From NCBI GenBank assembly GCA_938038975.1, contig CALHVP010000063.1, positions 1 through 43,700 of the forward strand: 43,700 nt of DNA, given 5' to 3'. Under the pieces are notes generated by a model that saw only the letters and a program-made list of their open reading frames with translations, was not told the DNA's origin and did no database searches. Within the stretch, counting starts at the first letter, position 1; each line of letters begins with the position of its first letter. A program made the translations under genes and the position numbers. The DNA is from an uncultured Maribacter sp. (GTDB taxonomy: Bacteria > Bacteroidota > Bacteroidia > Flavobacteriales > Flavobacteriaceae). This document shows, piece by piece, positions 1 through 43,700 of this stretch.

Positions 1-232
1 ACCCATTTTCAAGCCTTATGGACGGTATAGCTACATCATCACCGGTTGTATTATATACCTTTAAGCCATAAGTACTACTCCCTATATTATTAAAAACCGT
101 ATCCAAAAAAACAGTGTCTTTGGAAAAGGAAAGATTACCTGCACTTGGTGCATACTCAAAATCTTTCCTGCAAGAGCTACACCAGAAAATCAACCCAAGT
201 AGAGCAACGACCGTAATTGTAGTTTTAAGCAC
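1..232 (-). CDS. Lipoprotein, N-terminal fragment cut by window edge
   Basis: Seventy-seven codons are open to the left edge, so the C-terminus is missing. Residues 1-17 form a hydrophobic signal ending in a lipobox-like WCSSC, which predicts export and lipidation. The text after it (FSKDTVFLDTVFNNIGSSTY) resembles, from memory, a conserved flavobacterial lipoprotein family with a beta-helix C-terminal part; I cannot confirm this here. The start is a GTG, the only plausible codon that puts a signal peptide right at the N-terminus; no in-frame ATG precedes it. It lies 26 bases after the thioesterase stop on the same strand, so it is probably the third gene of that operon. Confidence 0.7.
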   Translation of the reverse strand, partial: MLKTTITVVALLGLIFWCSSCRKDFEYAPSAGNLSFSKDTVFLDTVFNNIGSSTYGLKVYNTTGDDVAIPSIRLENG

Positions 233-258
233 AGTTGTGAGAGTTATTATATATTTAT

Positions 259-648
259 TTATAAAAATATCTTTTCTATTTCTTCTGATATTCTCATTGG
301 CCTAAATGTTTCCTTATTTAGTAAGCACCATTCTGTACTAGAACGAACTAGTAGTGTCTTTGTTTTATTATTAGATATTTCTACTATACGGGTAGACTTA
401 GCACCTTTACTATTTTTTATATAGGTACGTAATAAAATCTCATCATTAAGAACAGCTGCTGCTTTATATTCTATATGATGTGAGAGTACCACCCATACTA
501 CTAGCTCTTGAATATCTTTTGGCGCCTTTTTTTGCCAGTGTTGTTTTGATATATCTTGAATCCATTGAACATAACGTACGTTGTTAACATGATCTAAGTC
601 ATCTAAATCATCCTCGGATACTATACGATTCATTTGAAAACTATTCAT
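259..648 (-). CDS. Acyl-CoA thioesterase, hotdog fold (4HBT type)
   Basis: A small cytoplasmic hotdog-fold thioesterase of about 129 residues, predicted to hydrolyse acyl-CoA or acyl-ACP thioesters. The motif DLDHVNNVRYVQWIQD near the N-terminus is typical of the 4-hydroxybenzoyl-CoA thioesterase/FatA-like group: the Asp is the usual catalytic acid and the helix that follows is the hotdog sausage. The frame stays open up to 684, but a start there would overlap the upstream gene by 35 bases. The ATG at 648 begins one base after that gene's stop codon, so I prefer it as a translationally coupled start. A further ATG five codons inside is also possible. The substrate cannot be told from sequence. 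Confidence 0.82.
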   Translation of the reverse strand: MNSFQMNRIVSEDDLDDLDHVNNVRYVQWIQDISKQHWQKKAPKDIQELVVWVVLSHHIEYKAAAVLNDEILLRTYIKNSKGAKSTRIVEISNNKTKTLLVRSSTEWCLLNKETFRPMRISEEIEKIFL

Positions 649-649
649 A

Positions 650-1705
650 TTACTTTTTATGAATTTGAACTTCAAATAATACATCCCATTCTTTACCAGT
701 TACAAAAAACGTTTTGCGTTCAGCATGATATGCAATACCGTTAAGAACATTGTCTTTTGCAAGCCAATTTGGTGTTTTTGTAACGAGTTTACTTAAGCCT
801 CCAAAGTTTACAACACCCTCAATTGCGCCGGTAGTTGCATTAATAATCATAACACCAGCTTTACCCCAAACATTAGCATACAATTTTCCGTCTACATATT
901 CCAACTCATTAGTTTCGTTAAACATAGAAGAGTTAGTAACCGTTTCTATATAGCTTTCTTCTACTAATGTATCTGGGTTTAAGAGCCAAATTTTTTCAGT
1001 ACCATCACTCTTAAATAACATTTTGCCGTCATTTGCTAATCCCCAACCTTCAGTACTTTTTCCATATTGAAAATTATCTAGCTTTTTCATTTCTTTACGG
1101 TCATAAATAAAGCCAACTTTGCTTTGCCATGTTAATTGGTAAATCTTATCATTAAGTATAGTAATACCTTCTCCAAAGTACATATCATCCAGATCTACTT
1201 GCTTAATTATCTTACCTGTTTTATATTCTAGACTTCGTAAAAATGACCTTCCTCTTTTACCAGTTGCTTCATATAACGTATCATTATAAAATTCTAATCC
1301 TTGGGTAAAAGCCTTATTGTCATGAGGAAATTTATTAATTATAGTATACGTATAAAGTTCCGGTGCATTTTGTGCTAGAACTTTGATTTTTTTTGAAATC
1401 TCTACAATTTCTTCATCAAAGGTAAAAGAGGCCTTAAGCACTTTGTTTCCAAGTTTTTCTACAGAAATTTTCAGCTTATTTCCATTTAATTCTAGAAGCT
1501 TACCATCTATGCTGTAAGATATATCTTGTATTGACTTCTCTTTTACATTTTTAATACTGACACCAACAATATCCTTCTGCTGAACAGTTTGCTTGTTGCC
1601 TTCTAAACTAATATCAAAAAGTGTACTCGGATTTTGATTTCCGCTCCCACAGGAAACAAATAAACTAACTAAATAGCCTATTACTAAGGTTTTAAAATAA
1701 TTCAT
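650..1705 (-). CDS. Glutaminyl-peptide cyclotransferase, lipoprotein
   Basis: The plant/bacterial-type glutamine cyclotransferase family (PF05096), which converts N-terminal glutamine to pyroglutamate. The N-terminus is a signal with lipobox LFVSCGSG (Cys19), so the enzyme is lipid-anchored. Residues about 25-100 look like a beta-rich, Ig-like extra domain. From about residue 105 the catalytic beta-propeller begins with FPHDNKAFTQGLEF and continues with ATGKRGRSFLR, YFGEGITILNDKIYQLTW, NELEYVDGKLYANVW and NGIAYHAERKTFFVTGK, all family hallmarks. The stop lies one base from the preferred thioesterase start. The physiological substrates in flavobacteria are unknown; periplasmic or surface proteins are the natural candidates. 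Confidence 0.93.
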   Translation of the reverse strand: MNYFKTLVIGYLVSLFVSCGSGNQNPSTLFDISLEGNKQTVQQKDIVGVSIKNVKEKSIQDISYSIDGKLLELNGNKLKISVEKLGNKVLKASFTFDEEIVEISKKIKVLAQNAPELYTYTIINKFPHDNKAFTQGLEFYNDTLYEATGKRGRSFLRSLEYKTGKIIKQVDLDDMYFGEGITILNDKIYQLTWQSKVGFIYDRKEMKKLDNFQYGKSTEGWGLANDGKMLFKSDGTEKIWLLNPDTLVEESYIETVTNSSMFNETNELEYVDGKLYANVWGKAGVMIINATTGAIEGVVNFGGLSKLVTKTPNWLAKDNVLNGIAYHAERKTFFVTGKEWDVLFEVQIHKK

Positions 1706-1838
1706 TCAACTAATATTAATATACGTACCATGTAAAAATAAGAATACAAATTGGAAGACCTTGCTTTGCACTCTATTCTTCCTAAACTAATTCATAAAAA
1801 TTAGAATATAAAAGGATTGTAAAAGTTTTAAAAGATTG

Positions 1839-1846
1839 TATATTTG
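1839..1846 (+). promoter_or_regulatory. Promoter -7 box of SRP RNA
   Basis: TATATTTG matches the Bacteroidota -7 consensus TAnnTTTG and ends four bases before the proposed RNA start at 1850. A TTG at 1817-1819, 19 bases upstream, can act as the -33 element. The 5' end of the mature RNA is therefore expected close to 1850-1853. Confidence 0.7.
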
Positions 1847-1849
1847 CAG

Positions 1850-1948
1850 CTGGCAAGTCCTACACGACCAGCTCCCTTAGAATCCCCCAGGGTGGGAACG
1901 CAGCAAGGGTATATGGTTGTAGCGGTGCGATGTAGGTAGCTTGCCTTT
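1850..1948 (+). ncRNA. ffs: Signal recognition particle RNA, small bacterial (4.5S) type
   Basis: The RNA scaffold of the signal recognition particle, which pairs with Ffh to target nascent membrane proteins. The conserved apical domain is visible: CAGGGTGGGAACGCAGCAAG at 1889-1908 carries the GGAA-type tetraloop region and the asymmetric loop that binds the Ffh M domain. The ends pair: GGCAAG at 1852-1857 with CTTGCC at 1940-1945, and the inner CCTACA with TGTAGG. A run of seven T follows from 1946, fitting factor-independent termination. The length of about 95-100 nt and the lack of an Alu domain put it in the small bacterial class. Confidence 0.95.
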
Positions 1949-2068
1949 TTTTATGCCTTAAAGTCAAGGTGATTTTCCTACCCCAAATGGTTGATACACA
2001 ATTAAAAAAGATACTAGCGAAATCAAGTATAGGCTAGTTAAATTACTTTTTAATTTGAAGCTCTATTA

Positions 2069-2878
2069 ATGAAACACAAAACAGTACTTATAACAGGCGC
2101 ATCCTCTGGAATTGGAAAAGCTATTGGTATATACCTTACACAGAAAGGTTATAAAGTTTACGGAACAACAAGAGATAAAACCAAATATCCCAACTTTAAT
2201 GAGTTCACCTTACTTGAGATGGATGTTAGAATACCTACAACAATACATACTGCAATTAATGAGCTTCTAGAGAAGGAAGAACTTTTAGATATTGTTGTGA
2301 ATAATGCTGGTATTGGTATAACCGGACCTCTTGAAGAAACTCCAAATGAAGAGATTTTAAAAGCTTTTTCTACTAATTTTAACGGCCCTATAAACGTTAT
2401 TAAAGCTGTATTGCCTCAAATGCGAAAACAAAACAATGGGTTGATTATAAATATTACATCTATTGCAGGTTATATGGGATTACCATATCGAGGTATTTAT
2501 TCAGCTACAAAGGGAGCTTTAGAAATTATAACTGAAAGTCTTAGATTAGAAACAAAAGACTTTGGAATTAAGTTGGCATGTCTTGCACCTGGTGATTTTG
2601 CTACAAATATAGCCTCAGGTAGATATCATGCGCCTGTAGTTAAAAATTCTCCTTATCAAGAGGCTTACGGTAGCATTTTAGAATCTATAGACCAAGATGT
2701 TGATAGTGGTGGAAATCCATTGGAAGTAGCAAAGAAGGTTCATAAGATAATACAAGTAAAGAATCCTAAAATACACTATAAGGTTGGCTCGTTTTTACAA
2801 CGTTTTTCTGTGGTACTTAAATCAATACTTCCAGATACCTGGTACGAGAAAATGTTACTTAAACATAGCCAAAAGTAA
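2069..2878 (+). CDS. SDR family NAD(P)-dependent oxidoreductase
   Basis: A classical short-chain dehydrogenase/reductase of 269 residues. The N-terminal cofactor motif TGASSGIG sits at residues 9-16, followed by the NNAG motif and a catalytic Ser in NITSIAGYMG. The Tyr/Lys pair is in YSATKGALE. The arrangement fits a soluble cytosolic Rossmann-fold enzyme that reduces or oxidises a carbonyl or alcohol. The Thr/Arg after the second strand (TTRDK) suggests NADP preference, which is inference. It stands alone between the SRP RNA and a convergent lipoprotein gene, so context gives no clue to the substrate. Confidence 0.93.
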   Translation: MKHKTVLITGASSGIGKAIGIYLTQKGYKVYGTTRDKTKYPNFNEFTLLEMDVRIPTTIHTAINELLEKEELLDIVVNNAGIGITGPLEETPNEEILKAFSTNFNGPINVIKAVLPQMRKQNNGLIINITSIAGYMGLPYRGIYSATKGALEIITESLRLETKDFGIKLACLAPGDFATNIASGRYHAPVVKNSPYQEAYGSILESIDQDVDSGGNPLEVAKKVHKIIQVKNPKIHYKVGSFLQRFSVVLKSILPDTWYEKMLLKHSQK

Positions 2879-2980
2879 ACTCTAACTGTTTTCTGGAGCA
2901 TACATTTCTATGTACTTAGTATTGCTAGACTAGCGTTGCCATACCAATATGATTGTTAACACTTGTTGTATACGATGCAA

Positions 2981-4363
2981 TTAAAAGTTGTTATAGATAT
3001 TTGAGAAGGCATCTACTATTAATGTGTCATCTGTGATAATACACTTGTTCATAGGGTAAAGTATTAACTTTTCAGTTACTTCTTTAAAATCGTCAGAACG
3101 AAACTGTTTGGTTGGGTCCAATTTGTAGTCTTCAATAATACCCATCCAATTTTGCTTATCGGTCTTAATATTTATTCCAACAAACTGAAAACCTGGCTTT
3201 GCTTTAGACAAATCATTCACTCTTTTAAATACACTTTGGTAGTGATTTTTGTTGGTTGCGGACCAAAAATAAAATACTGTTTTACTTCCCTTGGCTATTT
3301 CGGTAAGTGTTCTGGTACTATCTATAGTTGATATTACGTTAACTCCTGGTATAGTTCCGTTTGGTTGCATACTCTGAATACCCTGATAAAGGCTTTCTAT
3401 TTCTTTTATATGCATGTTGTTTCCTGATACTTTTTGAAAATCATGGATAAACACATTATGATTCTCAGGAGAATCATGTTCTTTTAATAAATAGTTAAAT
3501 GCAACATTTCTAAATAGGTTGTCCCTAAGGTCTTTTTCAACAACCAAACTATCAATCACGTTTAGTTTGTGAACATTAAAATGAAGCTGATTATCACCTA
3601 AGTCTTTTAGATTTTTGCAACCATGTTTGCAGGTCATATAAGATAGATTACCTAAATGACTTTTCATGAAATCGTAATAAGGTCTTAAATAACTAAGTTC
3701 CTTATCATTGTAATTTATGTTTTTACGATACGAATAGAAATTTTCTTCAAGATCATGCAACCCATGTTCTCTTAGTTTTCGTTTGTGCTCAAACGGATAT
3801 ATCTCCATGTACCTATAATAGGTGTAATCGATACTGGACTTTGCAATATCAAAAGCCTTTGGTGATAACGAGGATTCGTTCTGAATGGTTGCAAGCATTA
3901 ACAGCTTTTCATTCCTTAACTTGTTTACTTTTTTAATGAATTCTCCAGATTCTAAATTAAAATAGTTTGTTCTTATATTTTCCTCTTCCTCTTCATCGGA
4001 TAAAAATAATTCTAAAAGAAAATTATTGACTTCTTCATTTGTGCCAGAAAAAACTAAAGATTCATCAAAATATTGAGTGTTTAAACGGACCAAAAGACTA
4101 TCACCTTTTTCCAAGAAAACGTATTGTACTTCAGGATCATGATTAAAATGATAAAGTCCGTCTTCGATAGTTTCTAGTTGAAAAGCAAACCGATTTTTTT
4201 CATCTAAGCGCGCAGAATCGATGACCTGGGAACCCTTGTAAAGAATAACATATTCACTACTAGGATTTACAATTTCACCAGCAAACAAAACAGCATCATT
4301 TTCAACTGTATTATTGCAACTTACTAGTAGAAATGAAAAAACAATGAGTAGAATTCTTTCCAT
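2981..4363 (-). CDS. Thioredoxin-fold lipoprotein lacking the CxxC pair
   Basis: An exported lipoprotein of about 460 residues with lipobox LLVSCNN. The N-terminal third resembles the DUF4369-like beta domain seen before TlpA domains (VILYKGSQVIDSARLDE, then a GDSLLVRL strand). The middle is charged and helical. The last 130 residues have the TlpA layout, but where FWxxWCxxC is expected the text is FYFWSATNKNHYQS, so both active cysteines are replaced and disulfide exchange is not expected. The frame runs back to 4411, but the ATG at 4363 starts directly at the signal peptide and a -7 promoter box lies at 4386-4393, so 4363 is chosen. It may be a binding or structural relative of TlpA. Confidence 0.8.
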   Translation of the reverse strand: MERILLIVFSFLLVSCNNTVENDAVLFAGEIVNPSSEYVILYKGSQVIDSARLDEKNRFAFQLETIEDGLYHFNHDPEVQYVFLEKGDSLLVRLNTQYFDESLVFSGTNEEVNNFLLELFLSDEEEEENIRTNYFNLESGEFIKKVNKLRNEKLLMLATIQNESSLSPKAFDIAKSSIDYTYYRYMEIYPFEHKRKLREHGLHDLEENFYSYRKNINYNDKELSYLRPYYDFMKSHLGNLSYMTCKHGCKNLKDLGDNQLHFNVHKLNVIDSLVVEKDLRDNLFRNVAFNYLLKEHDSPENHNVFIHDFQKVSGNNMHIKEIESLYQGIQSMQPNGTIPGVNVISTIDSTRTLTEIAKGSKTVFYFWSATNKNHYQSVFKRVNDLSKAKPGFQFVGINIKTDKQNWMGIIEDYKLDPTKQFRSDDFKEVTEKLILYPMNKCIITDDTLIVDAFSNIYNNF

Positions 4364-4385
4364 ATAAAAACGCAATGTTGTGAAC

Positions 4386-4393
4386 CAAAAATA
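4386..4393 (-). promoter_or_regulatory. Promoter -7 box for the 4363 lipoprotein gene
   Basis: Read on the minus strand this is TATTTTTG, a full match to TAnnTTTG. It would start transcription near 4379, upstream of the ATG at 4363 but downstream of 4411, which argues against the longer N-terminus. Confidence 0.55.
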
Positions 4394-4508
4394 GTGAACG
4401 CCTATGTCCAACCCTGTTAATGCTGCGTTAAATCTTCTAGAGCTACCGTTATGCTGTTCCTAAAAACCGATTGGATAACAAGAATGTTAGCATTAGCATA
4501 TAAAATGA

Positions 4509-6167
<1,659 letters not shown>

Positions 6168-6170
6168 GCT

Positions 6171-6213
6171 TAGGTTATTTTATAAACAGATGACATTTAA
6201 AAAATAACCTAAC
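6171..6213. terminator. Hairpin between convergent genes, possible terminator
   Basis: TTAGGTTATTTT (6171-6182) is perfectly complementary to AAAATAACCTAA (6202-6213), a 12-bp stem with a 19-base loop, lying four bases after the ABC-F stop and 34 bases before the stop of the convergent gene. There is no clean T run beyond the stem, so efficient intrinsic termination is uncertain. Confidence 0.45.
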
Positions 6214-6247
6214 ACCAATATCCAATAAATCTAGTTAGTACTAATTA

Positions 6248-6970
6248 CTAAACGTTAAAATACTTACTGTTCCAAATGGCTGGGTTGAAATTTTTACCCA
6301 ACGCAAAACCGTAAAATATTACAACGGAAGCAATACACTTGAACATAAAAAAATAGATAATCCAAAATTCTGCTGAAGAACTGGATTTAGAAAATAAACC
6401 TTCGGGCACCATAAGTGTTACTAATAAACTTATTGCAAGAACCAAGCAACTAAGGTTAACAATGTTTTTAAAAGGCCACATGAATACTTTTCTCAAGGGA
6501 TGCAAATCATTACCCCATTGATGTATTAAATAAAAGTATCCGTTCCCTATCGGCGCAAATAATAAAGGATCATCCTTATCTTCTAATTTAAATAGCTTGG
6601 AAGGTGCTATAATTTTAAAGCCTTTTAATTCTAAATTGTGCTCTTTCTCTAATGATTTAATCTTAGCAATGCCTTCATGAGGGATTTCTCCTTTAAAGTA
6701 CCGAGAATCTAAAAAACGTAAACGGTAATCGATACAAATATTCTTTATATCAGTTATGTGGAATATTTTTTTTGTTTCCAACAGGTCAAAAATAAATCTA
6801 TTGGTTAAAGCTCCTTTTCCTGATGTAATAGTTGAATTAATTCTACTATCTTGAATATCAATGCCTTTAAGAATACTGTAGACTTCTTTTAATACCTGTT
6901 GTTGGGCTGAAGAATTTCTAGCTTTCTCATGAGCGAGCTTCTCTTGAATATTAGTTTTTTGTAGGAACAT
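6248..6970 (-). CDS. Conserved membrane protein of unknown function
   Basis: I do not recognise a functional family. The protein is about 240 residues: a charged N-terminal half (likely cytosolic), a middle segment with DPLLFAPIGNGYFYLIHQWGNDLHP, and two C-terminal membrane helices (roughly NLSCLVLAISLLVTLMV and FWIIYFFMFKCIASVVIFYG) separated by a Ser-rich turn. It looks like flavobacterial hypothetical proteins I have seen but cannot place. An upstream ATG at 6988 exists, but a promoter at 6995-7024 would start transcription near 6988, so the ATG at 6970 (MFLQKTN) is preferred. It converges with the ABC-F gene and has no operon partner. Confidence 0.75.
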   Translation of the reverse strand: MFLQKTNIQEKLAHEKARNSSAQQQVLKEVYSILKGIDIQDSRINSTITSGKGALTNRFIFDLLETKKIFHITDIKNICIDYRLRFLDSRYFKGEIPHEGIAKIKSLEKEHNLELKGFKIIAPSKLFKLEDKDDPLLFAPIGNGYFYLIHQWGNDLHPLRKVFMWPFKNIVNLSCLVLAISLLVTLMVPEGLFSKSSSSAEFWIIYFFMFKCIASVVIFYGFALGKNFNPAIWNSKYFNV

Positions 6971-6994
6971 TTTTCTTTTTTTTAGCAATTATCT

Positions 6995-7024
6995 CAAATT
7001 TACCTAATAATTGATTTCAACAAA
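6995..7024 (-). promoter_or_regulatory. Promoter (-33 and -7) for the 6970 gene
   Basis: On the minus strand TTTG (7024-7021) is followed after 18 bases by TAAATTTG (7002-6995), a textbook Bacteroidota TTTG-N18-TAnnTTTG promoter. It helps decide the start codon of the downstream gene. Confidence 0.65.
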
Positions 7025-7176
7025 ATTTTGTTTAACAATCTAAATTGTTAATATTGTGTTAAACTGATAAAATCAATTTGAATTTTTAGTGTAGAATTCA
7101 TCTTAGATTGTATCTTGTCGAAGAAATAGAGCATTTCATCGGATTTTAGAACAATCCACCATAATTAAAACACTAT

Positions 7177-7752
7177 ATGAACAACTGGATATCCCCCGTG
7201 TCTCTGTACATGCTATTTTTTGTCCTAATCTCAAATGCTCAGGACGTATTGACAACTTCGCAATTGCCCATTATTTCTAACTATGTATTAGACTCAGATA
7301 AATCTATTTTAAGTAAAACTAAAAGCTCTTTAAAACACAGTACCTTATTATCTGCATTAAATGCATCTGACTTAGCAGATTTACTAAACTATAGTGGCCA
7401 GTTTACCGTATTTGCGCCCTCCAACTTGGCATTTAAAAAATTATCTAAATTGACCATTGAAAAATTACTAGACCCAAAAAACAAAAAAGAATTAAATGCA
7501 TTCCTATCTGGACATATAATTGCCAGAAAACTAAGCGCTTCTTATATATTACAATCTATGTGTAGAGGTAGTGGTAAAGCTAGTTTTACTACAATACAAG
7601 GAGAGAAATTAATAGCAACAATGGAAGGGATAGATATTATCTTAACAGATAAGTATGGTAATCAAGCGCGGATAATGACTGCTGATACTAATCAAAGTAA
7701 CGGAGTAATTCATGAAATAGATACCGTTTTTTTACCCGTTACTTCGCTTTAA
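7177..7752 (+). CDS. Fasciclin-domain secreted protein
   Basis: A secreted or surface protein of 191 residues: signal peptide at about 1-21 (MLFFVLISNAQ then cleavage) and one FAS1 domain from about 50 to 187. Hallmarks are STLLSALNASDLADLLNYSG, FTVFAPSNLAFKKL (the H1 motif) and the C-terminal NGVIHEIDTVFLPV (H2 motif, usually NGxxHxIDxVL). FAS1 domains mediate adhesion or matrix contacts; the partner is unknown. The stop lies two bases from the stop of convergent pheT, leaving no room for a terminator between them. Confidence 0.92.
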   Translation: MNNWISPVSLYMLFFVLISNAQDVLTTSQLPIISNYVLDSDKSILSKTKSSLKHSTLLSALNASDLADLLNYSGQFTVFAPSNLAFKKLSKLTIEKLLDPKNKKELNAFLSGHIIARKLSASYILQSMCRGSGKASFTTIQGEKLIATMEGIDIILTDKYGNQARIMTADTNQSNGVIHEIDTVFLPVTSL

Positions 7753-7754
7753 TA

Positions 7755-10181
7755 TTATCTTAGCTCTGCATGTAACTGTTCTTCAAAATTACGCTGTAGT
7801 TTTTTCATTATTTTGTCTATCTGATTGTCTGTGAGTGTTTTATTATCATCCTGTAAGGTAAAGCTAACAGCATATGATTTTTTTCCACTTGGTAGGTTTT
7901 CACCTTCATAGACATCAAAGAGGCTTATATTTTTAAGTAAGGTTTTCTCCGTTTTATAACCTAGGTCATATACTTCTTTAAAGCTTACGTCATTATTCAA
8001 TAGTAAGGCAAAATCTCTTTTCACTTCTGGGTATTTTGAAATCCCTTCGAATTTTATATCCTTTTTATTCAACAACTTTAATAGAATATCCCAGTTAAAA
8101 TTAGCGAACAGAATTTCTTGTTTAATATCGAAATGTTTTAAGAGCGATTTTTTTACGACTCCAAAAGTAACTAACTCCATAGGTCCTTTCGTAAGCGAAA
8201 GGCCTTCTGAAAATAGTCCTGAACTATCTGGTTTACTTATGCTACCAACTATTCCTAACCGCGAAATAACAGTTTCAACAATTGACTTTAATTGAAAAAA
8301 ACCTGTAGGTGTATTTGTTCCAGTCCAGCTCTGTTCTTGTCTAGAACCGCTTAATAAAATACTTAAATATTTATCTTCTATTCTCTTTTCGTTGTTTGTA
8401 TGATATGTTTTACCAAATTCAAATAGGCCAAGATTTGATTTTTTCCTATTTATATTATAAGCAGCAATTTCTAATGCAGAGAAAATAGAAGTCTTTCTTA
8501 AAATAGAAAGTTCACCACTTAAGGGATTTAATAGACTTATCGTTTTCTTGTGATCTTCTTTATCTAAAAGTTCAGCATAATCGGGAGAGGTTAAACTATT
8601 TGTCAATATTTCAAAATACCCTTTAGCAGCTAATAAATTACCCACCACAACCTGTATTTTATGATCTTCATGGGAGCTAGTACTGGCTATAGACGCATTT
8701 AATTTTTGACTAAACGCAATATTATTATAACCATATACCCTAAGAATTTCTTCTATGACATCTACTTGCCGTTGAACATCTACTCTATAAGATGGGACAG
8801 ATAAGCCCATTCCAGATTCGGTTACGTTTTTAACCTTAATGTCTAAGGATGCTAAAATAGATTTTATAGTATCCTCAGGTATTTCTTGGCCAATTAGCTT
8901 ATTTATTTTTTTAAATGCCAAGAATACTTCATAATCTGCCTTCTTGTTAGGATAAAGATCTACGATTTCTGAAGTTATATCACCACCTGCGATTTCTTTA
9001 ATAAGTAAAGCAGCACGTTTTAAACTATATTCAACATTTTCTATATCAATACCCCTTTCAAACCTAAATGAAGCATCAGTATTTAAACCATGCCGCTTAG
9101 CAGATTTACGAATAGAAACAGGGTTAAAATAAGCACTTTCTAAAAAAATAGATGTCGTGTGTTCTGTTACTCCAGAATGTAGTCCACCAAAGACCCCTGC
9201 AATACACATAGGCTTTTCACTGTCACAAATCATTAAATCTTCTTCGTGAAGCTCTCTTTCGAGTCCATCTAAAGTGGTGAATTTAGTTCCCTTTGGCAAA
9301 GTTTGGACTATGATTTTACCACCTTTTATTTTTGCTGCATCAAATGCATGTAAAGGTTGCCCTAAATCATGAAGCACAAAATTAGTTGCGTCAACCAAAT
9401 TGTTTTTAGGGGCAATACCGATTGATTTTAGTCTATTCTTTAACCAATCTGGTGATGGTTGTACCAATACATTACTAATAGTAACTCCACAATACCTTGG
9501 TGCAAGGTCATTGTTTAAAACGTCCACATCGATCTTTAAAGACCTATTATCTATATTAAAATGGCTTGCTGGAGGAGTAATTAATTCTTTTTCAATCTCT
9601 TTTTGCTTAAGGCCTGCCTTTAAATCTCTTGCAACACCAAAATGACTCATAGCGTCTGCTCTGTTTGGTGTTAATCCTATTTCAAAAATTTCATCATTTT
9701 CGACTTCGAATACATCTGAACACAACATTCCTGGTTCTAATTGGTCGTCTAAAACCAGTATCCCATCATGACTTTCTCCTAATCCAAGTTCATCTTCGGC
9801 ACAAATCATCCCGTGACTTTCCTCGCCTCTAATTTTTCCCTTCTTAATGGTCCATTCTTCTCCTTCTGAAGTGTATAGTTTTGAACCTACGGTAGCCACA
9901 GGAACTAATTGACCCTTGGCAACGTTAGGAGCTCCACATACAATTTGCAACGGACTAGGACCACCTATATCAACGGTGGTTAATTTTAGTTTATCTGCAT
10001 TTTGATGTTTTTCACAGGTCAATACGCGTCCTACTACAATTCCCTTTAGTCCTCCTTTAACAGATTCAAAAGGAGTTATTCCCTCTACCTCTAAGCCTAA
10101 ATCTGTTAAAAGCTCTGATGTTTGTTGGGAGTCCCAATCAATATTGATAAACTGTTTTAACCAGTTGTAAGAAATTTTCAT
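7755..10181 (-). CDS. pheT: Phenylalanine--tRNA ligase beta subunit
   Basis: The beta chain (808 residues) of the alpha2-beta2 enzyme that charges tRNA-Phe. In order I see the N-terminal tRNA-binding OB domain (about 40-150, with VGRVLTCEKHQNADKL and IVCGAPNVAKGQLVPVA), the B3/B4 editing domain (GVTISNV to SGVTEHTTSIFLESAYFNP), the B5 domain with PSYRVDVQRQVDVIEEILRVYGY, the catalytic-like core and a C-terminal FDX-ACB domain (KYPEVKRDFALLLNNDVSF, ending LRRNFE-like). The length is normal. The alpha subunit gene pheS is not in the window, as is common for Bacteroidota where the two are unlinked. Confidence 0.98.
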   Translation of the reverse strand: MKISYNWLKQFINIDWDSQQTSELLTDLGLEVEGITPFESVKGGLKGIVVGRVLTCEKHQNADKLKLTTVDIGGPSPLQIVCGAPNVAKGQLVPVATVGSKLYTSEGEEWTIKKGKIRGEESHGMICAEDELGLGESHDGILVLDDQLEPGMLCSDVFEVENDEIFEIGLTPNRADAMSHFGVARDLKAGLKQKEIEKELITPPASHFNIDNRSLKIDVDVLNNDLAPRYCGVTISNVLVQPSPDWLKNRLKSIGIAPKNNLVDATNFVLHDLGQPLHAFDAAKIKGGKIIVQTLPKGTKFTTLDGLERELHEEDLMICDSEKPMCIAGVFGGLHSGVTEHTTSIFLESAYFNPVSIRKSAKRHGLNTDASFRFERGIDIENVEYSLKRAALLIKEIAGGDITSEIVDLYPNKKADYEVFLAFKKINKLIGQEIPEDTIKSILASLDIKVKNVTESGMGLSVPSYRVDVQRQVDVIEEILRVYGYNNIAFSQKLNASIASTSSHEDHKIQVVVGNLLAAKGYFEILTNSLTSPDYAELLDKEDHKKTISLLNPLSGELSILRKTSIFSALEIAAYNINRKKSNLGLFEFGKTYHTNNEKRIEDKYLSILLSGSRQEQSWTGTNTPTGFFQLKSIVETVISRLGIVGSISKPDSSGLFSEGLSLTKGPMELVTFGVVKKSLLKHFDIKQEILFANFNWDILLKLLNKKDIKFEGISKYPEVKRDFALLLNNDVSFKEVYDLGYKTEKTLLKNISLFDVYEGENLPSGKKSYAVSFTLQDDNKTLTDNQIDKIMKKLQRNFEEQLHAELR

Positions 10182-10311
10182 CTATTGGTTTTAAAGCTCG
10201 TAAAGATAAAACAATGCCCTAACACATTCAACAGGGAACGTGTTGAATTCCTTTTAATTTTCAAATCATCTTTATTAATCGTTATTTAGCTCTATAATTT
10301 CAAATTATTTT

Positions 10312-11538
10312 ATGCGAACTAGTTTAATTTTAGTTACTCTACTACTGATTTTCAATTCTTGTACTCAGAAAAAAACACCTTTTAAACTTAATACTGGGGT
10401 ATGGCAAGCACAATTGACTGTGCAGGATAATCAAATACTTCCTTTCAATTTTAACCTTTATAAAACGAAGGATAATAGGTTTTATCTTGATATTACTAAT
10501 GCTGAGGAAATAATAACAGTAGATGAAATTTCTTTAGAAAATGATTCAATAATTATAAAAGCCCCTGTTTTCGGTGGTTATATAGCAGCTAAGTACACTT
10601 CTAATAGTATAGAGGGAGATTTTGTAATTGAAAGCATGGACAGGTCTGTTCCATTTAAGGCAGTATATGGTAAGACCGATAGATTTTCTGGTGCGGATTT
10701 GCCTAAATTGAATGTATCTGGTTTATGGGAGACTGAATTTAGCCCTAACACGAAAGATAGTTATATGGCTAAAGGTATTTTTACCCAAACCGATGGAAAG
10801 GTGAATGGCACTTTTAGAACCAATACCGGAGACTATAGATTTTTAGAAGGAGTAATGGATAAAGATTCCTTAAAACTATCTGCTTTTGATGGTGCACATG
10901 CATTTTTATTTTTAGCAAAAGCAACGGATTCTACTTTAGATGGAACCTTCTATTCGGGTAATCACTTCCAAGAACCATTTAAAGCGATAAGAAACGAAGC
11001 GTTTGAGTTATCTAGTCCAGATTCATTGACTTTTATAAAAGATGGATATGACTCTTTGAATTTTTCTTTTCCTGATACAGAAGGTAATCTTGTTTCGTTA
11101 GCTGATGAAAAATTTGAAAATAAAGTAGTTATAGTACAAATAATGGGCACATGGTGCCCAAACTGTTTAGATGAAACTAAATTTCTAGTAGAATATTTAA
11201 ATACTAATACAACTAAGAATGTAGAGGTTGTTGGGTTGGCTTTTGAATATGCTAAAACTGAAGAACTTGCCTTTAGAGGAATTGATCGTTTAGTAGATAG
11301 AGTAGGGGTTCCTTATCCTATTTTATTAGCCCAATACGGAACATCTGATAAAGAGAAGGCGCAGGAGAAACTACCCATGTTAAATCATATTTTATCTTAT
11401 CCAACTACTATTTTTATTGATAAAAAAGGAAAAGTAAGGAGAATTCATACAGGATTTAATGGCCCCGCTACGGGAGATAAATATATTGACTTCAAAAAAG
11501 ACTTTACCACCTTTGTTAATGGACTATTAGAAGAATAA
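10312..11538 (+). CDS. TlpA-like thiol-disulfide lipoprotein
   Basis: A lipoprotein of 408 residues with lipobox LIFNSCTQ (Cys16). Residues 20-235 form a beta-rich region with two similar halves (GVWQAQLTVQDNQ and GLWETEFSPNTKD), which suggests an internal duplication. The C-terminal 150 residues are a TlpA/AhpC-TSA-type thioredoxin domain with an intact active site MGTWCPNCLDET, cis-Pro region LSYPTTIFIDKKGKVRRIHTGF and a typical end. It should act as a periplasmic thiol oxidoreductase; substrates are unknown. It faces leuB tail to tail with six bases between the stops. Confidence 0.88.
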   Translation: MRTSLILVTLLLIFNSCTQKKTPFKLNTGVWQAQLTVQDNQILPFNFNLYKTKDNRFYLDITNAEEIITVDEISLENDSIIIKAPVFGGYIAAKYTSNSIEGDFVIESMDRSVPFKAVYGKTDRFSGADLPKLNVSGLWETEFSPNTKDSYMAKGIFTQTDGKVNGTFRTNTGDYRFLEGVMDKDSLKLSAFDGAHAFLFLAKATDSTLDGTFYSGNHFQEPFKAIRNEAFELSSPDSLTFIKDGYDSLNFSFPDTEGNLVSLADEKFENKVVIVQIMGTWCPNCLDETKFLVEYLNTNTTKNVEVVGLAFEYAKTEELAFRGIDRLVDRVGVPYPILLAQYGTSDKEKAQEKLPMLNHILSYPTTIFIDKKGKVRRIHTGFNGPATGDKYIDFKKDFTTFVNGLLEE

Positions 11539-11544
11539 TTATGA

Positions 11545-12663
11545 TTAAATTATGGTAGAATTTCCAAGACCAATATTTTCATCGTTCATATTAAAACTAC
11601 CATCTAATTCCATAATATTATCTGCTATAAAATCCCCAACATAATTAGTTCCATATTTACTACTTCCCATAATATCTGGGGTAACAATTTTTTTTGAGAA
11701 CGATTTAAGTACAGCTGCGATAACAGCATCAGATTCTTCATCCATTTTAAAGTGCTGTAATAACATTGCAACACTTAATATAGAGGCTACAGGATTAGCT
11801 ATATTACTGCCTTTTGCATTTGGATATGAACCGTGTATAGGTTCAAACATGGCATATTCGTTACCTACGGAAGCAGAAGGTAATAACCCTATTGAGCCCG
11901 CAATGACACTTCCTTGATCGGATAGTATATCACCAAACATGTTGTCTGTCAAAATAACATCAAACTGTGTAGGATTAAGAATCATTTGCACAGCTGCATT
12001 ATCAATAAATAGCGCGTTAAGTGTTACTTCCGGATAGCTTTTTGCAATTTCAAGAACAGTCCTACGCCACAGACGTGATGTTTCTAGTACATTCGCTTTA
12101 TCTACTAAGGTTAATTTTTTTCTTCTAGCTTTTGCAGCTTTAAATGCTAAGTGAGCAATCCTACTAATTTCACTTTCTGTGTAGGTACAGGTGTCTGTTG
12201 CAGAATTAGCTTTATGGTCTATATTCTTATCCCCATAATAAATACCTCCGGATAATTCTCTATAAATTACCAAATCAGTATTTTGAACTACAGATTTAGC
12301 TAAGGGAGATTGTTTTACTAAAGCCGGAAATACTTTTACAGGTCTAATATTTGCAAATAAACCCAGTTCTTTTCTAAGTTTTAATAAACCCTGTTCTGGC
12401 CATATTTTCGCTTTTGGGTCGCCATCATATTCAGGAGCACCAATAGCACCAAATAATATAGCATCAGAATCTTTACAGACTTTTAGTGTTTTGTCTGGTA
12501 AAGCGGTATTATATTTTTTTATTGCCGTGGCTCCAACAGCTGCTTTTCTAAATGTAAAAGAATGGCCAAATGTATCCTCTACGGATCTAAGACATTTTAT
12601 GGATTGCGCAACAACTTCGGGTCCAATTCCATCGCCATCTAAAACCGCTATATTTAATTGCAT
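11545..12663 (-). CDS. leuB: 3-isopropylmalate dehydrogenase
   Basis: Catalyses oxidative decarboxylation of 3-isopropylmalate to 2-oxoisocaproate in leucine synthesis, using NAD. Seen in sequence: GDGIGPEVV near the N-terminus, LFGAIGAPEYDG, RELSGGIYYGD, the catalytic Lys region LVDKANVLETSRLWR, and the metal-binding signature DNMFGDILSDQGSVIAGSIGLLPSASVG; EPIHGSYPNAKG follows. The length of 372 is normal. The start lies two bases from the leuA stop, so the two genes are co-transcribed and probably translationally coupled. The leuC and leuD genes for the isomerase are not in this window. Confidence 0.97.
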   Translation of the reverse strand: MQLNIAVLDGDGIGPEVVAQSIKCLRSVEDTFGHSFTFRKAAVGATAIKKYNTALPDKTLKVCKDSDAILFGAIGAPEYDGDPKAKIWPEQGLLKLRKELGLFANIRPVKVFPALVKQSPLAKSVVQNTDLVIYRELSGGIYYGDKNIDHKANSATDTCTYTESEISRIAHLAFKAAKARRKKLTLVDKANVLETSRLWRRTVLEIAKSYPEVTLNALFIDNAAVQMILNPTQFDVILTDNMFGDILSDQGSVIAGSIGLLPSASVGNEYAMFEPIHGSYPNAKGSNIANPVASILSVAMLLQHFKMDEESDAVIAAVLKSFSKKIVTPDIMGSSKYGTNYVGDFIADNIMELDGSFNMNDENIGLGNSTII

Positions 12664-12665
12664 AC

Positions 12666-13838
12666 TTAGCTTACTCTTTCTAGGTTGATTTTACTTTCTT
12701 CTACTATTTCATGTATATCTTGATCAAGAATTTCTTTTTTCCTGTCAGCATATTTTAAAAATTCAGTGTACACTTCGTCCAGTTGAACTTTGGTAAGTTC
12801 GTAACCTATATTCTTTGCTCGGTATGCCAAAGCAGCTCTACCGCTTCTTGCCGTAAGAACAATAGATGATTCGGTTACCCCCACATCTGCAGGATTAATT
12901 ATTTCGTAGGTTTCCCTATTCTTTATCATACCATCTTGGTGAATTCCAGAACTGTGGGCAAAAGCATTAGCACCTACTATTGCTTTGTTTGGCTGTACTA
13001 CCATTCCCATTTTATTTGAAACCATTAGACTAGTATCATACAATAACTTACTGTTTATAGTGGTGTCAAGATTTAAGTTTGGATGCTGACGTAGAATCAT
13101 TACTACTTCTTCTAAAGAGGTATTACCTGCTCTTTCTCCAATACCGTTAATAGTGCACTCTATTTGTCTAGCACCATGTATTACTCCAGCAATTGAGTTT
13201 GCTGTAGCTAGACCTAAATCGTTATGACAGTGACATGATAAAATTGCTTTATCAATTCCTTTTACGTTTTCTTTTAGATACTTCATTTTGGCGCCATACT
13301 CCTCAGGAAGACAATAACCTGTTGTATCTGGAATATTTAAAACGGTAGCACCAGCCTTAATTACTGCTTCGCAAACCCGAGCCAAAAATTCGTTGTCAGT
13401 TCTTCCAGCATCTTCTGCATAAAACTCAATATCCTCTACAAACGTTTTAGCATACTTTACTGCTTCTACCGCTCTTTCTATGATAGCTTCACGGCTAGAA
13501 TTAAACTTAAACTTAATGTGCGAATCAGAAGTACCAATACCCGTGTGAATTCTAGGTTTAACTGCATGCTTTAGAGCTTCAGCTGCCACTTCTATATCTT
13601 TTTTCACTGCTCTAGTTAAACCACATACCGTAGCATTTTTAACGAGCTTAGCAATTGCCTCAACAGATTTAAAATCTCCAGGACTAGATACTGGAAAACC
13701 AGCTTCAATTATATTTACACCAAGATTATCTAAACGATCTGCGATGACTAATTTTTGTTCCATGTCTAGTTTACAGCCTGGAACTTGTTCTCCATCCCTA
13801 AGTGTCGTGTCAAATATCTGTACTATATCTTTGCTCAT
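12666..13838 (-). CDS. leuA: 2-isopropylmalate synthase, short form
   Basis: Condenses acetyl-CoA and 2-oxoisovalerate, the first committed step to leucine. The catalytic barrel shows [13 protein letters not shown] at the N-terminus, the HMGL-type signature [19 protein letters not shown] with metal His residues, [14 protein letters not shown], and [18 protein letters not shown] in the first linker subdomain. The protein ends at 390 residues, so the C-terminal leucine-binding regulatory domain of the usual 510-550 residue enzyme is absent; feedback inhibition by leucine through that domain is not possible. Homocitrate or citramalate synthase are alternatives by length, but the coupled leuB supports leuA. 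Confidence 0.92.
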
Positions 13839-13984
13839 TATAATTACGTAGTTTTAGCCTATAGAACGAATATATAAACCATTACACAATACAAGTAGAT
13901 TTTGTTACAGAATTTACAATGTTAATACACTTTTTTGAGTGCCTAATTAATTGATTGTCAATTATTTAAACTGTATTTATTACG

Positions 13985-15529
13985 ATGACAAATGCCCATA
14001 AAGATGCGTTGTTCGTTTTGGTTAAGTCACTATCAAAATCTGAAAAACGTCAATTTAAATTATATGTAGGTCGCTTAGGGGTGAATACAGATGCCAAATT
14101 CCTAGCATTGTTTAACCTATTGGATAAGATTAAACAGTACGATGAGAAAATAATTTTAAATACTGGTATTGTTAAGAAGGCTCAGCTCTCCAACTTAAAA
14201 GCACACTTATATCGTCAAATTTTAGTTAGTCTACGATTAAACCCTGTAAACCAAAATATACGTGTTCAGATACGAGAACAGTTAGATTTTGCTACTATTT
14301 TATATCAAAAAGGGCTTTATAAGCAAAGTCTAAAAATTTTAGACAAAGCAAAATCAATAGCAATAGAAAATGAAGAAAAGAATGTAGCTTATGAGATTGT
14401 TGAATTAGAAAAAATAATAGAGACGCAATACATTACAAGAAGTATTCCAGATAGGGCTAATGAACTAGCTCTGCAAGCCAAAGAGCTATCTGGTCAAAAT
14501 GTGATGACTAGCAAACTTTCCAATCTTTCTCTACAGCTTTACGGAATGATGCTTAAAGTAGGCTATGTACGTAGTGATGAAGATCATACAAGAGTAGAAG
14601 AGTATTTTACGAATCACTTACCAAAATACACCTTAAAAGAACTTGGTTTTAGAGAAAAACTATGGTTATACAAAGCTCATTTATGGTATAGTTTTTTAAT
14701 CCAAGATTTTCTTTCCTGCTATAAGTATTCCAGTAAGTGGGTAGATCTTTTTAATGAAAATAAGGAGATGATTTATTTAAATCCTGTTTTCTATTTAAAA
14801 GGAAATCATTATTTATTGGAGTCTTTGTTCTATGTTAAATATAGTTCTCAATTTCGAGAAACATTAGACCAATTAGAAGAGCAACTTAAGGATAAGGATT
14901 TTCCTAAAAATGATAATATTAACTCTTTGGCATTTCTTTATTTAAACGCAAACAAATTAAATCTTCATTTCTTAGAAGGTACTTTTGCAAAAGGGCTATA
15001 TCTAGTAAAGATTGTTGAATATGGTATAAATAAACACAAAGACCGTATAGATATTCATCATGTAATGGTATTGTATTATAAAATTGCGTGTTTGTATTTT
15101 GGTATTGGCGATAACAAAACATGTATTATTTATCTAAAAAAGATAATTGATAATAAACATCTTAAAATGCGTGAAGATCTCATGTGTTTCGCAAGGGTTT
15201 TAAGCTTAGTTGCGCACTATGAGGCAGGAATGGACTATCACTTAGAAGTGCAATTAAAAAGCACCTATAAGTTCTTATTAAAGATGAATGATATGCATGC
15301 CGTGCAAAAAGAAATGATAAAGTTTTTAAGAAGTTTGGGTGGTATTTATCCTAACGAGCTTAAGGCTGAATTTCAAAAGTTACATACGCAACTAAAAAAA
15401 TATGAGGACCATCCTTATGAAAAGCGTGCATTTCTTTACTTAGATATTATTTCATGGTTGGAAAGTCACTTAGAGAACAAACCAGTTTCACAAATTATAA
15501 GAGAAAAAGCGTTGGCACATACCAGATAG
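13985..15529 (+). CDS. Helical-repeat protein of unknown function
   Basis: A soluble protein of 514 residues with no signal peptide or membrane helix. It is almost wholly helical, with repeated patterns such as YQKGLYKQSLKILDKAKSIA and YYKIACLYFGIGDNKTCIIY that look like TPR-type helix pairs. The N-terminus (LSKSEKRQFKLYVGRLG, then LKAHLYRQILVSLR) resembles a conserved Bacteroidota hypothetical family. It may be a scaffold, but no catalytic motif is visible and no function should be assigned. It diverges from leuA across about 145 bases in which I see no leader peptide or attenuator. Confidence 0.85.
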   Translation: MTNAHKDALFVLVKSLSKSEKRQFKLYVGRLGVNTDAKFLALFNLLDKIKQYDEKIILNTGIVKKAQLSNLKAHLYRQILVSLRLNPVNQNIRVQIREQLDFATILYQKGLYKQSLKILDKAKSIAIENEEKNVAYEIVELEKIIETQYITRSIPDRANELALQAKELSGQNVMTSKLSNLSLQLYGMMLKVGYVRSDEDHTRVEEYFTNHLPKYTLKELGFREKLWLYKAHLWYSFLIQDFLSCYKYSSKWVDLFNENKEMIYLNPVFYLKGNHYLLESLFYVKYSSQFRETLDQLEEQLKDKDFPKNDNINSLAFLYLNANKLNLHFLEGTFAKGLYLVKIVEYGINKHKDRIDIHHVMVLYYKIACLYFGIGDNKTCIIYLKKIIDNKHLKMREDLMCFARVLSLVAHYEAGMDYHLEVQLKSTYKFLLKMNDMHAVQKEMIKFLRSLGGIYPNELKAEFQKLHTQLKKYEDHPYEKRAFLYLDIISWLESHLENKPVSQIIREKALAHTR

Positions 15530-15610
15530 GAATCTATTACATCGAGTTTAGTAACTATAATAATTATCAGAAACCAGGACTAAATTGTTGATAGCTTTAG
15601 AATTACTCAA

Positions 15611-16489
15611 ATGAAACGTTCTCATTTTTCACATCTATTGGAAATTAATTTAGCCATGATTTTCGTAGGTACTTCGGGCGCACTAGGCAGATATGTAGAC
15701 CTTCCAGTCCCTGTCACAATTGCGTCCAGAGGAATTTTAGCTTTTCTAGTTTTATTTGCGTTTTGCAAATGGAAAGGTATTTCGCTTTATATAAGCTCAA
15801 AGCACAGAGGTGTTGTGCTACTTAGTGGTGTACTAATGGGGCTTCATTGGGTTACTTATTTTTACGCGTTACAATGGTCAAGCGTAGCTATAGGAATGCT
15901 TTCCTTATTTACCTACCCGGTAATTACAGCATTTTTAGAGCCGTTTATTCTAAAAACAAAATTTCAAAAAATACACTTAGTCTTAGGCTCCATGGTTCTT
16001 GGAGGTATTTATTTTCTGAGTCCAGATTTTAATTTGGAAGATTCCAATACTGTGGCTATTAGCATAGGTGTTTTTTCAGCCTTTTGTTATGCTTTTAGAA
16101 ATCTAATTCTGAAATCCAAAGTAACTGAATATCATGGTTCTACTTTGATGGTTTATCAAACTGGTACGATAGGATTTCTATTGCTACCCGCGTTTTATTT
16201 TATAGATATTGAAATAGTTTTGGCTCAATGGAAAGGTATTTTGGCTTTGGCTATACTTACCACAGCTATAGGGCATACCTTGTTTTTAATGACATTTAAA
16301 CACTTTAGTATAACAACTGTAAGCATATTAAGCAGCATTCAACCAGTTTATGGAATATTGATTGGAGCTGTTTTTTTAAAAGAAATACCAGAGTTAACTA
16401 CTATTTTTGGAGGTGTTTTGATACTTGGATCAGTAGTAATAGAAAGCTTTAGGTCCTCAAAAAAAGAAAATCTTAATCTTGAGGAATAA
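15611..16489 (+). CDS. EamA/DMT-family transporter
   Basis: An inner-membrane drug/metabolite-type exporter of 292 residues with ten predicted helices from two EamA repeats (about 10-145 and 150-285). Typical parts are GTSGALGRYVDLPV, LMGLHWVTYFYALQWSSVAIGMLSLFTYPV in the first half, and SILSSIQPVYGILIGAVFLKEIP in the second. The substrate cannot be predicted. The C-terminus overlaps the convergent DUF4252 gene by 17 bases. A near-consensus -7 box (TAGCTTTA) lies at 15592-15599. Confidence 0.92.
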   Translation: MKRSHFSHLLEINLAMIFVGTSGALGRYVDLPVPVTIASRGILAFLVLFAFCKWKGISLYISSKHRGVVLLSGVLMGLHWVTYFYALQWSSVAIGMLSLFTYPVITAFLEPFILKTKFQKIHLVLGSMVLGGIYFLSPDFNLEDSNTVAISIGVFSAFCYAFRNLILKSKVTEYHGSTLMVYQTGTIGFLLLPAFYFIDIEIVLAQWKGILALAILTTAIGHTLFLMTFKHFSITTVSILSSIQPVYGILIGAVFLKEIPELTTIFGGVLILGSVVIESFRSSKKENLNLEE

Positions 16490-17006
16490 TATCAGAACCG
16501 CCTCTTCCTGTAAATTGGTTAATGATTCCATCACCTAGGGTTTTAAACCCGTCTTCCTTTGCCAACTGGCGTACCTTTTCAGGGTCAAAATTGCCATTAA
16601 AATAGAGAAATGAACCGTTTTGTCCATTATTATTATAGATTAGAATCTCTTTGACTGCATTTCGTTTTTCGCGTATAGAAATAACATTCCGCTTCAAATC
16701 ATCATTTTTACGAAAAACTTCAATAAAAGAATTCCCAGTGATACCATTCATTTGCTGATTCAAAAATCGAGTTTTTTCAGCGGTAGTGCTAGGAAAATGC
16801 ATATATCTCAAATCTTTAGTGTTTCCAATAAGTGATTTTATTTCAGGTGAAATCTCACCAAGCATTCCTAGCATAAAACGTGGTACACGAACTGCGGTTA
16901 CTTGATTATCATTCTTATGATTATTATAAAACGTATCAATAGAATTATATGTACCGCATCCTGAAAGCATAAGGAATAAGAGCAAAAATAGTAGCGGAAA
17001 TTTCAT
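16473..17006 (-). CDS. DUF4252-family lipoprotein
   Basis: An exported lipoprotein of 177 residues with signal MKFPLLFLLLFLMLSGC and Cys17 as lipid anchor. The mature region (IDTFYNNHKNDNQVTAVRVPRFMLGMLG, then helices and IREKRNAVKEILIYNNNGQNGSFLYFNGNFDPEKV) fits DUF4252, a Bacteroidota family of unknown role, some members of which sit beside sigma/anti-sigma loci. None is visible here. It is the last gene of the minus-strand run panB, lspA, pseudouridine synthase. The final 17 bases overlap the convergent transporter. Confidence 0.85.
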   Translation of the reverse strand: MKFPLLFLLLFLMLSGCGTYNSIDTFYNNHKNDNQVTAVRVPRFMLGMLGEISPEIKSLIGNTKDLRYMHFPSTTAEKTRFLNQQMNGITGNSFIEVFRKNDDLKRNVISIREKRNAVKEILIYNNNGQNGSFLYFNGNFDPEKVRQLAKEDGFKTLGDGIINQFTGRGGSDIIPQD

Positions 17007-17041
17007 TTATGGTGTGTGTTTAGTTAGTAAATGTAATATAA

Positions 17042-17740
17042 TCAATTACAAGCATTCCAAAGGGTATCGTTTGGTAATGGAGCCTCTAAAGTAATCGTTT
17101 CTTTCTTTACTGGGTGAACAAATTCTAGTCTTCTTGCGTGTAAGTGAATACTACCATTAGCATTGCTCCGGTCAAAGCCATATTTTAAATCTCCTTTAAT
17201 TGGACTGCCTATTCCAGATAACTGTGATCTTATTTGGTGATGCCTACCTGTTTGTAAATCTATTTCAAGTAAAGCATAACGGTCCATTTTTTTTATCAAT
17301 CTGTATTCTAAAATGGCTTTCTTACTTTCTGGTACTTCATTTTTGTGTGCGTAAGATTTATTCTGTTTAGGATTTCTTTTTAACCAGTGAATTAAGGTGT
17401 CAGATGTTTTTTCTGGAATTTGCTTTACAATAGCCCAATAGGTTTTTTTTGCTACTTTATCTGCAAATAGCTTATTTAGCCTAGGTAAAGCTTTAGAGGT
17501 TTTCGCAAATAAGACAATTCCAGAAGTAGGCCTATCCAAGCGATGTACCACACCTAAATAGACATTACCTGGTTTGTTGTATTTGTGCTTTATATACTCT
17601 TTTACTACCTCACTTAAAGGTGTGTCACTCGTTTTATCACCTTGAACAATATCGCCAGGTCTTTTGTTAATTACTATTATATGATTATCCTCAAAAATTA
17701 CTTGAAGATTTTTATAGTTAGAATGCTCGTTATTGGACAA
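17042..17740 (-). CDS. RluA-family RNA pseudouridine synthase
   Basis: A pseudouridine synthase of 232 residues acting on rRNA or tRNA. The catalytic motif GVVHRLDRPTSGIVLFAK contains the invariant Asp at residue 69. Supporting motifs are the N-terminal FEDNHIIVINKRPGD and the downstream LEIDLQTGRHHQIRSQLSGIGSPIKGD. There is no S4 RNA-binding domain before the catalytic domain, as in RluA/TruC-like short forms. The target uridine cannot be assigned. It follows lspA on the same strand after a 104-base gap. Confidence 0.94.
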   Translation of the reverse strand: MSNNEHSNYKNLQVIFEDNHIIVINKRPGDIVQGDKTSDTPLSEVVKEYIKHKYNKPGNVYLGVVHRLDRPTSGIVLFAKTSKALPRLNKLFADKVAKKTYWAIVKQIPEKTSDTLIHWLKRNPKQNKSYAHKNEVPESKKAILEYRLIKKMDRYALLEIDLQTGRHHQIRSQLSGIGSPIKGDLKYGFDRSNANGSIHLHARRLEFVHPVKKETITLEAPLPNDTLWNACN

Positions 17741-17844
17741 TAGTACTGGGTTAAGTTGATGTTTAGATTATGTACTTTAATGATTGTGATACTACTTTTG
17801 TTTTGCTAACTGAATAATACCTGAACATCTTGTTAAAAGTTAAG

Positions 17845-18342
17845 CTAGATTGATATTTTTTTTCCAAATACACTTAAAAATAAAATTAAAATAACGCCAA
17901 AGGTTACTGCCACATCTGCCATATTAAAGATCCCTGTTTTTAAAACCCCTAAACGAATTTGAAAAAAATCGGTCACAGAGCCATAAGCTATTCTATCTAT
18001 AAGGTTACCAATACCACCTCCAATAACAAAAGCAAATGCAACAACCAGCCAATTACCTATTGTTTTCTTTGTAAGCACACGGTATAATAAAATTAGAAGC
18101 ACTAGCAGCGGTAGTACTTGAAGCAGAATAACCTTTATTATTGGTGAGAAACTAGCCCCAAAACCTAGCATAGCTCCTGTGTTTTCAACATTGGTAAGTA
18201 TAAAGTGGTCATCAATTAATTCAATATACTCTCGACTTAGAACATTCTTACGAACTACTTTTTTTGATATTTGATCGCAACCAATATTCAATAAAACTAG
18301 AGCAAGTATATAAAATCGATAGGCAAGTAGCTTCCCCTTCAT
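17845..18342 (-). CDS. lspA: Lipoprotein signal peptidase II
   Basis: An inner-membrane aspartic protease that cleaves prolipoprotein signal peptides before the lipidated cysteine. It is 165 residues with four hydrophobic helices. The catalytic pair is visible: Asp125 in GSVTDFF and Asp143 in FNMADVAVTFG, with GIGNLIDRIAYG just before. NVENTGAMLGFG matches the conserved NxGAAFG-type box. This enzyme serves the many lipoproteins of the window. It starts 11 bases after the panB stop and is probably co-transcribed with it. Confidence 0.97.
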   Translation of the reverse strand: MKGKLLAYRFYILALVLLNIGCDQISKKVVRKNVLSREYIELIDDHFILTNVENTGAMLGFGASFSPIIKVILLQVLPLLVLLILLYRVLTKKTIGNWLVVAFAFVIGGGIGNLIDRIAYGSVTDFFQIRLGVLKTGIFNMADVAVTFGVILILFLSVFGKKISI

Positions 18343-18353
18343 CCTAGTTCCAA

Positions 18354-19172
18354 TTAATATTGCTCATCCTCACTAGGGAAATCCATGCTTTTCACATCTT
18401 TTACATAATTCGAAATTGCATTTCCCATCTCTTCATAAAGATTCATATACCTTCTTAAAAATCTTGGGTTAAACTCATGTGTCATCCCTAAAAGATCATG
18501 AATAACTAATACCTGACCATCTGCATGTTTACCGCCACCAATTCCTATAGTAGGGATGGTAAGGCTTTCGGATACTTCTTTAGTTAGGTTAGCAGGAATT
18601 TTTTCTAATACAATTCCAAAACAGCCTAATTTTTCTAATAATAAAGCATCTTCCTTCAATTTCTCCGCCTCTTCATCTTCCTTTGCTCTTACAGTATAAG
18701 TACCAAATTTATAAATAGATTGTGGTGTTAAACCTAGATGACCCATTACTGGTATTCCAGCAGCAAGAATTCGTTTTACAGACTCCTTTATTTCCGCACC
18801 ACCTTCTACTTTAACGGCATGAGCTCCGCTTTCTTTCATGATTCTAATCGCTGATCTAAGTGCTTCCTTTGGATCACTTTGGTAACTTCCAAAAGGGAGG
18901 TCTACTACAACCAATGCCCTGTCTATAGCTCTTATAACAGAAGAAGCATGATAAATCATTTGATCTAAGGTTATAGGTAAGGTAGTTTCATGACCTGCCA
19001 TTACATTACTTGCAGAATCACCAACAAGAATAACATCCACATTCGCAGCATCAACTATTTTAGCCATAGAATAATCATATGCCGTTAGCATTGATATCTT
19101 TTCTCCATTTTTCTTCATGTCCACGAGGGACTTAACAGTTATTCTTTTGTACTCTTTTTTTGCTACGGACAT
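18354..19172 (-). CDS. panB: 3-methyl-2-oxobutanoate hydroxymethyltransferase
   Basis: Transfers a hydroxymethyl group from methylene-tetrahydrofolate to 2-oxoisovalerate, giving ketopantoate for pantothenate and CoA. Hallmarks are [64 protein letters not shown] and the C-terminal [21 protein letters not shown]. The frame is open to 19250, but the ATG at 19172 gives 273 residues, the normal size, and a near-consensus -7 box (TATTTTTA on the minus strand, 19193-19200) lies between the two. It shares the precursor 2-oxoisovalerate with leuA in this window. Confidence 0.97.
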
Positions 19173-19300
19173 GTATTTGAATTTATTCCCGCTAAAAATA
19201 AGGAGTTTTAACGAGATAAATGATGCAACGAGTCCAGTGTTAGTATACAAGTTTTAAGAATAAGCTTATTTTTATCGGTATAGTAATCAATTTATGCAAT

Positions 19301-19762
19301 ATGAAGTCAACAATTAGTATCGTCTTACTGCTTATCTGCATTGGACTTAAGGCACAAGAAATCGAGAAAGGAATTGTCAAAAACACGATTGATTCTTTCT
19401 TTATTGCGTTTCATAATAAAGACGCTGTAGCGCTAAAAAAATATGCTAAACCTACTATGATGCTACAAAGTATAGGAAAGGATAAAGAGCAAGTACAACG
19501 GCTTACTGTTAGTACATATTCAGATTTCGTCCAATCCATTTCTAATATACCTGATGACGTAATTTTTGAAGAAAAAATATTAGACTATAACATTCAAATA
19601 GACGGAGATATGGCGCATGTTTGGACACCATATGAATTCTGGTTAAATAACGCTTTACATCATTGTGGGGTAAATTCCTTTCAATTGTTTAAAAAGGAAG
19701 ATAACTGGAGTATTATTTATTTGGTAGATACTAGACGCACAACCGATTGTTCTTCACAATAA
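19301..19762 (+). CDS. Secreted NTF2-like (SnoaL/DUF4440-type) protein
   Basis: A small exported protein of 153 residues. Residues 1-19 are a signal peptide (IVLLLICIGLKAQ, cleavage after Ala-Gln). The rest has the cone-like NTF2 pattern: a first helix pair with FFIAFHNKDAVALKKYAKPT, then beta strands VHTP-like HVWTPYEFWLNN and NSFQLFKKEDNWSIIYLVDTRR, which is characteristic of SnoaL-like or DUF4440-type lumazine-binding relatives. There is no certain catalytic residue. The role is unknown. It precedes the 19816 gene on the same strand by 53 bases. Confidence 0.75.
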   Translation: MKSTISIVLLLICIGLKAQEIEKGIVKNTIDSFFIAFHNKDAVALKKYAKPTMMLQSIGKDKEQVQRLTVSTYSDFVQSISNIPDDVIFEEKILDYNIQIDGDMAHVWTPYEFWLNNALHHCGVNSFQLFKKEDNWSIIYLVDTRRTTDCSSQ

Positions 19763-19815
19763 GAAGTTTTAAGCACAGTTCAGTTTTAATAAATTAACAA
19801 TCATATCAAATTAGC

Positions 19816-20343
19816 ATGCGAATACTAGGAATTGGAAGTAGAATAAACCACCCAGACCACGGAAAAGGGGTAGTAACGAACGTATCCTCAAAACAATATT
19901 GGGTCACCTTTATAGAAAATGGATTAGAAACTATAGAAATTAATGAAGATTACGAGGTCATTGAACATTTAGAAGATGATGTTGATACGGTTAGTTTTTT
20001 TGATATAGAAAGTTCACTTACTAAAATTTTAGAAAAGTGGAGTGATACGCATGAAAAAGTAGCTCTGGGAGATAAATGGAAAAACGGTAATCTCATCCTA
20101 GAACCTGGAGATACATCTGCAAATAAGGAAATACCTATTGACACGTTCTTTCATAAAATAGTTATGGTAAGAGACCTTATTAGGGTTATGGAACAAAAAA
20201 TTAACAGCAGTAAAAACTTAGATGATCAGGAGAAAATAGATTTACAACAATATATAACACGTATTTATGGAAGCTTAACTTCTTTCAATGTATTGTTTAA
20301 AAATAAAAATGACCACTTTGTAGGAGAACGTAGTGCTAACTAA
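19816..20343 (+). CDS. Conserved protein with HPDHGKGVV beta-barrel N-terminus
   Basis: A cytosolic protein of 175 residues with no signal. Residues 1-50 (IGSRINHPDHGKGVVTNVSSKQYWVTF) carry an H-x2-HG-x-G-V pattern like the small Tudor/KOW-like beta barrels of CarD and the UvrD C-terminal domain, where it contacts RNA polymerase or nucleic acid; that relation is inference from the motif. The rest is acidic and helical (LTKILEKWSDTHEKVALGDKWKNGN, then MVRDLIRVMEQKINSS). I recognise it as a conserved flavobacterial hypothetical. Its stop overlaps the foot of a strong terminator hairpin. Confidence 0.82.
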   Translation: MRILGIGSRINHPDHGKGVVTNVSSKQYWVTFIENGLETIEINEDYEVIEHLEDDVDTVSFFDIESSLTKILEKWSDTHEKVALGDKWKNGNLILEPGDTSANKEIPIDTFFHKIVMVRDLIRVMEQKINSSKNLDDQEKIDLQQYITRIYGSLTSFNVLFKNKNDHFVGERSAN

Positions 20344-20385
20344 AAAACTGGGGGTATGACACCATTGTCAAACCCCCAGTTTTTT
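20342..20385. terminator. Bidirectional intrinsic terminator
   Basis: AAAAAACTGGGGGT (20342-20355) pairs perfectly with ACCCCCAGTTTTTT (20372-20385), and the loop contains a further TGACA/TGTCA pair. A/T runs flank the GC-rich stem on both sides, so it can end transcripts of both the 19816 gene (plus) and the convergent 21057 gene (minus). Confidence 0.9.
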
Positions 20386-20403
20386 CTTAATAGTGTATAT
20401 TGC

Positions 20404-21057
20404 TTAATCTTCACCCAGCTCGGTTATCTTCTTTTCGTAGAGTTTTTTACTTTCTACCACTGCAACATTTAGTTCTTGCATAATACCATCTACGCGTCCT
20501 TCTATACTTTTCATTTGGTCGTTAATATTATCAAAAGAATTTAAAGCAGCAGCAACTTCCAAAGCTTTTACAACTTCAACTGCATCTCCATGAAGCAAAC
20601 GTAATTTATCTATAGCCTTAGAGGTGTTAGTTAATGTGGCATTATACTTGGTGCGTGCTTTTTTAATAGCACCGTTTAATGTATTTCTACTAGTCTCATC
20701 ACTTAGACTATTTGTTTGCGTTTCCATGGCATTAAAAAGGTTTGCAGCGTGCTCTTTTAAGTCTTCATATTCTTTATTCAACTTTTCTACACGCTTATTT
20801 ACCTTTTCCCAGTCTCCGTATACTTTAGCAAATTCTTTATCCTCGTTCTTCGTATCCTCTAATGCTGTTTTAAGCGCATTAAGGGTTTCTAATCCTTTAG
20901 TAACATTTTTGTTTGCAGTTTCTTTTTTCTTTTCAAAGGAGGATACCGTTGATTTAAATTTATCCTTTAAACGAATTAAATCTTCTGGACTTTTATCCTT
21001 CCAGCAGGATACTAGTAAAATTGCTACTAGAGATAAGGTTGTAATTCTTTTTAACAT
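20404..21057 (-). CDS. Coiled-coil lipoprotein of unknown function
   Basis: An exported lipoprotein of 217 residues with signal LSLVAILLVSC and Cys18 as lipid anchor. The mature chain is almost entirely charged helix with heptad-like patterns (VSSFEKKKETANKNVTKGLE, VNKRVEKLNKEYEDLKEH, INDQMKSIEGRVDGIMQELN), so long coiled coils are likely. I see no catalytic motif. Lpp-like or periplasmic spacer roles are possible but unsupported. It stands alone, with its own -7 box at 21080-21087 and a strong terminator behind it. Confidence 0.8.
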   Translation of the reverse strand: MLKRITTLSLVAILLVSCWKDKSPEDLIRLKDKFKSTVSSFEKKKETANKNVTKGLETLNALKTALEDTKNEDKEFAKVYGDWEKVNKRVEKLNKEYEDLKEHAANLFNAMETQTNSLSDETSRNTLNGAIKKARTKYNATLTNTSKAIDKLRLLHGDAVEVVKALEVAAALNSFDNINDQMKSIEGRVDGIMQELNVAVVESKKLYEKKITELGED

Positions 21058-21079
21058 GGTAGTGTGTTTTTTAGTGATA

Positions 21080-21087
21080 CAAAAATA
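21080..21087 (-). promoter_or_regulatory. Promoter -7 box for the coiled-coil lipoprotein gene
   Basis: TATTTTTG on the minus strand, a full match to TAnnTTTG, 22 bases before the ATG at 21057. No clear -33 element. Confidence 0.5.
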
Positions 21088-21271
21088 GACAATTACATTC
21101 TTTATGAAATTTAGACGAAACGCATTGTAAGTTATAGTTAGATTTTATCTCATAAATAGCAGCCTGTACTATGGAAGATATTTAAAATCCCAAAGCTTTG
21201 CGCCAAATGGTAATTGCCGATTTTAATACAATAATATTAGATAAACACTACTATTACAGTTAAAACAGAAA

Positions 21272-22078
21272 CTAACTTACCTTCTTTTCGCTTAAATATT
21301 TCCAATAGCGTTTAGGCACATGCTGGGTGTGTAGTTTTTTATTAATTCGTGATTTGATGTTTGTACTCTGAAAGTAATTATTCCACAATTGCTGATAATC
21401 ATATTCTTCACTTTTAAAAGCAGTATTCTCGTGTATACTATTGGCAAATGTATTTTGCAAATCTAGGTTCACAATCTCAACCGCTTCTAAGTTGAAATAG
21501 AGCCCGTAATTTCGTTTAGCATCATAAATAATCCACTGTTGATCTGCATAACGGGAACGAAAATGCTTCGAGACTAATGGGAGCACATTAAAATCTGGTT
21601 CTATAATGGCAAAATATACGTCATCCTTGGTCAATTGAAATCGTACGAAAGCTTCCATTCTATGTTTTTCCCTGCCTACTTTATGTGCCAGTTGATTAAT
21701 TTTAAGAATACAATCATCTGTAAAGTTTGATGTATTATTCTCAGTACACTGCATTAATTTCTGAATGTAGCAGTAGAGTAGTGGCTCAATTCCTTTTTGC
21801 TCGCTTAGAAAAGCAAAATATATATTTTTTATTGCTGTACTACTTCTATTTTTAACTCCATTCCAAACACGTTTAGCTTTTTCTAAGTTTGTAAATATAG
21901 TTTCTGTTTCTGTAAACAATCCATTTTGAACACTGGTATTTGGTTGAATATCGGCGTGGGACATTTTCTGTTCAAACCCAATAAAAACAGCGGTAAGAAA
22001 ACCATTAAAACTTCCATCGTATATGAACGTTCTTGATTTTGTTTCAAAACTCTTGTTTGTTTGTTCTAGTGTCTCCAT
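21272..22078 (-). CDS. TIGR03915/DUF4130-type putative DNA metabolism protein
   Basis: A protein of 268 residues that matches, from memory, the DUF4130 family (TIGR03915), whose members occur next to or fused with uracil-DNA glycosylase-like domains and next to the radical SAM protein found here. Visible hallmarks are FIYDGSFNGFLTAVFIGFEQK at the start, HRMEAFVRFQLTKDDVYFAIIEPDFNVLPLVSKHFRSRYADQQWIIYDAKRNYGLYF in several pieces across the middle, and the basic C-terminus LHTQHVPKRYWKYLSEK. It is the stand-alone form: no glycosylase domain is attached. The biochemical role is unproven. It is the last gene of the divergent repair operon. Confidence 0.88.
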   Translation of the reverse strand: METLEQTNKSFETKSRTFIYDGSFNGFLTAVFIGFEQKMSHADIQPNTSVQNGLFTETETIFTNLEKAKRVWNGVKNRSSTAIKNIYFAFLSEQKGIEPLLYCYIQKLMQCTENNTSNFTDDCILKINQLAHKVGREKHRMEAFVRFQLTKDDVYFAIIEPDFNVLPLVSKHFRSRYADQQWIIYDAKRNYGLYFNLEAVEIVNLDLQNTFANSIHENTAFKSEEYDYQQLWNNYFQSTNIKSRINKKLHTQHVPKRYWKYLSEKKVS

Positions 22079-22090
22079 AATTATTCGTTT

Positions 22091-22243
22091 TTAGAAATAA
22101 AACATCAATATTCTTTTCTTAAAAGTGACAGTATTCTTTTTAATTTTAGTTTTCCAAACAACAAACTGATAACCTGCTGTTAAAATGGCAGTTCTACTTT
22201 TCTCTACTAAACCGTGATTTTGCTGTGTTTGAATGGTATCCAT
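22091..22243 (-). CDS. Possible small protein (50 codons) in the repair operon
   Basis: An ATG-started ORF of 50 codons that sits between the radical SAM gene and the DUF4130 gene. The gaps are 17 bases to the upstream stop and 12 bases to the downstream start, the spacing expected of a real operon member. The product begins MDTIQTQQNHGLVEKS, has a hydrophobic stretch (ILTAGYQFVVW) and a strongly basic C-terminal half (KTKIKKNTVTFKKR). I do not recognise it. It could be a basic nucleic-acid-binding or membrane-associated accessory peptide, or untranslated spacer; the spacing is the main support. Confidence 0.45.
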   Translation of the reverse strand: MDTIQTQQNHGLVEKSRTAILTAGYQFVVWKTKIKKNTVTFKKRILMFYF

Positions 22244-22260
22244 TTTAACCCTTTAGTTAG

Positions 22261-23523
22261 TTAATTAAATAATGATAATTGACTGCTATACTGATTTCTA
22301 AATTTACCTGAAGAGGTTTTCAAAATCAAACCTTTTATCTGTTCTGCTTCTAAATCTTTTCGCTCCCAATCCTGCGAATCGCAAAGAATAAAATATTTAG
22401 CACGGTTTAGCGCAACGCCTATTTTCTTTAGATGCTCCCAATTTAGATTTCTAAACGTCCTTGCTTTTATAATTTTATGAACACTACGCATTCCAACCCC
22501 AGGAATTCTGGCTAACATTTGTCTGTCGCTGGTATTAATATTTACAGGAAATAGATTCAGATTTCTTAGGGCCCAACTTAGCTTAGGATCAACAGTAATA
22601 TCCAAATTTGGATGCGTATCATTGAGAAGTTCGTTTACAGAAAAACCATAAAAGCGCAATAACCAGTCGGTCTGGTACAATCTATTTTCTCTAAGCATTG
22701 GCACTTGTGTACCTATTGCTGGCAAACGACTATCATTGGCTACGGGAACATAACCAGAGTAATAAACTCGTTTCATGTTATATTTTTTATAGAAATGAGT
22801 AGCTGAATACATTATATCCTTGTCGGATTCTCCTGTTGCTCCAACAATCATCTGGGTACTCTGTCCTGCTGGAGCATATTTAGGTGTACTCCTTATAATT
22901 TTCTTTTCAGAGGTATATCTAATGATTTCATTCTTTACTTTAAACATGGGTTTTAAAAAGTCTTCATGCTTTTTATCTGGCGCTAGTAATTTAAGGCCGG
23001 AAATTGTAGGTATTTCTATATTCACAGATAAACGATCTGCGTATAATCCAGCCTCATACATTAATTCATCACTAGCTCCAGGGATTGATTTTAAATGTAT
23101 ATAACCATTAAAGTTCTCCTCTTCCCTTAGTTTTTTTGCAACAGCAATTAGCCGCTCCATCGTAAAATCTGGACTTTTAAATATTCCAGAACTTAAAAAA
23201 AGACCTTCTATGTAGTTTCTTCTGTAAAAGTTGATTGTAAGGTCTACTACCTCTTGTATCTTAAAGGCAGCTCTTTTTATATCATTACTTTTTCTAGTGA
23301 CACAATAAGCACAATCAAAAATGCAATGATTAGTTAATAGTATTTTCAATAGAGATACGCATCTACCGTCTTCTGTATAGCTATGACAAATTCCCATACC
23401 AGTACTATTACCCAACCCTTTATTTTTATTAGAACGATTACTACCACTACTAGAACATGAAACATCGTATTTAGCGGCATCTGCTAGAATATGTAGTTTT
23501 TCCTTAGTTCGTTCAAAATTCAT
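22261..23523 (-). CDS. Putative DNA repair/modification radical SAM protein (TIGR03916)
   Basis: A protein of 420 residues. CxxxCxxC at residues 67-74 (NHCIFDCAYCVTRK) binds the [4Fe-4S] cluster of a radical SAM enzyme; extra cysteines at 23, 46 and 55 are also present. A C-terminal helix-hairpin-helix segment (LARIPGVGMRSVHKII) should bind DNA. This combination matches TIGR03916, from memory a family linked to uracil-DNA glycosylase-like proteins and to DUF4130. The reaction is not established; a photoproduct-lyase-like repair is one inference. The frame is open to 23580, but that stretch is only the operator repeats, so the ATG at 23523 is chosen. It is the first gene of the operon that diverges from the S24 regulator. 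Confidence 0.93.
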   Translation of the reverse strand: MNFERTKEKLHILADAAKYDVSCSSSGSNRSNKNKGLGNSTGMGICHSYTEDGRCVSLLKILLTNHCIFDCAYCVTRKSNDIKRAAFKIQEVVDLTINFYRRNYIEGLFLSSGIFKSPDFTMERLIAVAKKLREEENFNGYIHLKSIPGASDELMYEAGLYADRLSVNIEIPTISGLKLLAPDKKHEDFLKPMFKVKNEIIRYTSEKKIIRSTPKYAPAGQSTQMIVGATGESDKDIMYSATHFYKKYNMKRVYYSGYVPVANDSRLPAIGTQVPMLRENRLYQTDWLLRFYGFSVNELLNDTHPNLDITVDPKLSWALRNLNLFPVNINTSDRQMLARIPGVGMRSVHKIIKARTFRNLNWEHLKKIGVALNRAKYFILCDSQDWERKDLEAEQIKGLILKTSSGKFRNQYSSQLSLFN

Positions 23524-23540
23524 AATCGTTGTATATATTC

Positions 23541-23548
23541 CAAATTTA
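23541..23548 (-). promoter_or_regulatory. Promoter -7 box of the repair operon
   Basis: TAAATTTG on the minus strand matches TAnnTTTG. Transcription would begin near 23535, about 12 bases before the ATG at 23523. The box touches the first operator copy, so a bound repressor would block it. Confidence 0.55.
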
Positions 23549-23603
23549 TGGAAATAATCCATATTATGGAAATAATCCAAATATATTTATGGATATAATC
23601 CAT
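23548..23603. promoter_or_regulatory. Three tandem 15-bp operator boxes
   Basis: Copies lie at 23548-23562 (ATGGAAATAATCCAT), 23566-23580 (ATGGAAATAATCCAA) and 23589-23603 (ATGGATATAATCCAT). The third is a perfect inverted repeat, ATGGAT-ATA-ATCCAT; the others differ from it at one or two positions. Starts are 18 and 23 bases apart. Dyad symmetry, copy number and position between a HTH/S24 regulator and its divergent operon make them the likely binding sites of that regulator, controlling both directions. Confidence 0.85.
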
Positions 23604-23609
23604 ATTACG

Positions 23610-23617
23610 TATATTTG
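23610..23617 (+). promoter_or_regulatory. Possible -7 box of the S24 regulator gene
   Basis: TATATTTG matches TAnnTTTG, and the third operator sits just upstream, where the spacer and -33 region would be. The G is only three bases from the ATG at 23621, so this promoter would give a leaderless message or one that starts inside the codon; the true promoter may be slightly different. Confidence 0.35.
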
Positions 23618-23620
23618 AGT

Positions 23621-24385
23621 ATGGAAAATGAATTGACTTTAAAGCGTTTTACAGAAATTCGGAGAGATTTAGGATTCACACAGGTAGAATTTGCTGCATT
23701 ATTAGGTGTATCTAATACTACTGCAGATATAGAACGTGGGCGCACTAAACTTTCTGGTAAGGTAGTTTCTGAACTTTTAAAACAATTCAAGATTAATCCT
23801 TTGTGGTTGTTTGGTGAAAGTGAGCAGCAATACCTGGAAACTTCCAACACAACTGTTATTCCTAAAGTAGTTACAGTAGACGCAGAACAGAATGAAAATA
23901 TGGTATTGGTAAATGCAAAAGCAGCTGCTGGATATCCGCAAAATATAGCTGATACAAGTTGGTATCAGCAACTACCAGCCTTTGATCTTCCAATTCCAGA
24001 ATTTAGAAATGCTACATACAGGGGTTTTCAAGTAGAAGGAGACAGTATGTTACCTAATTTACATCCTGGAGAATGGGTATTAGCGAGAGCTATTGAGCAT
24101 ATAGATCATGTGAGTGCTAATAAAATGTATGTAGTAGTATTACAGGATTCTATTATGGTAAAAAAAATAGAAAAGCGTCCTAATTCTAATAATGTTAGCT
24201 TGGTCTCTCTAAATGAAACCTATCCGCCTTACGATATTAAGCCATTTCAAATTCAAGAAATATGGGAAGTAAGTAGTAAAATAACATTTAATGTAGATGC
24301 AACTACAGATACTGGTTTACTTCGTCAGCTACAGGAGTCTATGGATGAACTAAAAAATCAGTTACAACATGTTAAAAAAGTATAA
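23621..24385 (+). CDS. LexA-like transcriptional regulator (HTH + peptidase S24)
   Basis: A repressor of 254 residues. The N-terminal HTH (about 8-57) has TQVEFAALLGVSNTTADIERG. The C-terminal domain is S24/LexA-like: the Ser nucleophile is Ser142 in VEGDSMLPNLHPGEWVLA, the general base Lys is at 181 or 182 in SIMVKKIEK, and a candidate Ala-Gly cleavage bond is at 103-104 (KAAAGY). All parts for RecA-stimulated self-cleavage are therefore present. It diverges from a radical SAM repair operon across three operator boxes, which supports a damage-responsive autorepressor. The ATG at 23621 is preferred to the TTG at 23615. The last residues form a short coiled coil (LLRQLQESMDELKNQLQ). Not a phage remnant: no phage genes are nearby. 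Confidence 0.92.
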   Translation: MENELTLKRFTEIRRDLGFTQVEFAALLGVSNTTADIERGRTKLSGKVVSELLKQFKINPLWLFGESEQQYLETSNTTVIPKVVTVDAEQNENMVLVNAKAAAGYPQNIADTSWYQQLPAFDLPIPEFRNATYRGFQVEGDSMLPNLHPGEWVLARAIEHIDHVSANKMYVVVLQDSIMVKKIEKRPNSNNVSLVSLNETYPPYDIKPFQIQEIWEVSSKITFNVDATTDTGLLRQLQESMDELKNQLQHVKKV

Positions 24386-24386
24386 T

Positions 24387-24818
24387 TTAAGAGTCCATTT
24401 TCTTAACATACAAACCACTATTCTTTAGGGTAAACCCAAGACTTTTATAAAGAGCTATTGCCGCAGTTCTATGATGACCACTAAAAAGGAGTACATCATC
24501 TAGTTTACATTCGGTAGCACGCAACAAAAGTAGCTCCATAAGCTTTCTGCCAATTCCTTTACCTCTGTGGTTGTTAGAAACCACAACATCTTCTATCATT
24601 CCTTTATGACCAGAAATTACGGTATACTTTGCCATCATAGCTATTCCAACTAGGCTATGCTCGACTATACATACAACTATTTCAATAGCTTCAGGTCTTT
24701 CTAAAATAATTTTTAAAGAGCGTTGCTTTAATTCTGAGTTAAGTTGTAGATATAACTCCGTTACCTGTGATTGTAAGTCCTGAGTTACATCATTTAATGA
24801 AAGTAGTTTTATTTGCAT
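24387..24818 (-). CDS. GNAT family N-acetyltransferase
   Basis: A small cytosolic acetyltransferase of 143 residues. Motif A is clear: GMIEDVVVSNNHRGKGIGRKLMELLLLRA, in which RGKGIG is the acetyl-CoA pyrophosphate loop. Motif B follows as DVLLFSGHHRTAAIALYKSLGF. The overall layout (IEDVVV, HRTAAIALYKSLGF) recalls glucosamine-6-phosphate acetyltransferase-like GNATs, but the substrate is not predictable. One base separates its stop from that of the convergent S24 regulator. Confidence 0.92.
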   Translation of the reverse strand: MQIKLLSLNDVTQDLQSQVTELYLQLNSELKQRSLKIILERPEAIEIVVCIVEHSLVGIAMMAKYTVISGHKGMIEDVVVSNNHRGKGIGRKLMELLLLRATECKLDDVLLFSGHHRTAAIALYKSLGFTLKNSGLYVKKMDS

Positions 24819-24909
24819 GCTTAAAAATATACTTTTTTACTGAATCACCGTTTCATTTCGGCTTGGTTTAAATACTGTATATTTAGCTTTAAGGTTTAAA
24901 AGATTCCAT

Positions 24910-25980
24910 ATGCGTAAAATGATATGTGTCATTATTATTCTCTTTAGTACCGTACTTCAGAGTCAGATAAAAAGAGACACCTTATTAGTTGGCTATACAC
25001 AAGCAGCTCCATTTCTAGTGCAAGATGGTGAGAATTTAGATGGTTTAAATATTTGGTTATGGGAGCAAGTAGCAAAGGACCTTAAGTTAAATTACAGGAT
25101 GGTTCCTATGCCTTTTCTAGATATGTTAGACTCCCTAAAGACGGGTGGTATAGATTTAAGTATTAACCCACTTACAATTACTAGTGAAAGAAGTAAGCAA
25201 ATGGAGTTTACTCATTCTTTTTTTGCTTCCAACGCTACAGCAGTTGTTGCTCGTGTCTCTTCTTTTGAAAAATTAGTCATTTTCTTGAAAGGTTTTTTTA
25301 ATATAAACTTTATACGAGGCTTATTACTTCTAGTATGTATTATTTTTTCATTTGGAATATTAGGCTGGTTTTTTGAACGAAAAGAAAATCCAGAAACGTT
25401 TAGGTACGGGGCAAGAGGTATTTGGGATGGTGTTTGGTGGTCTGCTGTAACCTTAACAACCGTAGGTTACGGGGATAAAGCACCTAAAACCAAAATGGGA
25501 AAAGTTTCCGCTTTGGTATTAATGTTTGGTGGATTATTGTTTATTTCTGGATTAACAGCAAGTATAGCATCTAGTCTTACAGTCAACCAACTTACAAATA
25601 ACCCAGAAGGCTTTAATGAATTTAAAGAACGGAAAGTGGGTACTATTCAAAAATCTGGTACTGAGGTATTTTTACAAGAACATTTTTTTAAAGATATTAA
25701 AACGTATTCCACTGTTGTAGATGGTCTTAAAGATGTGAAAAAAGGAAGAATTGAAGCTTTTTTGTATGATGAACCTATACTTAAATATAGAATTCAAAAA
25801 GACTCAAGTCTACATAGTTTAGAAATAATGCCCTTACAGTTTGATGTTCAGTTTTACGCATTTGCATTACCTAAAAGTCATACCTTATTGGAGCAACGGA
25901 TATCTCAGCAAATCTTAAATATTAAGGAAACAAAGGAATGGGAAATAGTGCTTATGGAATATGGGCTTAGCGAGCTCTAA
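24910..25980 (+). CDS. GluR0-type ligand-gated potassium channel
   Basis: A prokaryotic ionotropic glutamate-receptor-like channel of 356 residues. Order: signal peptide (1-18), S1 half of a periplasmic amino-acid-binding domain (about 24-115) with the ligand-carboxylate Arg94 in LTITSERSKQMEFT, membrane helix M1 (about 137-155), a re-entrant loop with the potassium filter TVGYGD (184-189), helix M2 (about 197-224), and the S2 half (about 235-345) with IEAFLYDEPILKY. This is the GluR0 architecture, which joins a solute-binding domain split by a KcsA-like pore. It should open for potassium upon amino-acid binding in the periplasm. The ligand is unknown. The last four bases overlap the convergent gene. 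Confidence 0.93.
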   Translation: MRKMICVIIILFSTVLQSQIKRDTLLVGYTQAAPFLVQDGENLDGLNIWLWEQVAKDLKLNYRMVPMPFLDMLDSLKTGGIDLSINPLTITSERSKQMEFTHSFFASNATAVVARVSSFEKLVIFLKGFFNINFIRGLLLLVCIIFSFGILGWFFERKENPETFRYGARGIWDGVWWSAVTLTTVGYGDKAPKTKMGKVSALVLMFGGLLFISGLTASIASSLTVNQLTNNPEGFNEFKERKVGTIQKSGTEVFLQEHFFKDIKTYSTVVDGLKDVKKGRIEAFLYDEPILKYRIQKDSSLHSLEIMPLQFDVQFYAFALPKSHTLLEQRISQQILNIKETKEWEIVLMEYGLSEL

Positions 25981-26684
25981 GGGTTATAAGCGCGTAGATC
26001 TCCCATCATTAATTTAACCGGTCCCAATTCATGTGATTTAGGTAAAAATGCACCACTTTCCATAACGGCCCAATCATCCCAAGTCGACTCTATACCACCG
26101 ATGGGTATAACATTCACCCACATTTTAAAACTTTTAGGAAAGCCGTTGGGTTGTAACATCCATAGATAGGAATCACCTGGCGTACTTCCACCTTGAGTGT
26201 AGGTAACTAAAAGTCCATCAGTTCCGTCAGGTAGCGGAACTATACTCCGTTGCACACCTGAGTCAAATACTTTGTACGGCGCAACTAACCAAAATGAATC
26301 ATTATTGAAATAATCCACAGCTTTTTCTATAATGGCCTCGCTTTCAATATCCATTAATCGTTCTCCCTTTTTAAAGGCCTTACTAGACCCAGTAGATATC
26401 AAGTCGAGGTTTACTAGATAATCATCCCAAGAAACTTCTACGGTACGCTTTTCTTTATCCCATTTAAAGTGATTTACATCACCTCGAAAAGACCATTCCA
26501 AAAATCGTGTTTCTTTAAACTTATCATAATTTAAGGTAGATAGCATCTTTTCAGCAAGAGTATCTGCATCTGCTCCTGATCTTCCTTCAGGTAGTTTTTC
26601 ATTATATACTGCATAGATTGTAATAAAGGCTATAATCAATAGAGCAACGAGTATCCCTAGTACTTTAAGTATTTTTCTAATCAT
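25977..26684 (-). CDS. Membrane-anchored protein of unknown function
   Basis: A protein of 235 residues with one N-terminal hydrophobic helix (about 7-27, VLGILVALLIIAFITIYAVY) and a soluble mainly beta domain outside the cytosol. Conserved-looking parts are EWSFRGDVNHFKWDKEKRTVEVSWDDY, SFWLVAPYKVFDSGVQRSIV and GIESTWDDWAVMESGAFLP, rich in Trp. I know similar Bacteroidota hypotheticals but no function. It overlaps the channel gene tail to tail by four bases and may be preceded by a tiny coupled ORF (26687-26776). Confidence 0.82.
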   Translation of the reverse strand: MIRKILKVLGILVALLIIAFITIYAVYNEKLPEGRSGADADTLAEKMLSTLNYDKFKETRFLEWSFRGDVNHFKWDKEKRTVEVSWDDYLVNLDLISTGSSKAFKKGERLMDIESEAIIEKAVDYFNNDSFWLVAPYKVFDSGVQRSIVPLPDGTDGLLVTYTQGGSTPGDSYLWMLQPNGFPKSFKMWVNVIPIGGIESTWDDWAVMESGAFLPKSHELGPVKLMMGDLRAYNP

Positions 26685-26686
26685 CT

Positions 26687-26776
26687 TTATATTCTATTTT
26701 GAAATTCAAATAGCATGTCATTTTCCTTATCCCGTTCAATTCTATAATTCACAGGTATGTCTTCTGCATGTTGCAT
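26687..26776 (-). CDS. Very short ORF upstream of the 26684 gene, doubtful
   Basis: An ATG-started ORF of 29 codons (begins MQHAEDIPVNYRIERD) whose stop lies two bases before the ATG at 26684. Such spacing could couple translation, or it may be a decayed gene end: the frame continues upstream for eight codons without a start before a stop. There is no recognised homology. Otherwise the 197-base gap down to the gamma-glutamyltransferase stop at 26882 shows nothing. Confidence 0.2.
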   Translation of the reverse strand: MQHAEDIPVNYRIERDKENDMLFEFQNRI

Positions 26777-26881
26777 TCTTTTTAGGTCAAAATAAAGGTC
26801 AGCCTAATTTCTTACGTCACTTTTTAAACTTAATCTGGACACCTGAGTTTGAATTTGATATTTGAGTTTGAACTTATTCTT

Positions 26882-28567
26882 TTAAAACCCAGCTGCTGCA
26901 TCATCCCCGCGCTTATCAGCACCGCCTTCCAATTTACCATTAGCCAAAACCCTAATGGCATCAACCTTTCCAATTATAGGTGTCCGATCTTCATTAATGA
27001 TATAACCCTTGTCTTGCATTTGCGCTTTTAACACATCTGAAAAGCCTTCTGGCTCAAATATGACCATATCTGGTAACCATTGGTGATGAAAACGCGGCGC
27101 ATTTACAGCATCTTGCATACTCATATCAAATTCATAAGCATTTAGTATGGTTTGCGCTACAGCCGTAATAATGGTAGAACCTCCAGGCGTACCAACAACT
27201 AACCATAGTTCTCCGTTTCGCTCCACGATTGTCGGAGTCATACTACTCAACATTCTTTTTTCTGAAGCAATACTATTAGCCTCAGCTCCAATAAGCCCAA
27301 ACATGTTTGGAACACCAGCTTTAGCACTAAAATCGTCCATTTCATTATTTAAAAAGAACCCAAGTTCGTCACAATACAATTTAGAACCGTAGTTTCCATT
27401 TAAGGTAGTAGTAACTGAAACCGCATTACCCTCCTCGTCCACGATTGAATAGTGTGTGGTTTCCATACTTTCCAGAATTTCAACAGACCCGCGCTCTATT
27501 TCGGATGATTTGGTAGCTTTGTCAAAAGAGAAACTTGACATACGCTCTTTCAAATAGGTATCGCTCAAGAGCTCAGTCATAGGTATTTCTACAAAATCTG
27601 GGTCGCCTAAAAAGTAATTACGATCCGCATAGGCTCTTCTAGATGCCTCTGTAAATAGCTGCACTGTTTTAGCAGAATTGTGGCCATATTCCCTAAGGTT
27701 ATAAGGAGCTATCATTTTAAAAATCTGACCCATGGTAACACCACCACTGCTAGGAGGTCCCATAGAAATTATTTTAATGTCTTTATAATCAAAAAGTACT
27801 GGTTCTCTCCAAACCGCTTTGTAGTTTTCTAAATCCTCTACCGTAACATAACCACCATTTTCCTGAATGAAATTAGCTAGTTTTTTGGCTATTTCTCCCT
27901 TATGAAAACCATCCCTACCATGATCAGAAATACTACGTAAGGTTTTGGCCAAGGCTTCATATTTTATAGTATCTCCTGCTACGTATTCTTTTGAAAATTT
28001 ACCGTTTTCCCCATTAACTCGTTTAAAGATTTCTTTATAAGGAGCTAATTTTTCTTCTTGTTTTTTGGTCACTACAACTCCTCTTTCCGCTAGAGCGATC
28101 ACAGGTGCCAATATTTCTGAAAGTGGTAAGCTGCCAAATTTTTCATGAACTGCAAGAGCTCCGGCTACAGAACCAGGAACACCTACAGCAGTAGCGCCAA
28201 CAGTACTCATCTCTGGGATTACAGTACCCGTAGAATCTAAATACATGTCTTTATGGGCTGACAGTGGAGCTTTTTCTCTAAAATCTAAGGAGCCTATATC
28301 TCCATTATCTTTTCTATACACCATAAATCCGCCACCAGAGATATTCCCAGCGGACGGGTGGGCTACTGCCAATGCGAATTGGGTTGCCACCATTGCATCA
28401 AATGCATTACCTCCCTTTTTCATGATTTCTACTCCAATTTTAGAAGCTTCTTCTCTGGCAGATACTACCATAGCATTTTCCATTACTAAGCCTGTAGGCT
28501 CAATTATTGCCGTGGTACATTGTACAAAAAGCAAAATACTAAAAGTTGCAATTAGTATATTTTTCAT
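26882..28567 (-). CDS. ggt: Gamma-glutamyltransferase
   Basis: An exported N-terminal-nucleophile hydrolase of 561 residues that transfers or hydrolyses the gamma-glutamyl group of glutathione and similar peptides. The N-terminus has lipobox LLFVQC (Cys17). The large-subunit motif AVAHPSAGNISGGGFMVYR is present, and autoprocessing should occur before Thr370 in METTHYSIVDEEGNAVSVTTTLN, which becomes the small-subunit nucleophile. The GGSTI motif (VVGTPGGSTIITAV) and NAPRFHHQWLPD lie in the small subunit. The length is normal. It may release glutamate in the periplasm near the channel gene, but no operon links them. Confidence 0.96.
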   Translation of the reverse strand: MKNILIATFSILLFVQCTTAIIEPTGLVMENAMVVSAREEASKIGVEIMKKGGNAFDAMVATQFALAVAHPSAGNISGGGFMVYRKDNGDIGSLDFREKAPLSAHKDMYLDSTGTVIPEMSTVGATAVGVPGSVAGALAVHEKFGSLPLSEILAPVIALAERGVVVTKKQEEKLAPYKEIFKRVNGENGKFSKEYVAGDTIKYEALAKTLRSISDHGRDGFHKGEIAKKLANFIQENGGYVTVEDLENYKAVWREPVLFDYKDIKIISMGPPSSGGVTMGQIFKMIAPYNLREYGHNSAKTVQLFTEASRRAYADRNYFLGDPDFVEIPMTELLSDTYLKERMSSFSFDKATKSSEIERGSVEILESMETTHYSIVDEEGNAVSVTTTLNGNYGSKLYCDELGFFLNNEMDDFSAKAGVPNMFGLIGAEANSIASEKRMLSSMTPTIVERNGELWLVVGTPGGSTIITAVAQTILNAYEFDMSMQDAVNAPRFHHQWLPDMVIFEPEGFSDVLKAQMQDKGYIINEDRTPIIGKVDAIRVLANGKLEGGADKRGDDAAAGF

Positions 28568-28601
28568 AGTTAAATATAGGGTTGGTTAGTAATTTAATAA
28601 G

Positions 28602-29189
28602 CTATTCAATGGAGTTAAATTTCTGCTTTGAAAAGATAATCAATTCTTCGAAAAATAGGGTGAATTCCTTTTCAAAATCATTGTAATGCTCCTCAAGATC
28701 TAAAATCGCAAAATTCATTTTAGATTTATTTTTTGTCCTCCGGTTCATGCCATTAAGTACCTTGGCAATACCTTCCATTTTAGAATAATTAAAAATCCAG
28801 TTATCTGCAATCATATGAGGCATCATCCGTTTCACACCATCAGGCAAAATAGCATAATTTTCTTCCAATAAATCATAGAAGTCATCTACAAAGACATCTA
28901 ACGGAATATCTGAATAACGCTCCCAGTTCTTTGCTAGAAAGTGATCATAATAAATATCTACAATTACGCGACTGTAATGGCTGTAATTTTCATGCAAGCG
29001 TTTACTGCTTTGCTTTGGAATCTTATGGCTATCTGTATAGGTATCTATATGTCTATGTAGCTCTATACCTTTAATTACCCTAGGTGGTAAGTGTTTATAC
29101 TTATTACCTCGAATACTGTCTGCAATAAAGTTACCTAGGGTGATATCTTTATCTCCAAAAGAAAGATAAATATGGGCAAGAAAGTTCAT
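28602..29189 (-). CDS. Acyl carrier protein phosphodiesterase-like (AcpH/DUF479)
   Basis: A cytosolic metal-dependent hydrolase-type protein of 195 residues. The start MNFLAHIYLSFGDKDITLGNFIADSIRG and the following IELHRHIDTYTDSH are hallmarks of AcpH, which removes the phosphopantetheine arm from acyl carrier protein. VIVDIYYDHFLAKNW continues the HD-like metal-ligand pattern. Bacteroidota members are often annotated as DUF479, and the activity has been shown mainly for E. coli AcpH, so the exact substrate remains likely rather than certain. It is 34 bases upstream of ggt on the same strand and may be co-transcribed. Confidence 0.9.
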   Translation of the reverse strand: MNFLAHIYLSFGDKDITLGNFIADSIRGNKYKHLPPRVIKGIELHRHIDTYTDSHKIPKQSSKRLHENYSHYSRVIVDIYYDHFLAKNWERYSDIPLDVFVDDFYDLLEENYAILPDGVKRMMPHMIADNWIFNYSKMEGIAKVLNGMNRRTKNKSKMNFAILDLEEHYNDFEKEFTLFFEELIIFSKQKFNSIE

Positions 29190-29256
29190 TGAACGATACT
29201 ATTTTATTATCATCGAATTTACGAATTGCAAAACTTCCAATTGACAGTATACCTTG

Positions 29257-29264
29257 TATATTTG
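29257..29264 (+). promoter_or_regulatory. Promoter -7 box of the phosphoglucosamine mutase gene
   Basis: TATATTTG, a full match to TAnnTTTG, 21 bases before the ATG at 29286. A TTGAC at 29241 is closer than the usual -33 distance, so the upstream element is unclear. Confidence 0.5.
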
Positions 29265-29285
29265 TAAAAACTTATTATTCAATTT

Positions 29286-30674
29286 ATGACACTAATAAAA
29301 TCTATTTCTGGAATACGAGGAACTATTGGAGGTAAACCAGGCGATAATTTAACACCCATTGATGCGGTTAAATTTGCTGCGGCTTATGGCATATGGCTAA
29401 AAGAATATGCTAAAAAAGATAAATTAAAGGTAGTAATTGGTCGTGATGCTCGTATTTCTGGAGAAATGATACAGAATTTAGTAGTATCTACTTTAATAGG
29501 TTTAGGAATAGATGTTGTTGATTTAGACTTATCTACTACACCCACTGTGGAAATAGCTGTTCCTTTAGAAAAAGCAGATGGTGGTATAATTTTAACAGCT
29601 AGTCATAATCCAAAACAATGGAATGCACTTAAACTTCTAAATGAAAAAGGAGAGTTTTTAGATGCAGCACAAGGTGCTAAGATTTTAGACATTGCAGAAA
29701 AGGAAGATTTTGATTTTTCTGAAGTAGATGATTTAGGGGAAATTGTGAAGAATGATAGCTATATTGATATTCATATTGATGAAGTTTTAGACCTACCCTT
29801 AGTTGATGCGGACGTTATTCGTAAAGCTAAATTTAAAGTGGTAGTAGACGGCGTTAACTCAACCGGTGGTATAGCCATTCCAAAATTATTAAGAGAGTTA
29901 GGGGTAGAGGTAGTGGAGTTGTATTGTGATCCAACAGGACACTTTCCACATAATCCAGAACCTTTAAAGGAGCATTTAAAAGATATTTGTGACTTAGTAC
30001 TAAAGGAAAAGGCAGATTTTGGTATCGTTGTAGATCCAGATGTAGATCGTTTGGCTTTTATAAGCGATGATGGGGAAATGTTTGGTGAGGAATATACTTT
30101 AGTTGCTTGCGCGGATTATGTTTTAGGTAAAACCAAGGGGAATACCGTATCTAACTTATCATCTTCTAGAGCATTAAGAGACATTACCGAAAAACATGGA
30201 GGCACATACGAGGCTGCAGCCGTTGGTGAAGTGAATGTAGTAACCAAAATGAAGGCTAATAATGCAATTATTGGTGGTGAAGGTAATGGAGGTATCATTT
30301 ACCCAGAAAGCCATTACGGTAGGGATTCTTTAGTAGGTTCCGCATTATTCTTAATGTTGATGGCAGAAAAAGGAGGCACAGTTGCTGAGTTAAGAGCAAG
30401 CTATCCAAGTTATTTTATGAGTAAGAAGAAAATTCAATTAACTCCAGGATTAGATGTTGATGGAATTTTAAAATCGATGGCAGAAAAGTATAAGAACGAG
30501 GAATTGTCGACTATTGACGGAGTTAAGATTGATTTTCCAGAGAACTGGGTTCATTTAAGAAAATCCAATACAGAGCCTATAATTCGTATTTATACTGAAG
30601 CTAAAACTCAATCTGAAGCAGATGGCTTAGCTGATCGTATCATTGGTGAAATCAAAGAAATAGCTGGAATCTAA
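29286..30674 (+). CDS. glmM: Phosphoglucosamine mutase
   Basis: A phosphohexomutase of 462 residues that interconverts glucosamine 6-phosphate and glucosamine 1-phosphate for UDP-GlcNAc, hence peptidoglycan and lipid A. The start is KSISGIRGTIGG; the catalytic phosphoserine is Ser106 in LTASHNPKQWNALK; the metal loop is DPDVDRLAFI; the sugar-recognition loop is GEGNGGIIYPE; and the phosphate-binding C-terminal motif is RKSNTEPIIRIYTEA. Phosphomannomutase is the alternative within the superfamily; GEGNGG and overall resemblance to Bacteroidota GlmM favour the glucosamine enzyme. Confidence 0.92.
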   Translation: MTLIKSISGIRGTIGGKPGDNLTPIDAVKFAAAYGIWLKEYAKKDKLKVVIGRDARISGEMIQNLVVSTLIGLGIDVVDLDLSTTPTVEIAVPLEKADGGIILTASHNPKQWNALKLLNEKGEFLDAAQGAKILDIAEKEDFDFSEVDDLGEIVKNDSYIDIHIDEVLDLPLVDADVIRKAKFKVVVDGVNSTGGIAIPKLLRELGVEVVELYCDPTGHFPHNPEPLKEHLKDICDLVLKEKADFGIVVDPDVDRLAFISDDGEMFGEEYTLVACADYVLGKTKGNTVSNLSSSRALRDITEKHGGTYEAAAVGEVNVVTKMKANNAIIGGEGNGGIIYPESHYGRDSLVGSALFLMLMAEKGGTVAELRASYPSYFMSKKKIQLTPGLDVDGILKSMAEKYKNEELSTIDGVKIDFPENWVHLRKSNTEPIIRIYTEAKTQSEADGLADRIIGEIKEIAGI

Positions 30675-30695
30675 TAATAAACAGAACTTAAGCAG

Positions 30696-30731
30696 CGTCC
30701 TAAACAAATATATCTAGTTTTGTTTAGGACG
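30696..30731. terminator. Intrinsic terminator between convergent genes
   Basis: CGTCCTAAACAAA (30696-30708) pairs perfectly with TTTGTTTAGGACG (30719-30731), a 13-bp stem with a 10-base loop followed by TTTTT on the plus strand. The right arm contains the last codons and stop of the minus-strand acyltransferase, so gene end and terminator are shared. Confidence 0.85.
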
Positions 30732-31620
30732 TTTTTGCGAAATGAGCTGGTTGCTTACCCCTATGTTTCCAACGTTTATGAGTCCAAAAATAATGTTCTG
30801 GCTTTTCGTTTATTTGGTTTTCTGTAAGTCTTAGGAAAGCTTCAGTAATCTCATTCTCTTCTGTCTGTTTTCCCTGTTCCGCAATAGGAATAAACTCTGC
30901 CTGATAATAGCCTCTCTTAACTTTACTAACTTTAAGAAAAACAACTGCTAAATCTAACTTCCTAGCCATTGTTTCAGCACCATTAAAAACAGGAACTCTA
31001 ATTCCCATAAAATCTGACCAATATTGCGCTCGGTGTCTTTGTGGTGATTGATCACTTACCAAGCCAAAAATTCCAGTTATTCCATCTCGCTTATCACGAA
31101 CAACAGTTTTTACAGTCTCTCGTTGATTAATCAATGTTGTATTCCATCTGGCACGCACTTTACGTATAAAAGCGTCAAAATATTTATTCGCAATTTTCTG
31201 ATAGACCGCATAACCCTTAGAATCTACATAATTATTAATGCTAACATTCCATTCCCAATTAGCATAGTGTGAACAAACGATTAAAATACTTCGCTCTTTT
31301 TCCAACTTTTTAAGGACATCTATATTAAGCACCTTATATTTCTTTTTAACCTGTTCCTTGCTCAAGTTCATGGTCTTTACCGTTTCAAGAAACATATCGC
31401 ACATGTGCTTAAAAAAATCTTTTTCGATACGATTTATTTCTGCTCCAGTTTTATTTGGAAAGACTAGGGTTAAATTTTCTCTTACAACCTTTCTTCTGTA
31501 TCCAAAAACGCTATAAACAAAGAAAAAAACAACATCTGAAAACCCATAGAACAAACGATGTGGAAGTATAGAAATACACCATAATATGGGATACAATAAG
31601 ATAAAAGCCAACAACTGCAT
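30724..31620 (-). CDS. Lipid A biosynthesis acyltransferase family (LpxL-like)
   Basis: A membrane-anchored lysophospholipid/lipid A acyltransferase of about 298 residues that should add a secondary acyl chain to lipid A or a related lipid from acyl-ACP. The N-terminus has a membrane anchor (LLAFILLYPILWCISILP), then the family text FGYRRKVVRENLTLVFP, and the catalytic HX4E motif in CSHYANWEWN; GLVSDQSPQR and ENEITEAFLRLTENQINEKPEHYFWTHKRWK close the domain. The frame is open to 31641, but the promoter box at 31639-31646 makes the ATG at 31620 the better start. It diverges from the rhomboid gene. Confidence 0.93.
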   Translation of the reverse strand: MQLLAFILLYPILWCISILPHRLFYGFSDVVFFFVYSVFGYRRKVVRENLTLVFPNKTGAEINRIEKDFFKHMCDMFLETVKTMNLSKEQVKKKYKVLNIDVLKKLEKERSILIVCSHYANWEWNVSINNYVDSKGYAVYQKIANKYFDAFIRKVRARWNTTLINQRETVKTVVRDKRDGITGIFGLVSDQSPQRHRAQYWSDFMGIRVPVFNGAETMARKLDLAVVFLKVSKVKRGYYQAEFIPIAEQGKQTEENEITEAFLRLTENQINEKPEHYFWTHKRWKHRGKQPAHFAKTS

Positions 31621-31638
31621 ATACAATAATATAATGCA

Positions 31639-31656
31639 CAAATATAGCTATATTTG
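31639..31656. promoter_or_regulatory. Palindromic divergent promoter core
   Basis: CAAATATAGCTATATTTG is a perfect 18-bp palindrome. Its right half is TATATTTG (31649-31656), a -7 box for the rhomboid gene at 31678; its left half on the other strand is the same box for the acyltransferase gene at 31620. The two boxes are two bases apart, so two polymerases could not bind at once. It might also be a dimeric regulator site. Confidence 0.7.
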
Positions 31657-31677
31657 ACACCAAATATTTTACTATCA

Positions 31678-32328
31678 ATGAACAACTTAAGTATAGCCAC
31701 CATTGTAATAATTGTTGCCAACGTGCTTGTTTCGCTAAAAGGATTCAATGACAACTATTTTTTTGATAGGTATAAATTTGCTATTGGTGCTATAAAAGCT
31801 GGGCAAAAGGAGCGCATGTTAACCTCAGGGTTTTTACATGTAGACATCTCGCATTTGTTCTTTAACATGTTTACCTTATACTTTTTTGCTGAAGTAGTTA
31901 TTGATGGCTTTGGTTCTGGACAATTCCTTATTATTTACTTTATCAGTTTACTAGCAGGAAGTCTGTTGGCATTAGTTTTTCATAAAAATGAGCCTTACTA
32001 TAGTGCGGTAGGAGCTAGTGGAGCGGTTACTGGTATTCTCTATGCCGCAATTCTACTCCAACCAGATATGAGATTAGGGATTATGTTTATACCAATTCCA
32101 CTACCAGCATATGTTCTGGGGATTGGATATCTGTTATATTCTATATATGGTATGAAAAGTAGACTTGGCAATATTGGTCATACAGCACATTTTGGAGGAG
32201 CCATAGGAGGATATGTTAGTACTTTAATTTTAATGCCTTCTTTATTGTTCAATGACACCTTTATTGTCCTGATTTTAGCTGTACCTATTATTTTACTTTT
32301 TGTACTAACCAAACTAGGTAAAATATAA
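31678..32328 (+). CDS. Rhomboid family intramembrane serine protease
   Basis: An inner-membrane protease of 216 residues with about six hydrophobic helices. The active-site parts are present: HLFFNMF with the oxyanion Asn63, the nucleophile Ser114 in VGASGAVTG (GxSG), and the general base His171 in GHTAHFGGAIGGY. It cleaves transmembrane segments of unknown clients. The frame extends back to a TTG at 31654, but that codon overlaps the -7 box, so the ATG at 31678 is chosen. The 32329-32464 gap to the next gene holds two hairpins. Confidence 0.95.
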   Translation: MNNLSIATIVIIVANVLVSLKGFNDNYFFDRYKFAIGAIKAGQKERMLTSGFLHVDISHLFFNMFTLYFFAEVVIDGFGSGQFLIIYFISLLAGSLLALVFHKNEPYYSAVGASGAVTGILYAAILLQPDMRLGIMFIPIPLPAYVLGIGYLLYSIYGMKSRLGNIGHTAHFGGAIGGYVSTLILMPSLLFNDTFIVLILAVPIILLFVLTKLGKI

Positions 32329-32352
32329 AATATAGGATTATTCTTACATAAA

Positions 32353-32459
32353 TTTTCGATTTTAGCGTAATTATTTGTATTTCATCGAAAACAAATACGC
32401 TATTATACGTAGGAAAAGATTGAATCGTTCTTAATGAACTTATAAATCCAATCTTTTCC
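32353..32459 (+). promoter_or_regulatory. Structured leader with hairpins before a lipoprotein gene
   Basis: Two structures are visible. AGCGTA...TTTGT (32364-32378) can pair with ACAAATACGCT (32391-32401), with a four-base bulge; TTTTCGAT (32353-32360) pairs with ATCGAAAA (32384-32391) as a competing form. Further on GGAAAAGATTG (32412-32422) pairs perfectly with CAATCTTTTCC (32449-32459), ending five bases before the ATG at 32465. No known riboswitch is recognised. Confidence 0.4.
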
Positions 32460-32464
32460 CAACC

Positions 32465-34105
32465 ATGAGAAAAATTATTTTCCCCCTAGTGTTTTTGTTT
32501 TTAGTTGCGGTATCATGTTCAGATGAAACAACTGTTTTTGAACAAGAAACGCAAGATTTAAGATTAGAAACCAATGAAACGCTTTTAACAAGTAGTGTAA
32601 CTTACGATAATGCAGGTGTTTTAGATATTTTCGATGACGAGAACCTTTCTGGTAAAGGATACTTTTCTTCTAAAAATGATATAGCTGGAGATTACCCCTT
32701 AACCCTCGTAGCACAGGTAGATGTACCCTCTTACAGCGGTGGCGCCAATTTAACAGCATCACACGTAGACGTCTCTGGAGATTATGCTTATGTTTCCTAT
32801 AATACGGTTGAAGCTGGTTATGCTGGTGGCGTAGATATTATAAACGTTAGCGATCCTAACAATCCAAGAGTTACTTCGAGACTGTATTACGTAAATGCAG
32901 ATATTAACGCTATTAAATATGACAATGGATATATTTATTTAGCTGGTGGTGTAGATTCTGAAAAGTCAGTAAATGCTACATCTAACTCTTTTGTAGCTAA
33001 AATGCAGGCAGTTAATGGCAGAATTAATTTAGACGCAGGTATACTTTACGGTTTTCAAGAAGGGTTTAATGCTACTGATGTTGAAGTAACTTCTAACGAA
33101 GTATTATTAACAAGTGGTCGTAACGGTTTTGTTTCTGTTTATAATAAATCTGACCTGGCACCAACAAAACAAGCTCCTTTTATGGATTTAAGATCTGTAG
33201 CAGTAAAGGACAATAGAATTGCTGTTCTTGATGCTAGCCAAGGTATTAGTGTATTAGACGCAAATTTAAACACAATAAGAGATATTCCAATTGATTCAGA
33301 TTTTGGTACGAATACGAAAAGAACTTTAGATTTCTCTGGTAATAATATAATCGTAGCAGAAGGTTCTAAAGGTGCAGGAATCTACAATGCAGATTCTGGT
33401 TCTTTCATAGAATACATACCTATTACACTAAATCCAGATAATGTTTCTGGTGCAGATGTTGTTACCAATGCGGTAGCAACTAACGAAAATGTACTATTAA
33501 TGGCAAATGGTGGTGCAGGCTTATGCTTATCTGAAGAACAGGATAACAATACAAATCTTGTAGGTATCATACAATTAGAAGGGTCTATAAACTACGTAGC
33601 CTCTAAAGGTGATTATATTTTTGCTGCTTCTGGAAAAGAAGGGTTGCAAATTATAAAACTGAATAGACCAGACGAAAGCTTAGTAACTCGCTGTGCAGAT
33701 TTAAGTACATATGAAGGAAGTTCAAATTTAAATGTGAATATTGGAGAGAGTTTAGCCTACAGAGGAGCTAAGCGATTTAGTGATTTTAATATTTCTGGTT
33801 CGCTACTATTATGTGGTTCTTGGACAGTAAAAAATGAAATTAACCTAAATGAGGATGCGCTGTTCGAAATGAATGGAACTCTTGTTATTGGTAAAAATAA
33901 AAGCCGAAAGAGTGTAAATGTAAATTCTGGAGCAACGCTAAGGATTGAGGGTAACCTAACCATCTATGGTGATTTAAACCTTAATGATGGCGCAACAATA
34001 GAATTCATTGGAGATAATTCTGTTGTAAATATTTTTGGTACGGTAAATAGGAATGGAGATACTACTGTAGAAGGAACCTATAGCGATATCAAGAATAAAT
34101 TCTAA
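32465..34105 (+). CDS. Lipoprotein with LVIVD-type propeller and beta-helix-like tail
   Basis: A surface or periplasmic lipoprotein of 546 residues with lipobox LVAVSCSDE (Cys18). Residues about 75-410 contain repeated blades with text such as GDYAYVSYNTVEAGYAGGVDIINVSDPNNPRV, in pieces, and GDYIFAASGKEGLQIIKLNRP, typical of LVIVD-repeat beta-propellers. The last 130 residues are short repeats of the kind NINLNEDALFEMNGTLVIG and LNLNDGATIEFIGD, each with an Asn/Gly turn, which suggests a right-handed parallel beta-helix. The function is unknown; carbohydrate or matrix binding is one possibility. No C-terminal type IX sorting signal is evident. Confidence 0.85.
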   Translation: MRKIIFPLVFLFLVAVSCSDETTVFEQETQDLRLETNETLLTSSVTYDNAGVLDIFDDENLSGKGYFSSKNDIAGDYPLTLVAQVDVPSYSGGANLTASHVDVSGDYAYVSYNTVEAGYAGGVDIINVSDPNNPRVTSRLYYVNADINAIKYDNGYIYLAGGVDSEKSVNATSNSFVAKMQAVNGRINLDAGILYGFQEGFNATDVEVTSNEVLLTSGRNGFVSVYNKSDLAPTKQAPFMDLRSVAVKDNRIAVLDASQGISVLDANLNTIRDIPIDSDFGTNTKRTLDFSGNNIIVAEGSKGAGIYNADSGSFIEYIPITLNPDNVSGADVVTNAVATNENVLLMANGGAGLCLSEEQDNNTNLVGIIQLEGSINYVASKGDYIFAASGKEGLQIIKLNRPDESLVTRCADLSTYEGSSNLNVNIGESLAYRGAKRFSDFNISGSLLLCGSWTVKNEINLNEDALFEMNGTLVIGKNKSRKSVNVNSGATLRIEGNLTIYGDLNLNDGATIEFIGDNSVVNIFGTVNRNGDTTVEGTYSDIKNKF

Positions 34106-34133
34106 TAAAAAAACGAACGTAACTTATAGAAAT

Positions 34134-34165
34134 AAAAAAACTAGCAATCACTTGCTAGTTTTTTT
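34134..34165. terminator. Bidirectional intrinsic terminator
   Basis: AAAAAAACTAGCAA (34134-34147), loop TCAC, TTGCTAGTTTTTTT (34152-34165): a perfect 14-bp stem whose outer A/T runs provide U tracts in both directions. It lies between the convergent genes ending at 34105 and 34184. Confidence 0.9.
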
Positions 34166-34183
34166 ATACTCAAACCTTTCCTA

Positions 34184-35317
34184 TTAGTTTAATAACTCAG
34201 CCACCTTAGCTTCTAATGCTGGACCTCTTAAATTCTTTGCTACTATAACTCCGTTTTCATCTAATAAAAATGCAGCGGGTATAGCGGTAACATTATACAT
34301 CTTAGCAATTTTATCATCAAAGTAAGCGATATTAGAAATATGATTCCATTCTAAACCATCGTCAACAATTGCTTTTTTCCATGCGTCTGCTGTTCTATCT
34401 AAAGAAACCCCAACAATATTTAAGCCCTTATCATGGTATTTATTATAAACAGCAACTACATTTGGATTCTCTGCTCTACAAGGCTTACACCAAGCCGCCC
34501 AGAAATCTACCAAAGTTACTTTACCTTTAATATCATTTAATGATATGACTTTGCCGTCTGGATTTGGACCTGAAAATTCAGGGGCTTTTGCTCCAATGGC
34601 TGTACTTTCTGCTGCTTTTTCGGCAGTTTTAACTCTTTCTATTGCTTCAAGAACTTTTTTTCCTGGTTTAGAATCTTTTATTTCTTGAGAAAGATTATTG
34701 TACATTGTTTGTACAGAATCTAGTTCTATCGCGTTAGCAGATATAGCCCTATCTAAAAGTAAAGCAGCTATTAAAGCTTTTGGATTTTCCTTAATAAAAT
34801 TGACTTCAAAGCCTTTGTATTCTTCTTGAAGTTCTTTCATCTCGTCGGCAAGTGCCATCGCTGTTGATTCACCTCCATTGGCTCCATTCACACCATTCAT
34901 GTCTTGTTGAATTGCTCTAGCACGTTCAGATAACTCTCTAGACTTTTCTAGATATCCAAAAAACACTTCGTTTTGCATAGTTCCTTCAACCTTAGCAAAA
35001 CCAAGACTATCCTTTTGAGCACTAAAGTCTATGGTACCGTTTTCTAAAATTAATGCTGTGTACCCTGGGAGTTTATCTATGAAAATATAATGTAGTTCTG
35101 GCGCATTGCTAGCACCAATAAACTCAAATTTCCCTTCAACAATTAAAGTAGTATCCAATTCAATTGGTTGCCCATTATCTCCTAACTTCTTTAAGAAAAC
35201 TTTGGTTCCTTCTTCAAACTCACCTCTCATCTCTCCTTTAATAGTATAGCCCTCTGGATTTTGGGTACAGCTAAAAGCAAAAATAAGAACCATTAAAAGT
35301 AATAAACTATGTCTCAT
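34184..35317 (-). CDS. TlpA family thiol-disulfide lipoprotein with DUF4369
   Basis: An exported lipoprotein of 377 residues; lipobox IFAFSCTQ (Cys17). An N-terminal DUF4369 domain (about 25-130: YTIKGEMRGEFEEGTKVFLKK, then LDTTLIVEGKFEFIG) is followed by a helical linker and a C-terminal TlpA/ResA-like thioredoxin domain with active site FWAAWCKPCRAENP, then GVSLDRTADAWKKAI and the cis-Pro loop NVTAIPAAFLLDENGVIVAKNLRG. It should reduce or exchange periplasmic disulfides. This is the standard Bacteroidota build, in contrast to the cysteine-free relative at 2981-4363. Its promoter box is at 35338-35345. Confidence 0.95.
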   Translation of the reverse strand: MRHSLLLLMVLIFAFSCTQNPEGYTIKGEMRGEFEEGTKVFLKKLGDNGQPIELDTTLIVEGKFEFIGASNAPELHYIFIDKLPGYTALILENGTIDFSAQKDSLGFAKVEGTMQNEVFFGYLEKSRELSERARAIQQDMNGVNGANGGESTAMALADEMKELQEEYKGFEVNFIKENPKALIAALLLDRAISANAIELDSVQTMYNNLSQEIKDSKPGKKVLEAIERVKTAEKAAESTAIGAKAPEFSGPNPDGKVISLNDIKGKVTLVDFWAAWCKPCRAENPNVVAVYNKYHDKGLNIVGVSLDRTADAWKKAIVDDGLEWNHISNIAYFDDKIAKMYNVTAIPAAFLLDENGVIVAKNLRGPALEAKVAELLN

Positions 35318-35337
35318 AAAATTATTAATTTAAGGGC

Positions 35338-35345
35338 CAAATGTA
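35338..35345 (-). promoter_or_regulatory. Promoter -7 box for the DUF4369/TlpA gene
   Basis: TACATTTG on the minus strand matches TAnnTTTG, 20 bases before the ATG at 35317. Confidence 0.5.
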
Positions 35346-35364
35346 CTTATATAAAAGCATAAAA

Positions 35365-35396
35365 AAAAGCTATCCACGTTTAGCGAGATAGCTTTT
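35365..35396 (-). terminator. Intrinsic terminator of the 35911 gene
   Basis: AAAAGCTATC (35365-35374) pairs with GATAGCTTTT (35387-35396), a 10-bp stem with a 12-base loop. On the minus strand the stem is followed by a run of eight T (35368-35361), fitting termination of the beta-barrel gene before the next promoter. Confidence 0.75.
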
Positions 35397-35416
35397 AACT
35401 CATATGTATTGTTGTC

Positions 35417-35911
35417 TTAAAACTGATAACGGATACCAAGCCCAATATCAAAATCTAAAGTATCAGAAAAACCATCATAACCAACAAGGCCTAGTTCTGG
35501 TCTAAAGTCAAGTGATAATATCAATGGAATATCAAAATTATATTCCACGCCAATATTACCTGCTCCAAAAATAAATAAGCCTCCAAAATCTTCAGAATTT
35601 GGAATATTTGAAAAATCTGCGCTACCTAAACCACCACCTACACCATAATACCAGTTAAAGTTACCTTCAATTGGTCTAACCCATTGGTAGAGTCCGGCAA
35701 GCTTAAAGGCACTAAAGTTTCTGCTATCTCTCCAGCCAAGATCAACTTCTAACCTGTTTGCAGTACCTAATGATTTTTGATATGAGATTTCTGCACCAAA
35801 TCCATCACTATCACCCAAACGTAAACCTAGGGCGTGATCAGAAATGCTTTGTGCATTTAATGTAACTCCTGCAAACAAAAGAATAAATGTAAACGAACTT
35901 AAAATTTTCAT
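35417..35911 (-). CDS. Small outer-membrane beta-barrel-like protein
   Basis: A secreted protein of 164 residues with signal peptide (MKILSSFTFILLFAGVTLNA, cleavage before QS). The mature part alternates strands and turns (LGLRLGDSDGFGAEISYQKSL, NRLEVDLGWRDSRNFSAF, WYYGVGGGLGSADF, FGAGNIGVEYNFDIPLILSLDFRPELGL) and ends in the strand IGLGIRYQF, whose last residue Phe is the usual barrel-assembly signature. Eight strands, as in an OmpX/OmpW-type barrel, are plausible. The function is unknown. Confidence 0.85.
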   Translation of the reverse strand: MKILSSFTFILLFAGVTLNAQSISDHALGLRLGDSDGFGAEISYQKSLGTANRLEVDLGWRDSRNFSAFKLAGLYQWVRPIEGNFNWYYGVGGGLGSADFSNIPNSEDFGGLFIFGAGNIGVEYNFDIPLILSLDFRPELGLVGYDGFSDTLDFDIGLGIRYQF

Positions 35912-36004
35912 ATGTTATAATTTTAATTAATGATAAAAAAATGAACTGTTCTCGTTGACAGCTCAAACAATAAAACTTAATTTAGTAGCCAAAATTGTGC
36001 CAGT

Positions 36005-38914
36005 TTGAATAATAGCATCCTTTCTCAACTATCAAAGTCCTTAGAGGGATCTCTTCAACTAGATTCCCTATCAAAAGCCTTATACGCTACAGATGCCTCT
36101 GTATATAGAAAAACTCCTCTAGGGGTCGCCTTTCCAAAGACCGTTGAAGACATTCAGAAGTTAATTACTTTTTCTAACGAGAACAAGATAGGACTTATAC
36201 CTAGAACTGCAGGAACTTCTTTGGCAGGACAATGTGTTGGAGAAGGAATTGTTGTAGATGTTTCTAAGAATTTTACAAAGATTATTAAGTTAGATAAAGA
36301 AAAGAAACAAGTTACAGTGCAACCTGGTGTTATCCGGGATGAACTAAATCAATATTTAAAACCATTCGGATTATTCTTTGGACCTAATACTTCTACCTCC
36401 AATAGATGTATGATGGGTGGGATGGTAGGAAATAATTCTTCAGGAACTACATCTATACAATATGGGGTAACTCGTGACAAAGTAATTGCTCTTGACACTG
36501 TTTTGGCAGACGGTAGTTTAGCTACGTTTAAATCAATATCTGATTTAGATTACACTCAGAAATTAACAGAAAATTCATTTGAAGCTTTAATTTACAAGAA
36601 CATACATAAAGAGCTAACTAACAATTTAATAGTAAATGAAATTATTAATGAATTTCCTAAGCCAGAGATTCATAGAAGAAATACAGGATATGCTGTAGAT
36701 GAACTTTTAAAATACTCAGTTTTTGGAGGTAAAGAAGAAGGTTTAAACCTAGCTAAGTTATTATGTGGTAGCGAAGGAACGCTAGCATTTACTACAGAAA
36801 TTACGTTGCAAGTAGATGATTTGCCGCCGCCATTATCAGCAATGATAGTTACTCATTATACTACATTGGAGCATTGTTTAAGTGATGTGCAACCTGTAAT
36901 GAACCACTCTTTGCAGTTGTGTGAAATGATGGATAAGGTCATCTTAGATTGCACCAAAAATAATAGAGCACAGATGGCTAATCGGTTTTTTGTAAACGGA
37001 GATCCAGAAGCCCTTTTGATGCTGCAATTAAGTGCGCATACAGAAAGTGAATTAAAAGAAAACATATCCAAGCTCATCCAAACCATAGAAAACTCTGGAT
37101 TAAGCTATGCGCATCCCGTTCTATATGGTGACGATATTGCTAAAGCAATTGAACTTAGAAAAGCGGGGTTAGGGCTGTTGGGAAATATTGTAGGTGATAT
37201 GAAAGCTGTAGCCTGCATTGAAGACACTGCTGTAGCATTAGCTGATTTAACCAATTTTGTTGGTGAATTTACCCAGATTATGAAGCATTACGACCAAAAA
37301 GCGGTCTATTATGCACATGCTGGCGCGGGAGAGCTACACTTAAGGCCTATTCTCAATCTAAAAAAATCTACGGATGTAGTCTTGTTTAGAAAAATTACTA
37401 CTGATGTTGCTAAACTAACTAAAAAATATAGGGGTTCTTTTAGTGGAGAGCACGGAGACGGTATTGTTCGTGCAGAATTCATTCCCTTAATGATAGGGGA
37501 CAAGAACTACGAACTCTTAAGACGTGTAAAATCTTATTTTGACCCTAACAACATTTTTAATCCTGGTAAAATTGTTGATGCCTATCCCATGGATGAGTCT
37601 TTTAGATACGCGATTGATAGAAAAGAGCCAGAGATAAAGACATTACTAAATTTCTCTGATAGTGAAGGTATCCTAAAAGCTGCAGAAAAATGTAATGGTA
37701 GTGGTGATTGTCGTAAAACACACCATATGTCTGGCGGTATGTGCCCCAGTTACCATGCAACAAAAAATGAAAAGGATACTACTAGAGGGCGGGCAAATGC
37801 CTTACGAGAATTCTTGACCAACCCTGAAAAGCCTAATGCATTTAATAGTAAAGAACTTAAAGAAGTATTTGACCTTTGCTTAAGTTGTAAGGCATGCGCT
37901 AGCGAATGCCCAAGCAATGTAGATGTTGCTACTTTAAAAGCAGAGTTTTTATATCAATATCAAGAATCTAATGGCTATCCTTTACGTAGCAAACTGTTTG
38001 CCTACAACACAAAACTTAACCGCTTGGGTAGTAAACTATCTGGACTTACGAATGCAGTTTATGCATCCTCTTTTCTAGGTGCAATTTTAAAAAAATCTAG
38101 TGGGGTAGCTCAGGAAAGAAGTTTACCTAAAGTTTATAGCTTTAATTTTGATAAAGAACTGTATAATATTAGAAATCAAAATAATATAACTAAATCAAAA
38201 GTTGTTTTATATATTGATGAATTTACACGTTACCTAGATATTGAAGTAGGTAAAGATGCGATAAAGGTGTTGGTTCAATTAGGGTATGATGTAAGCCTTT
38301 ACTACGCAGAAAGTGGAAGAACATATCTCTCAAAAGGATTTTTAAAGCAAGCAAAATCCTTAGCGCTTAAAAATAGTAAAGAGTTAGCTGAATTTGCGAA
38401 TAAAGGATTACCTATTCTTGGTTTAGAGCCTTCAGCTATTTTATCATTTAGAGATGAGTACAAACGACTAAATGATGATGCAGATATGGCCAACAAGATT
38501 GCAGCCCATTCATTTTTAATAGAAGAATTTTTGGCAAAAGAGATAGCAAATGGCCAATTAGATGCTTCCTCATTTACAACAGAAGCAAGAAATATAAAGA
38601 TTCATAATCATTGCCACCAAAAGGCATTAAGTAATCAAAAGGTGACCTTTGATATGCTTAATCTTCCTCAAAATTACAAAGTAACAATTATACCTTCAGG
38701 TTGTTGTGGCATGGCGGGTTCTTTTGGGTATGAGAAAGAACACTATGAAATAAGTATGAAAATAGGGGGGCTTAAATTGTTTCCTGCAGTTTCCAAGTCA
38801 GAGGAAAATACTATAATAGCAGCTAATGGCACAAGTTGTAGGCATCAGATTTTTGATGGAACTAAGAGAATTGCAAAACACCCTGTTAGCATTTTAAAAG
38901 AAGCCTTGTTGTAA
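36005..38914 (+). CDS. FAD-linked dehydrogenase fused to Fe-S subunit (YdiJ/D2HGDH-like)
   Basis: A fusion of 969 residues. The N-terminal half is a PCMH-type FAD domain and FAD-oxidase C-terminal domain (IGLIPRTAGTSLAGQCVG, GPNTSTSNRCMMGGMVGNNSSG, later YYAHAGAGELHLRPILNL and GSFSGEHGDGIVRAEF). From about residue 560 come two ferredoxin-type cysteine clusters (CNGSGDCRKTHHMSGGMCPS and CLSCKACASECPSNVD). The end holds CCG-domain text HNHCHQKALSN and SGCCGMAGSFGYE. This matches YdiJ-like D-2-hydroxyacid (2-hydroxyglutarate or lactate) dehydrogenases that feed the quinone pool. No in-frame ATG precedes the domain; after the stop at 35978 the only usable start is the TTG at 36005. Confidence 0.93.
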   Translation: MNNSILSQLSKSLEGSLQLDSLSKALYATDASVYRKTPLGVAFPKTVEDIQKLITFSNENKIGLIPRTAGTSLAGQCVGEGIVVDVSKNFTKIIKLDKEKKQVTVQPGVIRDELNQYLKPFGLFFGPNTSTSNRCMMGGMVGNNSSGTTSIQYGVTRDKVIALDTVLADGSLATFKSISDLDYTQKLTENSFEALIYKNIHKELTNNLIVNEIINEFPKPEIHRRNTGYAVDELLKYSVFGGKEEGLNLAKLLCGSEGTLAFTTEITLQVDDLPPPLSAMIVTHYTTLEHCLSDVQPVMNHSLQLCEMMDKVILDCTKNNRAQMANRFFVNGDPEALLMLQLSAHTESELKENISKLIQTIENSGLSYAHPVLYGDDIAKAIELRKAGLGLLGNIVGDMKAVACIEDTAVALADLTNFVGEFTQIMKHYDQKAVYYAHAGAGELHLRPILNLKKSTDVVLFRKITTDVAKLTKKYRGSFSGEHGDGIVRAEFIPLMIGDKNYELLRRVKSYFDPNNIFNPGKIVDAYPMDESFRYAIDRKEPEIKTLLNFSDSEGILKAAEKCNGSGDCRKTHHMSGGMCPSYHATKNEKDTTRGRANALREFLTNPEKPNAFNSKELKEVFDLCLSCKACASECPSNVDVATLKAEFLYQYQESNGYPLRSKLFAYNTKLNRLGSKLSGLTNAVYASSFLGAILKKSSGVAQERSLPKVYSFNFDKELYNIRNQNNITKSKVVLYIDEFTRYLDIEVGKDAIKVLVQLGYDVSLYYAESGRTYLSKGFLKQAKSLALKNSKELAEFANKGLPILGLEPSAILSFRDEYKRLNDDADMANKIAAHSFLIEEFLAKEIANGQLDASSFTTEARNIKIHNHCHQKALSNQKVTFDMLNLPQNYKVTIIPSGCCGMAGSFGYEKEHYEISMKIGGLKLFPAVSKSEENTIIAANGTSCRHQIFDGTKRIAKHPVSILKEALL

Positions 38915-38924
38915 TATTAAAATT

Positions 38925-39755
38925 TTAACTAACTTTTTTAGCTTCCATTGTGTTTGTCAACTCATTCATGTCTATATTCTTAAGAGCTTCATCAACAAAG
39001 AATGGACTAAGCTTGTCGTTTTTATGGCGGTATAATTTCCATCGCTTAAATGAATATTCTAAAGCCGTCATGTGGTCCACCCAATCACCGGAATTTAAAT
39101 ACAACAAATTACCTTGTGAGCTTTCTACCATTTGTTTTTTTGGCTTGTGTATATGACCACATACAACACAGTCATAATCACGACTTAGTGCAAGAGATAT
39201 TACCTTATTTTCAAAATTAGCTACCTGTTTTGCGGTATTTTTAGGTTCCCGATTTATTTTTCCTGATAGAGAAAACTTCTCTTTTTTATTCATTTTAAGA
39301 AACCAGTTTACAATTTTATTTACCCCTAAAACAATGTCATAACCAGTACTACCTAATTTAGCAAGCCATTTGACAGGCAGAAAACGTACATCGAAAATAT
39401 CGCCGTGAAAAAACCATGTTTTCTTACCATTAAGGTTTAATATGAGTTTGCTACAAAAGGTTATGTTACCTAAATCTATACCTAAGGAACTACCTTTAAT
39501 ATGGTCATGATTTCCTTTTATGTAATACACTTTGGTTCCCTGAGATGCCATGGAAACAATCTTTTTAATTACATTCAAATGAGAAGCCGGGAAATAACTA
39601 GTTTTAAATTTCCATATATCTATCATATCCCCATTTAGTATTAGCGTGCTAGGCTCAATACTAGAGAGATATGTGAGTAACTCATCTGCATAACACGCAT
39701 ACGTACCAAGATGAGCATCTGAAATAACACATATATCAAGCTTTCTTTTCTTCAC
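38925..39755 (-). CDS. Metallophosphoesterase, LpxH-like
   Basis: A calcineurin-type phosphoesterase of about 276 residues. The metal-ligand motifs run in order: VISDAHLG, LNGDMIDIW, GNHDH, FHGDIFD and VVCGHIHKPK. The spacing and WxxxGDWVDHMTALEY-like end resemble UDP-2,3-diacylglucosamine hydrolase (LpxH), and the closest remembered relatives are Bacteroidota proteins annotated so, but a separate diphosphatase role is possible. The frame extends to a TTG at 39818; the GTG at 39755 is preferred because a -7 box at 39771-39778 would start transcription between them. The stop is 10 bases from the convergent dehydrogenase. Confidence 0.88.
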   Translation of the reverse strand: MKKRKLDICVISDAHLGTYACYADELLTYLSSIEPSTLILNGDMIDIWKFKTSYFPASHLNVIKKIVSMASQGTKVYYIKGNHDHIKGSSLGIDLGNITFCSKLILNLNGKKTWFFHGDIFDVRFLPVKWLAKLGSTGYDIVLGVNKIVNWFLKMNKKEKFSLSGKINREPKNTAKQVANFENKVISLALSRDYDCVVCGHIHKPKKQMVESSQGNLLYLNSGDWVDHMTALEYSFKRWKLYRHKNDKLSPFFVDEALKNIDMNELTNTMEAKKVS

Positions 39756-39770
39756 TAGACTAATTTTATA

Positions 39771-39778
39771 CAAAAATA
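39771..39778 (-). promoter_or_regulatory. Promoter -7 box deciding the 39755 start
   Basis: TATTTTTG on the minus strand matches TAnnTTTG. A start of transcription near 39764 excludes the TTG at 39818 and supports the GTG at 39755. Confidence 0.55.
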
Positions 39779-39914
39779 GACCTACTGGTATATTGATAAT
39801 TAAAATGTTCAATATCAAACAATAAGGATAAGGTTAAATAATCATTATCTAAAAAGTCTAAGGTTAAATTAAGTTTAAGCAGTGGCTAAATTTTTCTTTA
39901 AACCATATAAAAAT

Positions 39915-39922
39915 TACCTTTG
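39915..39922 (+). promoter_or_regulatory. Promoter -7 box of aroC
   Basis: TACCTTTG matches TAnnTTTG and lies 20 bases before the ATG at 39943. No clear -33 element. Confidence 0.45.
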
Positions 39923-39942
39923 GTTTATATATTTTTATTCAC

Positions 39943-41007
39943 ATGGCAGGAAACACTTTTGGAAACCTTTTTAAGATAAGTACGTTTGGAGAATCACATG
40001 GTAAGGCAATTGGTGGTGTAATTGATGGTTGTCCTTCAGGCATCACTTTAGATTTAGCTGCGATACAGAAAGATTTAGATAGAAGAAAACCAGGTCAGTC
40101 TGCCATTGTAACGCAACGGAAGGAGAATGATGAAGTAGAATTTTTTTCAGGCATTTTCGAAGGTAAAAGTACTGGGACTCCGATAGGGTTTGCTATTCAT
40201 AATACCAATCAGAAATCTAAGGATTATGGCCACATTAAAGATTCATATAGGCCATCACATGCAGATTATGTGTATGATCAAAAATATGGCTTTCGCGACT
40301 ATAGAGGTGGAGGAAGAAGTTCCGCAAGAGAAACTGCAAGTAGGGTAGTAGCAGGAGCTATTGCGAAACAATTTTTAGCAGGCATTGAAATCAATGCTTT
40401 TGTATCTCAAGTTGGAGAATTACAACTAACCAAAAATTATACAGAACTGGATTTGTCTTTAACAGAGTCCAATCCTGTTCGCTGTCCAGATCCAGATACT
40501 GCTGCAAAAATGGAGGCTTATATTAAATCCATAAAAAAGGAAGGAGACACCATAGGCGGTATTATTACGTGTGTTGCTAAAAATGTTCCTGTAGGATTAG
40601 GAGAACCCGTATTTGATAAATTACATGCCGAGCTGGGGAAAGCAATGCTTTCTATAAATGCTGTTAAAGGTTTTGAATACGGCAGTGGGTTTGATGGGGT
40701 TAAAATGAAGGGGAGTGACCATAATGATCCTTTTAACCCAGATGGTAGTACCAAAACAAATCATAGTGGCGGTATTCAAGGCGGTATTAGTAATGGTATG
40801 GATATCTACTTTAACGTTGCTTTTAAACCAGTCGCAACAGTTATTCAAGCTTATGAAACTATAGATAAGGAAGGAAATCCTGTAAGTACCCAGGGAAAAG
40901 GACGTCATGATCCTTGTGTGGTACCAAGAGCAGTTCCCATTGTTGAGGCTATGACGGCATTAGTACTTGCAGATTATATGTTATTGAATAGAACTGTTAA
41001 GCGCTAA
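39943..41007 (+). CDS. aroC: Chorismate synthase
   Basis: Converts 5-enolpyruvylshikimate 3-phosphate to chorismate with reduced FMN, the last shared step of aromatic synthesis. All three family signatures are visible: [18 protein letters not shown] near the N-terminus, [22 protein letters not shown] in the middle, and [17 protein letters not shown] at the C-terminus. The length of 354 is normal. It is monocistronic: its own promoter box is upstream and a clear terminator begins 27 bases after the stop. Confidence 0.98.
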
Positions 41008-41033
41008 CAAGTTTTAGGGATAATCTTTAAATG

Positions 41034-41067
41034 AAAAAGTCAATACAATTATTTGTGTTGACTTTTT
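41034..41067 (+). terminator. Intrinsic terminator of aroC
   Basis: AAAAAGTCAATACAA (41034-41048), loop TTAT, TTGTGTTGACTTTTT (41053-41067): a 15-bp stem with one T-G wobble and a T5 tail. The rest of the gap to 41177 shows nothing clear. Confidence 0.85.
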
Positions 41068-41177
41068 GGTTTAACGGCCTCTAATACCTCAAATAGCCAT
41101 TAATAACTACTCTTTCCAAACAACCCTTTCATCCTTCCGTTCAAAATAGTATCTTGTTTGCCTAAACGAATTATTTT

Positions 41178-42506
41178 ATGAAGAAGCTCGAATTGCATTG
41201 GCAAATTATGATTGGAATGGTACTAGGACTCCTCTTTGGTTTTGGTATGACCTACCTTGAAGCAGGTAAATCATTTGTCACAAATTGGGTAGCTCCTTTT
41301 GGAACCATCTTTATCAAATTACTCAAACTAATTGCTGTACCTCTTATATTAGCTTCATTAATAAAGGGTATATCTGACTTAAAAGATATTTCCAAGTTTA
41401 GAAATATAGGTTTACGTACCATGGGAATTTACTTAGGAACAACTACGGTTGCTATTATTCTCGGCTTGGTTTTGGTAAATGCCATAGCTCCCGGAGAAGG
41501 TATATCAGAGGAAACCATAGAAAAGCTAACATCAACCTATGCCAACGATGAAGGGGTGACAAAAAAACTGGAAGAAGCTACGAGACAAAAGCAAAGTGGT
41601 CCTTTAAAGTTTTTAGAAGATATGGTGCCGGATAACGCGGTTAGCGCTTTAGGCAACAATCAACTGATGTTGCAAGTTATTTTCTTTACTATTTTTATGG
41701 GGATTTCTATGTTATTGGTTGGTGAAAAGAGGGCTAAACCTTTAAAAAAATTCTTTGACTCCTTAAATGATGTTGTTTTAAAAATGGTAGATTTAATAAT
41801 GCTTTCGGCCCCATTTGCTGTATTTGCTTTATTAGCAAATGTAGTGGTATCCTCTAGTGATCCAGAAATCTTATTAGCCTTACTTAAATATGCAGGTGTG
41901 GTGGTTCTTGGATTACTTCTAATGATTGTTTTTTACTGCGTATTGGTTTCTGTTTTTGCTAAAAAGAATCCGTTTTGGTTCCTTAAACAGCTGGCTCCAG
42001 CTCAATTACTAGCTTTTTCTACTAGCTCAAGTGCAGCAACGCTGCCTGTTACTATGGAAAGGGTAGAAGAACATATTGGTGTAGATAAAGAAGTATCCAG
42101 TTTTGTACTACCCGTTGGTGCAACTGTAAACATGGACGGTACAAGTCTTTATCAAGGTATTGCAGCGGTTTTTATAGCTCAGGCATTAAGTTTTGACCTT
42201 CCGCTAACAGCTCAGTTAACTATTGTTTTAACAGCGCTACTTGCATCAATAGGAACAGCAGCAGTTCCTGGAGCAGGTATGGTAATGCTAGTTATTGTTT
42301 TGGAATCTGTAGGGTTTCCGCCTGATAAGTATGCTATTGGATTGGCGCTCATATTTGCAGTAGATAGACCTTTAGATATGCTAAGAACTGTAGTTAATGT
42401 TACAGGAGATGCAACGGTTGCAACCATTGTGGCCAAATCTGTTGGAAAACTACATGACAATCCTAAGGCTAAAAACTGGGACGACCACTACGATGAAGTA
42501 AAATAG
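41178..42506 (+). CDS. Dicarboxylate/amino acid:cation symporter (DAACS)
   Basis: An inner-membrane symporter of 442 residues in the GltP/DctA/GltPh family, which imports glutamate, aspartate or C4-dicarboxylates with sodium or protons. Visible parts are IKLLKLIAVPLILASLIKGI in helix 2-3, the serine-rich hairpin AFSTSSSAATLPVTMERVEEHIG, the cation-binding NMDGTSLYQGIAAVFIAQ, and the second hairpin with IGTAAVPGAGMVMLVIVLESVGFP; DRPLDMLRTVVNVTGDA completes the substrate site. Asp in DRPLDMLRTVVNV is at the position where glutamate and aspartate transporters bind the amino group with Asp, and an Arg follows; the exact substrate is left open. The length is normal. Confidence 0.96.
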   Translation: MKKLELHWQIMIGMVLGLLFGFGMTYLEAGKSFVTNWVAPFGTIFIKLLKLIAVPLILASLIKGISDLKDISKFRNIGLRTMGIYLGTTTVAIILGLVLVNAIAPGEGISEETIEKLTSTYANDEGVTKKLEEATRQKQSGPLKFLEDMVPDNAVSALGNNQLMLQVIFFTIFMGISMLLVGEKRAKPLKKFFDSLNDVVLKMVDLIMLSAPFAVFALLANVVVSSSDPEILLALLKYAGVVVLGLLLMIVFYCVLVSVFAKKNPFWFLKQLAPAQLLAFSTSSSAATLPVTMERVEEHIGVDKEVSSFVLPVGATVNMDGTSLYQGIAAVFIAQALSFDLPLTAQLTIVLTALLASIGTAAVPGAGMVMLVIVLESVGFPPDKYAIGLALIFAVDRPLDMLRTVVNVTGDATVATIVAKSVGKLHDNPKAKNWDDHYDEVK

Positions 42507-42514
42507 GGACAAAG

Positions 42515-42556
42515 AACAAGTATGAAATATTCTTTATCGTTTATTTCATACTTGTT
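42515..42556 (+). terminator. Hairpin after the symporter gene
   Basis: AACAAGTATGAAATA (42515-42529) is perfectly complementary to TATTTCATACTTGTT (42542-42556): a 15-bp stem with a 12-base loop, eight bases after the stop. Only a broken T run (AATTTC) follows, so termination is likely but not textbook. Confidence 0.6.
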
Positions 42557-42589
42557 AATTTCTAGGATACTTAGAAATAGAAAGAATAC

Positions 42590-42612
42590 CTAGTTCCTTA
42601 ATTAGGAACTAG
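42590..42612 (-). terminator. Hairpin after the DUF4139/plug gene
   Basis: CTAGTTCCT (42590-42598) and AGGAACTAG (42604-42612) form a 9-bp stem with a five-base loop, two bases beyond the minus-strand stop at 42615. No clean U tract follows on the minus strand. Confidence 0.5.
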
Positions 42613-42614
42613 CG

Positions 42615-43700
42615 TTAAATTGATATTCTTTTCTCTTTTGGATACTTTACCCTAAATGAAAATGACTCTTTTACTGTCTCTTTCGCCTTTAGATTTATTT
42701 TCCAAGTTACTAAACCTTTTTTATCATCATAATCAGCACTAAAGGTTTCGATATCACTTACTTTAATAGCGTTGTTTTGTGAAATTGGAACCCTATCCAT
42801 CAGCTTTAAATTTATGGAGGTGGCTTTGTTATTTTTCACCTCTAATTCATACAATCTATTTAAAATACGATTACTGCCGGTAAACGATTTATTTTTAAAA
42901 TCTTTATTCTGTTTTCTAGTCACCGTAATGTTTTGGTCTATTCCCAAAGAAACAGTCATTTCTTTCTTTGTAGTATATGGGTCAATAGTGGTTTTTCCAG
43001 CATAGGCACCCTTAAAGTAAACACTGGCTTCACCTGGCATTAAATTAAATTGTTCCCAATTGTTAAATGTAGCAGTTAAGAATACATTTTCATTCACAAT
43101 CGGTGCAGCAAAATATTCATATTCCGCTTCTAGTTTAAAGGTATTAATCTCAATTGCTGTTATATCACCATCAGACGCTATGGAATACGGTTTTTTAATT
43201 ATGAACTTTGTATTCGTTACATCATCTTGAGTACTACTTTTTTTAGTCGTAATTACAACAATTCCGTTAGCACCCCTATTTCCATACAACTCCGTTGCAC
43301 TCCTCCCTTTAAGCACCTCTACAGATTGTATTTCATCCATATCTAAATCACCTTCCTCAAAGTCGCTTAATGGAACACCATCTACCAGATATAAAGGTGT
43401 TGAATTTGTGCGAATCGAATTCATGCCTCTAATACGAACATTAGAACCATTGCCAACCTTAACTCCTGCTAATCTTCCATCTAAGTCCTCTGAATTTATA
43501 GTACTAACTGCATATCCAAGCGCTTTTTTCTCTCGTTTAATTCCCATAGAAGTAACAATAACTTCATCTAGCGCAGATTCATCTTCTTCCATACGAATGT
43601 TCATTACCGAGGAATACACAGGAACTTGTTGCGAGCGTTGACCAATATATGATGCAACCAACTCCTGCCCATTTTCAACATTTATAGAAAAATAACCATC
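42615..43700 (-). CDS. DUF4139 (MuiA-like) protein with inserted TonB plug, 5' end missing
   Basis: The open frame runs off the right edge; the visible part is 361 residues plus stop. In order: the end of a carboxypeptidase-regulatory-like beta domain (DGYFSINVENGQELVASYIGQ), a TonB-receptor plug with the SusC-type opening LDEVIVTSMGIKREKKALGYAV, RLAGVKVGNGSNVRIRGM, STPLYLVDGVPL, IQSVEVLKGRSATELYGNRGANGIVVITT, and then the C-terminal DUF4139 beta domain (YEYFAAPIVNENVFLTATFNNWEQ, LMPGEASVYFKGAYAGKT, NRLYELEVKNNKATSINLKLMDRVPIS, KGLVTWKINLKAKE). There is no beta-barrel after the plug, so this is not a transporter. It belongs to the mucoidy inhibitor MuiA-type family, known in Bacteroidota but of unknown role. 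Confidence 0.88.
   Translation of the reverse strand, partial: DGYFSINVENGQELVASYIGQRSQQVPVYSSVMNIRMEEDESALDEVIVTSMGIKREKKALGYAVSTINSEDLDGRLAGVKVGNGSNVRIRGMNSIRTNSTPLYLVDGVPLSDFEEGDLDMDEIQSVEVLKGRSATELYGNRGANGIVVITTKKSSTQDDVTNTKFIIKKPYSIASDGDITAIEINTFKLEAEYEYFAAPIVNENVFLTATFNNWEQFNLMPGEASVYFKGAYAGKTTIDPYTTKKEMTVSLGIDQNITVTRKQNKDFKNKSFTGSNRILNRLYELEVKNNKATSINLKLMDRVPISQNNAIKVSDIETFSADYDDKKGLVTWKINLKAKETVKESFSFRVKYPKEKRISI

Follow-up and report, generated by a model that had tools for sequence, protein, structure and literature searches.

A probable autoregulated SOS repressor locus set back to back with a radical SAM repair operon in a Maribacter-group flavobacterium

A repressor gene and a divergent three-gene operon

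The window, the whole 43,700-nucleotide stretch of DNA that was analysed, belongs to the MAG of an uncultured Maribacter sp.; a tRNA scan of the window found none. Within it, an S24 gene diverges from a three-gene operon encoding a TIGR03916 radical SAM protein, a 50-aa ORF, and a DUF4130/TIGR03915 protein, with three 15-bp dyads between the two. This arrangement had been proposed by a sequence-only reading, and the domain matches and coordinates agree with it.

The S24 gene (23621..24385, + strand; ATG at 23621) encodes a 254-aa protein, putatively an S24/HTH_3 autorepressor of the non-canonical LexA type. HTH_3 (PF01381) at the N-terminus scores 31.2 bits against a cut-off of 23, and Peptidase_S24 (PF00717) is also above its cut-off. 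It has an HTH of the CI kind, HTH_3 and HTH_19 being the only Pfam matches at the N-terminus, and the protein has no Pfam match to the LexA winged-helix domain (PF01726). Ala103-Gly104, Ser142, and Lys181-Lys182 are present at the positions previously claimed, and every one of 40 aligned S24 sequences, the window's included, has A103, G104, S142, and K181 unchanged. In Foldseek the low-confidence structure model resembles LexA and lambda repressor, but because the model is poor (mean pLDDT 54.6), these matches merely agree with the domain calls.

The radical SAM gene (22261..23523, − strand) encodes 420 aa from an ATG at 23523, a TTG at 23580 being merely the longest mechanical start. Its product matches TIGR03916 with 672.5 bits (cut-off 343.5). 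An HhH motif is visible but remains under the Pfam cut-off (23.3 vs 27), and a sequence comparison with solved structures gave no match up to E 0.01. The stop codon is followed after 17 nt by the small ORF (22091..22243, − strand) and, 12 nt beyond that, by the DUF4130 gene (21272..22078, − strand), whose product scores 266.5 bits for TIGR03915 (cut-off 112.25). The TIGR03916 and TIGR03915 proteins, both above the NCBIfam cut-offs, are encoded in one operon.

Purifying selection acts on the small ORF, a microprotein with pooled pN/pS of 0.37, 0.38, and 0.32 in three groups. It is present at the equivalent place in 33 of 80 loci (the best 80 of 233 relatives), plain tblastn recovering it in only 17 of the 80, and it matches no Pfam or NCBIfam family.

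The absence of a uracil-DNA glycosylase (UDG) had appeared notable to the sequence-only reading. It is not unusual, because the partner is a TIGR03915 protein and the UDG domain PF03167 is found in 0 of the 41 DUF4130 partners scanned. One UDG was found in the MAG, on another contig, and from its motif we take it to be of the Ung type.

The DUF4130 protein is predicted by its structure model to have a fold resembling RecJ/Cdc45. The best solved-structure matches of the model are mostly of the RecJ/Cdc45/NrnA (DHH) kind, although only one Foldseek match reaches E ≤ 0.001 (3.4e-4, TM 0.43), and the structure comparison gives Z of 8.5 for VIA and 7.9 for RecJ, a range that is middling for the tool. 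D21-x-[ST]-x-[NDE]-G26 is placed where RecJ has DxDxDG. The middle Asp is replaced by Ser/Thr in 41 of 41 DUF4130 proteins, leaving the motif degenerate, and no DHH triad was recognised in the protein. By sequence, it matches no Pfam DHH family, and its profile matches no solved structure up to E 1. Neither the microprotein nor the DHH-like fold was found in the literature searched, a scope lying outside the supplements of PMC8565304.

Operators, predicted promoters and their conservation

Bacteroidetes use S24/HTH_3 'non-canonical LexA' repressors, according to the available part of Sanchez-Osuna et al. 2021 (PMC8565304), to which the rest of this paragraph is likewise limited. One group of these repressors binds GGA-N5-TCC, and its regulon is predicted to include a COG2932 regulator gene and a COG1573-COG4277 operon, which contradicts the earlier claim that control of the radical SAM-DUF4130 pair was undescribed. 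For the Salegentibacter agarivorans repressor, gel shifts show GGA-N5-TCC binding, its own upstream region included, and mitomycin C induces the repressor gene and targets, not recA. Descent of these repressors from phage repressors is suggested, as is regulon contraction in some clades. WP_075324850.1 from S. agarivorans is the reference protein of the group.

Three strandless operators of this kind lie in the 97-bp intergenic region here. O1 (ATGGATATAATCCAT, GGA-N5-TCC, 23589..23603) is closest to the S24 gene. The dyad of O2 (ATGGAAATAATCCAA, 23566..23580) has one mismatch; its spacing is 23 bp to O1 and 18 bp to O3 (ATGGAAATAATCCAT, 23548..23562), which borders the predicted −7 box for the radical SAM gene. 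Arms of ATGGA/TCCAW flank a 5-bp spacer that is itself asymmetrical, and both half sites match the experimentally bound motif. Because two or more GGA-N5-TCC boxes never arose when the intergenic region was dinucleotide-shuffled 20,000 times and the array is conserved, chance dyads were set aside. The window has no box at the alignment position that would correspond to a fourth operator, so a degenerate fourth one was rejected.

The three boxes sit between two divergent TAnnTTTG boxes, inside the S24 gene's own predicted promoter. The −7 consensus TAnnTTTG, used here for promoter prediction, comes from the available part of PMC9723704. The predicted −7 box of the S24 promoter (TATATTTG, 23610..23617, + strand) emerges from column conservation, and transcription probably starts at, or adjoining, the S24 ATG. 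The predicted −7 box of the radical SAM promoter (TAAATTTG, 23541..23548, − strand) occupies columns 53 to 60 of the alignment, and 80 of 81 loci carry TAnnTTTG in the same orientation.

Among the best 80 of 233 relatives found by the scan, the S24 gene is divergent from TIGR03916/TIGR03915 in all 80, and the three boxes are spaced by 22/23 and 18 bp in 77 of 81 loci. Column conservation was computed on the 66 loci with the exact 23/18 register, in which the half-site letters are invariant by row selection. The letters of both −7 boxes, which were not selected for, are mostly invariant in these 66 loci as well, and information falls to 0.06–0.64 bits in the outermost columns (−30 to −18, +75 to +79). 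Outside the clade, an S24 match was found in 0 of 30 available TIGR03916 flanks; a single isolated GGA-N5-TCC lies near the TIGR03916 gene in 2 of 30, and the array is absent. The conserved layout, with its 22/23 + 18-bp box register between divergent TAnnTTTG boxes, is newly added here.

Boxes elsewhere and the extent of the regulon

Tandem boxes were also found in the genus. They lie just upstream of dinB2 in 12 of 12 congeners, and upstream of splB, SRAP, or umuDC in some. The tandem pattern gave 63 forward matches in the 12 congeners (this locus counted) vs 5 for a reversed control. The places read were those with AT-rich spacers within the genus; 12 places with GC-rich spacers were left out (four in G209, three each in G213 and G207, and two in G211), as were, in an earlier tandem scan, GC-rich places in G001 (two), G003 (three), and G002 (two). 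The G211 and G204 loci were read once, through G002 and G199, because the coordinates are identical. Among the 38 tandem stretches read, two had no recognised SOS gene and four had only an unknown small gene.

As a single box, WGGAW5TCCW occurs 33 times in the window's genome vs 39 in the control, not above it, and 51 vs 45 times in M. litopenaei, not clearly above; two other genomes exceed their controls (52 vs 20 and 37 vs 19).

Of 21 genomes of the genus, the window's included, all carry exactly one S24 gene of repressor size, and a search of the window's MAG, which is 85% complete, turned up no further S24 protein. A global LexA separate from a local one, as the sequence-only reading had pictured, was therefore set aside. 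Because the relatives carry the same kind of box before dinB2, and variably before splB, SRAP, and umuDC, the S24 protein most probably acts as a global SOS repressor for the genus, not a local one.

It could instead be that control here extends no further than the repressor's own gene and the radical SAM operon, the rest of the regulon having been lost. In the MAG, tandem GGA-N5-TCC was found at this locus only; the stretches read for its sole dinB show no box, a second dinB and splB were not found, and its SRAP gene is without a box, in line with the contraction on record for some clades (PMC8565304, available part). However, with this completeness and a boxed dinB2 in 12 of 12 congeners, loss and missing contigs look alike, and the single boxes of the MAG were read in part (50 of 80 TGGA-N5-TCCA places listed, 12 regions inspected). 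We regard such a local unit as unlikely.

A highly improbable reading is that the dyads serve another regulator and are not bound by the S24 protein, since the predicted promoter of the S24 gene contains them and they carry the very motif bound by an S24 protein of the S. agarivorans group (PMC8565304, available part). An element-borne repressor of phage type, lying by chance beside the repair operon and answering a signal other than SOS, would suit the CI-kind HTH and the phage descent suggested in the same source. It retains hardly any probability against the single repressor-size copy per genome and the boxes preceding classic SOS genes, and a phage element was set aside on the synteny in 80 of 80 relatives (the best 80 of 233).

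Proposed mechanism and relation to known systems

We conclude, with a probability of about 0.86, that the locus is the autoregulated home of the SOS repressor in this Maribacter-group flavobacterium, back to back with one SOS-controlled repair operon. S24/HTH_3 dimers would occupy O1, O2, and O3. Since these operators are flanked by the −7 boxes of two predicted sigma-A promoters that point away from each other, both promoters would be shut off, silencing the repressor gene as well as the radical SAM-microprotein-DUF4130 operon. On damaged DNA, RecA filaments would stimulate self-cleavage at Ala103-Gly104 by Ser142/Lys181, opening both promoters, and the repressor would build up again when the damage is gone. 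We infer that in this organism the protein binds the boxes and cuts itself and that damage induces the genes; what the repair operon does chemically is likewise an inference. The first reading from the sequence, of a self-cleavable LexA-like protein that regulates itself and represses the divergent operon, fits this anatomy and, by analogy, the binding and mitomycin induction in S. agarivorans (PMC8565304, available part).

Tentatively, and with considerable doubt, the parts can be read jointly: the SOS operon might encode an undescribed three-part machine for lesion handling, not for uracil excision. In it, an HhH radical SAM enzyme might work with a DUF4130 protein of RecJ/Cdc45-like DHH fold and remodelled metal site, holding or presenting single-stranded DNA, and with a basic microprotein adapting the complex. 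The fixed 23-18 operator ladder between promoters facing away from each other, with a fourth step in some relatives, might then release repressor and operon in a set order.

The operon has been read in print as a UDG system, and a partner without a UDG domain in this clade would alter what it is thought to repair. The SOS operon also includes a conserved microprotein, and the conserved ladder offers a system for measuring cooperative repression in flavobacteria.

The control scheme itself is already published for the phylum; only details are new here. Canonical LexA (COG1974) has the same logic of a self-cleaving S24 repressor, negative autoregulation, and SOS targets, but a winged helix N-terminus where the repressor here has HTH_3. 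In comparison with the UDG-linked TIGR03916-TIGR03915 repair pair, no UDG is fused or adjacent here and the microprotein lies between the two. By motif, domains, and family, not by tree, the S24 protein appears to belong with the S. agarivorans group. In the available part of PMC8565304, that group shares HTH_3 + S24, Ala-Gly, Ser-Lys, and GGA-N5-TCC in its own promoter, with several boxes per promoter as here, and its regulon comprises dinB-dnaE, splB, SRAP, umuDC, and the COG4277 operon, whereas this MAG shows one tandem-boxed locus only. Set against that part of the source, what distinguishes the present locus is its fixed array of three boxes in a back-to-back layout, together with the microprotein and a partner that lacks a UDG domain.

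The divergent locus and its predicted operators

On contig C63 of the uncultured Maribacter MAG (3.29 Mb, 85% complete), an HTH_3-S24 repressor gene recognized by domain matches (23621-24385, + strand) diverges from a radical SAM gene matching the TIGR03916 profile (22261-23523, − strand). On the same − strand follow a 50-aa ORF, here called the microprotein (22091-22243), and a DUF4130 gene matching TIGR03915 (21272-22078). Within the 97 bp separating the S24 and radical SAM start codons lie three GGA-N5-TCC dyads, predicted as operators O1 (23589-23603, nearest the S24 gene), O2 (23566-23580), and O3 (23548-23562); none of 20,000 dinucleotide shuffles of this stretch contained more than one.

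Relatives were collected with the radical SAM protein as query against genome contigs, and the best 80 of 233 were kept. They carry names of Flavobacteriaceae genera such as Maribacter, Flagellimonas/Allomuricauda, Zobellia, Pricia, Croceivirga, and Cellulophaga, next to some records that are uncultured or oddly labeled. In every one of the 80, the S24 gene is divergent and DUF4130 lies downstream. The dyads picked out by the sequence-only reading are conserved in these divergent loci, as three boxes are spaced start to start by 23 and 18 bp in 66 of 81 loci (the window included) and by 22 and 18 bp in 11, while one box is missing in 4. An extra box occurs 23 bp past O3 in 21 of the 81; inspection of the window sequence found no box at that place. 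A GNAT acetyltransferase gene (24387-24818) is convergent, one base past the S24 stop, and a relative adjoins the locus in 38 of the best 80 of 233 loci.

Column counts over the 66 exact-register loci revealed a near-invariant TAnnTTTG flanking the boxes on either side, the two facing away, and 80 of 81 loci have it in the radical SAM direction. TAnnTTTG is described as the −7 consensus of flavobacterial sigma-A promoters, located at −12 to −5 (PMC9723704). The predicted S24 −7 box lies 8 bp from the O1 core, and 1 bp separates the O3 core from the predicted −7 box of the radical SAM gene, so repressor bound to the predicted operators should block both divergent promoters. The −33 elements are less distinct than the −7 boxes, and no conclusion rests on them.

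The cassette is a feature of this clade rather than of the TIGR03916/TIGR03915 pair at large. TIGR03916 was matched in 52 of 196 genomes of the order (own MAG included), 44 of them above the cut-off. Among the 30 best-scoring loci (24 of another family, 6 of the same family), none has an S24 match in the flanks of ~1.5 kb, none has CTAA-N5-TTAG within 300 bp upstream, and two have one isolated GGA-N5-TCC upstream.

Reach of the repressor in the genus

The MAG encodes one S24 protein. Across the genus, all 21 genomes, this MAG included, have exactly one S24 protein whose open frame is 256-273 aa long; six have a second, UmuD-sized one of 122-142 aa, and three have further S24 matches, of which one falls below the cut-off. 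In 12 congeners, the tandem GGA-N5-TCC pattern gave 63 forward matches (window locus counted) versus 5 for the reversed control.

We inspected 38 stretches with AT-rich tandem pairs away from the window-type locus, from the 12 congeners and seven genomes behind named loci. Their neighbors are dinB2 (16), splB (8), SRAP (4), a umuDC-like operon (4), an unknown small gene alone (4), and nothing recognized (2). Counted per congener, pairs spaced 19 bp precede dinB2 in 12 of 12, splB in 6, SRAP in 4, and the umuDC-like operon in 4; dnaE2 is visible beside dinB2 in 10 of the 12 congener dinB2 stretches. Because each genome has one repressor-size S24 protein and tandem boxes precede SOS genes, the repressor is most likely the global SOS regulator of the genus. 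The proposal of a local unit separate from a global LexA regulon is not supported for the genus, given the single S24 protein found in the MAG and the boxes at SOS genes in congeners.

In the MAG itself, the tandem array was found at this locus only, the sole dinB shows no box in the stretches inspected, the SRAP gene has none, and splB was not found with a single query from M. thermophilus. At 85% completeness, a contracted regulon and boxed loci lost with missing contigs would look alike. Single-box counts (WGGAW5TCCW/reversed pattern) were 33/39 in the MAG and 52/20, 51/45, and 37/19 in three relatives.

Two box sites elsewhere were recorded. A tandem AT-rich pair in a Maribacter halichondriae record (L192:2469-2500) is flanked by two genes, divergent or in tandem, and neither has a recognized SOS function. 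A single palindromic TTGGACATAATCCAA box (L205:1563, G000:C128:2061) lies ~0.5 kb upstream of an ORF reading as ssb, too distant to be its promoter box.

Small proteins and the DUF4130 partner

ORFs sharing a core that we read as about ERSRxAILxLGYxFVxFKSKxKK lie between the radical SAM and DUF4130 genes in 33 of the best 80 of 233 loci. Pooled uncorrected pN/pS was 0.37 (nine Maribacter sequences), 0.38 (four), and 0.32 (seven others), from non-independent pairs with synonymous sites near saturation, and fits purifying selection on the predicted microprotein. It has no Pfam or NCBIfam match, and of two relatives scanned, one gave chance-level NCBIfam rows only. Four congeners have another family, of 86-98 aa, next to tandem GGA-N5-TCC boxes, in one case diverging from SRAP (L253:2036-2332, L264:2072-2347, L269:2029-2292, and, on the − strand, L197:2208-2468 and L265:1732-2004). 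Every pair matches by BLASTP (E < 1e-9), none of the four members scanned (of five) has a Pfam match, and the family may be a novel small protein induced in the SOS response.

Each of the 41 DUF4130 partners scanned matches both PF13566 and TIGR03915, and none matches a UDG family. The published COG1573 label for this operon therefore does not have to imply a UDG domain in this clade. The absence of UDG from the locus stands, as the sole UDG gene found in the MAG, reading as Ung type, is on a different contig; its being notable does not, as none of the 41 has the domain.

Foldseek gave the DUF4130 structure model (mean pLDDT 78.5) a single match at E ≤ 0.001, to a PAP phosphatase that we take to be a DHH protein; most of the matches ranked after it are RecJ, archaeal RecJ2, and Cdc45 chains. 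Of 50 VIA matches listed, the first 38 are the same PAP phosphatase, RecJ, Cdc45, and DhhP-type chains, and the rest are a mixture of family II pyrophosphatase, NanoRNase A, and two epimerase/racemase chains; the best Z of 8.5 (191 residues, 5.2 Å) is at a level that the tool grades middling. Residues D21 and G26 do not vary among the 41 sequences, and all 41 have Ser or Thr at position 23, where RecJ has a metal-binding Asp. The first metal motif of the window protein (21272-22078) is degenerate relative to RecJ/Cdc45-type DHH proteins. A remodeled or inactive DHH-like fold is a possible reading of the model, not a proof.

Comparison with the published system

The text of PMC8565304 describes Bacteroidetes as lacking LexA and using S24 repressors with a CI-like HTH_3 domain instead, one cluster of which, chiefly from Flavobacteriaceae, binds GGA-N5-TCC, the same motif as the window dyads. 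For the repressor of Salegentibacter agarivorans, it reports binding by gel shift, which is lost when the spacer length or one of the half sites is altered, and binding upstream of its own gene. Mitomycin C caused induction, though not of recA. Predicted targets there include dinB-dnaE, splB, umuDC, SRAP, the regulator, and a COG1573-COG4277 operon. Control of the radical SAM/DUF4130 pair, held to be undescribed in the sequence-only reading, is therefore already in print as system and predicted target; the observation of the locus is sound. What is added to the published system is the geometry of promoters and operators, the microprotein, the missing UDG domain, and a possible DHH fold of DUF4130.
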